DNA of 64,000 nt from Beroe forskalii (Eukaryota > Ctenophora > Nuda > Beroida > Beroidae): the NCBI GenBank assembly GCA_011033025.1, contig WFMF01000418.1, positions 1 to 64,000 of the forward strand. The letters are read 5' to 3'. The position numbers and the translations under genes are program-made. This document shows positions 1 to 64,000 of this stretch, piece by piece (position 1 is the first letter of the stretch; every line of letters begins with the position of its first letter). The notes under the pieces were generated by a model. The model worked only from the letters and a program-made list of their open reading frames with translations, did not search any database and was not told where the DNA came from.

Positions 1-289
1 GAATTAGGCCTCAAAAGCTCGTCAATCAATCAATGTTCATGCGCAATTGAAAGACGACGTTTTTCAACATTTGTACATCATGGGACATTGCGAAGGTTGT
101 GATTGGAGTTCCCAGATGATCTTTATATCTCTGGATAGCTGAGACTTTCCTCTATTGATTCCATGCAAGTTTTAAGAGAAATTTTGACTCTTTTGTCGTT
201 TTTCGAAGAGAAACGTTGTCCTAATTGGCGACTCGTCGCTACCTGCGCACAGACTACTAGCAAAGGTGTCCACCCCACGTGCGCAGGGT

Positions 290-970
290 GTTTATGTACA
301 ACTTGTTAGTAAGCATATGCCCTTCAATGATCAGGAAGGGAGTTGTGGGCGAAAAACTGATTTTTGGGCACATGTGCTGCATCGTACCTACCTATAATTG
401 TACCCATTGTCCGCTTCCAATGGAGAACCAATTTGAAAAGCGGTATGTGATAATGCACAATGCATATTATGTGAAAGATCTGGCAGTGTGCTATACGAAA
501 CGACCTAGGATTCTTCATCTAATATGATCACCCTTGACTTGGAAGCTACTGTTTTAAAGTACACCCAATGAATAAAAAGGCAGGAGCCCTTTTATTGCCG
601 TGCTTGGTCTGAGGTTGTGGAATGTTGTTCCAAAAGACAATTAAGTCCTCCATCCTTCGAGACATTCAAATCAAGACCGACATCCCACCTCCTGCCCTGA
701 CCATCCTCAACTTGGAAGCCTCTTGAGAAGCAATCCTGATCTACCTCAAGTTCCAGGTTACACTACATCGAACTCAAACTCAATACTAGATTGGACAACG
801 GACTGCCTACAGCAGGTTGTCAAATTGGGTCCTCATTGGGAGTGGACAATGGGTACAATTATAGGTAGGTACTATGCACCACATGTGACCAAAAATCAGT
901 TTTTCGCCCACAAATCCCTTCCTGATCATTGAAGGGCATATGCTTACTAACAAGTTGTACGTAAAACAGT
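290..970. repeat. Inverted repeat pair (290-435 and 827-970)
   Basis: The left arm (ACAACTTGTTAGTAAGCATA) and right arm (TATGCTTACTAACAAGTTGT) are reverse complements over about 140 bases, including CCTACCTATAATTGTACCCA. Between them lies a retrotransposon relic. Diverged relatives of the arm, around CCCAAAAAATCAGTTTTTCG, lie at about 1,047-1,140 and 1,225-1,317 in the orientation of the right arm. Confidence 0.9.
590..826 (+). pseudogene. Relic of the C-terminus of a non-LTR retrotransposon ORF2
   Basis: Across two frames one reads LRLWNVVPKD and then SNPDLPQVPGYTTSNSNSIL. This parallels the end of the better copy at 27,947-28,480 (AAQLWNILPPD; PDTPPVPGYTAVNNNSLL). It is frameshifted and 5'-truncated. 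Confidence 0.65.
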
Positions 971-1619
971 ATGACAATTGCACTCCGTTTGCGCCAAAAG
1001 TGAAGTCTCTGAAATCTTCCTGGGCTAAGGTACAATAATCACCTCCTCTTTGCCCAATGGATGCCCAAAAAATCAGTTTTTCGCCCATAACTATCTTGCT
1101 GAACATTTTAGGGTATATGTTTATTAACTGTATAAACATGGCTATTACAATTAATTTGTGCCCAAAACGAATTCTCTACGACTTTACTGGGCCAAGATAC
1201 AAAAATCGACTCTGCTATCCAGCTGGTGCCCCAAAAAATCAGCTTTTTGCCCATAACTCTCTTTCTGAGCATTTTAAAGCATATGCTAAGGTACAAGTTG
1301 TATAGGTACAAACATGGCCTTTGAGCTTCGTTGGTGCTCAAAAGAGAGGATCTACGTCCCATGACCTTCCTGAGCCAAGTTATGAAATATCAAGCATGCG
1401 CGTGACCTTAAAAAGGGCGTGGTCAATATCGACTTGTCACCATAGATATCAGATGTCATGCTAAAGCTACATCGATTCTACACGATCTGAAGGGCTAGTA
1501 ACCGTTGCTCACGGATGGACCTTACGTCCTGGAGTTGGTGGAGAAGAAAAAAAAAGATTAGTTTCGATAAGGTTCGATGGCTGTGTGGCTGCTTAAATCT
1601 CTTTTTTTGTGCATTTTCT

Positions 1620-1930
1620 ACAAAATGGAAGGTCGTATGGCTTCAAAACCATCATCTATCTCAAATAATTAGGTGATAGCGGTTATTTTAACCTGGTTGG
1701 TTCATGCCCTACTCCAAAAGGAATGAAAGTTACGATTTTTACCTTGCGTTGGCTCGCGGGTGACGAAAAAATCAGTTTTTGGCTCTAACTCGAAAACGAA
1801 AGGTCTGAGGGGCTTCAGAACCATCATCCGCCTGACATAATGTGTCCATTGCGGTCATTTTAAAGGTGGTTGGTTTGCTTCCAACTCCAAAGGAACCGGA
1901 GTTACGGCCGTTTAACCATGCGAAAAATGG
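1620..1930. repeat. Diverged tandem pair, period about 170 bp
   Basis: AAGGTCGTATGGCTTCAAAACCATCAT near 1,628 and its diverged counterpart near 1,798 (GGGGCTTCAGAACCATCATC) begin two parallel stretches sharing GCGGT.ATTTTAA and GGTTGGTT. The GGGCGTGG motif nearby recurs in the satellites at 57.3-57.9 kb. The rest of 1,320-2,315 shows nothing I can name. Confidence 0.6.
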
Positions 1931-2315
1931 GCGTGGCCCTAGCACCCCCCATGACGTCGATTCACGGAAGGGCAGTTAATTTTTCTGATAAAGGACAGTT
2001 AGAACTACCAAAAACCGTTGAGCAACTTTGTCCACTCGAATGTTGCATACTGACTTAGTCTGGGCTACTGGAGTATAAGTTCACGGCCCATCTTGAAATA
2101 GATTGAAGTAGTGGAGGTTTATTTAGATTTTGTCTTGGACTTAAGGCATTCTTTTATAAGCAGTGCACTGTCGTGATGAAACCTCCTCATTATTAAATGT
2201 GGCCCGCCTTACTCTCAACATGATCATCACTTTCACTTGATAAATGCCATTATATGTTGGATTTTCTAGTATTGGTATGTTAACAGCTTCCTCTTCGACC
2301 TTTCTCTTTTTCCAG

Positions 2316-2369
2316 CTTCATCGTGATCAGAGACTGTCTGCCATTCTAGAGAGTGTGGCGACTCTCCAG
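2316..2369 (+). CDS. Candidate 54-base exon
   Basis: A strong polypyrimidine tract ending TTTTTCCAG and a consensus donor CTCCAG/GTAAGTGG enclose 54 bases open in frame: LHRDQRLSAILESVATLQ, an amphipathic helix. Both splice sites are better than chance would usually give. No homology is recognised. It may be a 5' exon of UNC13 or of another gene. Confidence 0.4.
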
Positions 2370-3751
2370 GTAAGTGGTTTTCCTTTTCGGCATTGGATAA
2401 CACTCCTAAAATTCCACACAATGGGCGCAAGACGCAAGAAAAGGGAAGGGAACCGAGGTAAGGGGTGGAATTTTCGATAACTGTAGGAATACATAGAGAA
2501 ACAATGGGCGCTAAGACGCTAGAAACCTAAATTAAGAAGTATTTTAATATGGGGGGAACCAACGAGGAAAGGGGAACAAATTGGGAAATAAAAGGGGGTA
2601 TAAATATTGTCCGACGACGTTTGACAATACAAGGAGAGTATTCCATAACCAAGCCCATTGCCCAAACACCCCAAAAAGGGGAGTATCCGGCGAGTCTTTA
2701 AAAAAAAAAAACAAAAAAAAAACACCCTCGCATTTCAGTAGTAAAACAAAGGGATTTATAAATAGCAGCAAGAAGGGGGCGTATGTCTCCTGTCACCTCA
2801 AAATGTCGTGTGTGGGGACGACTCTTTAGTGTACTATTCTATGCAATGTTCGGTAGAATGCTCTGTCATTGCAACTTAGTACTTCTAGAGGCCACTCTGC
2901 GTCACTCTCAATAGTTCTCTTCTTCTCGAGCTACAGCTGCTAGCTCTGTAGTGCTCTGCGACTGATTACCTTACGTTGTCATTTGATGTACTTTTTGTTG
3001 CTACGATGTAGATTCATTCTACTGAAGGCTCCCTGTTTTATATAATACCGAACCTATATTTTCCCTCCGCAATCGCCTTTTGTTCTAAAAAGAAGGGCGT
3101 TGATGAGGCTTGGTGTCATGATTGCAGCCAATAGAAAGACAGATTTTCCGTGCGCGTGCGTTATGACTTGTGACGTTCGTCTGTCCATCGTCCGAATTTC
3201 TTAATTCAATATGACACCTTCGACATACCATAGTTTTGGGCTGAACGAGGCGATGGAAAACTGAAAAAGTAGATAGTAGTCCAGCAACCCCCGACCGTTA
3301 AGCAACACTGTTATTTCGGATTCAACAGCTTGATAAGAGCATTCAACATAACACACTTATTTCAAAAACTCATTTGCAAAGAGATATCTCGGATGTAATA
3401 CTGGACACTGGTCAAACGAATCTTCGAAACGTATCATTATTTACACCAATCGATTTACTAAGCTAAGGGCATCTAGCCGTGTCCCATATCAATACCTACT
3501 GTTGTAATTAAAGGAAATGTCACAAAACCGCTATTATATGACCTGAGAAAGTTATAAATCACTTATTACGAGAAGCTAGGAATAGTGGTTTATACAATAA
3601 AACTGCAAGACTAGCTTAGGGGTAAATAATCCATGGCCATACGAGTACTTTCCAGCGTTATATGGTTGCCTTGCCGATCTATTATTATGTTAAAGAAAGT
3701 ACAAGAAGAATAATGGTAGATTTGAATAAAGCATTAATAACATCCCAAGCG
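2370..3751. other. No gene recognised
   Basis: AT-rich sequence with a purine-rich patch (2,400-2,720) and an A-run at 2,700-2,722. Open frames here are short and unrecognisable. Confidence 0.5.
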
Positions 3752-6237
3752 GGGGAGATTCGGGTACTAAGTTGCAGACACAGGGCCGGTGGGTGGGTCT
3801 ATTTTTCCCTCGAATGTTGTTTAGTACTTGGGTACTAAAATACGTGGTCATCAGCTGAATTTTGAAAAATCAGTTGGTACCTGGGTACTAAAATACGTCG
3901 ATATCTAACATTCCTTAGTATCGAGTATGAAATGTTTACTTTTACCCGTAAACTGCGGGCTCCTCTCCAAAATGTAATTACTAAAAATTAGTAATTACAT
4001 TTTGAGAAAAATTTTCCGCAGTTTTTTCTGCTATCACAGTACTACAGTAATCAAATAATGTGATACGTTTTGGAGCTAGCAGCAATCACTGAGTTTGCAG
4101 TGTTAGCTCAAGAATAATAAAATAAATGAGCGGGAATCGGATTTAAATCCGACGCTTAGGTAACTCACTGAAAGTTTTGACCAACATTCTGCCATATTTA
4201 GTAATTTTGGAAAAATCTATGTTTAGTTAACAAAGATCCAAAAGTTTCGATCGGGCTCAATATGAATATATAATTATTCATACTAGCGTTTTTAAGGCAA
4301 TTTTTTAGCTAGTAACTTTAAAGTAACGTGACCATATTATGCATTTTAGTTTCGTTCCCTGAAATTTAACTTCATCAAGTGGCACCTTCTGGTTATTATG
4401 TTGCGATATATACCTTCGCCTCTTGTTGTTATATTTTGACTAAAAAAACACAGTTTCTAATTTTGTGTCTTATGAGTTAAGATGTAAATATTAGAAACGC
4501 ATTTTTATTGATTTTCATGGTCATGTGATCTAACGGGTGATGACTAATTATCTGAATTATTTCAATGTGTTTTTGTGGACAAATCGAGATCATTTTAGAG
4601 CTCAGATGTGATTATTCTGGACCTATTAAGTCTGCTGATTCAGAATAAGATCATGGGAAAATTTGAAAACCCTGTTTTCCCATGCTACTAAGCCGGTTAG
4701 TTTAAGAAAATGCGAAAAAATCTTGCACAAATTTAAAGATTGACTCCTGACATATGATTGGAATATGGCCTACAGGAGCGTTCCCATCAGTTACCATCTA
4801 GGTTGACTTATGGACTTCGTTAGCTAAGACGCTATTGAAGACCTCTACATGCATTTTTCGGTGAAGATTAAGAAAATTCTTAGATTTTAGAGCTAAAATA
4901 ATGCCAAATTTATGGAAAAATTTATGTGTTTTTTGCTACACCACCAGGCCTTACGAGAGTCTTAGAACAGGACCTTAGTTGTCTGAACACTCAGATTTAA
5001 TGGCAGGACCTCATTCAACATAATCCATGTCTTTGGACCACTTCCATTTAATGGTATGCCAATTTTGGATTTTACAAATCAAAATTTATGAAAGTGAAAT
5101 TATCAAATTGACGATTTTAAACACGTTTTAGGTTCCATAGGGTCACCACTGGATAAGTTAGTGATGCTACTCACTGCAGTCACTCTTGAGACCCTCCTGC
5201 TTAGAATCATCCCATAGTAAGGCTTTATTAACACTTTTTGGGGATAATTATCGCCATTGAAATTTTGTGCAAGATTTTTTCTGTACCTTCTCAAACTAAT
5301 TGGTCAATAGCATGAGAAAACAGGGTTTTCAAATTTTCTCATGATGTGATTCTCAATCAGCAGGCACAGGTCCAGAATAACCTCATCTGAGCCCTAACAT
5401 GATCTCGATTTGCCCACAAGAATACATTGAAATAATTCAGATAATTAGTCATCACCCGTTAAGTCACGAGATGAAAATCAGAAATTGATTATCTCAAAAA
5501 ACTAGAAAAGATTTAAAACGAACAATCGAATAGGAATGAAATGGGTAAATTGGTTATGAGTAAGATTTCATCGGAAAAATTCATCCAAATACTGAAGAGC
5601 ATAAAATTGCCTATAACTGTGGAAAAGATGTTTTCCCACAAGGTTATTGGCCATTGTCCCAAATAATTCGAGAACCTTCATTATCTATGATAATGACGTC
5701 ATCGGAAAAATATAGTTAAGCGCATCTAGCGCTTTAAGTTTAGGGTTAGAACCAGGATTAGGGTCAGGATTTGTTAGGTTCAGGGTAAAGATTAAGGTTA
5801 TGGTTGTGGCTGGGGTTAGGTTTAGGGTTAGGCCACAAAAATATTGAGGTTTTAGTCTGTGACGTCAATCAGCCAGAGTTATATGGGACACATACCAGGT
5901 TATTTTGCAGGGTACAAATGTCAACTTTACCTGGCGCAAAACAAATGAAGGGTTTAGTTGTATGATCTTATGATGATTGAAGCTATTCTAATAGTGCCTA
6001 TTTCAATATCAAATAGCACTTTTCAGATTCCTTTGTACTACGAGAGTCTGAAATTCAATGTTCTATTCTGGAACTGTTCCAAAATCTTGAATTTAGGGTG
6101 GGTGTCTTAATTTTTCATGCCAAAACCACTTAGTACCCAGGTACCAAAATTCAGGTGGGTGGTATCAACTCAAAAAAATGCCAAAATGCAGGATCGTCGG
6201 CCCTGTGTCTGCAACTTAGTACCCGAACCTCCCCCGG
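3752..6237. mobile_element. Inverted-repeat (foldback) element of about 2.5 kb
   Basis: The ends are inverted copies of GGGGGAG.TTCGGGTACTAAG followed by TTGCAGACACAGGGCC. Homology between the arms reappears inward: GATGACTAATTATCTGAATT at 4,540 pairs with its complement near 5,440, AACCCTGTTTTC pairs near 5,320 and TCTTGCACAAA near 5,265. No transposase is visible, so it is non-autonomous. No clear target duplication was found. Confidence 0.8.
5737..5840 (+). repeat. Degenerate telomere-like tract (TTAGGG variants)
   Basis: Within the right arm of the foldback element are many TTAGGG, GTTAGG and ATTAGGG motifs in irregular phase (TTAGGGTTAG at 5,740 and again at 5,828). This could be an old interstitial telomeric repeat or chance drift of a GGTTAG-type microsatellite. 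Confidence 0.5.
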
Positions 6238-8999
6238 CCGAGCGTACAGGTCTATAACCTCCGGCCCTGTGCGACACTGTTATATGCCTAGAGGAGTGTG
6301 TTGTTATAATTGTGGGGATCGATTAATAATCTGTGAGGCTAGACTGAATGAATTTCGTGTTAAGCTATTGAAACTTAAATCAGCATAGATGAGTCATTAT
6401 GTACCGAAGATAATAATGAACAAGTATACTACTCGTAATCTCGTAGCTTCCATACGGCATACTAGGGAACAAGTTTTCAACAAAGTTTCATTAAATCAAC
6501 TGTCAACAATCAACATGGCAAAATGAAAATCTATTTTGATATTGTGAATAGTTGAGGTATGTTTTGTTCCCTGGATACTTAGTCCACTATGTGTATCAAG
6601 ACATCAAGTGGTGATTCAATGATTCGTCCGCAGTATATTCAACTGCTACTCCAGTAGTCATAGATTACCTTACCTGGTTATATTAAGTATTTTGGATTGA
6701 ATTGGTTCTAAACTTCTAAAGTTGTAAATCTAACATATTATCATGAGATCACCTGAACTGCAATAATTATAACTTGATATGGTAGTACTTTAGTAATATG
6801 GTTTAATATAATGTGACACTACCTCTCATTCTATCATTGCTCATTGAATGACACCCTCCTGGCAGGTCAGTCCATGAAAGGAAGGATCTCCTACCCCCTG
6901 CACTCACATAATCCATATTGTCATGGTAATTTGTCTCGCTTTTCCACACGAGCCTCTGTACGAAAAATGATTTTGACACTCTGCTGAACAATGAATGCCT
7001 ATATAATGCAGTAGGTATATGCCAGTATACACATTTAATATGGAATCTAGAAAATTATGAATATTATCAGGACAAGTTTATAATAACCTTTTGTTCTATA
7101 AATTTTTGTTAAATTGTTGATTAAAATAGGTTCATAGGCTTCCATTTTTAGCGTTTTCCTACTGTCCGGTTACCCAACCTTACACGGTGAGGTTTCTATT
7201 CCCAATGTTCATATTATGGTATAATATTTTAGTATATCCTTACATCGTCTAGCTACGTCCTCGAAGAGATGTAAAATGAACAACATGGAATGATGGGCAA
7301 ACTAGGAATGCGAAAATAATATACTCGTAGGCAGTTAGGAATGACCTCAGCATTAACGTTAACGTCAATGTCTGTTGATCCCATGGCGCCACCATTCTAC
7401 TGCGAGTTGTATTTTCACTCCCCAATCACCCTGTTGTCTTACAAAAAGGCATTGAAGAAAGTTTTGCAATCTTCATTGTGTTGAGAAGATTAATTGGGTT
7501 AATAAGCCAACAAAAACACAGGGAAGATAGCAATTCGGATATTTGCATCTTAAAAAAGGATGAAATGTCGGTCACGAATTCAAGACTAACTGTAAAGCTG
7601 TAACATTTCGCCATTTTCGAAGTCGGAGCCCCGCCGTGCACAGCTTGGATTATATGGATTTATGATTTATAATACCTAGGTACCTACCTAATTATGTCAT
7701 CGTGAATTACTCAGATTTATAGCCGCATTGAAAATTAATTCTATCATTTGGTGAGTCATTTTTTCCTGATAACACTGATAAATTGGGAAGGATCCAGGGG
7801 AAACGAGTGCAAGTCTTGTTAAACCGCGCCACACAAAATAACACTGTTGAAAAGTAAGACTGTTTATAACGATAGTGGCGGCTGATTCTCAGAAGTGGAG
7901 AATTGAGGAATTGGAAGTGTTATTTTGAAGTCGAGAGAGTTTTGTTCTTAGTGAGCTACACCGGTGACGTATGATTAAGATTTAAACATGATCTCGACAC
8001 CAAATTATCCTCCTTCAAAGCATTCTGTGTGTCACAGGTGTGGTGGTGGGGGCCAGCCACTTTTATTACTCCTAACCACTGCCCGCGAATGCAGCTGAGC
8101 AGATGTGGGTGACGTGATTGTCAGGGTTCTAAGTGTACAGTTAATGACGCTGAAGAGGCTACTTCTCAAGCCCAAACACTGCTACTTGATGTGTTTTGCG
8201 GGTTGTTTGCGACAGTAGGGAGCCTTCACCCGTTTAAGTTATTACATTTAAAAACCTGTGGGCTGGTAGTTTGCAAGCCCATATGTAGGCAATGCAACAT
8301 ATAAGTATGTTGCTATAATATGTGTGTGGGTGTGTTGGTAATGGAGTATGCGTATTAAAAGTGTGGGGCATGTGGTCTGGGCTCGATTAACTCATTATAG
8401 GGAGCTTTTATGTACAGTTGAAGTACTGAAGTAGCACTTCAGCCAAGCTGAGCCTATAAATTATTTTGTTATAATATCTAAAATCATTGTACGACTTCTT
8501 TGAAATTATCGCGTCAGACCCTTGTAAAAAGGGTAAAGATATTATATTCCCCATGAGAGGTGCTCTTAGATGCGACTCATCACAATAAAAGACTACGCAC
8601 GGTTATCTAATGAAACGTGACGTCACTCTCCTTAAGAAGTTAGTGGTAGTAGGGCGGTGATGACGCCATGAAGTAGACCACCTGGTTTTCGCACGCTTTG
8701 TTCTATAGTATAGCTCGTCAGGTGCCCTTACTCCTCTACATAGATCTCAGAGAGGTGCGAACATGGGAGAATGTTCAATAATTATTGCCATGTAAAATGA
8801 GGAAAATTAAGTCGGTCGTGACGTGATCAGAATGAATTTAGAATATAATATGTACAGTATTCAGACCATCTCAAATATGCGTGTCTTCACAATGTCCCGC
8901 CATGTTATTAGCAAGTAAAAAGTAGTTAGGTATAAACACTATTTTCCTCGATAATATGTTGCCGAAGCATTGAAATCCTAACATTTCACCCTCCCACAG
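6238..8999. other. No gene recognised
   Basis: AT-rich DNA with only short, unrecognisable open frames and no strong repeats or RNA genes that I can see. Confidence 0.5.
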
Positions 9000-9099
9000 T
9001 GTGGCAAAGGCAAATGGTATCCAACTCAGCGACTAGGAAGTCCCAACACAAGCTGTGATCATGTGTTACTCGACATACACTACCTTCTCCCTATAGCAG
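9000..9099 (+). CDS. Weak candidate exon of 100 bases
   Basis: Acceptor CACCCTCCCACAG and donor ATAGCAG/GTGAAT flank a segment open in one frame (CGKGKWYPTQRLGSPN then CDHVLLDIHYLLPIA). Its phases (0 in, 1 out) would fit between the exon-like segments at 2,316 and 14,422. The peptide is not recognised and base composition is like the flanks, so chance is quite possible. Confidence 0.18.
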
Positions 9100-10289
9100 G
9101 TGAATCAATAGTTTTGGTAATTAGGAGACGATATTGGTCTGTGGCAGACAACCACCTAAAAATCATGGGTGACATAGCTGAAAAACTTCCAATCACCATG
9201 GCTTTCGAACGGATTGAGCTAGCTACCGGGTTAATATTAATCTTCATGGCAAAATATCAAACATTAGAGTGGTAGTTGGAATGATTATCAAACAAAGAGG
9301 CTGATTGATTGATTTATTGAAAGACTCCGTGAGCCCCCATTTCACGCTGGCTCTCGCATATCAAAGTATCAAGCAAAATTATAGCATACGTAGATATTTA
9401 AATGCATTCTAAGAAAAATTATTGCATGGTTAGGCATTATTGCATCTTAAATCAAATGAACGCAATAATCTTTCTTACAATGCAATCATATCACTTTATT
9501 TTTATTGCCTCACTATCGAAATTATTGCATCTTTTTGTAATCTTCAGTACCTCAGGGAATATAAATGCATTGTTAGAGATATTATTGCACAAGGAAGTAG
9601 ATAATGACTTGATGCCATAATTATTGCATTGTAGCGTGGATTATTGCAAATGGATGGAGCTTTATATAATCCTTCCCCTTGCGATTATAAATGCATTGTT
9701 AGAGATATTATTGCACTAGGAAGTAGATAACGACTTGATGCCAAAATTATTGCATTGTAGCATGGATTATTGCAAATGGATGGAGCTATATATAATCCTT
9801 CCCTTGCAATTATAAATGCACTGTTAGAGATATTATTGCACTAGGAAGTCGATCAAGTAGAGTAAATTATAGCATTCAGACCTAAACAGCAATAGAACAA
9901 TGAAAGGCATTTATATCATATCATAACATTATGTGTTAATTAGATTACACACACACTCGTCACTCAAACATGAGTCCTGTTGTTCTGCTGAGAGGCGAGA
10001 GCCAGATACTTTATTTCATCCAAACGTATTTTACAGGAAACTTGAAAGCATTGGGCGATTTGTTAATGAATATTGAATGTTCACCAAATCAGAACAAATG
10101 AAGATGTTGGTTTGAAATTAAAATAAAATCAATGTTACATTATACGATGTGTAATGTGTATATAGCTTTCAGGTAATTGTATCAAATAGGTATATTATAA
10201 TCAAGATACAACTTTATACAACTAAAATGCGTCTGTTCTAAAGTTGATCATATAATAATATACATACTGCTTATAATTTATCATACCTT

Positions 10290-10505
10290 ATTATTTAACT
10301 CACACTCACAGCCCGTTCGCCGAGTTTGAAATCCAGTTTATGGAGCAGCCTCGTACTTTTTTCGGATCGTTAAATAATAGTGTGACTACACACGGATATC
10401 GGTGTGGATTTCCCATATTCCACTCGGCTTCTCCTCGAGGAATATGCACCAATCCACACCTCAATAGTGTGTAGTAACAACATATTATTTACCTTCTAGG
10501 CAGAT
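10290..10505 (-). repeat. Nested-hairpin module, copy 1 (left arm)
   Basis: In - orientation this copy has GTTACTACACAC, GAGGTGTGGATTGGTG, a degenerate core, then GTGTGTAGT, followed by a GGATCGTTAAATAAT-type second palindrome. It is the inverted partner of the copy at 12,590. Confidence 0.85.
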
Positions 10506-10623
10506 TTATGCAGTGTCTTCAAAATTCCTATAGATAGATAGTCATTATTATACCGTTAGATCGTCATTGTTAATATACCGTTCAAAACAATTTATTACGC
10601 ACTGTTGCCCGTGCATAGTATAG

Positions 10624-10797
10624 AGTTACTCAACGAATAAGTGTGAAGTAACATGATTTATGCCACGAGCGAAGCGAGTTGCGTAAATTGCATTATTCAC
10701 CGAAGCCGAAGGCTGAGTTGAATAATGATTTGTTTTCAACGAGGGCGTAGCCCGAGTTGAAAACAAGCTGTTACTTCATACTTATGAGTTGTGTAAC
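10624..10797. repeat. Cloverleaf-like cluster: outer stem enclosing three hairpins
   Basis: The outer stem is AGTTACTCAACGAATAAGTG and following bases against a near reverse complement at 10,768-10,797. Inside lie three hairpins: 10,656-10,688 (core GAGCGAAGCGAG), 10,691-10,727 (GAAGCCGAAGGCTGAG) and 10,730-10,766 (GAGGGCGTAGCCCGAG). The arms of each hairpin differ from those of the others. Confidence 0.88.
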
Positions 10798-11173
10798 GAT
10801 ATTATTCACCAAGTGTACAAACGTACAAAGCTTTGAGCCTTTAAAAGGCTGAGATTTTTAGCATTCTGTACAGTTCACAGCAAAAAAAGGACGTTCCGTT
10901 GTATCACTTTTTTGGTGGAGAGCAATTATCTACTGATCAGGCAAATTAGCAGTGTGCCAGCTCTCCCAGCAGAAAAGGACGTTCTGTCGTATCACTAATT
11001 TGAGAAAAGTGTTGAATAACACCATAAAAATGGCAAATAACACGGTGTAAGAGTGGAATAACATGGTAAAAGTGAGAATAATACTAAAAAAGGTGGAATA
11101 ATACGACAAAAAACTCTAAATAACACGTTTTTATTCAACCGGAATAACCCCACCACATGGTGAATAATATGAT

Positions 11174-11271
11174 GTTACTACACACTATTGAGGTGTGGAT
11201 TGGTGAATATTCCACCGAGGCGAAGCCGAGTGGAATATGGGAAATCCACACCGATATCCGTGTGTAGTAAC
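11174..11271 (+). repeat. Nested-hairpin module, copy 2 (98 nt)
   Basis: GTTACTACACAC and GTGTGTAGTAAC close the structure. GGTGTGGATT pairs with AATCCACACC and ATATTCCAC pairs with GTGGAATAT around the core CGAGGCGAAGCCGAG. A second palindrome (GTTAAATAA ends) follows directly to about 11,360. Confidence 0.88.
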
Positions 11272-11434
11272 ATTATTATTTAACGATCCGAAAAAAGTAC
11301 GAGGCCGCTCCGTAATCTGGATTTCAAACTCGGCGAACGGGCTGTGAGTTAAATAATAAATTATTATGCAACTTCTAAGGAGGTTTACGCAGTGCTCCTT
11401 TATATCCATTATGCACGCTAAAACAGTTCCACTT

Positions 11435-12470
11435 CAGGGCTGGATCCAGGGCAGAAAAAGTGGGGGGGGTTGTAAATTTCGGCGAGGGAGGTGGCGCGCA
11501 GCGCCGCCGAGGGAGCTTATGGTAGGGGTCTGGGGCGCAGCCCCCATGGGGTCCAGGGCGGAGCCCCAGGGTTAGGGGCGAAGCCCCCAGAAATTTTTTT
11601 CAGAAAATGAAGTCATTTTGCTAAAATCTCCTTCATATTTTTCCATAGAAACCTGGGAATTTAGACTTTCAGTAATAGACAATATGAGCTAAATTAGAAT
11701 TCAGGAAACACCTCACATTCAAGATTTTTCATATTTCCTCTGAGACTCATTTTTATTGTTTTTTGTGGTCCGCTCACTTCAGTCGCAAAATTGGAAAATG
11801 ACCACAAATGAATACGAATTGCAAGGTATATCAGTACTATGCGATTTATAGTCTTAGGTCCTAACTGAGTTTTCTGAGCACTGCAAGTGGAAATTTTGAA
11901 AGTTCCACATCGAACACAACTAAGGACTACTAATTTAGCCACATAGTTGATAATGAATCACAACATAACAGCCCGCTGCAGACGATAATTTTCAGTGTTT
12001 TGGATCCCTGACTGAGTGTCTGACTGTGTCTACACCAGTTGTGTAACAGCTCGCAACAGCTCACCGCAATCAAAATTTTCATGGGTTTTTCGCATTTGAA
12101 TCTACCTCCAAAGTCAATTTGGTGCCGGCTGTTTCGGACTGGCTCTGTCTTGACCAGTGCAGAAAGCAGTTGTTTAAAATAATTTGATCAAAACAGCCCA
12201 CCGCAGGTGAAAATTTTAGGGTTTTTTGCATCCAAATATTGAAAATTATGTGTTTGAAACTGAAAACTTGCTAACTGGGGTTAGAACTGGCTAAAGAATA
12301 ATCAAGTCAATGAACTCTCCGTGTACATAAAACATAACAAATATTACAACCCCAACAACCCCAACAACCCCACTCTAAAACCAACAACCCCACAACCCCA
12401 CTACAACCCCACTCGAGAAAAAGTGGGGGGGTTGCAACCCCCCCAAAACCCCATTGTAGATCCACCCCTG
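11435..12470. mobile_element. Nested TIR element, hAT-like ends
   Basis: The left end CAGGGCTGGATCCAGGG and right end TAGATCCACCCCTG are imperfect inverted repeats of the CAGGG...CCCTG type common in hAT elements. G-rich and C-rich tracts lie just inside both ends, and GC hairpins such as GGGGCGCAGCCCC and GGGGCGAAGCCCC follow on the left. Target duplication is not clean. It sits inside the foldback element and so arrived later. Confidence 0.6.
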
Positions 12471-12589
12471 TAATCCACTTTTAAAAAAGGGCAACTACAG
12501 TGCCAAAAAAGTGGAACTACAGTTGATAATAAAACCATTTTGGCATTGCTCCCCAGTGTTCTTCAAAACGTGACCTTACTATCTACCTA

Positions 12590-12800
12590 GAAGGTAAATA
12601 ATATGTTGTTACTACACACTATTGAGGTGTGGATTGGTGAATATTCCTCGAGGCGAAGCCGAGTGGAATATGGAAAATCGACACCGATATCCGTGTGTAG
12701 TAACACTATTATTTAATCTTTTAATGATCCGAAAAAAGTACGAGGCTGCTCCGAGGATTTCAAACTCGGCGAACGGGCTGTGAGTTAAATAATAAGGTAT
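12590..12800 (+). repeat. Nested-hairpin module, copy 3 (right arm)
   Basis: This is the same order of parts as the copy at 11,174: GTTACTACACAC, GAATATTCCTCGAGGCGAAG, GTGTGTAGTAAC, then the palindrome ending GAGTTAAATAATAA. It is the inverted partner of the copy at 10,290. Confidence 0.88.
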
Positions 12801-13888
12801 GATAAATAATAAGCAGTATGTAGGTATATTTTGATATGATCAACTTTAAAACAGACGCATTTTAGTTGTATAAAGTTGTATCTTGATTATAATATACCTA
12901 TTTGATACAATTACCTGAAAGCTATATACACATTACACATCGTATAATAGTATAATGTAACATTGATTTTATTTTAATTTCAAACCAACATCTTCATTTG
13001 TTCTGATTTGGTGAACATTCAATATTCATTAACAAATCACCCAATGCTTTCAAGTTTCCTGTAAAATACGTTTGGATGAAATAAAGTATCTGGCTCTCGC
13101 CTCTCAGCAGAACAACAGGACTCATGTTTGAGTGACGAGTGTATGTGTGTAATCTAATTAACACATAATGTTATGATATGATATAAATGCCTTTCATTGT
13201 TCTATTGCTGTTTAGGTCTGAATGCTATAATTTACTCTACTTGATCGACTTCCTAGTGCAATAATATCTCTAACAGTGCATTTATAATTGCAAGGGAAGG
13301 ATTATATATAGCTCCATCCATTTGCAATAATCCATGCTACAATGCAATAATTTTGGCATCAAGTCGTTATCTACTTCCTAGTGCAATAATATCTCTAACA
13401 ATGCATTTATAATCGCAAGGGGAAGGATTATATAAAGCTCCATCCATTTGCAATAATCCACGCTACAATGCAATAATTATGGCATCAAGTCGTTATCTAC
13501 TTCCTAGTGCAATAATATCTCTAACAATGCATTTATAATTGCAAGGGGAAGGATTATATATAGCTCCATCCATTTGCAATAATCCACACTACAATGCAAT
13601 AATTATGGCATCAAGTTGTAATCTACTTCCTTGTGCAATAATATCTCTAACAATGCATTTATATTCCCTAAGGTACTGAAGATCACAAAAGATGCAATAA
13701 TTTCGATAGTGAGGCAATAAAAATACAGTGATATGATTGCATTGTAAGAAAGATTATTGCGTTCATTTGATTTAAGATGCAATAATGCCTAACCATGCAA
13801 TAATTTTTCTTAGAATGCATTTAAATATCTACGTATGCTATAATTTTGCTTGATATGCGAGAGCCTGCATGAAATGGGGGCTTCCGTG

Positions 13889-14421
13889 GAATTTTGCTGA
13901 TATTCAAGGGTAAAATACCTTCACTCGGATTATACTCGACATATTATGTCAGTATGTCGTCCAAAACGGGCTCTAAAATGCCACTGACGGTTATTACTAA
14001 CTTACCCGTAATAAGAAAGTAACTACTTTTGACATGATAGATGACCAATCAGCGTGCTGGTTACATCAAACTCGCGCGCTGATTGGTCAATGTCCAAAGG
14101 GTTTACGGGTGAGCTAATATGCCGCTTCTAATGATTTGAACTTTAAAAATGTAAAAGTCTTTCGTAAAATGACATCTTTTAAATATTCAAAAGTTTTAAT
14201 AATTTAATAATGTAATTATACTCTAAAGAGAAATATATTTATTTTCTTCAAAACCAACTCTTGCGTGTTCCAGCGCTCCAATAACAATAGAACAATAAAT
14301 CTATGTTTGTCGAAGCCCAAATGTCTTAAATGATTTAATACAGTTAACATTAAATTAATTTAATGAATTGAACCTTCTGGCGTCGCTGTGGCTGCACATT
14401 CTAATAGAACTGTTTTTTCAG
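13889..14421. other. No feature recognised
   Basis: AT-rich sequence between the foldback element and the exon-like segment at 14,422; nothing named. Confidence 0.5.
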
Positions 14422-14492
14422 ATGCGTCTGAGGAGGAAGTTCAGTTGTTGGAGCACAAGATGAGCGTCCTGACCAGGCGCCAGGAGGACGAG
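14422..14492 (+). CDS. Probable internal exon, possibly a 5' exon of UNC13
   Basis: A 71-base segment lies between TGTTTTTTCAG and GAG/GTAATT. Only one of three frames is open: ASEEEVQLLEHKMSVLTRR, acidic then amphipathic, coiled-coil-like. GC content is well above the flanks. It ends in phase 0, while the exon at 31,707 starts one base into a codon, so at least one further exon (length 1 modulo 3) would be needed if both belong to UNC13. Membership is inferred from strand and the absence of another gene. Confidence 0.55.
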
Positions 14493-16250
14493 GTAATTAA
14501 CTAATTAACCAATTAAATAGTTAACTAATTAATGAGGCCTTCCTAGTTCATATCTCCTGAATTTCTGTGCTCTTGTTCTGAAAAATTCTAATAGTCGGAG
14601 TCTTCGGAACTTCCGATTCAAGTATTCAAGCTCAGTTCAATAAACCTGAGTAAACTCTGATTAGATAATTCAAATTTCAAAATTGCTAATTAAAAAATTA
14701 GTTAAGTTAGCCAGAACGACCCCACAGCCCGGCTGCCGACTCAATGTCTTATTTCACATTTGTATCATTTAGTCAAACAGTCATTTAGTCACATCATCTA
14801 ATGAAAATGAGGTAAATCTTCGTAACTGGTATTGAAAGTTGTTGACGGCATGTGGTTCGGGTGTATACACCTATCCCAAGTGAAACATAAGTTTGCGTTT
14901 ACTTCGAGGGAGCTGACACATATTAAGTCGGAACGTTTTTGACCACCAAGCTCTCTACCTCCATAAAAATTCGCAAACCTTTCTGACGTCAACATTGACC
15001 ACCCCTCCCCCCTCCTCGATAAACGATATTTGCTTTTTATGTGCATATATAATATGTTGTTTGGTCTTTTTGTTGTCTCAAAATTAAATTTTTGTTGGCG
15101 TCAGTAGAGCTCTATGTAACTCACCCCTCCTACTATCATCAACTGTTAGTTCGCTCGTCTACTGACTTGATGATAAATGGCTCCCTTACTATTTAAACCG
15201 AAATTAATTGCGAATCACGGAACTGTGAAATTCGATCTCATGTTTTAGTTGTGTGAGTGCTAACCTAGTATGTTATGGGCTATTTTTCATGATGTTAATC
15301 AAATGTGGTGAATGTTATGTTATTAATAAAACACAAGATATATATTTATTGGCGAGCCCTAATACAGTAATACCAACTTACCAAATTTGCCGTTCAGTAC
15401 CAAAATGGCGTGCTGATAAACTGTTTATTGAGAAATCGAATGTCACGTATCATAATAAAATTTAATATTTTTATCAACGACAATACAATTATGCAACAAA
15501 TGTCCAATTATTCAGGCTGTAATGAGTGGGGTAAGGGCGCTGGACAGTGGACGTGAACATTTCAATATTTTGATTTTTACGAACAAATGGATAATTTCGA
15601 AACGATCTATTCACCAAGTCCAGTTACGTTTTGTTTTTCAAGATCAAAATGTCCGGTTTATATTAGCCGAAAAGTACGGGATTACCAGTTTTACGGTTAT
15701 AGTTTGGTTATAATAATGATGTCATGATACAAATGAAATGATTAGCTCGGAATGCAACGGCTCAATATAGGTATTAGATACGTGAATAATTGAATAATTG
15801 AAAATGGATGTATAGAAGTATAGAAATTTAATAACTAATAACTTTACAAATTATGAAACTTTTGACGTTCATTGACCGTATACTTATATTAGTAAGTAAG
15901 TAAGTTAGTATAATGGTATATCTAAATCAATCTCAAGCATTCATCATGGCAGCAATTCTGCCAAACCTAAAATTCTAAACAGGATATTATTTTAAAAGCT
16001 TATATCTTTATATATCTACATCTCTACATATCTGCTATGATGGTCGGGTAAAAGTGATGATACTTGAAGCATCCAAGGTACAACCATTGTAATGAAAAGT
16101 CTGATGACACACACGTAATTAGTAGTAATGTCCGGTCACCGGTCAGAACAGGCTTGTGTCTTCCAATGATAGGAACATCTCTGATTGGTGCGGTTACCCC
16201 TCTTTCCCATTTCACCTTCAGCAGTATCCACCAAGCCAGACCATCCAACT
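14493..16250. other. No gene recognised
   Basis: AT-rich DNA starting with an AATTAACT-type run at 14,495-14,535. Open frames are short and not recognisable. Confidence 0.5.
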
Positions 16251-16255
16251 GGGTG

Positions 16256-16400
16256 CAATTCCATGGTACAATAAAGCAATAATTCCACGGTATAATTCCA
16301 TGGTGGAATTCCTCGGAATCATACAATATATGGAATACTAATTTGCATGCAATCAGCGCTTCAGCTTCTATATAAAAGTGTACAATTCCACGGTGCAATG
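16256..16400. repeat. Cluster of short palindromes around ATTCCATGG
   Basis: ATTCCATGGT, ATTCCACGGTATAATTCC and ATGGTGGAATTCC recur and can pair with each other. It may be a MITE relic. No ends are defined. Confidence 0.45.
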
Positions 16401-16747
16401 GTCAGGCTTCTTGGACACTGCCCCCTTATACCATTCCTTTTGCTCCTCATTATACCCTCTTTTCATCCCCAGTCCTACCTGACCTCTCCTCATTATATCT
16501 CTAGAATTTCCTTTGCCCCTGGCACAACATTTTCATTGCCGTTATCACAGGCCTGAGCATGTGGATACGATACATAAAATATGTAATAGGTCCTGACGTT
16601 GTGCAATCAATCAGAACAGGGAGCTAGGATACCTTTTAATAATGTCGATATTTCATTGGTAGATGATGACTTATGTTCTTCACGATGAGAGAAATATTCT
16701 CCGTATCAACCCACGCACATTTCGTCAGCAGTTTTTGAAGAAGTAAT

Positions 16748-16790
16748 AAAAAATATACAAGAATACCTATGGTATTCTTGTATATTTTTT
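16748..16790. repeat. Perfect 20-bp hairpin with a 3-nt loop
   Basis: AAAAAATATACAAGAATACC is followed by TAT and its exact reverse complement. It borders the left end of the next MITE. Confidence 0.9.
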
Positions 16791-16792
16791 AA

Positions 16793-17025
16793 ACCTTATT
16801 GCTTTTGGCCCTTATTTAACCGGCCCTTAAGGACAAAAACGACTTGGAGATTTTTGTCCAAAGGACCGGTTTTTGATGTAATTCAGTTACTATAACTCTA
16901 TAAGTTGGCTGTCAACTGCTTGATGAATTTTTGTCCAAGGGGCCTAGTTGAAATGGTTCAAAAGTGATCCATTTTTTTGAAAGGGCTGGTTAAAAAAAGG
17001 CCGGCTAAACAAAGGCCAATAAGGT
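16793..17025. mobile_element. MITE-like element with TIR ACCTTATTG
   Basis: ACCTTATTGCTTTTGGCCC at the left pairs with GGCCAATAAGGT at the right. Further in, AACCGGCCCTT pairs with AAGGGCTGGTT. The length is 233 bases with no coding content. Confidence 0.65.
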
Positions 17026-17587
17026 AGCACATATACTATATGAGGTATATAATATTTTCGGTAAAGTTTAGCTGATCGACATCACAGATGGATGGAGCTA
17101 GAGCCTAGAGTATCAAACATGAATGGAGGTTGTACATAATAATGGGTGGTATGATATAATAGGTAAGTATTTAAACTAAAAGGTATGGGAGTATGGGATA
17201 TAAATCATATAATGGCCCGAATGCAGAAGTTAATGATTTCCCTTATCTTTAAGGAAAAGCCTTAAAATTAAGGGTTTCCTTCAAAAAATGACCTTTTCCC
17301 TTGAAACCAGTGGCAAATCTTGGAGAATTTAGGGCGTTTGAACTCGAAATTATGGTTTTCCGGCACTAGGGCACCCATGCTGGTGTGAACAAGCCATCTC
17401 AAGTTCGAAATATGCATGCAGTACCAAAGTAGAGCGTCAAGAAGACGTTCGTTTTTAAAATGAGGGAATCCCTTATAATCGAAAGGGAAACCCTTAAAAT
17501 TGAGGGGATCCCTGTTAAACCACTACTTTTTAAGGATTCTCATGCTTTCCTTTAAGATTTAAGATACACACTTCGGGTTAAGAGGGT

Positions 17588-19180
17588 AACTTAGGGGTGT
17601 GATAGGCTTACTTAGGAGTGTGATAGGCATACTTAGGAGTGTGATAGGCTTACTTAGGGTGATGATAGAGTGTGATAGTTTACTTAGGAGTGTGATAGGC
17701 TTACTTAGGAGTGTGATAGGCTTACTTAGAGTGTGATAGGCTTACTTAGGAGTGTGATAGGCTTACTTAGAGTGTGATAGGCTTACTTAGGAGATAGGGG
17801 TGTGATAGGCTTACTTAGAGTGTGATAGGCTTACTTAGGAGTGTGATAGGCTTACTTAGGAGTGTGATAGGCTTACTTAGGAGGTGATAGGGCTTTACTT
17901 AGGGTGTGATAGGCTTACTTAGAGTGTGATAGGCTTACTTAGGAGTGTGATAGGCTTACTTAGAGTGATAGGCTTACTTAGGGGTGTGATAGAATTACTT
18001 AGAGGTAGGCTTACTTAGAGTGTGATAGGCTTACTTAGGAGTGTGATAGGCTTACTTAGAGTGTGATAGGCTTACTTAGGAGTGTGATAGGCTTACTTAG
18101 GAGTGTGATAGGCTTACTTAGAGTGTGATAGGCTTACTTAGGAGTGTGATAGGCTTACTTAGGAGTGTGATAGGCTTACTTAGGAGTGTGATAGGCTTAC
18201 TTAGAGTGTGATAGGCTTACTTAGGAGTGTGATAGGCTTACTTAGAGTGTGATAGGCTTACTTAGGAGTGTGATAGGTTTACTTAGAGCAGGGGGCTTAC
18301 TTAGAGTGTGAAAGGCTTACTTAGGAGTGTGATAGGCTTACTTAGAGTGTGATAGGCTTACTTAGAGTGTGATAGGCTTACTTAGTGTGATAGGCTTACT
18401 TTAGGAGTGTGATAGGCTTACTTAGAGTGTGATAGGCTTACTTAGGGGTGTGATAGGCTTACTTAGGAGTGTGATAGGCTTACTTAGAGTGTGATAGGCT
18501 TACTTAGGAGTGTGATAGGCTTACTTAGGAGTGTGATAGGCTTACTTAGGGTGTGATAGGCTTACTTAGGAGTGTGATAGGCTTACTTAGAGTGTGATAG
18601 GCTTACTTAGGAGTGTGATAGGCTTACTTAGGAGTGTGATAGGCTTACTTAGGAGTGTGATAGGCTTACTTAGGTGTGATAGGCTTACTTAGGGTGTGAT
18701 AGGCTTACTTAGGTGTGATAGGCTTACTTAGGAGTGTGATAGGCTTACTTAGGAGTGTGATAGGCTTACTTAGGAGTGTGATAGGCTTACTTAGAGTGTG
18801 ATAGGCTTACTTAGGAGTGTGATAGGCTTAGAGGTGATAGGCTTACTTAGAGTGTGATAGGCTTACTTAGGAGTGTGATAGGCTTACTTAGGAGTGTGAT
18901 AGGCTTACTTAGGAGTGTGATAGGCTTACTTAGGAGTGTGATAGGCTTACTTAGAGTGTGATAGGCTTACTTTAGTGATAGGATTTAGAGTGTGATAGGC
19001 TTACTTAGAGTGTGATAGGCTTACTTAGGAGTGTGATAGGCTTACTTAGGAGTGTGATAGTTTACTTAGAGTGTGATAGGCTTACTTAGGAGTGTGATAG
19101 GTTATTTTAGGGGTGTGATAGGTTACTATGAGTGTGTGATAGGCTTACTTAGGGGATAGGATAGGCTGATAGGCTTACTA
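17588..19180 (+). repeat. 20/21-bp minisatellite, about 75 units
   Basis: The unit is AGGCTTACTTAGGAGTGTGAT (21 bases), alternating with a 20-base form with one G less. Units decay at both edges. There is no coding potential. Confidence 0.97.
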
Positions 19181-19189
19181 TGAGGAAAG

Positions 19190-19600
19190 TGGATTGGGGT
19201 GGGTTATGAGTAGGATTGGGGTGGTTTATGAGGGAAAATGATGGGTTTATGAAAGGGTGGGTTATGAGTGGATTGGGCTGGGTAATGAGTGGAAAGGGGT
19301 GGGTTATGGGTGGATTGGGGTGAGTTATGAGTGGAAAGATGTGGGTTATGAGTGGATTGGGGTGGTTTATGAGTGGATAGGGGTGGGTTATGAGTGGATT
19401 GGGGTGGGTTATGAGTGGAAAGGTGGGTTATGAGTTGATTGAGGGGGTTATGAGGTTATGGGTTATGAAATTGGGGTGGTTATGAAGGGGGGTTATGGGA
19501 TTGGGTGGGTTATGAGGAAAGGGGCGGAAAGGGGTGGGTTATGTATTGGGGTGGGTGAGGAAGGGTGGGTTATGAGTGGAAAATGGTGGGTTATGAGTAG
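19190..19600 (+). repeat. GGGTTATGAGTGGAAAG-type minisatellite, G-rich strand on +
   Basis: Degenerate units of about 20-21 bases (GTGGGTTATGAGTGGATTGG). It is the same family as the array at 19,990 but in inverse orientation and more eroded. Confidence 0.93.
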
Positions 19601-19989
19601 GGGTTTTCGGCGAAAAGCGAAGATTTAGAGTTACTTTCTTAAATTTACCCTGTTTAACCCAAATTTACCCATCATGGGTAAATGCTATGTATCAGGTGAA
19701 AAATTCCAACGGCATTCGACTCAGCGCTCAAAAATACATGGGATAGATGTTATTTGTGACAAAGGGTCAAAAACGGCCTTTTTCGGCCCTCAGGAGGCCC
19801 AATTTCAAAGGCCCGCGAAGTCCAGGTGCGACCCAGGAAGTGCACCAAAAATTGACTCTAAAGTAGGCCTGATTTTTCCGCCAAAATCGGCCAAAACTTG
19901 TTATAAATGTGCACGTGGCGTGCCCAAGGTCGCACTAAAAACGATCCTCAAAATGAACAAATTTTTAATAAACACAAATTAAGGAGACC

Positions 19990-20995
19990 CCATCAACCCA
20001 TAACCCACCCCTTTCCCCTCATAACCCACCCCTTTCCACTCGTAACCCACCCCATTCCCTCAAAACCCACCCTTTTCCACTCAAAACCCACCCCATTCCA
20101 CTCAGAACCCACCCCTTTCCCCTCATAACCCACCCCTTTCCACTCAAAACCCACCCCTTTCCACTCAAAACCCACCCCTTTCCCCTCAAAACCCACCCCT
20201 TTCCACTCAAAACCCACCCCATTCCACTCATAACCCACCCCTTTCCACTCATAACCCACCCCTTTCCACTCAAAACCCACCCCTTTTCACTCAAAACCCA
20301 CCACATTCCACTCATAACCCACCCCTTTCCCCTCATAACCCACCCCTTTCCCCTCATAACCCACCCCTTTCCACTCAAAACCCACCCCATTCCACTCAAA
20401 ACCCACCCCTTTCCACTCAAAACCCACCCCTTTCCACTCATAACCCACCCCTTTCCACTCATAACCCACGCCTTTCTACTCATAACCCACCCCTTTCCAC
20501 CCATAACCCACCCCTTTCCCCTCAAAACCCACCCCTTTTCACTCAAAACCCACCCCATTCCACTCATAACCCACCCCTTTCCCCCTCATAACCCACCCTT
20601 TCCACTCATAACCCACCCCTTTCCTCAAAACCCACCCCTTTTCACTCAAAAACCCACCCCATTCCACTCATAACCCACCCCATTCCACTCATAACCCACC
20701 CCATCAACCCATAACCCACCCCTTTCCCCTCATAACCCACCCCTTTCCACTCAAAACTCACCCCATTCCACTCAAAACCCACCCCTTTCCACTCAAAACC
20801 CACCCCTTTCCCCTCAAAACCCACCCCTTTCCACTCAAAACCCACCCCTTTCCCCTCAAAACCCACCCAATTCCACTCATAACCCACCCCTTTCCACTCA
20901 AAACCCACCCCCTTTCCACTCATAACCCACCCCTTTCCACTCAAAACCCACCCCTTTCCACTCATAACCCACCCCTTTCCACTCATAACCGACCC
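19990..20995 (-). repeat. 21-bp minisatellite, same family inverted
   Basis: Forty-odd units of CCCACCCCTTTCCACTCATAA. As 21 is seven codons, all frames of the - strand stay open and produce artificial GKGWV repeats; these are not treated as genes. The variants CTCATAA, CTCAAAA, CATTCC and CTTTCC are shuffled along the array. Confidence 0.97.
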
Positions 20996-21114
20996 TATGC
21001 TCCTCAAGCGACCTTTTCCTTTACTTTTGGAGCATTTCCCTTATTTTTAAGCATTTCCCTTATTTTTAAGCATTTCCCAATTTTAAGGGGATCCCTCATT
21101 TCTGCATACGGGCC

Positions 21115-24100
21115 TATATCTTGATAAGCGGCTATACACACCTACATACCCATTGTGGGATAAGTAATTGTTGACACCGGTATCACTACCACACGATTAC
21201 TTTATTACGGCCACATAACTTAATGCTGTCGTCAATAATAGCTAAATAAGTAGGTAAGCCTTAGATTTATCGCTGCAACTGCCATTCATCTCAAATTCGC
21301 TACAGACATACTTAATAATATCCCTCCGACCTACGATCTCGTGTGATAATACCAAAACATACAACAAAGACTCGAAGAGTACAGGGGCATAATATTATGC
21401 TAATCATCTAATGTTTAAATGGTATAATTCAGCACGTGTACATTATGTGTTGAGAGCTTTTGCTCCTTTTTTAATCCTCGATGATTTAATACCTCAATGA
21501 TATTTTTGTGTCTCTGAATATCGATAATACCATATTTAGAAATAAAAGTTCTGAACGCGATTGCAATAGGCCTCTGCTAGCTTCGTATATAATAATCACA
21601 TGATAAATTTGTTTATAATCAGCGACTAGTTTGGCAACTTCCTTTAATAAAAAGCTATTAGGTACATGCTGAATGCTCTCCTGAGATAAATCATTGGAGA
21701 TAAGAAATTAAGGAACACTGCACTACAAAATGTAAGTTCCTGATGAGTTCCTATAAAGCAGCGGTATATGCTTCTTAGTGCCTGATTATAAAGCATGGCA
21801 AATGGTATTTCATAGATCCCCACAAATGAGAAACTGACGGTGCTTTTCTCCAACGAATTTATGACAAAATCAAAAGAAGGAAATGACTACCTTATACTTT
21901 AAACAACTTTTGTCTTTTGGTTACCACTTCACACTGAAATTAGTTCATTTCGTCTATAGCCAGACCATAGCTATAACCCAGTAATACGCTGGAATGCAAT
22001 CTTGTGATATTCTATTTCTTAGTACTTTTTTAGCATCTCGCTCTGACAACAATCTACCCTGACAACAATCTACCCTGACAACAATCTGCCCTGACAAGTG
22101 ACAACAGTCTACCTTGACAACAGTTTATTGATGTTTATTCTAACAAAAAGCTGCCCTGACAATAGTTAGATATTGATGATTATTGATGTCTATCATGACC
22201 CCGGTCTGCCATGAACTTTTTCGGCGTATATTAGTATTTCTTGAAACACTTTTTAAATAGTTGAACGTTCATTTCGGCACATTTCACAATTTCACCAGAA
22301 ATACCTCAAAATTTAGTTGAACCACCATGCGTCAGATTACTTTGGCACCATTCAACGCAGATAAGTCCAATGAAAGAAAAACAAATATTATCACGTCCCT
22401 CTATATTATTTTCCCAACCTTGCATTCCGGGGTCAGCTTCTAGCCTATAACCCCGGCTGCTGCTTTTAATAATCCTGGTTTTGAGTAGCTGGTTCTGGGG
22501 AAAGGAGGAAGGATTAAAGCCAAGCCCCCGCGGGTGGGCATGCAATTTGAAATATTTTTTGTCGTGATTATTATATTTTGTTTTTTGTGAATTTGTCGTA
22601 TTCCTGTCCGATATTATTTTGATACAGTTACTTAAGAATTCATAATTGATAATAATATTATCATTGACTTACTACTTATTAATATGTATGTATGTATTGT
22701 ACCTTTGATAGTTTGATATTTCAATTTTAGTTATATGGTTTTCGATAGTTTAATCGAAACAGTCAGCATTATACTCTAATGGGGATCTTGAAGAACATAG
22801 TGAGTTATTCAAAATAATATTTTGGATACCTTGTTTTCTTTAATGAGAGATAAAAAATTACTCTTATGATCATAACAGCCCCAGGGAACAGGAAACTAAG
22901 CGCCTACATACGGGAACAACGGGTGCAAGAAATGTGCCGGTAGGCGCAATTCTTGTTTGATGATAATGTCCCCTTATAATTTTGACATGTAATCTATTCT
23001 TAGGATTGCACACTACTGAGCAATGGTATTCATTCCTTTATTCGAGCTATGATATAGAGCTGTCATTTGTCAGTCTATCAATATGAGTTCCTATAAATAG
23101 AGAAATGAGTATTGAGTGTGTACCTGCAGGCTTACAGGTACTGGTAACTGTACCCCTTGAAACACATTATGTGTTACTACATAACATAGTAGGTACCTAG
23201 TTATCATCATGCGGGACTATAAATGTAAAGTTATGTTTATCTGTAGAAAATTAGAAACTCTTAGTGTTAGCCAGTCATGATGGTTTTTACAACTACAACG
23301 CCAACACAATATCTAACTCACTTACACCTGATAGTTTATAATAGAGTAATAGCTTAATAATAACTTAATAAGTTAATAGAACTAGAGCTAAGTTGTAACT
23401 ACCTGAGTTCTTGCTTTGTGAAGATAGCAAGGTACTTGATACGGTCAAATCTGAGGGCATTCCATATTATCATTGGTTCTAATGGCAGCTACCTAGGGGC
23501 ACAAAGTGCTCAAAACGTTTCCGGGCTTCACCATCAATTCCAGTCTACTCATTATTAATTAAATAGCAAGCTGCTGTTCCCTTTCATAATGTAAGCTCCT
23601 TCTGTTCCCTTTTATAATGTAACCTTCTTCTGATGAAGGTGACAAGGTGTGTGTTGGGGTGTGTGTTGGTCTCCAATGAGGTGACGGCATCGTAATGCTG
23701 ACAAAGTAATAATAGTTTCATGGAGCTGACATTGTATGCGGGTGGTTCCTTATTGTGTAAGCGTATATTATAAGTGTGCCATTGTGTGTTTCTTCCTGAC
23801 GGAGAAAGGATTAAAGGGCGTCCCTTTTCACATCCAGTGTCGAGACTCGAATACGACAGTGTTTGGATGCAGTATCGGAAGAGAGTTGATGATCTGATTG
23901 TGGATATAAAACAATACTAGGTATATGAGCAATCGCTTTTTACTTTCGTAATGTAGGTATTTTTTGTAGAGCACGATTCACGAAATAAAAATGAATGGCT
24001 GAGTCGGTCTGATATTACGATGGGGAAATAGGGATATGCATCATCAGCTTCGTAAGACCTACTTAAGAACTAGTTAAGAAGTGATGAAATGCGACAAATT

Positions 24101-26266
24101 CCCATTTCCCAGCATGAAGAATGAACTCCTACTTTAAGCTGGTATGAAATAATTGTTCTTCGTTTCCGCGGAAACCTACGCAGTAAGGCCATCCTCAGAT
24201 AGCTCCATGAAGCTGAGTGCAGATAATTGACGATATTATGTGACGCCAGATGACGCTTAGTCGGTTGCAGATCCGGCTACGTAGGACCCACCTACTTAAC
24301 TCACGTTTTAGTGATATCCGGGCAGTGGTATCAGCACTCATGCAGATCTGTACTGCTCTGTCAAAGACACCGCCCCGCGTTATGACGATGCTTTCCTCCT
24401 TATCACTTTGTCTTTTACCTTCACACCTTACAACTTATTAATAACGATCTGTAAACACGTTGTTTTAGAGATGAAAAACCCTCTGATACTGTAACATTAT
24501 AATGTCGCCAGAAACAATTGCAATTCCAAAACTAATCCAATTCTCTTAATCAACCTTGCTGGATTTCCAAAATGATCCAAAGAAGACCGTTGAAATAATT
24601 GGAATTTCGATTCATGCCTCGGTTAAATTCAATATCAGCATCGTTTTCGTTTGAACTTTTTCACCGGAATCAGAGTGAAACGCGATGTCCTACCTTCCTA
24701 ATTCATTCCTACTCTTATTAATTCCTCTTTACCCTGACCTTCCACATTGGCCTTACAAGTTAGTTTCGTGATAAAGCTAATAACTTTATTGGGAAGGTGA
24801 TTAGAGTATGTGTCACCTGGTATTTCCGTAGCTGCAGACTGCAGGGTTCGTGAATCGTGAAGCTAATGTCGATGTTATAATGCGAACAATAATGTTATAC
24901 CTTATTTCCGGAGAATGCTCAGAAAGCTGGTTTGCCGTGCAGTGAACCTAAGACTCTAAGAAGACAATTGTCAAAATATCCAACTACTCTCTATGCTCTC
25001 TAATATCTAAATAATGTTTCAAGTGACACGGGACATGAAGTGACATCTTGATAATGTAATGAATCTATAAAAATCATGTACTATAGATTGATAGTTGTTT
25101 CGCAGTAACGATCATTCTACGGATTTTTATAAAATTCCTCAGAAAGTTATAACTTACGTTAGTAATATAATAGCATTAGCATTTACATGAGCCATTTACC
25201 TTGTCGCTATTCAGACAGCAAAACAGGGCAACTTCCTAACTATCTAGGCACAGTTCGATTTAATTTGCGATTTACTGTTTTAGCCAAATAAACTGTTGCA
25301 TAATCGGGCATATAATCGAGAAGGTTGCACGGGTTTCCGAATTACAAACATTCGAATATGCAATATACGTACAAAATGAAATAGCAATCAAATACTGTGT
25401 AGGGTGTCAAAAATCTGTCAAATTACAAGGATCATTTCCTCTACTTGGTAAAACATACGCAATGTTAAATCTAATAAAGTAATAATAATGATAGAGCTCA
25501 TGGTTATTACAAAACGATTTCCGCACAAAACTACCGAAAGAACCGTTCCAATAAATCTCCGTATCCCTATCTACCTCCCACTACTCAAATAATACCAAAC
25601 GTTAGGCAGACCTGAACAATGGATCGATTTGCTCTCCTTCTTCTGCTCTGTCTCTGGAGAGTATGTTATGTATGTGGAGCTGAATAACAAAATATAATAT
25701 ATATATATAAATAAATAATATATGTGATATAATATGTTAAATATATATATTTCGAGATTGTGCTCCCCAACAGCGGTTCCTGACAACTTCCTCCCAGCTG
25801 TAGCTGTCTTACCGAGCTAATGCACACTGTTCTAAACCTCATAATATGGCACTACCGGTTATAAGTCATTTAGTTACGGTCAATAACACTGCGTAATGAG
25901 GCACTCCGTAGCCAATGGGCGGCCCTTATTTCCCATCGATAGTTAGTGAATTCCAATCGTGGTAAGGAAGAAGACTGCGTATGTTGGTTGAGTAGCAAGG
26001 GGGGAAATACTAAACTGAGCACCTAGCATATATAACTCAATACGTAAAATCTAAATTCCGTGCTGATGAAAATATATTGATAATCAGGTTTGATGAATTG
26101 ATATTTGGGTATTAGTATACTATAGGTAGTGTCTATAGTGCTGTGTCTATGATTATATTAGCGAGTTATAGTGCTTGATTCTGTATTATAATTGTAGAAT
26201 TTAGCCACACAGAGAGGTAGCTCAATCTATGATTTGAGTTGGTTGAAGATAAGCGACACAGATAAT
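21115..26266. other. No gene recognised; minor repeats
   Basis: AT-rich DNA. It contains four units of a 16-bp repeat TGACAACAATCTACCC at 22,043-22,140 and an AT tract at 25,693-25,755. Open frames are short and not recognisable. Confidence 0.5.
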
Positions 26267-26452
26267 ATACGCTTAGAGCATGGCTGGGAATGCGCTAATA
26301 TAAATTATTGCACGAGGCGAAGCCGAGTGCAATAATTTGTATTGTCGCACGAGGAGCAGGCCGAGTGCGACAATACCAAATTATTGCACGAGGCGAAGCC
26401 GAGTGCAATAATTTTATTAGCGTCATGACCATTTGCCATGCTCTTAGTGTAT
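26267..26452. repeat. Cloverleaf-like cluster: outer stem enclosing three 12-bp hairpins
   Basis: The outer stem is ATACGCTTAGAGCATGGC against GCCATGCTCTTAGTGTAT, continued by GCGCTAAT against ATTAGCG. Inside are hairpins at 26,302-26,338, 26,339-26,376 and 26,378-26,414. Arms of hairpins 1 and 3 are AAATTATTGCAC/GTGCAATAATTT; those of hairpin 2 are GTATTGTCGCAC/GTGCGACAATAC. The cores are GAGGCGAAGCCGA (1 and 3) and GAGGAGCAGGCCGA (2). Confidence 0.93.
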
Positions 26453-27930
26453 TAGCCAATGTGAGGAGTGCAATACTACTTATTATTGCACGCCTACAAG
26501 TACCCTCAAAATTGGCTAATACCGTTACACAACCACGTGTTTTTTCCTAAATTATCAGCAAGTAGGGTTGCTACACTTTGTTTACTTTAACTCTTTACGT
26601 ACTATTATATAAAATTTAAATAGGGCAAATGAAATTTAGCCTAACTCCCTGGTGCCTAACTCCCAGTACCTAGTACTCCCTACAGTTCCCTACAGTTTAA
26701 AACAAATAAAGTGCTGCTGAACTCCTTTATCCTTATTAGTTGGGTTACGCAAGCACATAGTTCATTGATGACTCAAGTATACCCAGAGCAGACTCAAGTT
26801 AAAATCGCAGTTTAATTTTGGCGATGAAAAAGTTGCAACTATCTTACCAAAAATTATGTGTTAAAAAGGATAAACTTGAAAACAAAATAAAAGTGTTAAA
26901 AAGATTGTTTTGAATTATAATTTTAAAGTTACATTAATTCCAACATGTTCTCTGTTACAGCATCTCTAATGGTATGAATATTACTTTATTACAATTCCCA
27001 CGTAATTTTAAAAGAATACGCTGTGAACAACAGACCCTCCGTATATTAGTCCTTGCATAATACGCCACAACATATTGTTATTGTCATCTCATACGGGTTT
27101 AACCTACATATTATAACAGAATGTTTGACCACCTCACAAATATTCAAAGCATTGACATGGCGACAGCAGTCAAAATACGCAACACAGACCACATCAAAAT
27201 ATTATGTCGAACTCGCAACCGAATTGTACTATATAAAAATATAAGCAGTAGATTATGTAGGATTATAACAAATTAATATAACAATTGGTTAGTGGTGACT
27301 AGTGGTAAGCACTCTTCTGCTCATTAAATGAGGCGTCAGTCGACTCCAGATCAGTGGCACTACGCATATGAATACAATATACAAATTTTACTCACAAGGC
27401 ACCGTATAATAAAGTTATAACAAGCCGACGGCCCTTTTACTGTACCATTCACGAGCGGTCTCTACGCTAACAAACTGGCAGAGAAATCTTAAGTCTGTAA
27501 TACCGCCTCGGGGCTTGTTCCCTGACTGCATTGCCTTTCGAGTATAATGATTGTCCTTCCCATCATTTTGTGGTTGCATTGGCGAATATATCCAAAAGCG
27601 AAAGCTTTGAATTATGCTTTGAAATTGTGCAGCTAGATAGTGGAAAATATGCCTCTTTTCGAGTTAGCGCACTATTTTGCAATGCATATCAAAGTATCTT
27701 TTTCTGTGTTATTCCTTTTTAGTTGCCAACTGTGCAAGTAGCTAAGCGGCCATGTTTGAAGTTATACTTATTGTGTTGTAACCTAAATTTTACCAAGCTC
27801 ACATTAGCATTAGAAATTGGTCTTCATAAATTATTTGAGGATGCTCGTCACTAAGTTACATGAAATAAGGGCCTTTTTGAGGCTTGGCGCTTTTACTTGT
27901 GTGGGAGACTTAACATGTTTTCATTTTCCT
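26453..27930. other. No gene recognised
   Basis: AT-rich DNA upstream of a retrotransposon fragment; no strong repeats or exons recognised. Confidence 0.5.
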
Positions 27931-27946
27931 TTATTCTACCCTGAGA

Positions 27947-28480
27947 ATGTCCAGTACAAAACTCCTAAAGGGCATGTTATGGAACCCCACCAAGCTCTCA
28001 GACATCCAGAAGTTAGACAATGTCCAACGATGCTTTATCCGCAAGATAGCTGGACTCAAAGACATGAGCTATTGGGACCGTCTCAGGAAGCTGAATATGA
28101 TGTCACTCCAACTGCGAAGAGAAAGATACTGCATCATTCAAGTTTGGAAAATCGCCAACGGTCATGCCTCTAATGATGTTGAGATGCAATCCAAGGACCC
28201 TCCTCGGCTTGGGATCAAGGCAATCATCCCACGGATTAACACCAAGGCCCAGCTCTCTATTCGTAGTAATTACGAAAGTTCATTTGGTGTTACAGCAGCT
28301 CAGCTATGGAATATCTTGCCACCTGACGTCTCACGACTGAGTTCACTTGAAAGCTTCAAGATCGGTTTGGGCAGGTTCCTTGAGCAGTTCCCGGATACAC
28401 CTCCTGTTCCGGGGTACACTGCTGTGAACAACAACTCATTGCTGAGCTGGAAGGAGACGCGTACGACGCAGATGTCCTGA
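27947..28480 (+). mobile_element. 5'-truncated non-LTR retrotransposon, C-terminal part of ORF2
   Basis: The open frame of 177 codons starts inside the protein. It contains the block common after the reverse transcriptase of CR1/jockey-like elements: MLWNPTKLSDIQKLDNVQR, then KIAGLKDMSYWDRLRKL and SLQLRRERYCIIQVWKIANG, then AAQLWNILPPD and the C-terminus PDTPPVPGYTAVNNNSLLSW. The RT catalytic part itself is absent, as expected of a 5' truncation. The frame has no stop, so the insertion is fairly recent. Sequence from 28,481 to about 28,720 is probably its 3' UTR. Confidence 0.85.
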
Positions 28481-28720
28481 GCACGCCCAGTCAAACTCAC
28501 CAAAACGTACGTATTAGGGTACTCGAAAGACCTTGGTATGAAGAGCGCCAGCTGAACCTGTTTTGTGACACTGGCACACAGATGTCAGAAATTGTACGAA
28601 ACGGAGCGCGCGAACTACATATCTTTCTACTAAATTTGTGCACCTCACTTCACGATGCTACTTTGGTAGCTTTATTGACCGACCTGACAAAGTGTGTTGA
28701 TATGATACACATGGGTTACA

Positions 28721-29250
28721 CATGATGCCATTGTTGTGCTGGAAATGGACTAGGACTTGGTTGAATTTAAATATTGTGATCAACATTGGGAGGTGTCATA
28801 GTCTCACATTTACTCATTTATGAATTTAGAGACACATTCCTAACTTACTCTCTCGTCGATTGTCGAAAGAGTTTATATTATGAAAAATAGGGTCTTAAAA
28901 GTGAAAGTTTTCAGTTTTTCCTGAAATTTGCTGAAATTTTACTGCAATTTTACTGCAATTTTATTGCTTAAATTTTACTGCAAAAGCTTCACTGAGCTAC
29001 AATTTTTTCAAAAAAGAATTTTACCTTTCGCAAACTTACAAGAATTGGGTGAAAACTGCAGTTTGACTGGTTAATGGCTATCAACTTCAACTGATCTGCA
29101 ATACCTAGTATCTTTCCAGGGAACAACGAAACAAAAAAGTTTCCAGTGAACAAAAAAACATTCAAAAATAAGGCATCTATAAAGACATATACAGATATTG
29201 GGTTATCTCTGTGATATCAATCAACAACCAGCGGTTAGCATAAAATTTGT
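28721..29250. other. No gene recognised
   Basis: AT-rich sequence with a short TTTACTGCAATTT repeat near 28,930-28,985; otherwise nothing named. Confidence 0.5.
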
Positions 29251-29690
29251 GGTGTCAGCAGTTAATCATACTGGTGTCAGCACTTTATCATACTGGTGTC
29301 AGCATAACTTCATACTGGTGTCAGCCTTACTTCATACTGGTGTCAGCACTACATCATACTGGTGTCAGCAGTATATCACATTGGTGTCAACATTACTTCA
29401 TACTGGTGTCAACATTACTTCATACTGGTGTCAGCATAACATCATACTGGTGTCAGCATAACATATTGGTGTCAGTAGTACATCATACTGGTGTCAGTAG
29501 TACATCATACTGATTACTGGTGTCAGCACTTCAACATACTGGTGTCAGCATTACATCATACTGGTGAGTGGTGCCAGCATGACTTCATAGTGGTGTCAGT
29601 AATACATCATATTGGTGTCAGTAGTACATCATACTGGTGTCAGTAGAATACCATACTGGTTTCAGTAGTACATCAAACTGGTTTCTACAA
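29251..29690 (+). repeat. 21-bp minisatellite CATACTGGTGTCAGCA
   Basis: About 20 units such as TCATACTGGTGTCAGCATAAC, mostly 21 bases. The repeated peptides YWCQHN and LVSALLHTGVS in the open frames are by-products of a 7-codon period. Confidence 0.95.
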
Positions 29691-31706
29691 TAACTTAATA
29701 CGTCATTCTAATGGCCATCATTTTAGCTGTGTCTTTTCTAAAATATCTCACATTGATGAGGTTTTTGTAGATGAATATTTTGAATCAGCTCAGATATTTC
29801 TCATTCACCAAATCGAGGGGCTGCATTATCAACCCAAGTACATCTGCACTTAGCAAGCGTATATTCAACTAGCAATTTAAAGTCTTGTTTGAAACTACAA
29901 GCAAGGCAAATGTAATGAAAGTAATATGCCAAGATCGTAATTCACAATGTTGTATTCACTTCATTTGAAATTACTCTCAAATTAGCGGCCTCTTGTCTAG
30001 TTACAGCTGTACACTCCCCTAAATACCACGTGAAAAGTAATTAAATATATATTAAGGCTCGAGTATATATTATATATTATATTGAGTCATTATGGCTTGG
30101 TCCGTGAAATTGAGTCAGGTTTACTTCCGTTTAGAACTGCGCTCCTTTGTGTTGTAATCACAAAGAAAGAAAGAAGTTTGTTTTGCCTTCATTCGTTGTT
30201 TAATTTAAATGGTGTATATAATATAATAATGTTGGTATGTTGAGCATATTAATGATGATATAGAGGCTTTCACAATATATTATGTTATATTAATACGAGC
30301 TATATTTAATATTATTATGTTATGTTGTTGTAACTACATATATTTATTTCTTTTTGTTGCAGGTCTGGCAGATGTTCCTGGTTTAAGGTTACACCGTGTA
30401 ACATCATATGGTAACCATGAACTGTACGTGTACGTGTGTTCTTTGTTGTGATAAACCACGTGTGTAACACGTTTTTCTGAGGTTTAATCACAACCAGAGC
30501 CCAAATTTCCCAGCATTTTTGAGTGTGCATCTCGTGTTTGTTGTGTTTGATTCCATTTTTCTCTGACATGTGTGGTGTATGAATGTATGAACAGTTGATT
30601 TAATGAATTGTCACGTGTTCGTGTGAAAGATACCTGTTCATGGTCCTCGTTAATGATTTAAAAAAGCCTGGTCGGTACAGCAGCATTTTTCAGTGAAAGC
30701 ATGCCTCTTTTCTCTTAAAATTATAAGATAAAAAAAGATTTATTCAGATACCAGAAAGCGGGCAATTCAAGCAAACCAGATTAAGCGAGCATTTAACGAG
30801 TAGCACGTAAAATGTAAATAATGACCGCATGTATTTATTGGGATTTTCTGTGACGAATGCCACAAATACCTTCTTCCAATGGTGCATTATCAGTAGACCT
30901 GCACTAACCTCAGCCGTATTACGATATTTAGTGCAATAAAACATTAAGCACGCATGTGCGAGAGAGACTAGAAACAGTAACATTATCATTGTTTTAGCCT
31001 AAGTAAGGACAAATTCGTGGCATGTCCCCAGCCTGTATATATACGTAAGGCACTACATCAGGGTGACCTGCACCACGTTTTCAGATGACAATGTTGAAAC
31101 CGCAGAGCAAGCAGAAGAACTTCATGGATCTGACGACGGGAGGAGGAGGGAAGGTAGTCTGCACACCAGCACAGCCGCCCAGTGTCACACCTAAACGTGA
31201 GATATGCGAATAATATATGGCAAGGAATAATAACATAATCGTGCAGATAATCGTGTAGATAAACACTTCGATAGACTGCCTAGCGCCTGTATGTGGTATT
31301 TCACTGTGGATTTTCGAAAGTAAATTGGAGGGATTGCTCTTAAATATTCGACTGCTTTTGAAGCTGGTTCGGGAAGGGAGAGAATAATTACCTGCGATTT
31401 TATCTGACAGAAATTTCCCTAAACAGCTCTTCAGCCTCAAAGAGACGATAGTTTTCTAACTATTGATAGTAACTCTGATAACTTTGTGGATGCAGTTGCA
31501 AATGACTCGGGTAAAATAACATTATTTCCATTCAATGTAGTAAATTGATGATCCTAGTAAATAAATGATGCATCAATCAAAATGGCTGTTGCAGCTTTTA
31601 ATATGGACTTTCTAATCCGTTTTATACTTCACCATCAAGCTATCAAAATCCGCAACTCACAGTCACTCAACACACCCACTCTCTAACACATCTCCCTCGC
31701 CTGCAG
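29691..31706. other. No gene recognised; perhaps UNC13 intron
   Basis: AT-rich DNA immediately before the first confident UNC13 exon. It would be intron if the exon-like segment at 14,422 belongs to the gene. A small AT palindrome lies near 30,050. Confidence 0.5.
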
Positions 31707-31869
31707 GTTCGCAGAACGGAGACATGGACATGTTGTCAGTGAGCATGTCTCACCGGTCTCGTCAGAGCAGTGTCTCGCAGAACAGCGACGGGGTCTACTC
31801 GGTAACCTCGCAACCCCTCAACCCTGCGGCTATGGCGAGCATGAACGTTACTTCGGACTTCAACAACGA
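31707..31869 (+). CDS. UNC13: UNC13 exon 1 of the model: Ser/Gln-rich N-terminal region
   Basis: The exon lies between a pyrimidine-rich acceptor ending CCTGCAG and a GTAAGT donor. Only one frame is open. It codes for 53 residues rich in Ser, Gln and Asn ([17 protein letters not shown]), probably disordered. It starts with two bases of a split codon, so another exon must precede it. Its link to the gene rests on phase continuity with the next exon; the sequence itself is not a recognised domain. Confidence 0.8.
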
Positions 31870-34800
31870 GTAAGTGCTCCCTTTCCCTCTTTGTATAGCA
31901 ATATTAATGAACCAGTGCTACTTATTACTTTATTAATTGTTCGATTTGATGTTAAGTGTTCCTTCATTTACGACAACTCATAACTCAGGACCATCTTTCA
32001 CCCTCTGTAATGATATAAAATGAATGTCAACAAGAAAACTTCTACCTAAACTACACAATATTCTATCTACCTAATCCTTTAATCCCTATTGAAATTGAAT
32101 TTCATCACTCATCACTGTACATTATATAGGTTTTCATTATCATTATTAAAGTATTAAGAGCTATATTAGCGCAATTGATAATATCTGCCCTTTCAGCGCT
32201 GCCACCTCGCTGAGCACCTCCCAATTCTCCCTGGTGTCCGAGGAGGGAGAGCCTGAGGAGGTTTCTGAAGGAGCACTCCTGTGGCTCAGTGCTGTGGATA
32301 GGATCAGGAAGCGGATACGAGCTGCTAGGACCCACCCTTACCCCAGAGTAAGTGTTGTTATTAACAGTGGAACCAGACTAAGTCTGACATCAGACTAAGA
32401 CTGAGTCTGGTGTCATACTCAGACTGTGTCTGATGTCAAACTTAGTCTCATAACAGACAGTGTCAGATAAGTTGATAATCGAATTTTGAGCCAGTAGGAG
32501 GATGGCATTTCTTAAAATTTCCTGAAAAAGGTTCAAAATTATCTTGTTTATATAATATATATCATTTCACAGTTTCCTATTCAAATCGATGCATTTACTC
32601 ACAACCTCCACTCAATTCTCTGCCCCAACAGGAAGAGGGTGACGGCGAGGAGGCCGCGGAGGAGCCCCAGCGGAGCACGGAACAGAACGGAGGTGTCACC
32701 TACCCTCCATCCTCCCGCAAACCCGGGCAGGAGCTGGGGGGCAGTGCTGCTAACAGTGACGTCAGCAATGACGTCTTCAACACGGAGAACAAACCCAGCA
32801 GGTCAGAGTCATGGGGTATGAGGCATGTTAAAGTGTGACGGAATGGGGCCAATTATTGAGGAGCATGTTACATGCTTACCTGCTTACATGGTGCACGTAA
32901 AGGGTCTTGTTATGATTTTATGGGACATGTAAATGTTTGATGGCCTGGAAGTGGGGAGACATGTAAAGATTTGATGAAATACGACATATAAAGGTGTAAT
33001 GACATGGGCCAAGCGCCAAGTTAAGGTTTGATTGCATAGCATCAGGGAGTATAATTGTAGTCTTCATTACGATTTGGTGTGGTAGTTTGATTATATTTGA
33101 AGTGAGATGTTACAGGGAAGGTTGGTGAATGGGAGTGGAATGCCATAATATGATCCGTTATCAATGTCAGTCTATTAGGAGCGTGGATATGTTATCAGTG
33201 TTTAAGTGTTGTATCGGTAATCTTATCTTATAAATAATCTTATCTTGAAGGTTGGATGCAGTTCAATCTAATTTTTAATAAACGTTTCCTTCCATCTTGA
33301 AGGAAGAAGGTAGTTCAATATACTTTAAATCGAAACGTTTGAACGTTTATATAGAATGATATCAGAATGGAATCGGGCACTTTCCTGTGGATGTGGACAC
33401 ACTACCATCCGCATAACAGCTCAGTGTATTACTGGGATTGACGCGAGACTAGTCCGAACAAATTAATTGAATGAGTGTCGTCACGTTATAGGTAGGTCAC
33501 GTGCTTCATGGGAGGATGTCACGATTTTCAAATTGCTTGAACTACAAAAGACTTGCATCTCCTCTATCAGATGTTGGTATCGAATTCATGATTCAGTGGG
33601 AGCCTCTACTGCGTAGCCTCTTTTTTGTGACAAACTGAAGCTTGGCATTTCGTAAATTGGTAGTTCAGTATTTGGTGAACGATTATCAATAAGGTATTTA
33701 ATGAGTTATTGTATTTGATTTGTTTTCGATAGTGTGACTGTATGAGAATATGAATGTATAACTAAAGTCTAAGCCCTTAAACCACGGGGCCAGGATGTGA
33801 CATGTAAACAGCACTCAGATCCAGCAACTGTAAATAACCCAAGGAGGAGTATAACTCCGACCTAAATCAGCGATGGCCTCATCGACAACGCTTAAAGGTC
33901 ACGTGTTTTCCAGATCTATCCCATGACGGAGCCCCACAAGTTCTAGCATCAATGAAGTGCTCCGCTTGTGGGGTGAGACCATCCAGGAGCTGCTGAACGC
34001 CCTGCTTTGATAATCTGACGGAGCCCCTCGTGATCTGATATAGGACTTCAGTTAATTGTTGTTCTTTTATAAAAAATCCCCAAATTTCATACCTTATAAA
34101 TTTTTCTCATTTAAACTGGCTTACAGGCCTCCTTAAACCGGAGAGGAATAGCGAGAAACCATGGAAAATCGGTAACGGGCCAAACACACGCACGATCAAG
34201 TATACAGAAATACACTGGGAACTTGATTTGCGCTGTCGAATCACGCGCGCAATGGAGCAGTGGTACCTACAGAGCAGCGGTACCTCATTCGTAGACAGTA
34301 ATGTACTTTTTTACACCATCTCATGGTTTCTTTTTATAGAAATCTACATTTTTGAAGATAGAGACGTGGGACCTTCGAGAATCGATAGAGGATAAAATTC
34401 TACATTGTTAGTTGATCATAGATTTTCGATATCATGTTCCTGAGCTTCACAATGAATCGTTGAACACGCCACTACTGGAAAGCCTCGTTTTCTGCCGCGA
34501 GGTGTTATTGATCATAACTTCTGACATGAAAGGCGTATTCAAATGATCTCTTCACCACTGAACTCCCTATGCTGTGCTCTATCGAATGGCCACCTTCAAA
34601 ATTACTCTATCTGAAGTTTAGCCTATGAAATCGGGCAATATTGTTGCAGAATTGCTGCGTTTCGCAAAACTGCGCACAAACAACTAGCAGCAGCGCTACC
34701 TCGCGTTCCGGGGTTGAATAAGAGCAAGCTACTTTATCTGGCTGAACAGAGAGAATAAAGAATGGATACAACCAGCCAAGGTTGTAAGTTAAGACAGACT

Positions 34801-37800
34801 CATTGTACATACAATCATAGTTGCTTTCATTGTAAGATGTATTTCCAGATGTGTATAAGTAGATGGATCCAGGGTTCCCTATGCAGGGACGTCACTGTGA
34901 GCTCTGGAAAGCAATTTAGGACGCATAGGGCCACTGAGCACCTAGATTGCACCATCTACCCACTAAACCCCTGACGTTCTATATCGAATACTTCATTCGA
35001 TCCCTATATCACCACATTGTGTTGGACAACACATTCATCCACGGGGAGAAAGAACTTCTCATAACCCTCCTGGACAGTTTCTGAAGATGGGAAGGGCTCA
35101 TTACATACGTGCATGAGCTCGGGTGTGTAACCTAAGCTGTGGAGCTACTGGTCAAAAGTACTCCTGGAAGCCAGGCCACACCCACTCGCGGCTTCCTATG
35201 TATCCCACTTCATTGAGACTCGGACCAACAGGGCATGCAGGACACCTTATCCTCTGTGGAACCCTCGACAGTGCCCTATCTCGCTGGTACTGCCTGTCCC
35301 CCATGGAGATTCATCCACGGGGAGAAAGAACTTCTCATAACCCTCCTGGACAGTTTCTGAAGATGGGAAGGGCTCATTGCATACGTGCATGAGCTCGGGT
35401 GTGTAACCTAAGCTGTGGAGCTACTGGTCAAAGTACTCCTGGAAGCCAGGCCACACCCACTCGCTGCTTCCTATGTATCCCACTTCATTGAGACTCGGAC
35501 CAACAGGGCATGCAGGACACCTTATCCTCTGTGGAACCCTCTCGAGTACCTTATCTCGCTGGTGCTGCCTGTCCCCCTTGGAACTTCATCGTCTCAGCCA
35601 TCCCCTTCACCTACCATCCTCCTCCCCTCCATCCTACCTCCTCCCAACATCCTCCTCCCCTACATACCTCCATCCCACTTCCTACCATCCTCCTCCCCTC
35701 CATTTCACTTCCTATCATCGTCGGAAGGTAATCACAACATTCATTCCATTCAATCAACTGCTAGGAATTTTGCATCATAATGGCATACCTTTTAACCAAG
35801 TGTTTATGCAGCATAATTATAGCAATAAATCTCATTTACTAGCTGGTAGCTACATGGTAAATGGCAGGGGTCTATTTGACAAGTAATATGGAGATTGGTA
35901 CCATTATCACTGCTTAACTAAGTACTTAATAGGGACCATTTAAGTATTGCAATACGTCAGTGCGCCTCCCTTCATGCTCCCCAAGACATTTGTAATAAAC
36001 TTTTACTACAATAATATTATGATACAATTATATTATGATGATGATACGATAACTAAAGTCTAAGCCCTTAAACCACGGCGTGTTTCAGGATGTGGGACAC
36101 AGTGAACAGCACTCAGATCCAGCAACTGTACAACAAACCCAAGGAGGAGTCTAACTCCGACCTCCAAATCAGCGATGGCCTCATCGACAACGCTAACTAC
36201 GACACCCTCAAAGGTCACGTGTTCAAGAAGACCATCCAGGCTCTGATCTATCCCATCTCCCTGACGGAGCCCCACAAGTTCTACTCGTGGTCGACGCTGT
36301 CCCCGGCCTTCTGTTACGAGTGCGAGGGGCTGCTGTGGGGGCTCACTAAGCAGGGCATGAAGTGCTCGGCTTGTGGGGTGAAGTGCCACCAGAAGTGCCA
36401 GGAGCTGCTGAACGCTGACTGCTTGCAGGTGCGTAGCAGGGAGTGTAGTGCCAGACATGAGGTCTAGTCCGGCTATTAGTCCTCTAATCCCCGACCTCGG
36501 ATATATGTAAATATATTAGCTAATCCTCGTGATCTGATATAGGACATATGATGGAGTTAATTGTTGTTCTTATGCTGGTTGTAGAGCTACTACCACCACT
36601 AGTACTTGGTGTGCTAATGATGCTAGTAGTCCAGCCCTCACATGCGCCTCCTTCCCGCAGCGAGCACACCAGAAAAGCTCATCAAACGAGGACGCAGCCC
36701 AACATGAGTTCATCATGAAAGCTATGGAGTGAGTAATTCCTATCTTATATCATCATACGGCCGTATAATATAATAATACTAAGCGCATGTCATAATGATT
36801 TGCACTTGGAGCCTAGATCAAGACCTGTAACAGTAAACTAAAAAATAATGCTTGAGCGATAGTTTTCAGACAATTTTACGTCAGAAACAGTCATTCATCT
36901 TAATTTTATCATAGAATCAATAGCTGATTGAAGTATTTTTTGAATTCTGATTGCATCAACGCTTTGTGTCACTGTTAATAAAATAATTTTCCCGTATTTT
37001 GGAACGAACATTACTCAAATTGTGGTGGTCTGATCTTAACGATTTTCATACCAATTCAAGGTATAAATAACACGAGTGTCGAGTGACCTCGCAAAATCAT
37101 ATTCAAATTGGATATAAAAAGGCAAGGTTATTAATTTTTATTCGACACCTTTTAGAAAATTCATAAATCTATAAGAAGATGGACTTCAAAAATTCGGATC
37201 TGGCGCATTTTAAGGGTTAGGTTGCTCAATTTCACAGCATTTGTGGTGCTTGGCATGATAAACATATGTTTCAAACGGGACGTATATGCAACCATAGTTG
37301 GACAAGTTATGGACATTTTTCTTCCTCTTGGGATATAAAGCCACGCAAATTTCCCGACCTCAATTTTTAACTGCGAGTTTTGGATTTTTGTGGATCCTCT
37401 TGGTTTTGGTGGATTCCTTTGATAATACTTCTCTTATATCAGAATTTTAAGCTCTACAACATGGTGAAGTCCTCATGAGTCTAAATAGTTCGCACAAAAG
37501 GATATAGAGTGATTTCTATCACTCTAAGGGAACACTATGTGACGCAAAGCGGCATAAAATGCTTCAGTACTTTATTCATCTGTTAAAAAACCTCTGAAGC
37601 TCCTAGAACCCTGCCGAGCGGCAAAAAATATCGGAGTGGTTCATATTACAAGTTGCGATAGTCGTTTTTCAGTTTCGGTATTTTTGAAGACATTCTTTGG
37701 CTACATGCAAATCATTATGACATGCACTAGTACAATAAGTTGCACTATTCAAAAACTTTTGCAAGTTATTCTGTGAATAAAGGTATCCGCAACATAGTTT

Positions 37801-40800
37801 GATATTTAGATATTTCACGGTTTATTGCGCTCATGGCAGACTAAGTGACGTCATATTATGATTTTATGATGTAGAGATTATAAGAGCAGGTGGGTCGATT
37901 GTTGGAGAGGGTGAAGAAGAAATGCCGACGCAGATCATTCACGCACTTTACTCTCCTGTGCCATGGCTGATAATGTTTTTAAAGTTATTTTATGGTGGAT
38001 GGTTTTCACAGTAGATTTATGCCAGCTCTGCCATTTGCAAGAAAGGATGTGCCATTAAGAAATTTCTTGTGGTAATGGTGAAACTTTGTATCATTATTAG
38101 GGAGAGGAGGGTCAAAGAAAATTATACGGGTGCATAATTTCGATTAAAGGATTAAATTAGTACTTAAGTAAATACTTGATATGAAACTGATTTATTTTGG
38201 CATAAAAGAGGAAACTGAATGAAAGATGATAGAATCCTCTTTGCTTTCAAACTGACACCCTCTCCAATCACGAAGTAATCTCAATACCATAATGTTATCT
38301 TAACACAATTTTACCATAATATCCTCTCTATACTTTGCTTGTAGTTTCTATTTCTTGCACAATTTTACCACGTTATACCTTCCTTGTTATCTCATGTGAT
38401 CCCAATGTTATCTCATGCAGACAGCGGATGAAGGTGACGGAGAACGCGTCCAAGGACACGTTCGAGCTGCTGCGGAAAGCCTTCGCGTACGAGAGCGAGA
38501 AACTGGACACGGTGAAGAAGGACGTGAAGCATTCCATCCTGACAGGGTCCAGCAAGTGGAGCGCCAAGATAGACATCGAGGTGGTGGAGGCACAGGGGCT
38601 CACCGGCAAGGATAAATCAGGTGGGTACTCAGGAGCTCACTGGCAAGGATAAACCAGGTGGGTACTCAAGTCTCACTGACACGAATGAATCAGGTAGGTA
38701 ATCAGGTCTCACTGGCAAGGATGTAAGAATAAATCAGGTAATCAGGCCATCAGGGTCTCACTGGCAAGGATAAATCAGGTAGGTATACAGGTCTCACTGG
38801 CAAGTATATCAATCAGGTAGGTACTCAGGTCTCACTGGCAAGGATAAATCAGGTGGGTAGTCAGGTTTCACTGGCAAGTATATCAATCAGGTAGGTACTC
38901 AGGTCTCACTGGCAAGGATAAATCAGGTAGGTACTCACTACTCAGGAGCTCACTGGCAAGGATAAATCAGGTAATCAGGTCTCACTGGCAAGTATATCAA
39001 TCAGGTAGGTACTCAGGGCTCACTGGCAAGGATAAATCAGGTGGGTAGTCAGGGTGTCACTGGCAAGGATAAATCGGGTGGGTAGTCAGGGTCTCACTGG
39101 CAAGGATAAATCAGGTGGGTACTCAGGGTGTCACTGGCAAGGATAAATCAGGTAATCAGGTCTCACTGGCAAGGATAAATCAGGTAGGTATACAGGTCTC
39201 ACTGGCAAGGATAAATCAGGTAGGTACTCACTACTCAGGAGCTCACTGGCAAGGATAAATCAGGTACACAAGCTGGTTCAGAAAGTCTCATCTTCTCTTT
39301 CTTTCTCATTCGGAATAAACTCCGTATATCGGAAATTGGCACATTGCTCGTCCATTTTATGCCTCGCACGTGACCTAAGTGTGATACCAAATGGACCAAT
39401 CAGAGGGTAGTAACAGACGCTCAACATTCCTCAGGAACAAGTGACCCGTACGTTACCGTTCAAGTTGGCAAGATAAAGAAGACGACGAGTACAATCCCCC
39501 AAGACCTAAACCCCAAGTGGCACCAACGCTTCTCCTTCGACTGCAATAACTCCTCCGATAGGATTAAGGTTTGTTGCACTGTTTTGTTTGATAATCTGGA
39601 ATTGAGTGAGCTCCTCAAATGTCCACATAGCGCAGTAAACGCTCCCCTTTCACAAATGCCTTTCCTCTTACCTTGCATTCACTTTTTTCTCACTCCGCAC
39701 TGACTCACACACACATTCTCTAACTTCTCACATACATTGTTACAGCTCGTTGTTTGCAGGTTCGAGTATGGGACGAAGATGATGATTTCAAGTCACGTGT
39801 CATGGCCCATCTGAAGCGGGAAGCTGACGACTTTCTCGGGCAGACCATCATAGATGTGAAGAAGTTGTGCGGAGAGACGGATGTCTGGCTTGATCTCAGT
39901 GAGTCAGATCATGTGATATTCCTCATTGAAAGTTTGTTTAAATCACCAAATCTGGTTGTGACAGAATATGAAGATGCGATTGTTGTTAACAGATTTCATT
40001 CTTTAATTCATTCATATTTATTAAGATGAGAGACTGGTTTTCTTCAATATCTGACCATACGGTAAGTTGATTCGCTTGTAAGCGCAGAGTATCGCTAAAC
40101 CACTTGGCTATCATCAGCTATTTTCGTACTTTTTCAATATTGTATTGCTATCGTGCGAAGCATTTCAACAATGTGGATTCATAACAAATTAACAATCGAA
40201 GCTTGACATCATCTGATCAAGATTTTTTAAACAAAATGAACTTCATTCTTTTTACAGTTTTTCTGTATTTTTTAATTCTCAAGTACCTTCTATCAAAGTG
40301 AATTAGTGAACGTGGTCAAGTATTTTTTCGAAAAATGTCCCTTCCCTAAAAACAACTTCATTAGTGAAAACTAATCCCCCCGCTTTCTCTCAGACCAAAG
40401 GACGGACAAGTCTGACGTATCGGGACAGGTCCACCTGCGGATGACTATAAAGATCGAAGGAGAGGAACAGAACATGGCTAGTTACCACATCCAGTACACA
40501 GTCCTCCATGAGACTCTCTTCAAGTACTTGTGTACTGTCAACAACGGAGTCCGTATTCCACCTGGCAATAGGATACTCAAGGGGGAAGAGTTGGATGTGA
40601 GTATTCCATACAACCCTGAGTTGTTATCCTGTTGACTAATTTTTCGGTGATATTTTTTTCTTTACGTAAATTTCGTGATAGAAGATGTTTGTTTAGGTTA
40701 ATGAATGCCCCACAACTCACGACTGACCCAATGATTCCCGTATCCCTCAGGAGTGGCCCCTGTTCTTTGACCCTCCTGCTCAGTACATCATTGAGGAGTT

Positions 40801-43800
40801 TGCAACTCGCTACGGTATTGAGTCTATCTTCATGGCCATGACGTGAGTTCTTCATTGTAAGAGCTTGAACCGACTTTTTTGTAAAAGAGTTAAAGGGCAG
40901 GTTTTTCCTGCTTAACAGCTGTGTATTGGATTCCGATGTTTATAAATCGGTTGGTCCATGTCATAAACTCATGTTAAGCGGACCACTTCCTACAGTCATT
41001 CTATCCTGAAACTGCCATGGCATTCCCAAGACAGCAGTCAACCCACCGTCCCTCTCAAACCCCCTGTTATTCTTACAGGCAGTTCTCCTGTCTGACAGCC
41101 CGGTTCATTACCAAGAAGGACGCCCCGCCTCAAGATGTCAGCAAGTTACTGGCCCTCATCAACAGTCACTACAGACACCGCAACGGACAGGACCTCAACG
41201 TATCCAACTTCGGGGTAAGATGCTGTTCCGTGCCAAATGAGGTACGTTAAAAACTTCCTTTTTCGCCCCTTATTGGGCGTAGATGTCTCATGGGTGGTCA
41301 TATAGAAGTGTATCTGGTCATAAATTATGCGGCTGAAACCACTAAACCAATGATATTCGCCAGTTTTCCTTTGTTTTCCTGTAAAGTCCAAAAAACCCTA
41401 TTTTTACCTCTCAAAACAGTGATCCATGCCGGTCTTCATTTCTGAGGCACCCAAGATCCGAAATCGAAAAGCTTTGGCCGATTGAGCTGAAAATTTGCAC
41501 GCCATCCATGGAGGACCTAAGAAAGACATACCGTACTTCAGAATCCCGAAATAAGCCATTTTCTGTCTGTTATGGGGGGTTAAAATCGCGTTTTTGGGCT
41601 TAAAAACTGCCTTTTTTCGCCCCTTATTGGGCGTAGATGTCGCATGGGTAGTCAAATAGAAATGTATCTGGTCATAAATTATGCGCCTGAAACCACTGAA
41701 CCAATGATATTCGCCAGTTTTCCTTTGTTTTCCTGTAAAATCCAAAAAACCCTATTTTTACCTCTCAAAACAGTGATCCATGCCGGTCTTCATTTCTGAG
41801 GCACCCAAGATCCGAAATCGAAAAGCTTTGGCCGATTGAGCTGGAAATTTGCACGCCATCCATGGAGGACCTAAGAAAGACATACCTTACTTCAGAATCC
41901 CGAAATAAGCCATTTTCTGTCTGTTATGGGGGGTTAAAATCGCGTTTTTGGGCTTAAAAACTGCCTTTTTTCGCCCCTTATTGGGCGTAGATGTCGCATG
42001 GGTAGTCAAATAGAAATGTATCTGGTCATAAATTATGCGCCTGAAACCACTGAACCAATGATATTATTCGCCAGTTTTCCTTTGTTTTCCTGTAAAATCC
42101 AAAAAAACCCTATTTTTACCTCTCAAAACAGTGATCCATGCCGGTCTTCATTTCTGAGGCACCCAAGATCCGAAATCGAAAAGCTTTGGCCGATTGAGCT
42201 GAAAATTTGCACGCCATCCATGGACGACCTAAGAAAGACATACCATACTTCAGAATCCCGAAATCAGCCATTTTCTGTCTGTTGTGGGGGGTTAAAATCG
42301 CGTTTTTCGGCTTAATAAAAACTGCCTTTTTCGCCCCTTATTGGGCTTAGATGTCTCATGGATGGTCAAATAGAAGTGTATCTGGTCATAAATTATTCGC
42401 CTGAAACCACTGAACCAATGATATTCGCCAGTTTTCCTTTGTTTTCCTGTAAAGTCCAAAAAACCCTATTTTTACCTCTCAAAACAGTGATCCATGCCGG
42501 TCTTCATTTCTGAGGCACCCAAGATCCGAAATCGAAAAGCTTTGGCCGATTGAGCTAAAAATTTGCACGCCATCCATGGACGACCTAAGAAAGACATACC
42601 ATACTTCAGAATCCCGAAATCAGCCATTTTTTGTCTGTTAGGGGGGGGGGGGTTAAAATCGCGTTGTGTGTACAGGATGTTTACATGGTTAGTTCAATTA
42701 AAAGTAAGTATCTTAGAAGTATGATCTAGATAAGTGAATCAGGAATTTGCACCGATTTTGATTCAGTAGATTTCTAGATTTCGTACTATTATGGCTCTAC
42801 AAAATAACAATCAAATAAATAAAATAATGACAATCGAAGGACAAAACACATCACTGGTTCTCATTCAGAAACAAAGATTCACCACCGTGTTGGATCGTCT
42901 GCAATCCAGTCTCCGTGAGAATCTGGCGTCCTACAAAGCTGTGTACCCGTCTAACAGGGGCCACGAGAAGCTGGCTGATCTGGAGAACTCCATAGCTCTC
43001 CTCACCAGCATCATCTTCTTCAGACTCAAGGTTAGCAGAAGAGTTCGGGGGTGTTATGATTAAATTAATGATGGAGTGATGGGTTTGTGTTGAAAATTGG
43101 GGTTTACAATTTATCAAACCCTCGATTTCTTGGCCATCAAGCCTACTCCACTCAGTTCATGCTAATCCCGCGCAATCTTCTCTGAATTTATCTGATACTA
43201 TTCCCTGGTAGGTCCTGCAGCAAGGTGGGCATGCTAACGGTGGAGGGGGAACTGGAGGGGCAGGAAACACTCGCAGAGCAACTTCTAACGTTATCATCAA
43301 GGATAGAGTCGAGGTTCGTCGTTCGTATGGCTTATACATGAGTACATGGGGCAATTGACTGCTTCTTGTGATATCAAATTTGCTTAATTGCATACTGTAC
43401 TACTAACTACATTCACTATTCTAAGATGATATTTATAGCCGCATCTTTGCAATTATTCACGATGTAAATCAACAAATAATGAATATGTAACTTTGTCACT
43501 GAAAAAGTGACAAAGAAGTTTCGTGATATAGGAGGAAAACTTTTCCAAATTCGCAGAGAATGACATCTTCCAACTTCATTTCAGCTGTGTTTGCGGAACA
43601 CGTACGACTTCATCAGCAAGAACTCGGACGAGGTATACGAGGGGTACGGGAGCTCAGAACAGAACACCGAATACAGCAAGATCTCTCATTGGAAGAAACT
43701 CATCTTCCTTATCGTGGTGGAGATCAAAGTCGATAAGAACCACTACGATCCCATCTTCAATAAGTACGACACTTCGAAAGTTCGAAATGACTATTGACTC

Positions 43801-46472
43801 CTCGAATATCTGAGAGTATGGGTTCTTAATTACCTGTCATATCTAAAGCTACGAGTACGTTTCGAAAATTTGAAGTTATCAGACCCTATAACTAACCCGA
43901 ACTATCGCAGGTTCTTCCCTCACGCCGAGCTCTCAGCTCAAACCTTCTGGGAGCTCCTCTCCAGGGACCTGAAGAAAGACCTGGAAGAAGACGTACAGAC
44001 GTACCTCAACGACATTCCCACCTCGGAAATGATGAGTTTCCAGATGACCGTGAAGTACGTGTTCGACAAGTACATCGCCAACATTCCGGAGTACGTGACC
44101 TCGCAGCCCGAGTACCCCAAGTGGTTCGAGCCCTTCGTTATGAAGCACCTCCAAGAGTCGGATAACAAGATCAAGAACTCGTTCCTCATCAAGTCCCTGG
44201 AGAAGGACACCTTCACAGCACCCCTCAACTCGGGCATCAAGCACTCCTCCTCCGTTATAGACATCTTCAGCTCCCTCAGCGCCACTTACGAGTCCCTTGA
44301 CAAGATGAAATGCCCCGTGCCCGCCCTCCGAGACAAGTACCACAACCGGTTCGGGGAGACGATAGACTCGGTCCTAACAGAGTACACGAAGCGTATCATA
44401 GAGGTCTTCAAGAGGTCCATGGACAACCTGCAGACATCATGTGTCATCCTGTGTAACATTCACCAAGTCAGGGAGGAGTTGCAGGCTCTCTACAAGGCCA
44501 TGGGAGGGGATGCTCTCGACATTGCTTGCAGGAAGATCCTAGAGCGGACTCAGCGCCGGCTGAAAGACGCTCGGAACAGCGTTATCTTCGATATCGTGGA
44601 GAACATGAAGCCGGAGATCGAGAACTGCATCAAGGAAATAAAGACGGAGTTGCGGAACGTGAAGAACAAGAAGGAGGAGGACTACACAGAGATTGTAGCT
44701 CCGCTTATCATCTACTTCGACGTGGCTTTCTCCACCTTCGTCAAGAACTGCTACGAGCCGGTCCGGAAACCCCTGCTCCAGCAGACCTTCAAGAAAACCC
44801 TGAAGCTGTTCGAGGAGATTATCATCCTTCCTGACATCGACCACTTGGCGCAGGAGGACGTCCAGGAGCTGAACAGCAAGCAGAGTCAGGTCGTGGAGAG
44901 CATCCTGGACGGTCTGAAGGCGTACTTCACGGCTAACAGTGGCAAGTGCATCAAAGCCAAGACCCTGGAGAAGCTGCCCGAGATGAAGGACTTAAGACAG
45001 GTGCTCTCCCAATACCGGCTCACTACGGACACCCTCATCAAGAACTTCGTGAACACGGCAGAGAACCAGAACCGCTTCGCTGAGGAGGACAGCCAGGGGG
45101 AGATCCAGCTCCAGGTGGATCTCTTCAATCCACCCGGCCAGGAGCACTACGACTGCACTGTCAAAGGTGGGTGTTTCAATCAGTGTAGAGTAGTGCTAAT
45201 GTGTTGATGTTATCAAAAAGTTATCATGTTGATTCTATTTCAGTACCTTGAAGGCCAAGAGTTCCATACTTCCGTTTTAATCCCCACTCCCATTATATCC
45301 ACTTATCCACCACTCTTTTACGCCCGATCGCTCTTAGATTGCCTTCTCTCCAATCACTTCTATTTCAGTGGTGTCTGCGAGTAGATTGCACTGGAACAAC
45401 ACTAAGATGTTCAAGCCATTTGTGGAGGTTAACTTGATTGGGCCCGGTACGTCCGGAGTCAGGCGGAAGTTTACAACTAACTCCAAGAACAAGACATACT
45501 GTCCCCTCTTCAATGAGTCATTTCACTTGTAAGTAATATCGACGGCAAATGAAAATACATTTGACTGAAAATTTGAGTGTCTTCTATCCGCAAAATAAGA
45601 AAAATCAATCATTTGGGCCGGCTGAAAATGGCTTAACTTATCATAAAATGACATGCTGGACGACCCTCAGCCGGTTTGAATGAGCAATTCTTTTTATTTT
45701 GGCCATAGAAGATCCACATTTGTCCAGTCAAGTGTATTTTCATTTGCCGCCGACTTTAGAACATACTGCCCTCTCTTCAATGAGTCATTTCACTTGTAAG
45801 TAGAACATACTGCCCCTCTTCAATGAGTCATTTCACTTGTAAGTAGAACATACTGCCCCTTCTTCAATGAGTCATTCCACTTTTAAGTAGAACATACTGC
45901 CCCCTCTTCAATGAGTCATTTCACTTGTAAGTATAACATACTGCCTCCTCTTCAATGAATCATTCCGTCTGTAAGTAGAACATACTGTCCCCTCTTCAAC
46001 GGGTCATTCCGCTTCTGAGTAGAACATACTGCCTTCTCTTCAATGAGTCATTCCACTTGTTAGTAGGACATTTGAACGTCTATGTGTGAGAAAACCATGC
46101 CCATAATTCAACTGTTTACTGTTTGATAATTTACAGGAAGTCTAGATACGCTAATAACAGGATCTCGCCTTTAAACCTTATCCCACCCCCAGGAAGATCA
46201 TGAAGCCTAACGACCCTATAGACTACGAGCTGCAGTTCTCAGTCAAGGACTGGTGTCTGATGAAGACGGACCTGCTGGTGGGTGTGGCGGTCATGCCGCT
46301 CCGCGTGGTTGTGGAGACCGGCTCCATCCAGGACCGTTTAGATCTGAGCAGGTCGCTCTACCTCACCAAGGAGAACCACAGCATCGTCATCATCCTCTCG
46401 CAGCGCGTACATGATGAAGTGGCGCAGGAGTTCGTGAAGCTGAAGAAACTGGAACGAACTGAGATAGTGTGA
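31707..46472 (+). CDS. UNC13: UNC13/Munc13-family vesicle-priming protein, 17 exons (5' end not resolved)
   Basis: Proteins of this family prime synaptic and secretory vesicles at the plasma membrane by opening syntaxin and templating SNARE assembly. Seventeen exons with AG/GT borders join in matching phase to give 1,310 residues and a TGA stop. In order the product has a Ser/Gln-rich stretch, a basic amphipathic segment resembling the calmodulin-binding site (about 82-98), a C1 domain (about 223-272) with all Cys/His ligands, a C2B domain (about 343-480) with loop aspartates D361, D367, D413 and D415, a MUN domain (about 523-1140) and a C2C domain (about 1140-1270). The conserved family segments ([50 protein letters not shown]) are readily read. 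The first listed exon begins in mid-codon, so upstream exons are missing from this model; family members are usually about 1,700 residues or more for long N-terminal forms. Introns are rich in repeats. The family and C-terminal architecture are certain; the N-terminus is open. Confidence 0.96.
32197..32347 (+). CDS. UNC13: UNC13 exon 2: possible calmodulin-binding segment
   Basis: Acceptor TTTCAG and donor AGTAAGTG flank a 151-base exon (residues 54-104). The stretch [16 protein letters not shown] has Trp followed by spaced hydrophobic and basic residues, like the calmodulin-binding helix upstream of C1 in mammalian Munc13-1. Position in the protein agrees: a short linker, then C1. Binding itself is an inference from the pattern. 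Confidence 0.88.
32369..32452. repeat. Short inverted repeat in the UNC13 intron after exon 2
   Basis: AGACTAAGTCTGACATCAGA is followed by its near reverse complement (TCTGATGTCAAACTTAGTCT), forming a hairpin of about 80 bases. No function is apparent. Confidence 0.7.
32632..32801 (+). CDS. UNC13: UNC13 exon 3: acidic linker before C1
   Basis: The exon runs from acceptor CCCCAACAG to donor CAGCAG/GTCAGA and codes for residues 105-160. It is acidic at first ([12 protein letters not shown]), then polar, and has no domain. The last two bases (AG) join the first G of the C1 exon to form Arg, which supports the model. Confidence 0.85.
33761..34070 (+). pseudogene. Decayed, internally deleted copy of the UNC13 C1 exon and its flanking intron
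   Basis: From AACTAAAGTCTAAGCCC to the GTTAATTGTTGTTCTT region the sequence follows 36,050-36,570: the intron before exon 4, scattered parts of exon 4 (ACTCAGATCCAGCAACTGTA, GACGGAGCCCCACAAGTTCT, GCTTGTGGGGTGA, AGGAGCTGCTGAACGC) and the intron after it (CTCGTGATCTGATATAGGAC). Long pieces coding for the middle of C1 are missing and the frame is broken. Flanking intron is copied too, so this is a DNA duplication and not a retrocopy. It lies in the intron just upstream of the real exon. Confidence 0.9.
35039..35590. repeat. Tandem duplication, two copies of about 276 bp
   Basis: CCACGGGGAGAAAGAACTTC starts copy one at 35,039 and copy two at 35,315. The copies stay nearly identical to CTGTCCCCC. 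A CT-rich tract (CTCCTCCCCTCCATC type) follows to about 35,720. No gene is recognised. Confidence 0.9.
36089..36428 (+). CDS. UNC13: UNC13 exon 4: C1 (diacylglycerol/phorbol-ester binding) domain
   Basis: This 340-base exon holds the whole C1 zinc-binding domain. The ligand spacing is exactly H-x12-C-x2-C-x13-C-x2-C-x4-H-x2-C-x7-C, starting at the His of HKFY and ending at ADC. Known C1 domains of this type bind diacylglycerol and raise priming activity at the membrane. The N-terminal half carries the family signature [19 protein letters not shown] decayed partial copy of this exon and its flanking intron lies upstream at 33,761-34,070. Confidence 0.97.
36661..36728 (+). CDS. UNC13: UNC13 exon 5: linker after C1
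   Basis: A 68-base exon follows acceptor TTCCCGCAG and ends at donor ATGGA/GTGAGT. It codes for residues 275-296 ([20 protein letters not shown]), matching the Munc13 linker that follows DCLQ with RAAEKSS. The split codon GA/A is completed by the next exon. Confidence 0.9.
36776..37213. repeat. Dispersed repeat, copy 1 (UNC13 intron after exon 5)
   Basis: This stretch matches 63,583-64,000 at roughly nine bases in ten, starting at ATACTAAGCGCATGTCATAA in both. It is in the same orientation. The end is undefined because the second copy runs off the window. It is probably a transposon fragment of unknown class. Confidence 0.88.
37214..38420. other. Rest of the UNC13 intron after exon 5
   Basis: No exon or repeat recognised beyond the dispersed repeat at 36,776-37,213, though that element may continue into this stretch. 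Confidence 0.5.
38421..38620 (+). CDS. UNC13: UNC13 exon 6: linker helix and start of C2B
   Basis: The exon codes for residues 297-363. It ends with [22 protein letters not shown], the first strands and loop 1 of C2B; D361 is the first calcium-ligand aspartate. The donor is AAATCAG/GTGGGT. Immediately downstream the last 25 or so coding bases plus this donor are repeated about 17 times (38,621-39,265). The first GT is taken as the authentic donor because its exon has the family sequence and joins in phase to exon 7. Confidence 0.95.
38621..39265 (+). repeat. Minisatellite of about 36 bp made from the exon 6/intron junction
   Basis: About 17 tandem units follow exon 6. Each has the coding end of the exon (CTCACTGGCAAGGATAAATC) followed by the splice donor (AG/GTAGGT or AG/GTGGGT) and a few intron bases (ACTCAGG). 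Units are mostly 36 bases, with variants of about 32, 37, 38 and 44. Most units keep a consensus-like donor. Confidence 0.93.
39435..39568 (+). CDS. UNC13: UNC13 exon 7: central part of C2B
   Basis: Starting after CATTCCTCAG, this exon gives [16 protein letters not shown] and [20 protein letters not shown], the middle strands of C2B. D367 of SDPYV is the second loop-1 calcium ligand. It joins exon 6 in phase 1 and ends in phase 0 at AAG/GTTTGT. Confidence 0.96.
39760..39898 (+). CDS. UNC13: UNC13 exon 8: loop 3 of C2B
   Basis: The exon begins [14 protein letters not shown], with the loop-3 aspartates D413 and D415, and continues to [11 protein letters not shown], nearly identical to Munc13-1. 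With loop 1 intact, calcium and phosphoinositide binding by C2B is probably retained. The donor is CTCA/GTGAGT. Confidence 0.97.
40394..40596 (+). CDS. UNC13: UNC13 exon 9: end of C2B and entry to the MUN domain
   Basis: Residues 455-522 contain [20 protein letters not shown], which closes C2B, then [17 protein letters not shown], where the alpha-helical part begins. Borders are TTTCTCTCAG and GAT/GTGAGT. Confidence 0.96.
40751..40842 (+). CDS. UNC13: UNC13 exon 10: first helices of MUN
   Basis: This 92-base exon codes for residues 523-552. [19 protein letters not shown] aligns with the Munc13 segment IVDEFAMRYGVESIYQAMT. Borders are ATCCCTCAG and ATGAC/GTGAGT. Confidence 0.96.
41079..41214 (+). 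CDS. UNC13: UNC13 exon 11: MUN domain
   Basis: The exon codes for residues 553-598, from [14 protein letters not shown] to LNVSNFG, the family counterpart of HFACLSSKYM to AASNFG. The intron that follows has been enlarged by four copies of a satellite of about 355 bp. Confidence 0.95.
41250..42665. repeat. Four-copy tandem satellite of about 355 bp in the intron after exon 11
   Basis: The landmark CGCCCCTTATTGGGC recurs at about 41,264, 41,618, 41,972 and 42,332, giving periods of 354, 354 and 360. Copies are nearly identical (for example TGATCCATGCCGGTCTTCAT in each). The short open frames through it are by-products. It fills most of the intron. Confidence 0.95.
42869..43030 (+). CDS. UNC13: UNC13 exon 12: MUN domain
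   Basis: This exon gives [19 protein letters not shown] and [16 protein letters not shown], matching ERFVKLLDQLHNSLRIDL and TVDLLTSITFFRMK in Munc13. The open frame upstream of the acceptor is chance; the exon starts after TCATTCAG. Confidence 0.96.
43212..43313 (+). CDS. UNC13: UNC13 exon 13: Gly-rich insert in the MUN domain
   Basis: A 102-base in-frame exon codes for a Gly/Asn-rich stretch ([13 protein letters not shown]) and then [11 protein letters not shown], where Munc13-1 has a shorter linker. It is flanked by CTGGTAG and GAG/GTTCGT. As a phase 0-0 exon it could be skipped without a frameshift. Confidence 0.85.
43585..43763 (+). CDS. UNC13: UNC13 exon 14: MUN domain
   Basis: Starting after CATTTCAG, the exon reads [18 protein letters not shown] and [20 protein letters not shown], the counterparts of KACLNSTYEYIFNNCHELY and [20 protein letters not shown]. 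The donor AATAA/GTACGA is chosen because it gives the right phase for the next exon. Confidence 0.92.
43911..45166 (+). CDS. UNC13: UNC13 exon 15: main body of the MUN domain and start of C2C
   Basis: At 1,256 bases this is by far the longest exon. It codes for residues 746-1164, almost entirely helical, with family landmarks [47 protein letters not shown] and [19 protein letters not shown]. The MUN domain is the minimal priming module that acts on syntaxin and SNAREs. The end ([16 protein letters not shown]) is the first strand of C2C. Open frames on the opposite strand here are shadows of its strong codon bias. Confidence 0.97.
45369..45528 (+). CDS. UNC13: UNC13 exon 16: C2C domain
   Basis: This exon continues [20 protein letters not shown] to [12 protein letters not shown], like the Munc13 C2C segment ending YNESFQFSL. 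The donor is CACTT/GTAAGT. The last bases of the exon plus this donor have been copied seven times into the intron downstream (45,757-46,075). Confidence 0.96.
45539..45756. mobile_element. MITE-like imperfect hairpin in the UNC13 intron after exon 16
   Basis: The ends are inverted copies of CGGCAAATGAAAATACA, and homology continues inward (TCTTCTAT, CCGGCTGA) to a small centre, giving a 218-base fold-back. It is probably a non-autonomous DNA transposon. No clear target duplication is seen. Confidence 0.7.
45757..46075 (+). repeat. Minisatellite of about 44 bp made from the exon 16/intron junction
   Basis: Seven tandem units repeat the end of exon 16 (ACATACTGTCCCCTC, TTCAATGAGTCATTTCACTT) plus the donor GTAAGTA. 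Four units keep GTAAGT; the others have TTAAGT, CTGAGT and GTTAGT. A MITE-like hairpin sits between the real junction and the array. Confidence 0.92.
46193..46472 (+). CDS. UNC13: UNC13 exon 17: end of C2C and stop
   Basis: The terminal exon starts after CCCCCAG and completes a Leu codon. It reads [20 protein letters not shown] and [20 protein letters not shown] and ends EIV with TGA at 46,470-46,472. The C-terminal motif SQR..DEVA.EFVKLK is diagnostic for UNC13. Confidence 0.97.
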
Positions 46473-46790
46473 CACAGTGTCAGGCGTGATCACGTGTGTG
46501 TGTTGTCACACACACACACACGTGTCATTTTAGGTGAAGAACACGTCACGTGACTAACAGGGAGTTGTGACGTTATCAAGTGTTATGTTATGTCAGTGTG
46601 TCGCATCAGTGTTCCGAGATTTTTAATGGTTTTCATTTCACGGTTAATGTACGATATGTTTAAGCTTTTATTTTTGACTGTTTTATTTTTTCCACTTATT
46701 CAGCAATATAGATAATATGATTCGGGAAGTTTCCCACGTCAGGTGGCATAATCTTTAATAAAAGTGCAGTGATGGTTGTTCGAATACCTT
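46473..46790 (+). promoter_or_regulatory. UNC13: UNC13 3' UTR with poly(A) signal
   Basis: An AATAAA at 46,757-46,762, about 285 bases after the stop, is the first canonical polyadenylation signal. The UTR includes a strong (CA/TG) hairpin at 46,491-46,523: a TG run and a facing CA run with CACGTG at the base. The exact cleavage site is not visible. Confidence 0.7.
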
Positions 46791-48640
46791 ATTGGACATT
46801 ACTTGGGTGGACATGATTATGAGCTCTGGAAACAAAAGTTTTTAACAATTTTTAGAGATAACCCATTTTAAATGGTCTTCTTTTGAAATTCGTTCGTTTT
46901 GTACTAGGATTTCAATTTGATAACCGCTTAGCGTGAGCCAAATAGTAAATCGGGACCGGAAAATTGTGAAAAAATCGGCAGTCATAATAATCGTGAATTC
47001 AAAGGCATCCAATGTCCATGCTTTGTCCTACCAAAGGATGTCCGATAAGGTGAAAGTGATGCATTCAATAATAAAGTATGGCAAAGTGAATATCACACGC
47101 TTTATTACGAGATTAACGAGTTCTTGATTTGATGTGCTGATTGACATTATCCTTGATATTGCGACCCATAGAGCCATAGGAATCAGAGTTTTCATGGCAT
47201 GTCGATAGAGTTTCACGCCAGCAGTAAACATGTAAGCAACGCCGGCGTCAGAAATATCGGATTTTGTATTGATCGTAATATCACACGTATTTGAAAAATT
47301 GTAATTTCTGATATTAAATTTCAGTTTCTATGCACGATTGAAATGTTTTTATTTAAAATTTCATTTCATTATTTATTACTCTTTATCTTAAAGTAAATCT
47401 TATCACTTAATCATCCGCAAATGAAAATGTAACTTCGCTTATATAAATATAAATTAATACTTAGTTATCTATCAACATATCAGTGCATGGTGGTATTGTT
47501 GCTCTAATTGCACGAGAATTCGAGAGGAAAATAGAGCACGATGTGAAGCCGAGTTCAGAATTATTATCACTATTTGGGCATTGCTTTATTAATTTCACAA
47601 GAATGCGCAGAGTGCAATTATTGCAAAAAATATCACTACAGGCGTACCACAAGACAAAGTAGCAGTTAGCATTAGTATTACCGTGGTGTTTCGTCATTTT
47701 GATGCGCAGCAGATATCTATTACCTGTACAAGTCCCTGCTAATACATATAAATAATGATTTGATAGCACGGGACTGGTAATATTTCAAATAAAATTTGAT
47801 GTTAATAAAAGATAATTTAAATGCATTATTAATGGAACATTATTATTTGTCATTATTAAATATTTCAATTTAACTTGAATTCAATCACGATTATTGTAGA
47901 AGGACATCACACTCAAGTAGTCATAAATTAAATTTCTCAGTACAGACGTTTTTATCGCATCCGCTTTTAGTTTAAATTATTTAATTCGTTGATTTTTGAA
48001 ATGCCCTTGAGTTTTAAAATTTCGATGTTGAATTTATTTGATAATGATTTGCCTTTATTATTGATGATACCAATACCATTCAAAAAAAGGTTGCTTATTC
48101 TGGCAAATTTAAAAGACTTGAATTATTTCAATAACCAGATATTTAAATATTGACGTGTGTTTGTGTGTGCTCATCAGTCAATAGCTCGCCTGTTGAAAAG
48201 CTCAACAAAAAGCCTGCCAAGGTAAATGCAGAAAGAAATGCCTTTTGATTTTAATAATATCATATACTAAGGTATAATATATCCAAGTATCCACAGGTAT
48301 CCTACGGCCGTTATCATCATTGATTATATTTAAATAAATGTAAATTCACTTTTTATCCTCTGACGATTAAGATTTTTGAAAGGTCTGTGTTTTTCTTTCG
48401 ACTGATGAGCAGACTATAGACATGACAGTATGAGTAATGCAGTTGCTGGTAAACAATTGTAAACCTTCCATTTTGAACTTGAAGCCCAGCAATATATTGT
48501 AAATGTAACTGAAATATTATTACAGATTGCTATGAGTTAACCCGTTTCTCCAATTTCAGTATCCCATTTCTATTGTTGAATTGTCATTGAAAAAAACATG
48601 AGTAATACACTTTTTGACGTAAGTGTCATATCACTATCAG
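46791..48640. other. Intergenic, no gene recognised
   Basis: AT-rich DNA. At 47,505-47,640 there is a weak hint of the hairpin module (GTGAAGCCGAGTTCAGAATTA) but the arms do not pair well. Confidence 0.5.
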
Positions 48641-48654
48641 GTAGCACATATCAC

Positions 48655-49132
48655 CATTAGATGCTTAGATGGCACCAATGGAGATCCATTGGCGCCAATG
48701 GTGATGGCTGAAATCGCACCAATGATGCACCCTATCGCCATTGGTACCATTGGCGATCACCATTGGCGATCGACATTGGATGCCAATGGAACCATTTAAA
48801 TGGCGCCGTTAAGAAACGATACTAAAGTCGAGATCGCCATAAGAGGGGAGTGGCACTAAATGGAGCCATTGGCGACTATGGTAACAATGGTGCCATTGGC
48901 AGCAATGGTAGCAATGGCGCGCGCCATTTAAATAGCGACAATTGTGCTATTGGCATGGCACCAATGGAACATTTGGTGCCATTGTAATGGCATCAATGGT
49001 CCCATTGGTTCTAAATCTATTGCTACCATTGGTAACAATGGTGACATTGGTAAATGGAGCCAATGTTGCCATTGCGTATTTGCGTGCTGCAATGGAACAT
49101 TTGGCGCCATTGGACCTATTGTTAATGTTACC
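48655..49132. repeat. CCATTGG/CCAATGG-rich self-complementary block
   Basis: Dozens of CCATTGG, CCAATGG, GCGCCATT and GGTACCATTGG motifs in both orientations, spaced by a few variable bases. The block resumes after the MITE (ATGCCAATGGCAGCAG at about 49,519). There is no fixed period. Confidence 0.88.
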
Positions 49133-49520
49133 TTAGGGGTCATCCATAAAGGACGTCCGCAAAATTTCAGCCATTTTAGACCCCTCCCTCCCTCTTGTCC
49201 GCATTTCGCCATTTCAGAAACCTCTCCTCCCCCCCAGGACGTCCGCATTTTTCTTGAAAATCTTTTTGGGTCATCATTTTCATGCCCGTTTTCTCAAATA
49301 TCAAATATGGTGACAAAATAAACTTTATTCTTTGACTTAATGTCGAAAATATTAGTCAAGATTCTAAAAAAGCGAATATTTTCTAGTGAAAAACCAGTCA
49401 AATCGACCAAAATTTTCATAAATGCGGACGTCCGCATTTGGCCAAACCCCCCCCCCCCCTACGTCCGCATTGGCCAGACTCCCCCCTCTTTGCGGACGTC
49501 CTTTATGGATGGCCCCTTAG
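49133..49520. mobile_element. PIF/Harbinger-like MITE with TTA target duplication
   Basis: The TIRs are GGGGTCATCCATAAAGGACG and its complement (CGTCCTTTATGGATGGCCCC), with GTCCGCA just inside. Both ends are flanked by TTA. A 3-bp TWA duplication with GGG-type TIRs fits PIF/Harbinger. Internal C-rich and ACGTCCGCAT repeats are present and there is no transposase. Confidence 0.82.
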
Positions 49521-49539
49521 ATGCCAATGGCAGCAGTTA

Positions 49540-50520
49540 CCAATTTAAATTTAGGGGTGTCACAACGCGTACTTGCGCACAAAAGTGTAACACAAATTTT
49601 CGTTGTCTGACGTCGTCAGACCCGAGTTGTGGCGCGCGCGCGAGGGGGTCAGGCAACGCTTACTCCATGTTACGGAGCCTTATTTTGCGCGCGCCTCTTC
49701 AGACTTTTCTACGAAAAGTGCGAACAAACAGGGACACGTAACATGTGGTAAGGCAACGCCTGACAAAATTTTCGCATTCAAATGGACATGGCCCAAAATG
49801 TGCTATTGTGCTCGTCTAATCGGTCCGAAATTTGGAATTTGGATATGTGCTATGAAACACAATGATGCATCCGATGAGCAATTGTCAGACGCGGGTCGGA
49901 CAACGTCTGACAAATGAGCGCAGCGAAGGGAATTTGATAATTTTACTTTGTTTTTTGTAAATTTCCACTAAATTGCATATATCTCATCACTTGGATCAAG
50001 TTGAAAAGTTCTGTTCCGCTTGTCGACTCTAAAGGCTGAAGTGACGTCTTTACTGTAATTTAAGTTAGATCATCTAACTTATTCATTCAAAATTGAAATT
50101 GGTCGCATGCTACATTCAGTGTACCGGTTTGGTCTAATTTTACAACATGAACAAGTGGTTGATGTCAAAATTTCGCCCCTAATAAGTGATGAGCTCATTC
50201 GTAGGATGTTACCCTACCCTCGCGCGCGGCGCAACGTTCCACATTTGGACGTCACTTTGCAACCTCGCCCGTAGCCATCCAGTCAGAAGAAATAGACGGG
50301 GCAACGTCCGTCGATGAGCTCATCATTTTGCAAACTTACATACATACTACCTCATCACTACCTCATCATTTCCAAAACATACATACCCAAATGATGAGCT
50401 CATTTTTGGATGGCCCTAATGATAATTTGATAATTTACGGCAGACTTTTCAATTTGACAGCAGACAGTCTGCCGCAGGAGAATATTTTCAATGTTTCCTA
50501 CTCTACTGAGAAGGTTTTCT
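49540..50520. other. CpG-rich, repeat-like sequence without a recognised gene
   Basis: This contains GCGCGCGCGAG, GTCTGACGTCGTCAGAC palindromes, repeated GGCAACGCCTGAC/GACAACGTCTGAC and GATGAGCTCAT palindromes near 50,190, 50,313 and 50,394. It is probably an old transposon; its ends are not defined. Confidence 0.5.
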
Positions 50521-50524
50521 ACTA

Positions 50525-50935
50525 ATGGGCAAATTTCCTACCACTGAAAAGATTTCCTGTCACAGGGAAAATTTCGCACCACTGGGAAGATTTCGTACCA
50601 CTGTGAAGATTTTCTACCACTTGGAAGGTTTCCTAAGACTGGGAAGCTTTCCTACCACTGGGAAGATTTCCTGTCACTGGGAAGATTTCGTACCACTGGG
50701 AAGATTTTCTACCATTGGGAAGATTTTCTACCATTGGGAAGATTTCCTACCACTGGGAAGATTTCCTATCACTGGGAAGATTTCCTGTCACTGGGAAGAT
50801 TTCGTACCACTGGGAGGATTTCCTACCAATGGGAAGATTTCCAACCACTGGGAAGATTTTCTACTTCTGGGAAGATTTCCTACCACTGGGAAGATTTCCT
50901 ACCACTAGGAAGCTTTTCCTACTACTCGTAAAACT
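50525..50935 (+). repeat. 19-bp minisatellite CACTGGGAAGATTTCCTAC
   Basis: About 21 units, with variation in the last bases (CCTACC, CCTGTC, CGTACC, TCTACC). A period of 19 opens all three frames in rotation; the predicted peptides are artefacts. Confidence 0.96.
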
Positions 50936-51055
50936 GCTGGAAAATAACTGAAAAGTACCAGACTAGATCCTAGGAAGATTCCAATGAAAATTTTCGAAAA
51001 ATCTTTATTTTTGAAAATTTTCCCAGTAAATCATGACTACCTGGACTACCTGGAC

Positions 51056-53830
51056 TACCAACTTTTGAAAGATAAGCAATTCTTCAATAAAGAGAGTGAA
51101 ATGTGAATTCTTTAGCACATTAGAAATTTTCTCCAACTCTGTATGATCTGACACCAACATGATCCCTTTAGGCAATTCAATGTGGAGAGCAGTAGGATCT
51201 AAGTGAGTCCCACCAAGATGAGTGTTGTGCAGGCATCATCAGTCCAACCTACCTCAGCTTTCAGGGGCAAAATGGTACCACAGGAACACGACAAAAATTA
51301 GCCTCCATTAGCCTCCATTAGCCTCCATGGAGGCTGAGTGGAGGCTGAGTGGAGGCTAAGTGGAGGCTAATTTCAAAAATTAGCCTCCACGGAGGCTAGT
51401 GGAGGCATGAGGCTAATTTTTGAAAAATAGCCTCCACTATGGAGGCTATATTAGCCTCCACTAGCCTCCATTAGCCTCCACTAGCCTCCACTCAGCCTCC
51501 ACTCAGCCTCCACTCAGCCTCCATGGAGGCTAAAATTTTGGTTTAGCCTCCACTAGCCTCCACTCAAGATTTAGCCTCCATTAGCCTCCACAGAAATTTA
51601 AAAAGTCATTTTTGTGGAGGCTAAAGCCTCCATATGGAGGCTAATGGAGGCTGAGTGGAGGCTAAGTAGAGGCTGAGTGGAGCCTAAGTCAATAAGCCTA
51701 CAAAACACAAATTTCTTGCTGAAAATGGTGATTTATGTGTACCTACTAATGTGAAAAACAATATATAGCTTCAAACTTTCAGACAGCTCCAACTGTCCTA
51801 CACTCAGCCTCCACTAGGCCCCACTCAGCCTCCACTCAGCCTCCACTAGGCTCCACTCAACCTCCACTCAGCCTCCACTCAGCCTCCACTAGGCTCCATT
51901 CAGCCTCCACTAGGCTCCACTCAGCCTCCACTAGCCTCCACTAGGATCCAATAGGCTCCACTAGCCTCCACTAGGCTCTACTCAGCCTCCACTAGCCTCC
52001 ACTAGCCTCCACTAGCCTCCACTCAGCCTCCACTAGGCTCCACTCAGCCTCCACTAGGCTCCACTCAACCTCCACTAGCCTCCACTAGGCTCCACTCAGC
52101 CTCCACTCAGGCCTCACTAGCCTCCACTAGGCTCCACTCAGCCTCCACTAGGCTCCATTCAGCCTCCACTAGGCTCCACTCAGCCTCCACTAGGCTCCAC
52201 TCAGCCTCCACTAGCCTCCACTAGGATCCAATAGGCTCCACTGGCCTCCACTAGGCTCCACTCAGCCTCCACTAGCCTCCACTAGGCTCCACTAGGCTCC
52301 ACTAGCCTCCACTCAGCCTCCACTAGGCTCCATTCATCCTCCACTCAGCCTCCACTAGGCTCCACTCAACCTCCACTAGGCTCCACTCAGCATTCAGCCT
52401 CCACTAGGCTCCCTCAGCCTCCACTAGGCTCCACTCAGCCTCCACTAGGCTCCTTAGCACCAGCTCCACTAGTGAGCCTAGTGGAGGCTGAGTGGAGCCT
52501 AGTGGAGGCTGAGTGGAGCCTATTGGAGGCTGAGTGAAGCCTAGTGGAGCCTAGTGGAGGCTGAGTGGATTCTAGTGGAGGCCAGGTGGTGCCTAATACT
52601 CAGTAAAAGAAATAGTTCAGTAAAAGAAATAGTTTATTTTACATCAACAATCAAATAATATGTCCGATATGTTAGATTAGAAAATGTACATGGAGTAGTG
52701 GCGGCTATTTGAAACACGGAAATTTAGTATTTGCTCGAAAATTGACGGCTATTTTGATAACTTAAGACTTGAATTGACATAAGAGGTAACTCAAGGTGGT
52801 TAAAAAGTATAGGCATTTCCTTATGTGCTGATGAAGGGAAGGAGTACTGGCGTTTGTTCCTCACCGCGGATTAGAAACTTTGGTCTATGTTACAAAATGT
52901 ACTCTTTTTGTAAAAACATGACATAATTTAATTTTGTGGAGGCTAGCATATTATCTGTGTTTTTTCATGATTTTAGCCTCCATTTGGAGGCTATAGCCTC
53001 CACTAGCACTGTCAAAATAGCTTCCATAGAATCCAAAAAATGACTTTTCAAATTTCCGTGGAGGCTAATGGAGGCTAATTCTTGAGTGGAGGCTAGTGGA
53101 GGCTAGTGGAGGCTAAACCAAAAATTTAGCCTTCATGGAGGCTGAGTGGAGGCTAATGGAGGCTAGTGGAGGCTAATATAGCCTCCATAGTGGAGGCTAT
53201 TTTTCAAAAATTAGCCTCATGCCACCACTAGCCTCCGTGGAGGCTAATTTTTGAAATTAGCCTCCACTTAGCCTCCACTCAGGCTCCACTCAGCCTCCAC
53301 TCAGCCTCCATGGAGGCTAATGGAGGCTAATTTTTGTCGTCTTCCTGTGGTACCATTTTGCCCTTTCAGGAAGCTTTTTATGAGGTCGGCCCTAGCAGTC
53401 ACCACTGGTACCAGGGTATAGCGTGCTATCAATGCAATGACCACTGAAACTGAAAATTGCTCTTTGGTCTTTGTCTTCACTCCAAGCATCAATAAATTAA
53501 GTAACACTCTTAGTGAAGAGAAATAGAGAACTGGTCATGGTGGATGGATCTTGGTGTATTTGTAACCTTTCACATTGCATATATTATTAATGATTTAATG
53601 AGAGTGGTATGCATCCTGACCCAATGGCCAATACTCTTTCTTGAAAGGCACTTACCTCCTGATATTCAGGGTTGAAGAGCTGTTGGAAAGTTTTGTGGCT
53701 TGACTGCACAAAGATGACTGTATTTGTATCCCAAAGATAATAGGGTTGAAACATTATATTTAATTCATAAATATATAGATTAATTTTAATAAGTTGCTTG
53801 ATCACAATGCATAAACTGTGCAGATTGCTC
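51056..53830 (-). pseudogene. Exon-like fragments on the - strand, interrupted by the foldback element
   Basis: Reading the - strand: 53,719-53,659 gives VIFVQSSHKTFQQLFNPEYQE before a GTAAGTGCC donor. 53,500-53,363 gives LLNLLMLGVKTKTKEQF and TARADLIKSFLK, running straight into the element. On its far side 51,199-51,056 gives LHIELPKGIMLVSDHTELEK and NVLKNSHFTLFIEE. The last piece resembles the entry to the 3'-5' exonuclease domain of EXD3/Mut-7-like proteins, but the catalytic D.E is not seen. Phases do not join cleanly. I treat this as a possible disrupted gene; the identity is a weak inference. Confidence 0.27.
51266..53362. mobile_element. 2.1-kb foldback element built from TGGAGGCT units, 8-bp target duplication CTTTCAGG
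   Basis: The ends GGCAAAATGGTACCACAGGA and its complement are flanked on both sides by CTTTCAGG (51,258-51,265 and 53,363-53,370). Both arms carry AGCCTCCA/TGGAGGCT units in mirrored order. The middle (51,790-52,590) is a long array of CACTAGCCTCCACTCAGCC type, then an AT-rich core. There is no coding frame. An 8-bp duplication fits hAT, P or Merlin-like transposition; the TIR does not decide between them. Confidence 0.93.
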
Positions 53831-53931
53831 AATTGACAGAAGGCTCCATCTATCTTTTGTTTTAATCTTTAGTTTTACTGAATAGTTGACACATGAACAG
53901 GAAATCCATGACCATGTGTCTTTTTCGAGCC

Positions 53932-55339
53932 ACTCGTGCATTGTTCCTTTTCACAACCAATGCACCCTCGTACACAGGAACACTGTTCTCCTGTGTATGT
54001 TGTATACTGTGTAGCTGGGTTGCCATAGTCTGGTCACGGCATCCGTGAAGACCCAGTGCCCCATACTGTTCTCGCACCGCCCAGGCTGCGGCTGCACCCT
54101 GGTCTCATCACCCAGTGAAGATGGTGAGTCCGAGACAGTATGGGTCCCTCCCCGTGGTGAGTGGCGGTAACTGCCATTCATTTGTTGTCGAGGCAGGCTA
54201 ATACACAGTGATTACCTGGCAGAGCACCCCAGGTAGACCCTCCTGATCAGGTTCTGAGCAGGGGGGTCAACACGTTTCTTTCCTGGCTTTTTCATTTCAC
54301 TCACTCATCTCACTTTAGGGCGCCAGCTTGACTGGCCAAAACGTTAGAATAAACGCCAACACACATCTCCTCTCCAACTTTCACAAACTCCCTCCACACC
54401 GAATACTAGACAGGGCAAATAACCATTGTAAAGTGACACTTGATATTTATCTAACTAAGCTACACAATAATAAAACTAACAACAGAAATCTATGCATCCT
54501 TCTCAAAATAATTACTGGACACAATAACCTCAATAGTCACCTACACAGATTGAATATGGCACTTGATCCTCTTTGTGATTACTGTGACTTACAAAACTGT
54601 GGAATTGACCCCGTTTTCTGCCCGGATGAGACAGCAATGCACATTCTAGAAGAATGTCCAGCCTTCTCCCTACAGAGAATTTACCACTTCCAAGACCATA
54701 ATATTAAACTATAAGACATAATTAACTCTAAGCAGCCACTATCATCAACCCTGCACAAAATAACAAAATTCTTCACAAAATCCGCCTGCTTCAATAAAAT
54801 CCCACAATTTACAGAGCCCATATCTCCAAGAAAGCAAGAAGATGAAATCCTGATAAATAAAACCAAATACAACATCCCAAAATACACACTTCTACCTACT
54901 TCTTATTTGGTCTCCAAAGAGCCACTAACTCTTTGGGCTGGGTTTATGCCCTTTTGTACCTGGCTGAAGCTGCATCTTTGTGCAGTCAAAACAGAAGGGA
55001 CTCTATGTTTTCAGACTACTGATGCAGACCATCTCGTGCGTCATTAGTTGGAGGGAGGTGGTACATAGCCACCTTCAGCTGATAGCTGACCTAATCTGCA
55101 GGCACGCCCTGACTTGCTTTGCAGTCTGTTTGAAATACGGGCGTTGGTAGAATTCCAGACCTGTGTGGTCCAGGACTGGGTTCTGCTCTCAGCTCAGGAT
55201 ATAACCCGGCAGTCGGGTGGCCTAAAAACCACCTAGGAGTTCGCACCCTTGGCCTAGTGTATAGGGAAGTCTCTATGCTCTGCATGGCTGCCACCGGCCT
55301 GGTTGATTAAACCGACCTTGGCCATTTTACTAAGACTAA
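53932..55339 (+). mobile_element. Non-LTR retrotransposon insertion with 16-bp target duplications
   Basis: GTGTCTTTTTCGAGCC occurs exactly at 53,916-53,931 and again at 55,340-55,355, a typical target duplication. The insert has a 5' part without coding sequence (to about 54,320), then a frame of 128 codons. That frame ends in a retrotransposon-type zinc knuckle after the RNase H region (LDPLCDYC, then ETAMHILEECPAFSLQRI), and a 3' UTR of about 450 bases follows. The RT is absent while a 5'-like region is present, so this may be an internally deleted, non-autonomous form. The tail is TAAGACTAAG and not poly(A). Confidence 0.82.
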
Positions 55340-55525
55340 GTGTCTTTTTCGAGCCCTCTGGTAATTGAGTGATCGTCACGCATATGCTTAAATGCAATTA
55401 ACATTCCACTTTGTTAACGTAACTGTTCTATAATTCAATTTTATTGATATTACAATCTGATAGATTAATACCATAAAACTTAGTTTAATTATAAGACATT
55501 ATCAAACCTTATCACTATTTCAGGA

Positions 55526-55803
55526 TAGACATGAGAATACTGTCACTGACTATTTGGAATAAGGAAGCTGAGAAAGCTGTGGAACTTATGTCCATTCATG
55601 ATGTCAAACCCGGATATTTTGAAAGAAGTACTATCACAGACTTCCTCAAATTTTCATCTCAATTCATGGCTGATCGCACTGCTCCAGGTCAGCGAAAAGT
55701 GTTAAAGAGAAGGAATATATTTGTCATTTCCTTGCCAAGAGAGGAAGAATCCTCCCCACCCATGGCATCAACCTGTTTATCCTTGACAACAATCGACCTT
55801 TGA
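55526..55803 (+). CDS. Unrecognised exon-like open frame
   Basis: After acceptor CACTATTTCAG comes an open frame: RILSLTIWNKEAEKAVELM, then DVKPGYFERSTITDFLKF and QFMADRTAPGQRKVLKR. A donor (GCTCCAG/GTCAGC) lies at about 55,687. The charge pattern looks like real helical protein, but I do not recognise the family. It could be host exon or transposon remnant. It faces the opposite way to the fragments at 51,056-53,830. Confidence 0.3.
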
Positions 55804-56620
55804 CTGCACTTCACGATTACAGCTTTCGTTACTGACTGCAGACAAATAACTTATTCAATCGCACATTTTAGCCTTGAACCTTTGATAGCATTCTACGCTT
55901 GGCTTTACAGCACTTAATTTTTACAGCACTTTTCCCTTGACTGCACTATATCCTTCACAGCTCACTTCAACCTTTACACCAAGCTACCCTTGATAGCACA
56001 TATCCCTAGACACCACTCTACAGGGTATGACACCACTTTAATTTTATGACATCACTCTACTAGTCCTGACATCACTTTACCCATGAAATCACTCTATCAT
56101 TGACAGGACTCTTCCCTTGGCTCCACTCCACACTTCACCATTCACTTCGATGCTATACATCACTTTACCCTTTAAAGCACTCTATCCTTGACAGAAATCT
56201 ACTCTAGATTGCAAGACATCACTCTTCCTTAGATTAAGTCAAGGGTGAGTGCAGTCAAGATGATGGCACTGTACCCTTGACAGCAGTATACATTTGACAA
56301 CACTCCACATTTCACAGCACTCTTCCCTTGATAGCATTTATTCGTAACAGCACGCTTTCTTTGAAGCTTGAGAGAACTCTACCTTGATACCAACTTTCAT
56401 TGGTCTTCCCATTTCTCCTGACAGCATTCTACCCTTGACTTTTTAAAACCACTCAACCTTTGGCAACACTCTTTCTCTGCATCAGTGTTCTCTTGGGTTG
56501 ACAACACTCTACCTTGACAACAATTAACCTTTGACACCAGTCGCACTCTTCAGTCTTGACTTGGCCTCACACAAACCTTGACGATGCACTTGAGTATACA
56601 TCATCAGATATCAAGTGAAC
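55804..56620 (+). repeat. Very degenerate repeat of about 20 bp (CCTTGACAGCACTCTAC)
   Basis: The words CCTTGACA, GCACTCTACC and CATCACT recur irregularly for 800 bases. The same kind of word (TTGACAACAATC) forms the 16-bp repeat at 22,043. It is probably an old eroded minisatellite. Confidence 0.75.
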
Positions 56621-57209
56621 TCTGAATAATATCAACACTTTACAACACTGCTTTATATATCAAATTTGAGAAGGTGAGGGCGATAGTATTCGGTTTATAT
56701 AAAACTTATAAGGCAGCAGAGCTCAAAACGTTTCCAATCAAGTTCGGCTGCAGTGACCGTTACAAAAAGTCCCATTTTAGTTATCACCCGTAATAAAACA
56801 TATGACAACTTCATCTAATTAACTACTGACCTTTTAAGGGGCTGGCCTTGGAGTTTGCAGTAAAGTTAAGAAAGGAATAGGCGGAAGGCTTAACTAAACG
56901 AACCTCCAGTATTCAACAGATTGAAGCCAACAACATTCAAAATCTCGCCAATGTCAGACTTTTGGGTGCCAGACTTAACAGTTCATTGTGTCGTTTAGAG
57001 TATGTTTTATGATATGGCCTTCTAAATCGCAATTGTTATAAGGGATCGTTACGTCATACTACATAATATCAATTTTTGGCCGATTTATCCCCTCCCCTCG
57101 TAATCAAGTTTACAGTTGTTGCATTTGTTACAATAACATGAAACGTAATCATTCGAAACCTCCCCCTCCCAATGTGATTCCGTAATATGTGAACGATCCC
57201 TAATTAAGT

Positions 57210-57930
57210 AATTGCCAGATTTTTTTAGCAAAATGGCTGTAAAAAGCGGGCGAGACCAATTTTTGCTTAAATATGCGATTTGGAGTCTAGATATATGAGG
57301 GCGTCTATCGATTTCTCGCATCGAAAAACATAGGCTTAGATCATAATCATGGTATGGTACGGTCTTATCGAGATTTCAAGATTTTGGCCAAAACAATCAG
57401 GACAAAAACTGGGCGTGGTCGGTAATGGCCAAAATATGCGAGTTGACGCTTAGATAGTGGCTTTAATCGATTTCTTGTATCAAAAAACATAGGTTTAAGT
57501 ATATAATCATGTTATGGTACGGTCATATCAAAATTTCGAGCTTTTGGCCAAAACGGCAATGACAAAACTGGGTGTGGTCAGAAAATGAATTCAAAATATG
57601 ATTTGACTTCTAGATAGTGGCTTCAATCGATTTCTCGTATGTCAAAAAACGTAGGTTTAGAGTATAGTCATGATATGGTATGGTCTTATCAAAATTTTGA
57701 GATTTTTAGCCAAAATGGCCATGACAAAAACTGGGCGTGGCCAATTATGGCCAAAATATGCGATTTGATGTCTAGAAAATGGTTGCAATCGATTTTTCTT
57801 ATCAAAAAACCTAGGTTTAGAGTATAATCATGCCTTAGTTGCCATTCAGCTAAATTCTAGTGATTTTCCTCAAAAATTCCCACGGTCAAAAAGGGCGTGG
57901 TCACCCTGGGTTTTCCGCAACTCAAAAATT
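57210..57930 (+). repeat. Diverged tandem satellite, period about 140-150 bp
   Basis: About four units share CAATCGATTTCTCGTATC, AAAAAACATAGGTTTAGA, ATGGTATGGTACGGTCTTAT, TTTTGGCCAAAA and CTGGGCGTGGTC. No gene is present. Confidence 0.88.
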
Positions 57931-58020
57931 GAATAAATTTTTTTGGTGACTCTAGACACCTATTGGAGTCGATTGGAGCATCAAAACCTTAAGAACGAAT
58001 TTTTTCACAGAGGACCCCGG

Positions 58021-58400
58021 CATTTGATGATAGTTCCCTTACTATAAGTCTTTATCATCTTTTGTTTTTGAGTTATACAAGATAATTACTTTAATTGGTC
58101 AAGTATCTCATTAGGCGGTTGAGAACAGGTACTCAAGTTAATCGTATAAAGCGTTATTTTGGCTTAAGTTAAAAATATCGTTGGAATTAAGTCACTATCA
58201 TTTCTACTTTCGGAGCTATGCGCGATAATTACTTTAATTGGCCAATTATCTCATTAGCCGGTTGAGAACCGGTACGCAAATTAAACACATATAACGTTAT
58301 TTTGGCTCCAGTTAATGATACCCTTGGAATTGAGTCGCTATCATTTTTACTCTCTGAGTTATAAGCGATAATTACTTTAATTGGTCAATTATCCAATTAA
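58021..58400 (+). repeat. Tandem satellite, period about 143 bp, 2.5 copies
   Basis: GATAATTACTTTAATTGG recurs at about 58,081, 58,223 and 58,367, each followed by CTCATTA..CGGTTGAGAAC or its relic. Confidence 0.88.
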
Positions 58401-58859
58401 GAATTTGGCGAAAATATTTTTAACATGCCCTAGTGCACGCATCTCATTCTAGAGTTTCATATGCCGTTTAGATTACGGGTCTATCTTTTATGGTTCTCCC
58501 GTGAAGTGTTTTCCCGTTTTGTCGTAGTAGTCGTCGGAGGAGGAGGAGGAGGAGTCGTACCGTCCATAACACTAATTTTTGGCAAAATGGGATTTTTTTG
58601 ATAATTTATTGTGAAAAAACAGTGCGGCCGATTTTCATGAAATTTTCAGGGATTGTTCTTCATACAATGGACTACAACTGTGCAAATTTTCATGTCCAAC
58701 AAAGCTCGTTAACATGTCTTTAACGCGACTCGAAAATCGCAATTTTCGCAAATCACTGTATTTTTATATAGTGGGCCCTGGCAAACTCATTTTTCAAAAC
58801 ATGAAAATTGGTTCCGCTACGACTTTCATCACTTCGTGCTGGTACTCCTGGCTCTTTTA

Positions 58860-59060
58860 GTTTTACTTTGTCTGGCCAGCAGTCCCGGCCCTTCGGGCTG
58901 ATGGCAGCACCCCCGCCCTTTTGGCGGGGGCGCTGATCGTTCGGAGATGCCCTCGTCCGGAGACCCCATAACGTGGCCGCGAGCGCTTGCCAGCGCCCTG
59001 ATAGATATTGCTCCGCTGCTGCGCGCTACCATCAGTATACGCATAGGAACATGCCACTTC
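58860..59060. repeat. GC-rich hairpin island
   Basis: In AT-rich surroundings, about 170 bases hold back-to-back hairpins: CCCGGCCCTTCGGGCTG, CCCCCGCCCTTTTGGCGGGGG and GCGAGCGCTTGCCAGCGC. The short frames through it are not recognised. It is probably part of a transposon. Confidence 0.55.
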
Positions 59061-60080
59061 TTGTTAAATTCTTGCGCGCGCATTCGTAGGACTCACTTCG
59101 TTGCTTCGTTGTAGATTTCGCGCCATTTTGTTGAATTGCGTTACGTTTCGCATTGCAGATTGTCTCACCGTTTATTTACTACGTTCTGTATTTTCTTCAA
59201 TATTAATCATACTAAACGAAGAAGCTTCATTAAGCTTCAAATCACTTTTTGTGTACTTTTCTTAGCGATTAACTGCGTGATCATCAAAAAATTGTATTTT
59301 CGTGAGGAGAATTTATGAAATTTAAGCATAGATGTTAGATCATTTACTACAGTGCTATCATAACACTTATTTACTGATAATGATTGCCTTTGTATGATCT
59401 GAACTTTATTACTTTAGTTTTTCTGTCCTTCACTATTTTGATATCACTTTATTTCTCATTTTCAAATTTCATGATTTCGTTTTCTGATTCAATGTTGTCA
59501 CTCGTTCCAACGATCTTCGTGTTTGAAATCTTATTTCTCGAATTAAGTCGATTAGTTATACAGTTTGGCACTAAACTAAGTACATCAGTCATAACCGAAG
59601 CCTTTTTCTCCAATCCATAGCCCAACTCACACCGAAAATTTTAGTAGTACACGTATTTATCAACAGCCCTAATTTCATTTAGATTTCATCATAATATAGA
59701 AGAGTTTGAATTTTTAGTCGGTTGGCCGGTTGGCCGTTTTTATATTTTTGATATTTACCGCTCTTTAGGGGTCCAATCAAAAACTCCCAAAGAGAAAGTT
59801 GCTTGCAATAGTTCTAAGAACACATCTGAGTACATCTGAGAAGACACTAACATCGAAATACCGAAAAAAGTGCGAAATTTAAGATAATTTAGCTCATTTA
59901 CATACAGTCTACTACTTTAAGCAACTCAAAGACCAGGATCATCCTACTGTTAACATCTCAATAGGTTCACCAAGAGGTATTGAATATGTTCCAGTGGCCG
60001 GAAAAGTACTGGAGTGCTTGGAAGGAAAATCTACTTGCATGAGGGCTCCTTAATTCTGATGAAAGGGCTTGCCAATTAAG
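59061..60080. other. No gene recognised
   Basis: AT-rich DNA; GGCCGGTTGGCCG words at 59,720 recur near 61,740-61,795 in a partly inverted form, possibly the two ends of one element. Confidence 0.4.
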
Positions 60081-60109
60081 ACTGCAGCAGAGTCCTGTAA
60101 GGAATCGCT

Positions 60110-61540
60110 CACCCTGACATTGGACTATTGGAGCTAAAGTTGGCTTCCCAGAATTCTGTCAACCCCAGGCCCCCAGGGCCCTGCATTCCTGCAACCAGTA
60201 AGATCCACTCCTGCTCCCACTTCTGGGGCCTTTCCACCACTAATATCACCTTTCCACAACTAATATTACCTACCTCAACACCAGCGCTTCCTTCAGCTTC
60301 ACCTCCTGACTCCATTCTTCCACCGTCCTTCTTTCCAGTTCAGCGCTCTAATTTAGCCATGAAAGTGCCCCTGCCCATCTAGAATCTAGTCTCCCTGCCT
60401 CATACTATAGTACCATGGATTCCTCAGCCCTGTCTCGCCTTAGTACCTTGGTCTCCTCCTCAACTTCCTCATGATCAGCCACTGCTCCTCAACTCCGTTT
60501 TGAGTCTTCTACCCAGTGTCCTCCTCAGTCTTTATATCCTGTCCTGCAGCCCCTTTCCGCAATGGATTCCTTGTCCATCCCAATCGAATGTTGCAGAAAC
60601 CACCAACTCCCCCTCCTGCTGCACTCAGATCTATCCCTCTACCTGGGTGCAAGAATGGCTTAGCTTGCTGCTTGCATATCCTGGATATGATGCAGGGGCA
60701 TAGCCAGATTTCTAGGAACCGGGGGTGGCGAGTTATAGTCAAAACCTTTTTTATGATTTATTTTGTTGGCTAAAAGCTCTCATTTTATCAAAATGAACAA
60801 CATTTTCATATCATCTGTCCAAAAAGGGGGAGGCAGCCGCCTGTGTCGCCTCCCCTTTGGCTACTCCCCTGATATGATGGTACATCGGGTCCCCAAGCTA
60901 CAACAGATCCCTACCTTAACCAGATAAGCAGATAGTTCCCTCTATCTCTCTATTTTAGGCACCTCATCATTGGAGACTCCATGGTTAATGAGGGCCTCAC
61001 TGTCACTGTACACATCTGCTAAGGGGGAATTCACCCTGATTAGGTGCTTCCTCTGCTCAGAGCACCATAAAACCAGTAAAGGGACACTTGACCCCCTGAA
61101 CATAGATCCCCTGACATTACACCGGACACCCCCTACTTCAGTAATGAATTGCATGCTGCACTACACAAGAGGCCTAAGCCTATCCTAGGAATCATTGCAA
61201 ACTATTAAAGGCCTTAGTACTTGAACTGCATAAACTATTTGGGACTGCTAGGCAAGGGCACCTGAAGTCATCCCTAGGCCATATCCATGCAAGGAGACAG
61301 AGAATAAAATCGAGTGTTTCATACATGAACAGGAAATAGTTCCAGGCGTGGCAAGGAATCAGGGATAAGACAATGACTTAACTGGAATGGATTTAAAAGA
61401 CTAAAAAAGGGAAGAACCTTACATTAGGGATGGTCTACACATGAACTTATCAAGGGTTAAAACTACATATCCTAGACCATTAACAACTTTCAAAAGACTT
61501 ATTTTCTTTGATTTCGGCAACATAAAACAGCATTATATAG
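60110..61540 (+). pseudogene. Decayed transposon ORF with an SGNH/esterase-like domain
   Basis: The 5' part (60,110-60,700) is Pro/Ser-rich coding-like sequence. At 60,960 one reads HLIIGDSMVNEGL, the block I motif (GDS) of SGNH hydrolases as found in ORF1-type proteins of non-LTR elements. Near 61,280-61,340 comes ARRQRIKSSVSYMNRK, and at about 61,430 YIRDGLHMNLSRVK, matching the catalytic block D-G-x-H-x-N. Frames shift and stops occur in between, so the ORF is dead. Confidence 0.5.
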
Positions 61541-62133
61541 ATGTATGGAACTTGGGCCTTCTTCAAGCACAAGGGCAAATTTGAACTATTTCAATGACCT
61601 TGATTGACACATTTGACACCCCCCACCAATCAAATTAGCGGGAAAATGTCAGTTATCGAAATTGTAACAACTTTTTCTCTCACAACTTTCAACTATAATG
61701 CTTCTGGCCGAAACCAGGGATAAAAAAGGGATAAAACGGCCAACGGCCAATTGGCCGAAATGGCAAATTTTTAAGACGGTTGGCTGTTGGCCGGTGGACC
61801 CCCCCCCCAAATTTGCGATTTAGGGGGGGGGGGACACTGGGCAGGGGACATTTTCGCGACTGATATTATAAAGGAGCATTCCGGGCACTTTCCAGAAATA
61901 ACAGTAGTTGTATTGCAAACTTGAACCTGCTATTCACATATTCTATTTCTAACCTTCTCAAACCACGATCTCTGCCAACCCTCTTCAATGCCTTCTTGTT
62001 AGACAAAAAGGCGATTGGGGAGGGAAAAAATTCCTAAGAAAATATCTGATGAAATAGTGGTGACGTCATAGTGACGTCACAAAATCATGTATATCAAAAT
62101 TTGGCTTAGAATAAGCGGTTACATGTCGAAGTG

Positions 62134-62238
62134 GTGACCGTATACCGCAACTTACTGCATGGTCTAGGCGACAGCCGAGACTGTGAGTTAGATAATGGAC
62201 GAGGCGTGCCGAGTTCATTATCGTAGGTATACGGTCAC
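62134..62238. repeat. Three-way hairpin cluster: outer stem with two hairpins
   Basis: GTGACCGTATACC pairs with GGTATACGGTCAC. Inside are a hairpin around AGGCGACAGCCGAG with imperfect arms, and one with arms GATAATG/CATTATC around GACGAGGCGTGCCGAGTT. The cores match the style of those at 10.6 and 26.3 kb. A weak echo of the outer arm (GAGACCGTATAACC) lies at 63,451. Confidence 0.85.
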
Positions 62239-62308
62239 AGCTGAGATGAGATCATGGAACCGGATTATATCCCAACCGGAAATAGCTGGGACCAACTATT
62301 ATAATACG

Positions 62309-62888
62309 TCACAATGCTCTGAGGGACTTTATAGCAGACGCCATCAAATCAGTGCAAAATGATGTTGAAATTGAGCCCCCACTGCAACCTTTGGATAATG
62401 AGCAGTTTCACCGCCGCTCTGCATTGACAGGAGACAATGCCAGACCTGACGTCAGAGCACGTGGATTCTACCGTTCAGCGCAGAACACCTTCTTTGACAT
62501 CAGGGTAACAAACCCCAATTCCGAGTCATATAATTTCAGAATGCCAACGGCGAAGGTATATGAAAGGGCAGAACAGAACAAAATCAGGGCATACAACGAG
62601 CGAATATTGAATCTAGAACACGGTTTGTTTGTGCCTCTGATTTTTTCAGTGACAGGTGGAATGGGGAAGCTGGCAAAAACATTTTGTAGATACCTTTGCA
62701 GTAAGATAAGTTTTAAAAGAAAAGAGATTTATAGTGATGTAGTAAATTCATTTAGATGTAAATTATCGTTTTTAATTTGTAGAATGGTTCTATTATGTAT
62801 CAGAGGGTCCAGAACCCTCAGGCAGAGAGAAAATATTATTTTAGGGAATGACTGCAGCTTCGTCTGCAACGAGGCAAACATTTCTTAA
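62309..62888 (+). mobile_element. Truncated C-terminal ORF of an RT-type retroelement
   Basis: Frame from about 62,309 (HNALRDFIADAIKSVQNDVE) to the stop at 62,888. It has the order of motifs typical of a C-terminal module seen after reverse transcriptases in many invertebrate genomes: EIEPPLQPL, DNARPDVRARGFY, FFDIRVTNPNS, RILNLEHGLFVPLIFS, GGMG and MVLLCIRGSRT. The D...D.RV arrangement may be nuclease-like. The RT itself is missing and the 5' edge is abrupt, so this is a 5'-truncated copy. A short A-run follows at 62,969. Confidence 0.78.
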
Positions 62889-63076
62889 TTTTTTTGATGC
62901 TACGTCGCGTTTTATGTGAATCATTTGCTCTGTAATTACATTCTGTAAATATTATTTTATATTTTCAAAAAAAAACTATTCTCAGACCAAACAACATTAT
63001 TTCTTTCCACTCGGGTCTGACAACCCTCGTCCGGATTCAACGCTTAAGTAGATTTTTGAGTGCTCCTTTATAAAAT

Positions 63077-63410
63077 GGCCAGGTAGCGCAGTGGTTAAGG
63101 CGTCGTACTTTCAATCGAGAGGTTTGTGGTTCGATTCCCGGCCTACCGTGCTAAGGGTGAGGACTCTCACCTAAGCAGCCACACGGTTCGCTCAGCCGAG
63201 CGTACAAGGAAACTGTGCGGGAGGGTTAAATACTTAAATAAGGAGCTGCCCATTGCAGCGAGGTCTCGGGCGAAGAAAGCATGGATTACACTTCCTTGAC
63301 CGTCACTGGCTTGATTACACTTGAATCCTTCGATTCCTGTCATTGGCTGTTACAGCTGTTGGAATAGAAGTAAAACCTTCAAAAAAAAAAAATAAAAAAA
63401 AAAAAAAAAA
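63077..63410 (+). mobile_element. tRNA-derived SINE with poly(A) tail
   Basis: A box TAGCGCAGTGG at 63,084-63,094 and B box GGTTCGATTCC at 63,128-63,138 form an internal RNA polymerase III promoter in a tRNA-like head of about 73 bases. A body of about 230 bases follows, then an A-rich tail (63,381-63,410). The head lacks a proper acceptor stem and CCA context, so it is not a working tRNA gene. Confidence 0.9.
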
Positions 63411-63582
63411 CAGATTTCTTTTTAAGCTTTTTTGCACAGCAATTCGGTGGAGACCGTATAACCAAACTTACACGGTCGCTAAATCAAGCTTGGGAGGAGT
63501 ATAATAGACGTTTTCAACCCTATGTTTTGGTATTTTGATCCTTCGAATTTTCGCGATAGGATTGAACATCGAAAAAGGAATG

Positions 63583-64000
63583 ATACTAAGCGCATGTCAT
63601 AATGATTTTCACTTGGAGCTTAGATCAAGACCTGTATCAGTAAACTAAAAAATTATGCTTGAGCGATAATTTTCAGAAAATTTTACGTTAGAAACAGTCA
63701 TTCATCTTAATTTTATCATAGAATCAATAGCTGATTGAATTCCGATTACATCAACGCTTTGTGTCACTGTTAATAAAATAATTTTTCCATTTTTTGGAAC
63801 GAAGATAACTCAAATTGTGGTAGTCTGATCTTAAAGATTTTCATACCAATTCAAGGTATAAATACCGAGAGTGACCTCGCAAAATTATATTCAATTTGGA
63901 TATAAAAAGGCAAAGTTATGTATTTTTAATCGACACCTTTTAGAAAATTCATAAATCTTGAAGAAGACGGACTTCAAAAATTCGTATCTGGCGCATTTAA
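63583..64000. repeat. Dispersed repeat, copy 2 (cut by window end)
   Basis: This is the partner of the repeat at 36,776-37,213, with shared start ATACTAAGCGCATGTCATAA and shared GATCTTAA..GATTTTCATACCAA. It has a few short deletions relative to copy 1. Confidence 0.88.

Follow-up and report, generated by a model that had tools for sequence, protein, structure and literature searches.

Organization of the element at the locus

The window analyzed here, a stretch of 64,000 nucleotides of Beroe forskalii DNA that is part of contig C490 in an assembly of 216 Mb and 1134 contigs, contains a whole mobile element, assigned to a family termed F1, at 26267..26520 on the forward strand. The element is 254 bp long, begins with ATACGC and ends with GGCTAAT, with ends defined from 30 aligned copies and by element extraction. 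It is built from three 12-bp hairpins within an outer stem, followed by a 3' stem, and is preceded by the host target tetranucleotide TAAT (26263..26266, forward strand), for which the consensus is YAAT. The palindrome cluster reported in the initial annotation accounts for most of this repeat, but the repeat extends beyond the interval given there, to 26520, and includes the 3' stem. The cluster is the main part of one copy of a mobile DNA element, probably a non-autonomous transposon, and the families to which we compare it below share a DNA fold, not a sequence.

All F1 features lie on the forward strand. The arms of the outer stem (26267..26284 and 26435..26452, inverted repeat I5) are 18 nt long and 89% complementary, and an upper part of this stem is formed by 26293..26303, which pairs with 26412-26422 (I13) and overlaps GCGCTAATAT (26292-26301). 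Inside the stem, inverted-repeat analysis and folding identified hairpin 1 (26302..26338), with 12-bp arms, a GA/GA internal loop, a GGC/GCC inner stem and a GAA loop, and hairpin 2 (26339..26376), with 12-bp arms (26339-26350 and 26365-26376), GA/GA and a degenerate tip, GG-AGCAGG-CC. Hairpin 3 (26378..26414), recovered from the inverted repeats, is identical to hairpin 1 over all 37 nucleotides. The three head-to-tail hairpins within an outer stem that had been read from the sequence are thus confirmed, as is the claim that changes in the middle hairpin are matched on both sides: its arm GTATTGTCGCAC differs from the arm AAATTATTGCAC of its neighbours at four of 12 positions, and all four changes are compensated on the opposite side. 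The fold is followed by a segment that we refer to as the pivot, ATTAGCCAAT (26451..26460), which is complementary over 10 contiguous pairs to the right end of the element, ATTGGCTAAT (26511..26520), as seen from inverted repeats and the aligned copies. This right end carries an element-borne TAAT, and a small hairpin (26464..26495, I8) is located inside the 3' terminal stem.

Folded as single-stranded DNA, positions 26263-26521 reached -80.9 kcal/mol, as compared to -30.6 +/- 3.4 in 200 shuffles (z -14.8), and single F1 hairpins (two hairpins, both strands) gave z values from -5.2 to -6.9. Folding with a DNA energy model, as the initial annotation had suggested, thus placed the element far below its shuffles, but the minimum-energy fold of this copy is not a cloverleaf, with hairpin 1 pairing with hairpin 3. 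A sister sub-family (L049) folds straight into the three-hairpin cloverleaf.

A member of another family, F6, was identified at 10620..11168 on the forward strand; it has the same design as F1, and folding gave an outer stem and three hairpins with inner stems of 2, 4 and 4 bp. Three copies of family F3 were located by family alignment and element extraction, one of which (11169..11357, forward strand) is a single long hairpin with the same tip that abuts the F6 right end. The other two follow GGTAAATAAT, at 12603..12793 on the forward strand and at 10290..10483 on the reverse strand. The window also contains a MUN domain of the Unc-13 family, in an exon or gene fragment (43870-45204), and an open frame made up of a short degenerate tandem repeat (GKGWVLSGKGWV...), which is likely a minisatellite (20019-20567). 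Elsewhere in the assembly, contig C1134 (L083), which is probably mitochondrial, carries a divergent COX1 frame that includes four TGA codons. This frame and the MUN domain mark the host as animal-like.

Copies, target and ends of F1

A genome search with positions 26200-26540 of the window as query yielded 40 copies, scored from 840 candidates, with 97-100% identity over approximately 258 nt; as members of one family, these copies are not independent. The 30 copies that were aligned have the same two end points in differing flanks, in agreement with the earlier suggestion that the arrangement is kept or generated as a unit, as mobile DNA. Among 45 left ends, the host tetranucleotide was TAAT in 24, CAAT in 9, TATT in 7, TGAT in 2, and TACT, CATT and CACT in one each. 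The right end was TAAT in 29 of the 30 aligned copies and TAAC in the remaining one (L020). Because the left tetranucleotide differed from the right-end TAAT in nine of the 30 (CAAT, TATT or TACT), there is no target duplication. The initial annotation had asked for target duplications, and none was seen in the 30 copies or in 39 flank pairs.

These flank pairs come from 35 loci, four of which yield two pairs each (two left ends and one right flank), and the copies were picked by their right end, so that the right-end TAAT is partly built in there. The sites had T (30) or C (9) at position -4, A (38) at -3, A (31) at -2, T (39) at -1, A (39) at +1, T (32) at +6, T (35) at +7 and A (26) at +8, from which the target was rebuilt as YAAT^ANNNNTTA. 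The joint was T^A in 39/39 pairs. The phase of the cut is ambiguous by one base, YAAT^A and YAA^TA being indistinguishable.

Several F1 copies are nested in the outer stem of other F1 copies, at GCGCTAATAT, with a left flank that ends in GCGCTAAT (L015, L016, L018, L030 and L035). F1 sequence flanks the nested insert on both sides in L015, L016 and L030, and on the left only in L018 and L035. For L030, the only insertion whose empty sequence is known, the absence of a duplication and a duplication of TAATAT fit equally well. Head-to-tail arrays of F1 were considered and dropped, since most adjacent matches are the split halves of a copy hit by another copy; genuine head-to-tail joints are found for FG, a further family, at C714 (5 bp shared) and for F1 in L035. 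Another F1 element (L061) and an FG element (L075) have comparable insertion points, each following GGGAGGGGTATAAT in another repeat.

Other families built on the same fold

The core of the hairpin tip, GAGGCGAAGCCGA, occurs 1193 times in the genome, as compared to 0 occurrences of a control read backwards. Across the window and the first 78 loci, 109 occurrences were found in 58 distinct flank contexts. The families F2 (179 bp), F3 (189 bp), FG (848 bp) and F1b are among these contexts, and neither their arms nor their internal sequences are related. The core noted in the initial annotation represents one instance of a more general motif, arm-C-[GA]-stem-GN(N)A-stem'-[GA]-G-arm'; it is not one fixed sequence, as both the length and the sequence of the stem vary. 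Inner stems in further families are GC, AGC, GAC, GCC, GGCC, GGGC, GCCC, GCGC, CAGC, AGCC, GACC and GGGCC.

All seven families and sub-families that were folded as DNA (F1b, FG, F6, L023, L085, L087 and L088) have a lowest-energy structure with hairpins enclosed by an outer stem, two in L085 and L087 and three in the other five. The outer stem of F6 and FG carries a GA/GA itself. F2 and F3 form one long hairpin each, in which a second GA/GA was read by eye lower down. We also observed one hairpin that bears two successive GA/GA levels (L088), G+C-rich arrays with nested GA/GA levels, e.g., CCCGAGGGCCCGAAGGGCCCGAGGG (L079:3669, L020:2450, L057:3812), and tandem CGAGGC arrays with repeated spacings near 38-40 bp (C110:794000, C111:202000, C122:279500).

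A search with the 848-bp FG element, in which 40 of 294 candidates were scored, gave 43 matches; 40 of these were full-length or nearly so, and the rest were pieces. No long, gene-bearing version of FG was present among the 43 matches listed, and one copy (C1069) is interrupted by an insert of about 630 bp. The three F3 copies in the window (10290-12793) all begin immediately past a GGTRAATAAT right end, and F2 copies are likewise located at the right ends of FG (L003, L046, L008) and GCCC (L043) elements; insertion seems to be drawn to the right ends of related elements. The 21-mer tip of F1 had no match in collections of viral contigs and genome contigs, and the matches of a shorter 17-mer to 24 viral contigs are probably due to chance.

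Complementarity between the pivot and the right end

In five families (F1, F3, F6, FG and F2), the segment immediately after the outer stem starts with ATTA and pairs with the right end of the element, and in each of them this ATTA adjoins the fold, with TAAT present at the left and right joints. The lengths of the pairings were compared to 2000 shuffles of the right end in which TAAT was kept and a match anywhere in the element was counted. The 10-nt pairing in F1 (ATTAGCCAAT/ATTGGCTAAT) was reached in 3 shuffles, that of 10 nt in F3 (ATTATTTAAC/GTTAAATAAT) in 9, and that of 11 nt in F6 (ATTATTCACCA/TGGTGAATAAT) in none, with a second match of 10 nt in a hairpin arm in the latter family. In the F6 member in the window, the pivot ATTATTCACCA is located at 10801-10811 on the forward strand and the right end is GGTGAATAAT. 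The 8-nt pairing in FG (ATTACATG/CATGTAAT) is weak, with 73 shuffles as long, and the 6-nt pairing in F2 (ATTATA/TATAAT) is not significant on its own (430/2000). In the GCCC family, a pivot pairing of 8 nt was read by eye, and a scan that left out the last 40 nt gave nothing.

The ATTA of the pivot is also complementary to the host TAAT on the left, with which it could pair. By analogy with the logic described for IS200/IS605 elements, the pivot may act as a guide, with one guide in place of two.

Conserved and covarying positions

Covariation was analyzed in 32 hairpins collected with the core pattern, in which the arms and the NN of the inner stem were left unconstrained; two of the 13 pairs are fixed by the pattern. 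All 11 varying pairs were changed on both sides in some hairpins, a number that is within the range of the shuffles (9.8 on average; 105/500), as is the number of pair types (33 vs. 28.5; 33/500). The covariation score was 0.443, as compared to 0.179 in shuffled (0/500) and at most 0.147 in slid alignments, and 78 cells were changed on both sides, as compared to 33.9 in shuffles. Standard pairs made up 78.4% of the pair cells, as compared to 62.0% after shuffling and at most 37.5% after sliding. Free divergence of the arms, which had been named as the observation that would speak against a maintained structure, is thus not what was found; about one-fifth of the pair cells are unpaired, which indicates that some decayed copies are included. 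Mismatches in the arms were G.T (23), T.T (16), C.T (13), A.C (10), A.G (7) and others (3), a spectrum compatible with the GA/GA-bearing strand folding either as DNA or as RNA.

The arms and the inner stems vary yet stay paired, and the GA/GA and GN(N)A positions are nearly fixed. With both sides of the internal loop left free, GA/GA was counted by eye in 92 of the first 100 of 1184 hits (control, 8), and with a free three-base loop, GNA was found in 88 of the first 100 of 1512 hits (control, 1). Among the first 100 of 1605 hits with a free four-base loop (control, 7), 44 represent the CGAGGC tandem repeat, and 53 of the 56 others among the matches listed are GNNA, mostly GNYA (50) and not GNRA (3), the RNA type. 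When the 4-bp inner stem was left free, 93 of the first 100 of 1736 hits (control, 176) were fully complementary, with seven different stems.

A sample of 360 kb (90 sequences) contained 71 distinct hairpins whose 2x2 internal loop was GA/GA, and the next type, in one orientation, accounted for 16. The loop was GNA in 47 of the 71, GNNA in 8 and other in 16, nine of which still show GN(N)A within a closing position that is unpaired and seven a different loop. Exclusion of the core that was used to fetch most of the loci left 56 GA/GA hairpins (32 GNA, 8 GNNA, 16 other). According to a paper on DNA mini-hairpins (PMC4686876), a GNA or GNNA loop combined with two or more G-C pairs makes these structures extraordinarily stable and nuclease-resistant, with a melting temperature of 78 C for GCGAAGC. 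Most of the hairpins studied here follow this rule, with such a loop in 55 of the 71, and they include four-base GNYA loops, which do not belong to the RNA tetraloops. The comparison to the GCGAAGC mini-hairpin drawn in the initial annotation was the right one, and the conservation of loop and internal loop agrees with what has been published on extra-stable hairpins of this kind. From the chemistry of G.A pairs, good folding is expected of the GA/GA and GN(N)A strand alone, its complement carrying TC/TC. The two strands of hairpin 1 have almost equal energies in the DNA nearest-neighbour model (-12.3 vs. -11.9).

Search for an associated transposase

The genome contained no match to the IS200 transposase model (Y1_Tnp, PF01797), which responds in six of 14 control genomes. 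The CRESS Rep model (PF02407) gave one match under the cut-off (E 0.07), and as this model responds in none of the 14 control genomes the search is without a positive control. The Helitron_like_N model of the Helitron Rep (PF14214) had 20 genome matches, and none of the three regions that were fetched is linked to an element. The tyrosine recombinase model (Phage_integrase, PF00589) had seven, none of which could be tied to an element. Overall, genome searches with PF02407, PF01797, PF14214 and PF00589 tied no transposase to any of the families. Since the enzyme was not found, we assign the elements to no named family and refer to them as functionally single-strand-transposon-like.

One Helitron region (L080/L079) contains an open frame of 2814 aa with Helitron_like_N, PIF1, DUF6570 and Ulp1-type protease domains and no endonuclease hit. 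GA/GA hairpins are present in L079/L080 on the other strand, 1.5-4.8 kb past the end of this frame, and no link between them was seen. Two related canonical Helitrons (L081 and L082) are 78% identical over 4.4 kb and have a common 3' hairpin, CTAGAAGGCCC-RAC-GGGCCTTCTAG. This hairpin differs from those of the elements described here, and no GA/GA hairpin was seen in either of the two Helitrons.

Comparison with known systems

The layout of the elements is closest to that of the HINE elements of Helentrons, although their target is YAAT^A, as compared to the TT or T-rich sites that HINEs favour. In the parts of the account drawn on here (PMC4067079), HINEs have no target duplication, an inverted repeat near the 5' end with an internal partner, and a 3' palindrome, and the non-autonomous elements of Helentrons comprise many non-coding families. 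These features of the HINE / DINE-1 elements recur in the elements described here. The 3' subterminal inverted repeat (subTIR) is located about 38-60 bp from the end in mite HINEs, as compared to 68 bp in F1 and several hundred in F6 and FG, and the same parts of the account do not mention GA/GA and GN(N)A hairpins.

As outlined in excerpts of a work on IS200/IS605 elements (PMC6006769), the tetranucleotide target on the left and the tetranucleotide at the right end are each matched by a guide at the foot of a hairpin. IS608 of this family and the REP/RAYT system resemble the present elements in their subterminal DNA hairpins, in the tetranucleotides at the left target and the right end, and in a candidate guide by the hairpin foot. 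In contrast, those systems are prokaryotic, with a guide for each end, whereas the elements here reside in an animal, have one common pivot and are accompanied by no Y1_Tnp match in the genome. Replitrons, according to the portion of the source used (PMC10741241), are eukaryotic, have an HUH enzyme and short direct terminal repeats, and create target duplications of 2-8 bp. A eukaryotic host and short direct terminal repeats are shared with the elements described here, unlike the duplications, none of which was seen.

Canonical Helitrons likewise have no target duplication; the cut in the present elements could equally be written as A^T by a slide of one base, and F1 has CTAA before its last T. 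However, the elements do not have the 5' TC and 3' CTRR of canonical Helitrons, their ends being ATAC, ATAG, ATAT or ATGA ... TAAT. CT precedes the final AA only in F1 among the five families with known ends, and the 3' hairpin of L081 and L082 is unrelated.

Discussion

We propose, with moderate confidence, that these elements are non-autonomous transposons that are moved as folded single-stranded DNA by an HUH enzyme that reads shape, functionally like IS200/IS605 or Helentron elements. The sequences themselves establish the repeat element with its ends, the set of families, the target consensus and the lack of a duplication, the covariation with near-fixed GA/GA and GN(N)A, and the complementarity of pivot and right end in five families; the single-stranded intermediate, the reading of shape, the class of enzyme and the guide role of the pivot are deduced from them. 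The strand that bears GA/GA and GN(N)A would fold as single-stranded DNA into a multi-branched structure, the shape and G.A-capped tips of which would be read by a putative enzyme, most likely a Helitron- or Replitron-type HUH endonuclease. The enzyme would cut at TAAT-type sites, the host YAAT on the left and the TAAT of the element on the right, both of which may pair with the ATTA pivot adjoining the fold, and the strand would then be pasted into a new YAAT^A site without duplication. More tentatively, the elements may represent an undescribed class of animal transposon, in which the enzyme would recognize a G.A-capped, GN(N)A-looped cloverleaf and not a sequence, many families would be built on one fold, and a single pivot would guide both ends as well as the choice of target. 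A narrow search of open-licence papers found no description of such elements, which is weak evidence of absence.

Integron attC sites are folded single strands that are recognized by structure more than by sequence, each being one imperfect hairpin that is recombined within its stem. The elements described here may share the recognition by structure, but their ends are located outside the fold. It is conceivable, if rather unlikely, that the element is excised as a circle, one folded strand of which a tyrosine recombinase recombines with a double-stranded target, in the manner of an integron integrase with attC. The F1 target forms a dyad, TAA-N6-TTA, the circle junctions predicted from the ends of F1, F3 and F6 are TAA-N7-TTA, and the genome does contain the seven Phage_integrase matches; but a TTA arm is hard to discern in the 18 flank pairs from the other families, and none of the seven matches could be tied to an element.

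Slightly less probable still is that the matched arms arose by mutation alone, through template switching or hairpin-templated repair, with no selection involved. Such copying is expected to make the arms of neighbouring hairpins within one element alike, as is observed for hairpins 1 and 3 of F1 and in L023, and one inverted adjacent pair of FG copies (C902) can be read in the same way. Repair should, by our reasoning, also convert GA/GA to paired bases, but GA/GA was kept in most of the matches listed, and families with unrelated arms have their tip, the layout of the outer stem and the target in common. Template switching, one of the origins considered in the initial annotation, thus does not on its own account for the retention of GA/GA and GN(N)A across families that are unrelated in sequence.

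Least probable among these alternatives is that the fold acts in RNA, with a transcribed element whose hairpins serve in a structured non-coding RNA or in retroposon-like copying, since, although G.T exceeds A.C among the arm mismatches (23 to 10) and tandem sheared G.A pairs are found in RNA too, the loops obey the DNA rule of GNA or GNNA, with GNYA far more common than GNRA among the four-base loops listed, the elements have two precise ends and no target duplication, and the window had no threshold match in searches with Rfam and ARAGORN for tRNAs and other RNA models, the best sub-threshold hit being to a microRNA model on the other strand (E 0.11).

Movement as folded single-stranded DNA, the reading that we prefer, bears on a question that is difficult to approach: selection on a single-stranded DNA fold in an animal genome is hard to test, as RNA is usually the simpler reading. 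Here, the rules for loops and mismatches are those of DNA, and they recur in families unrelated in sequence and at well over a thousand sites, and each family provides its own test of covariation. If the enzyme were found, these elements would constitute an animal counterpart of the structure-guided transposition of bacteria.
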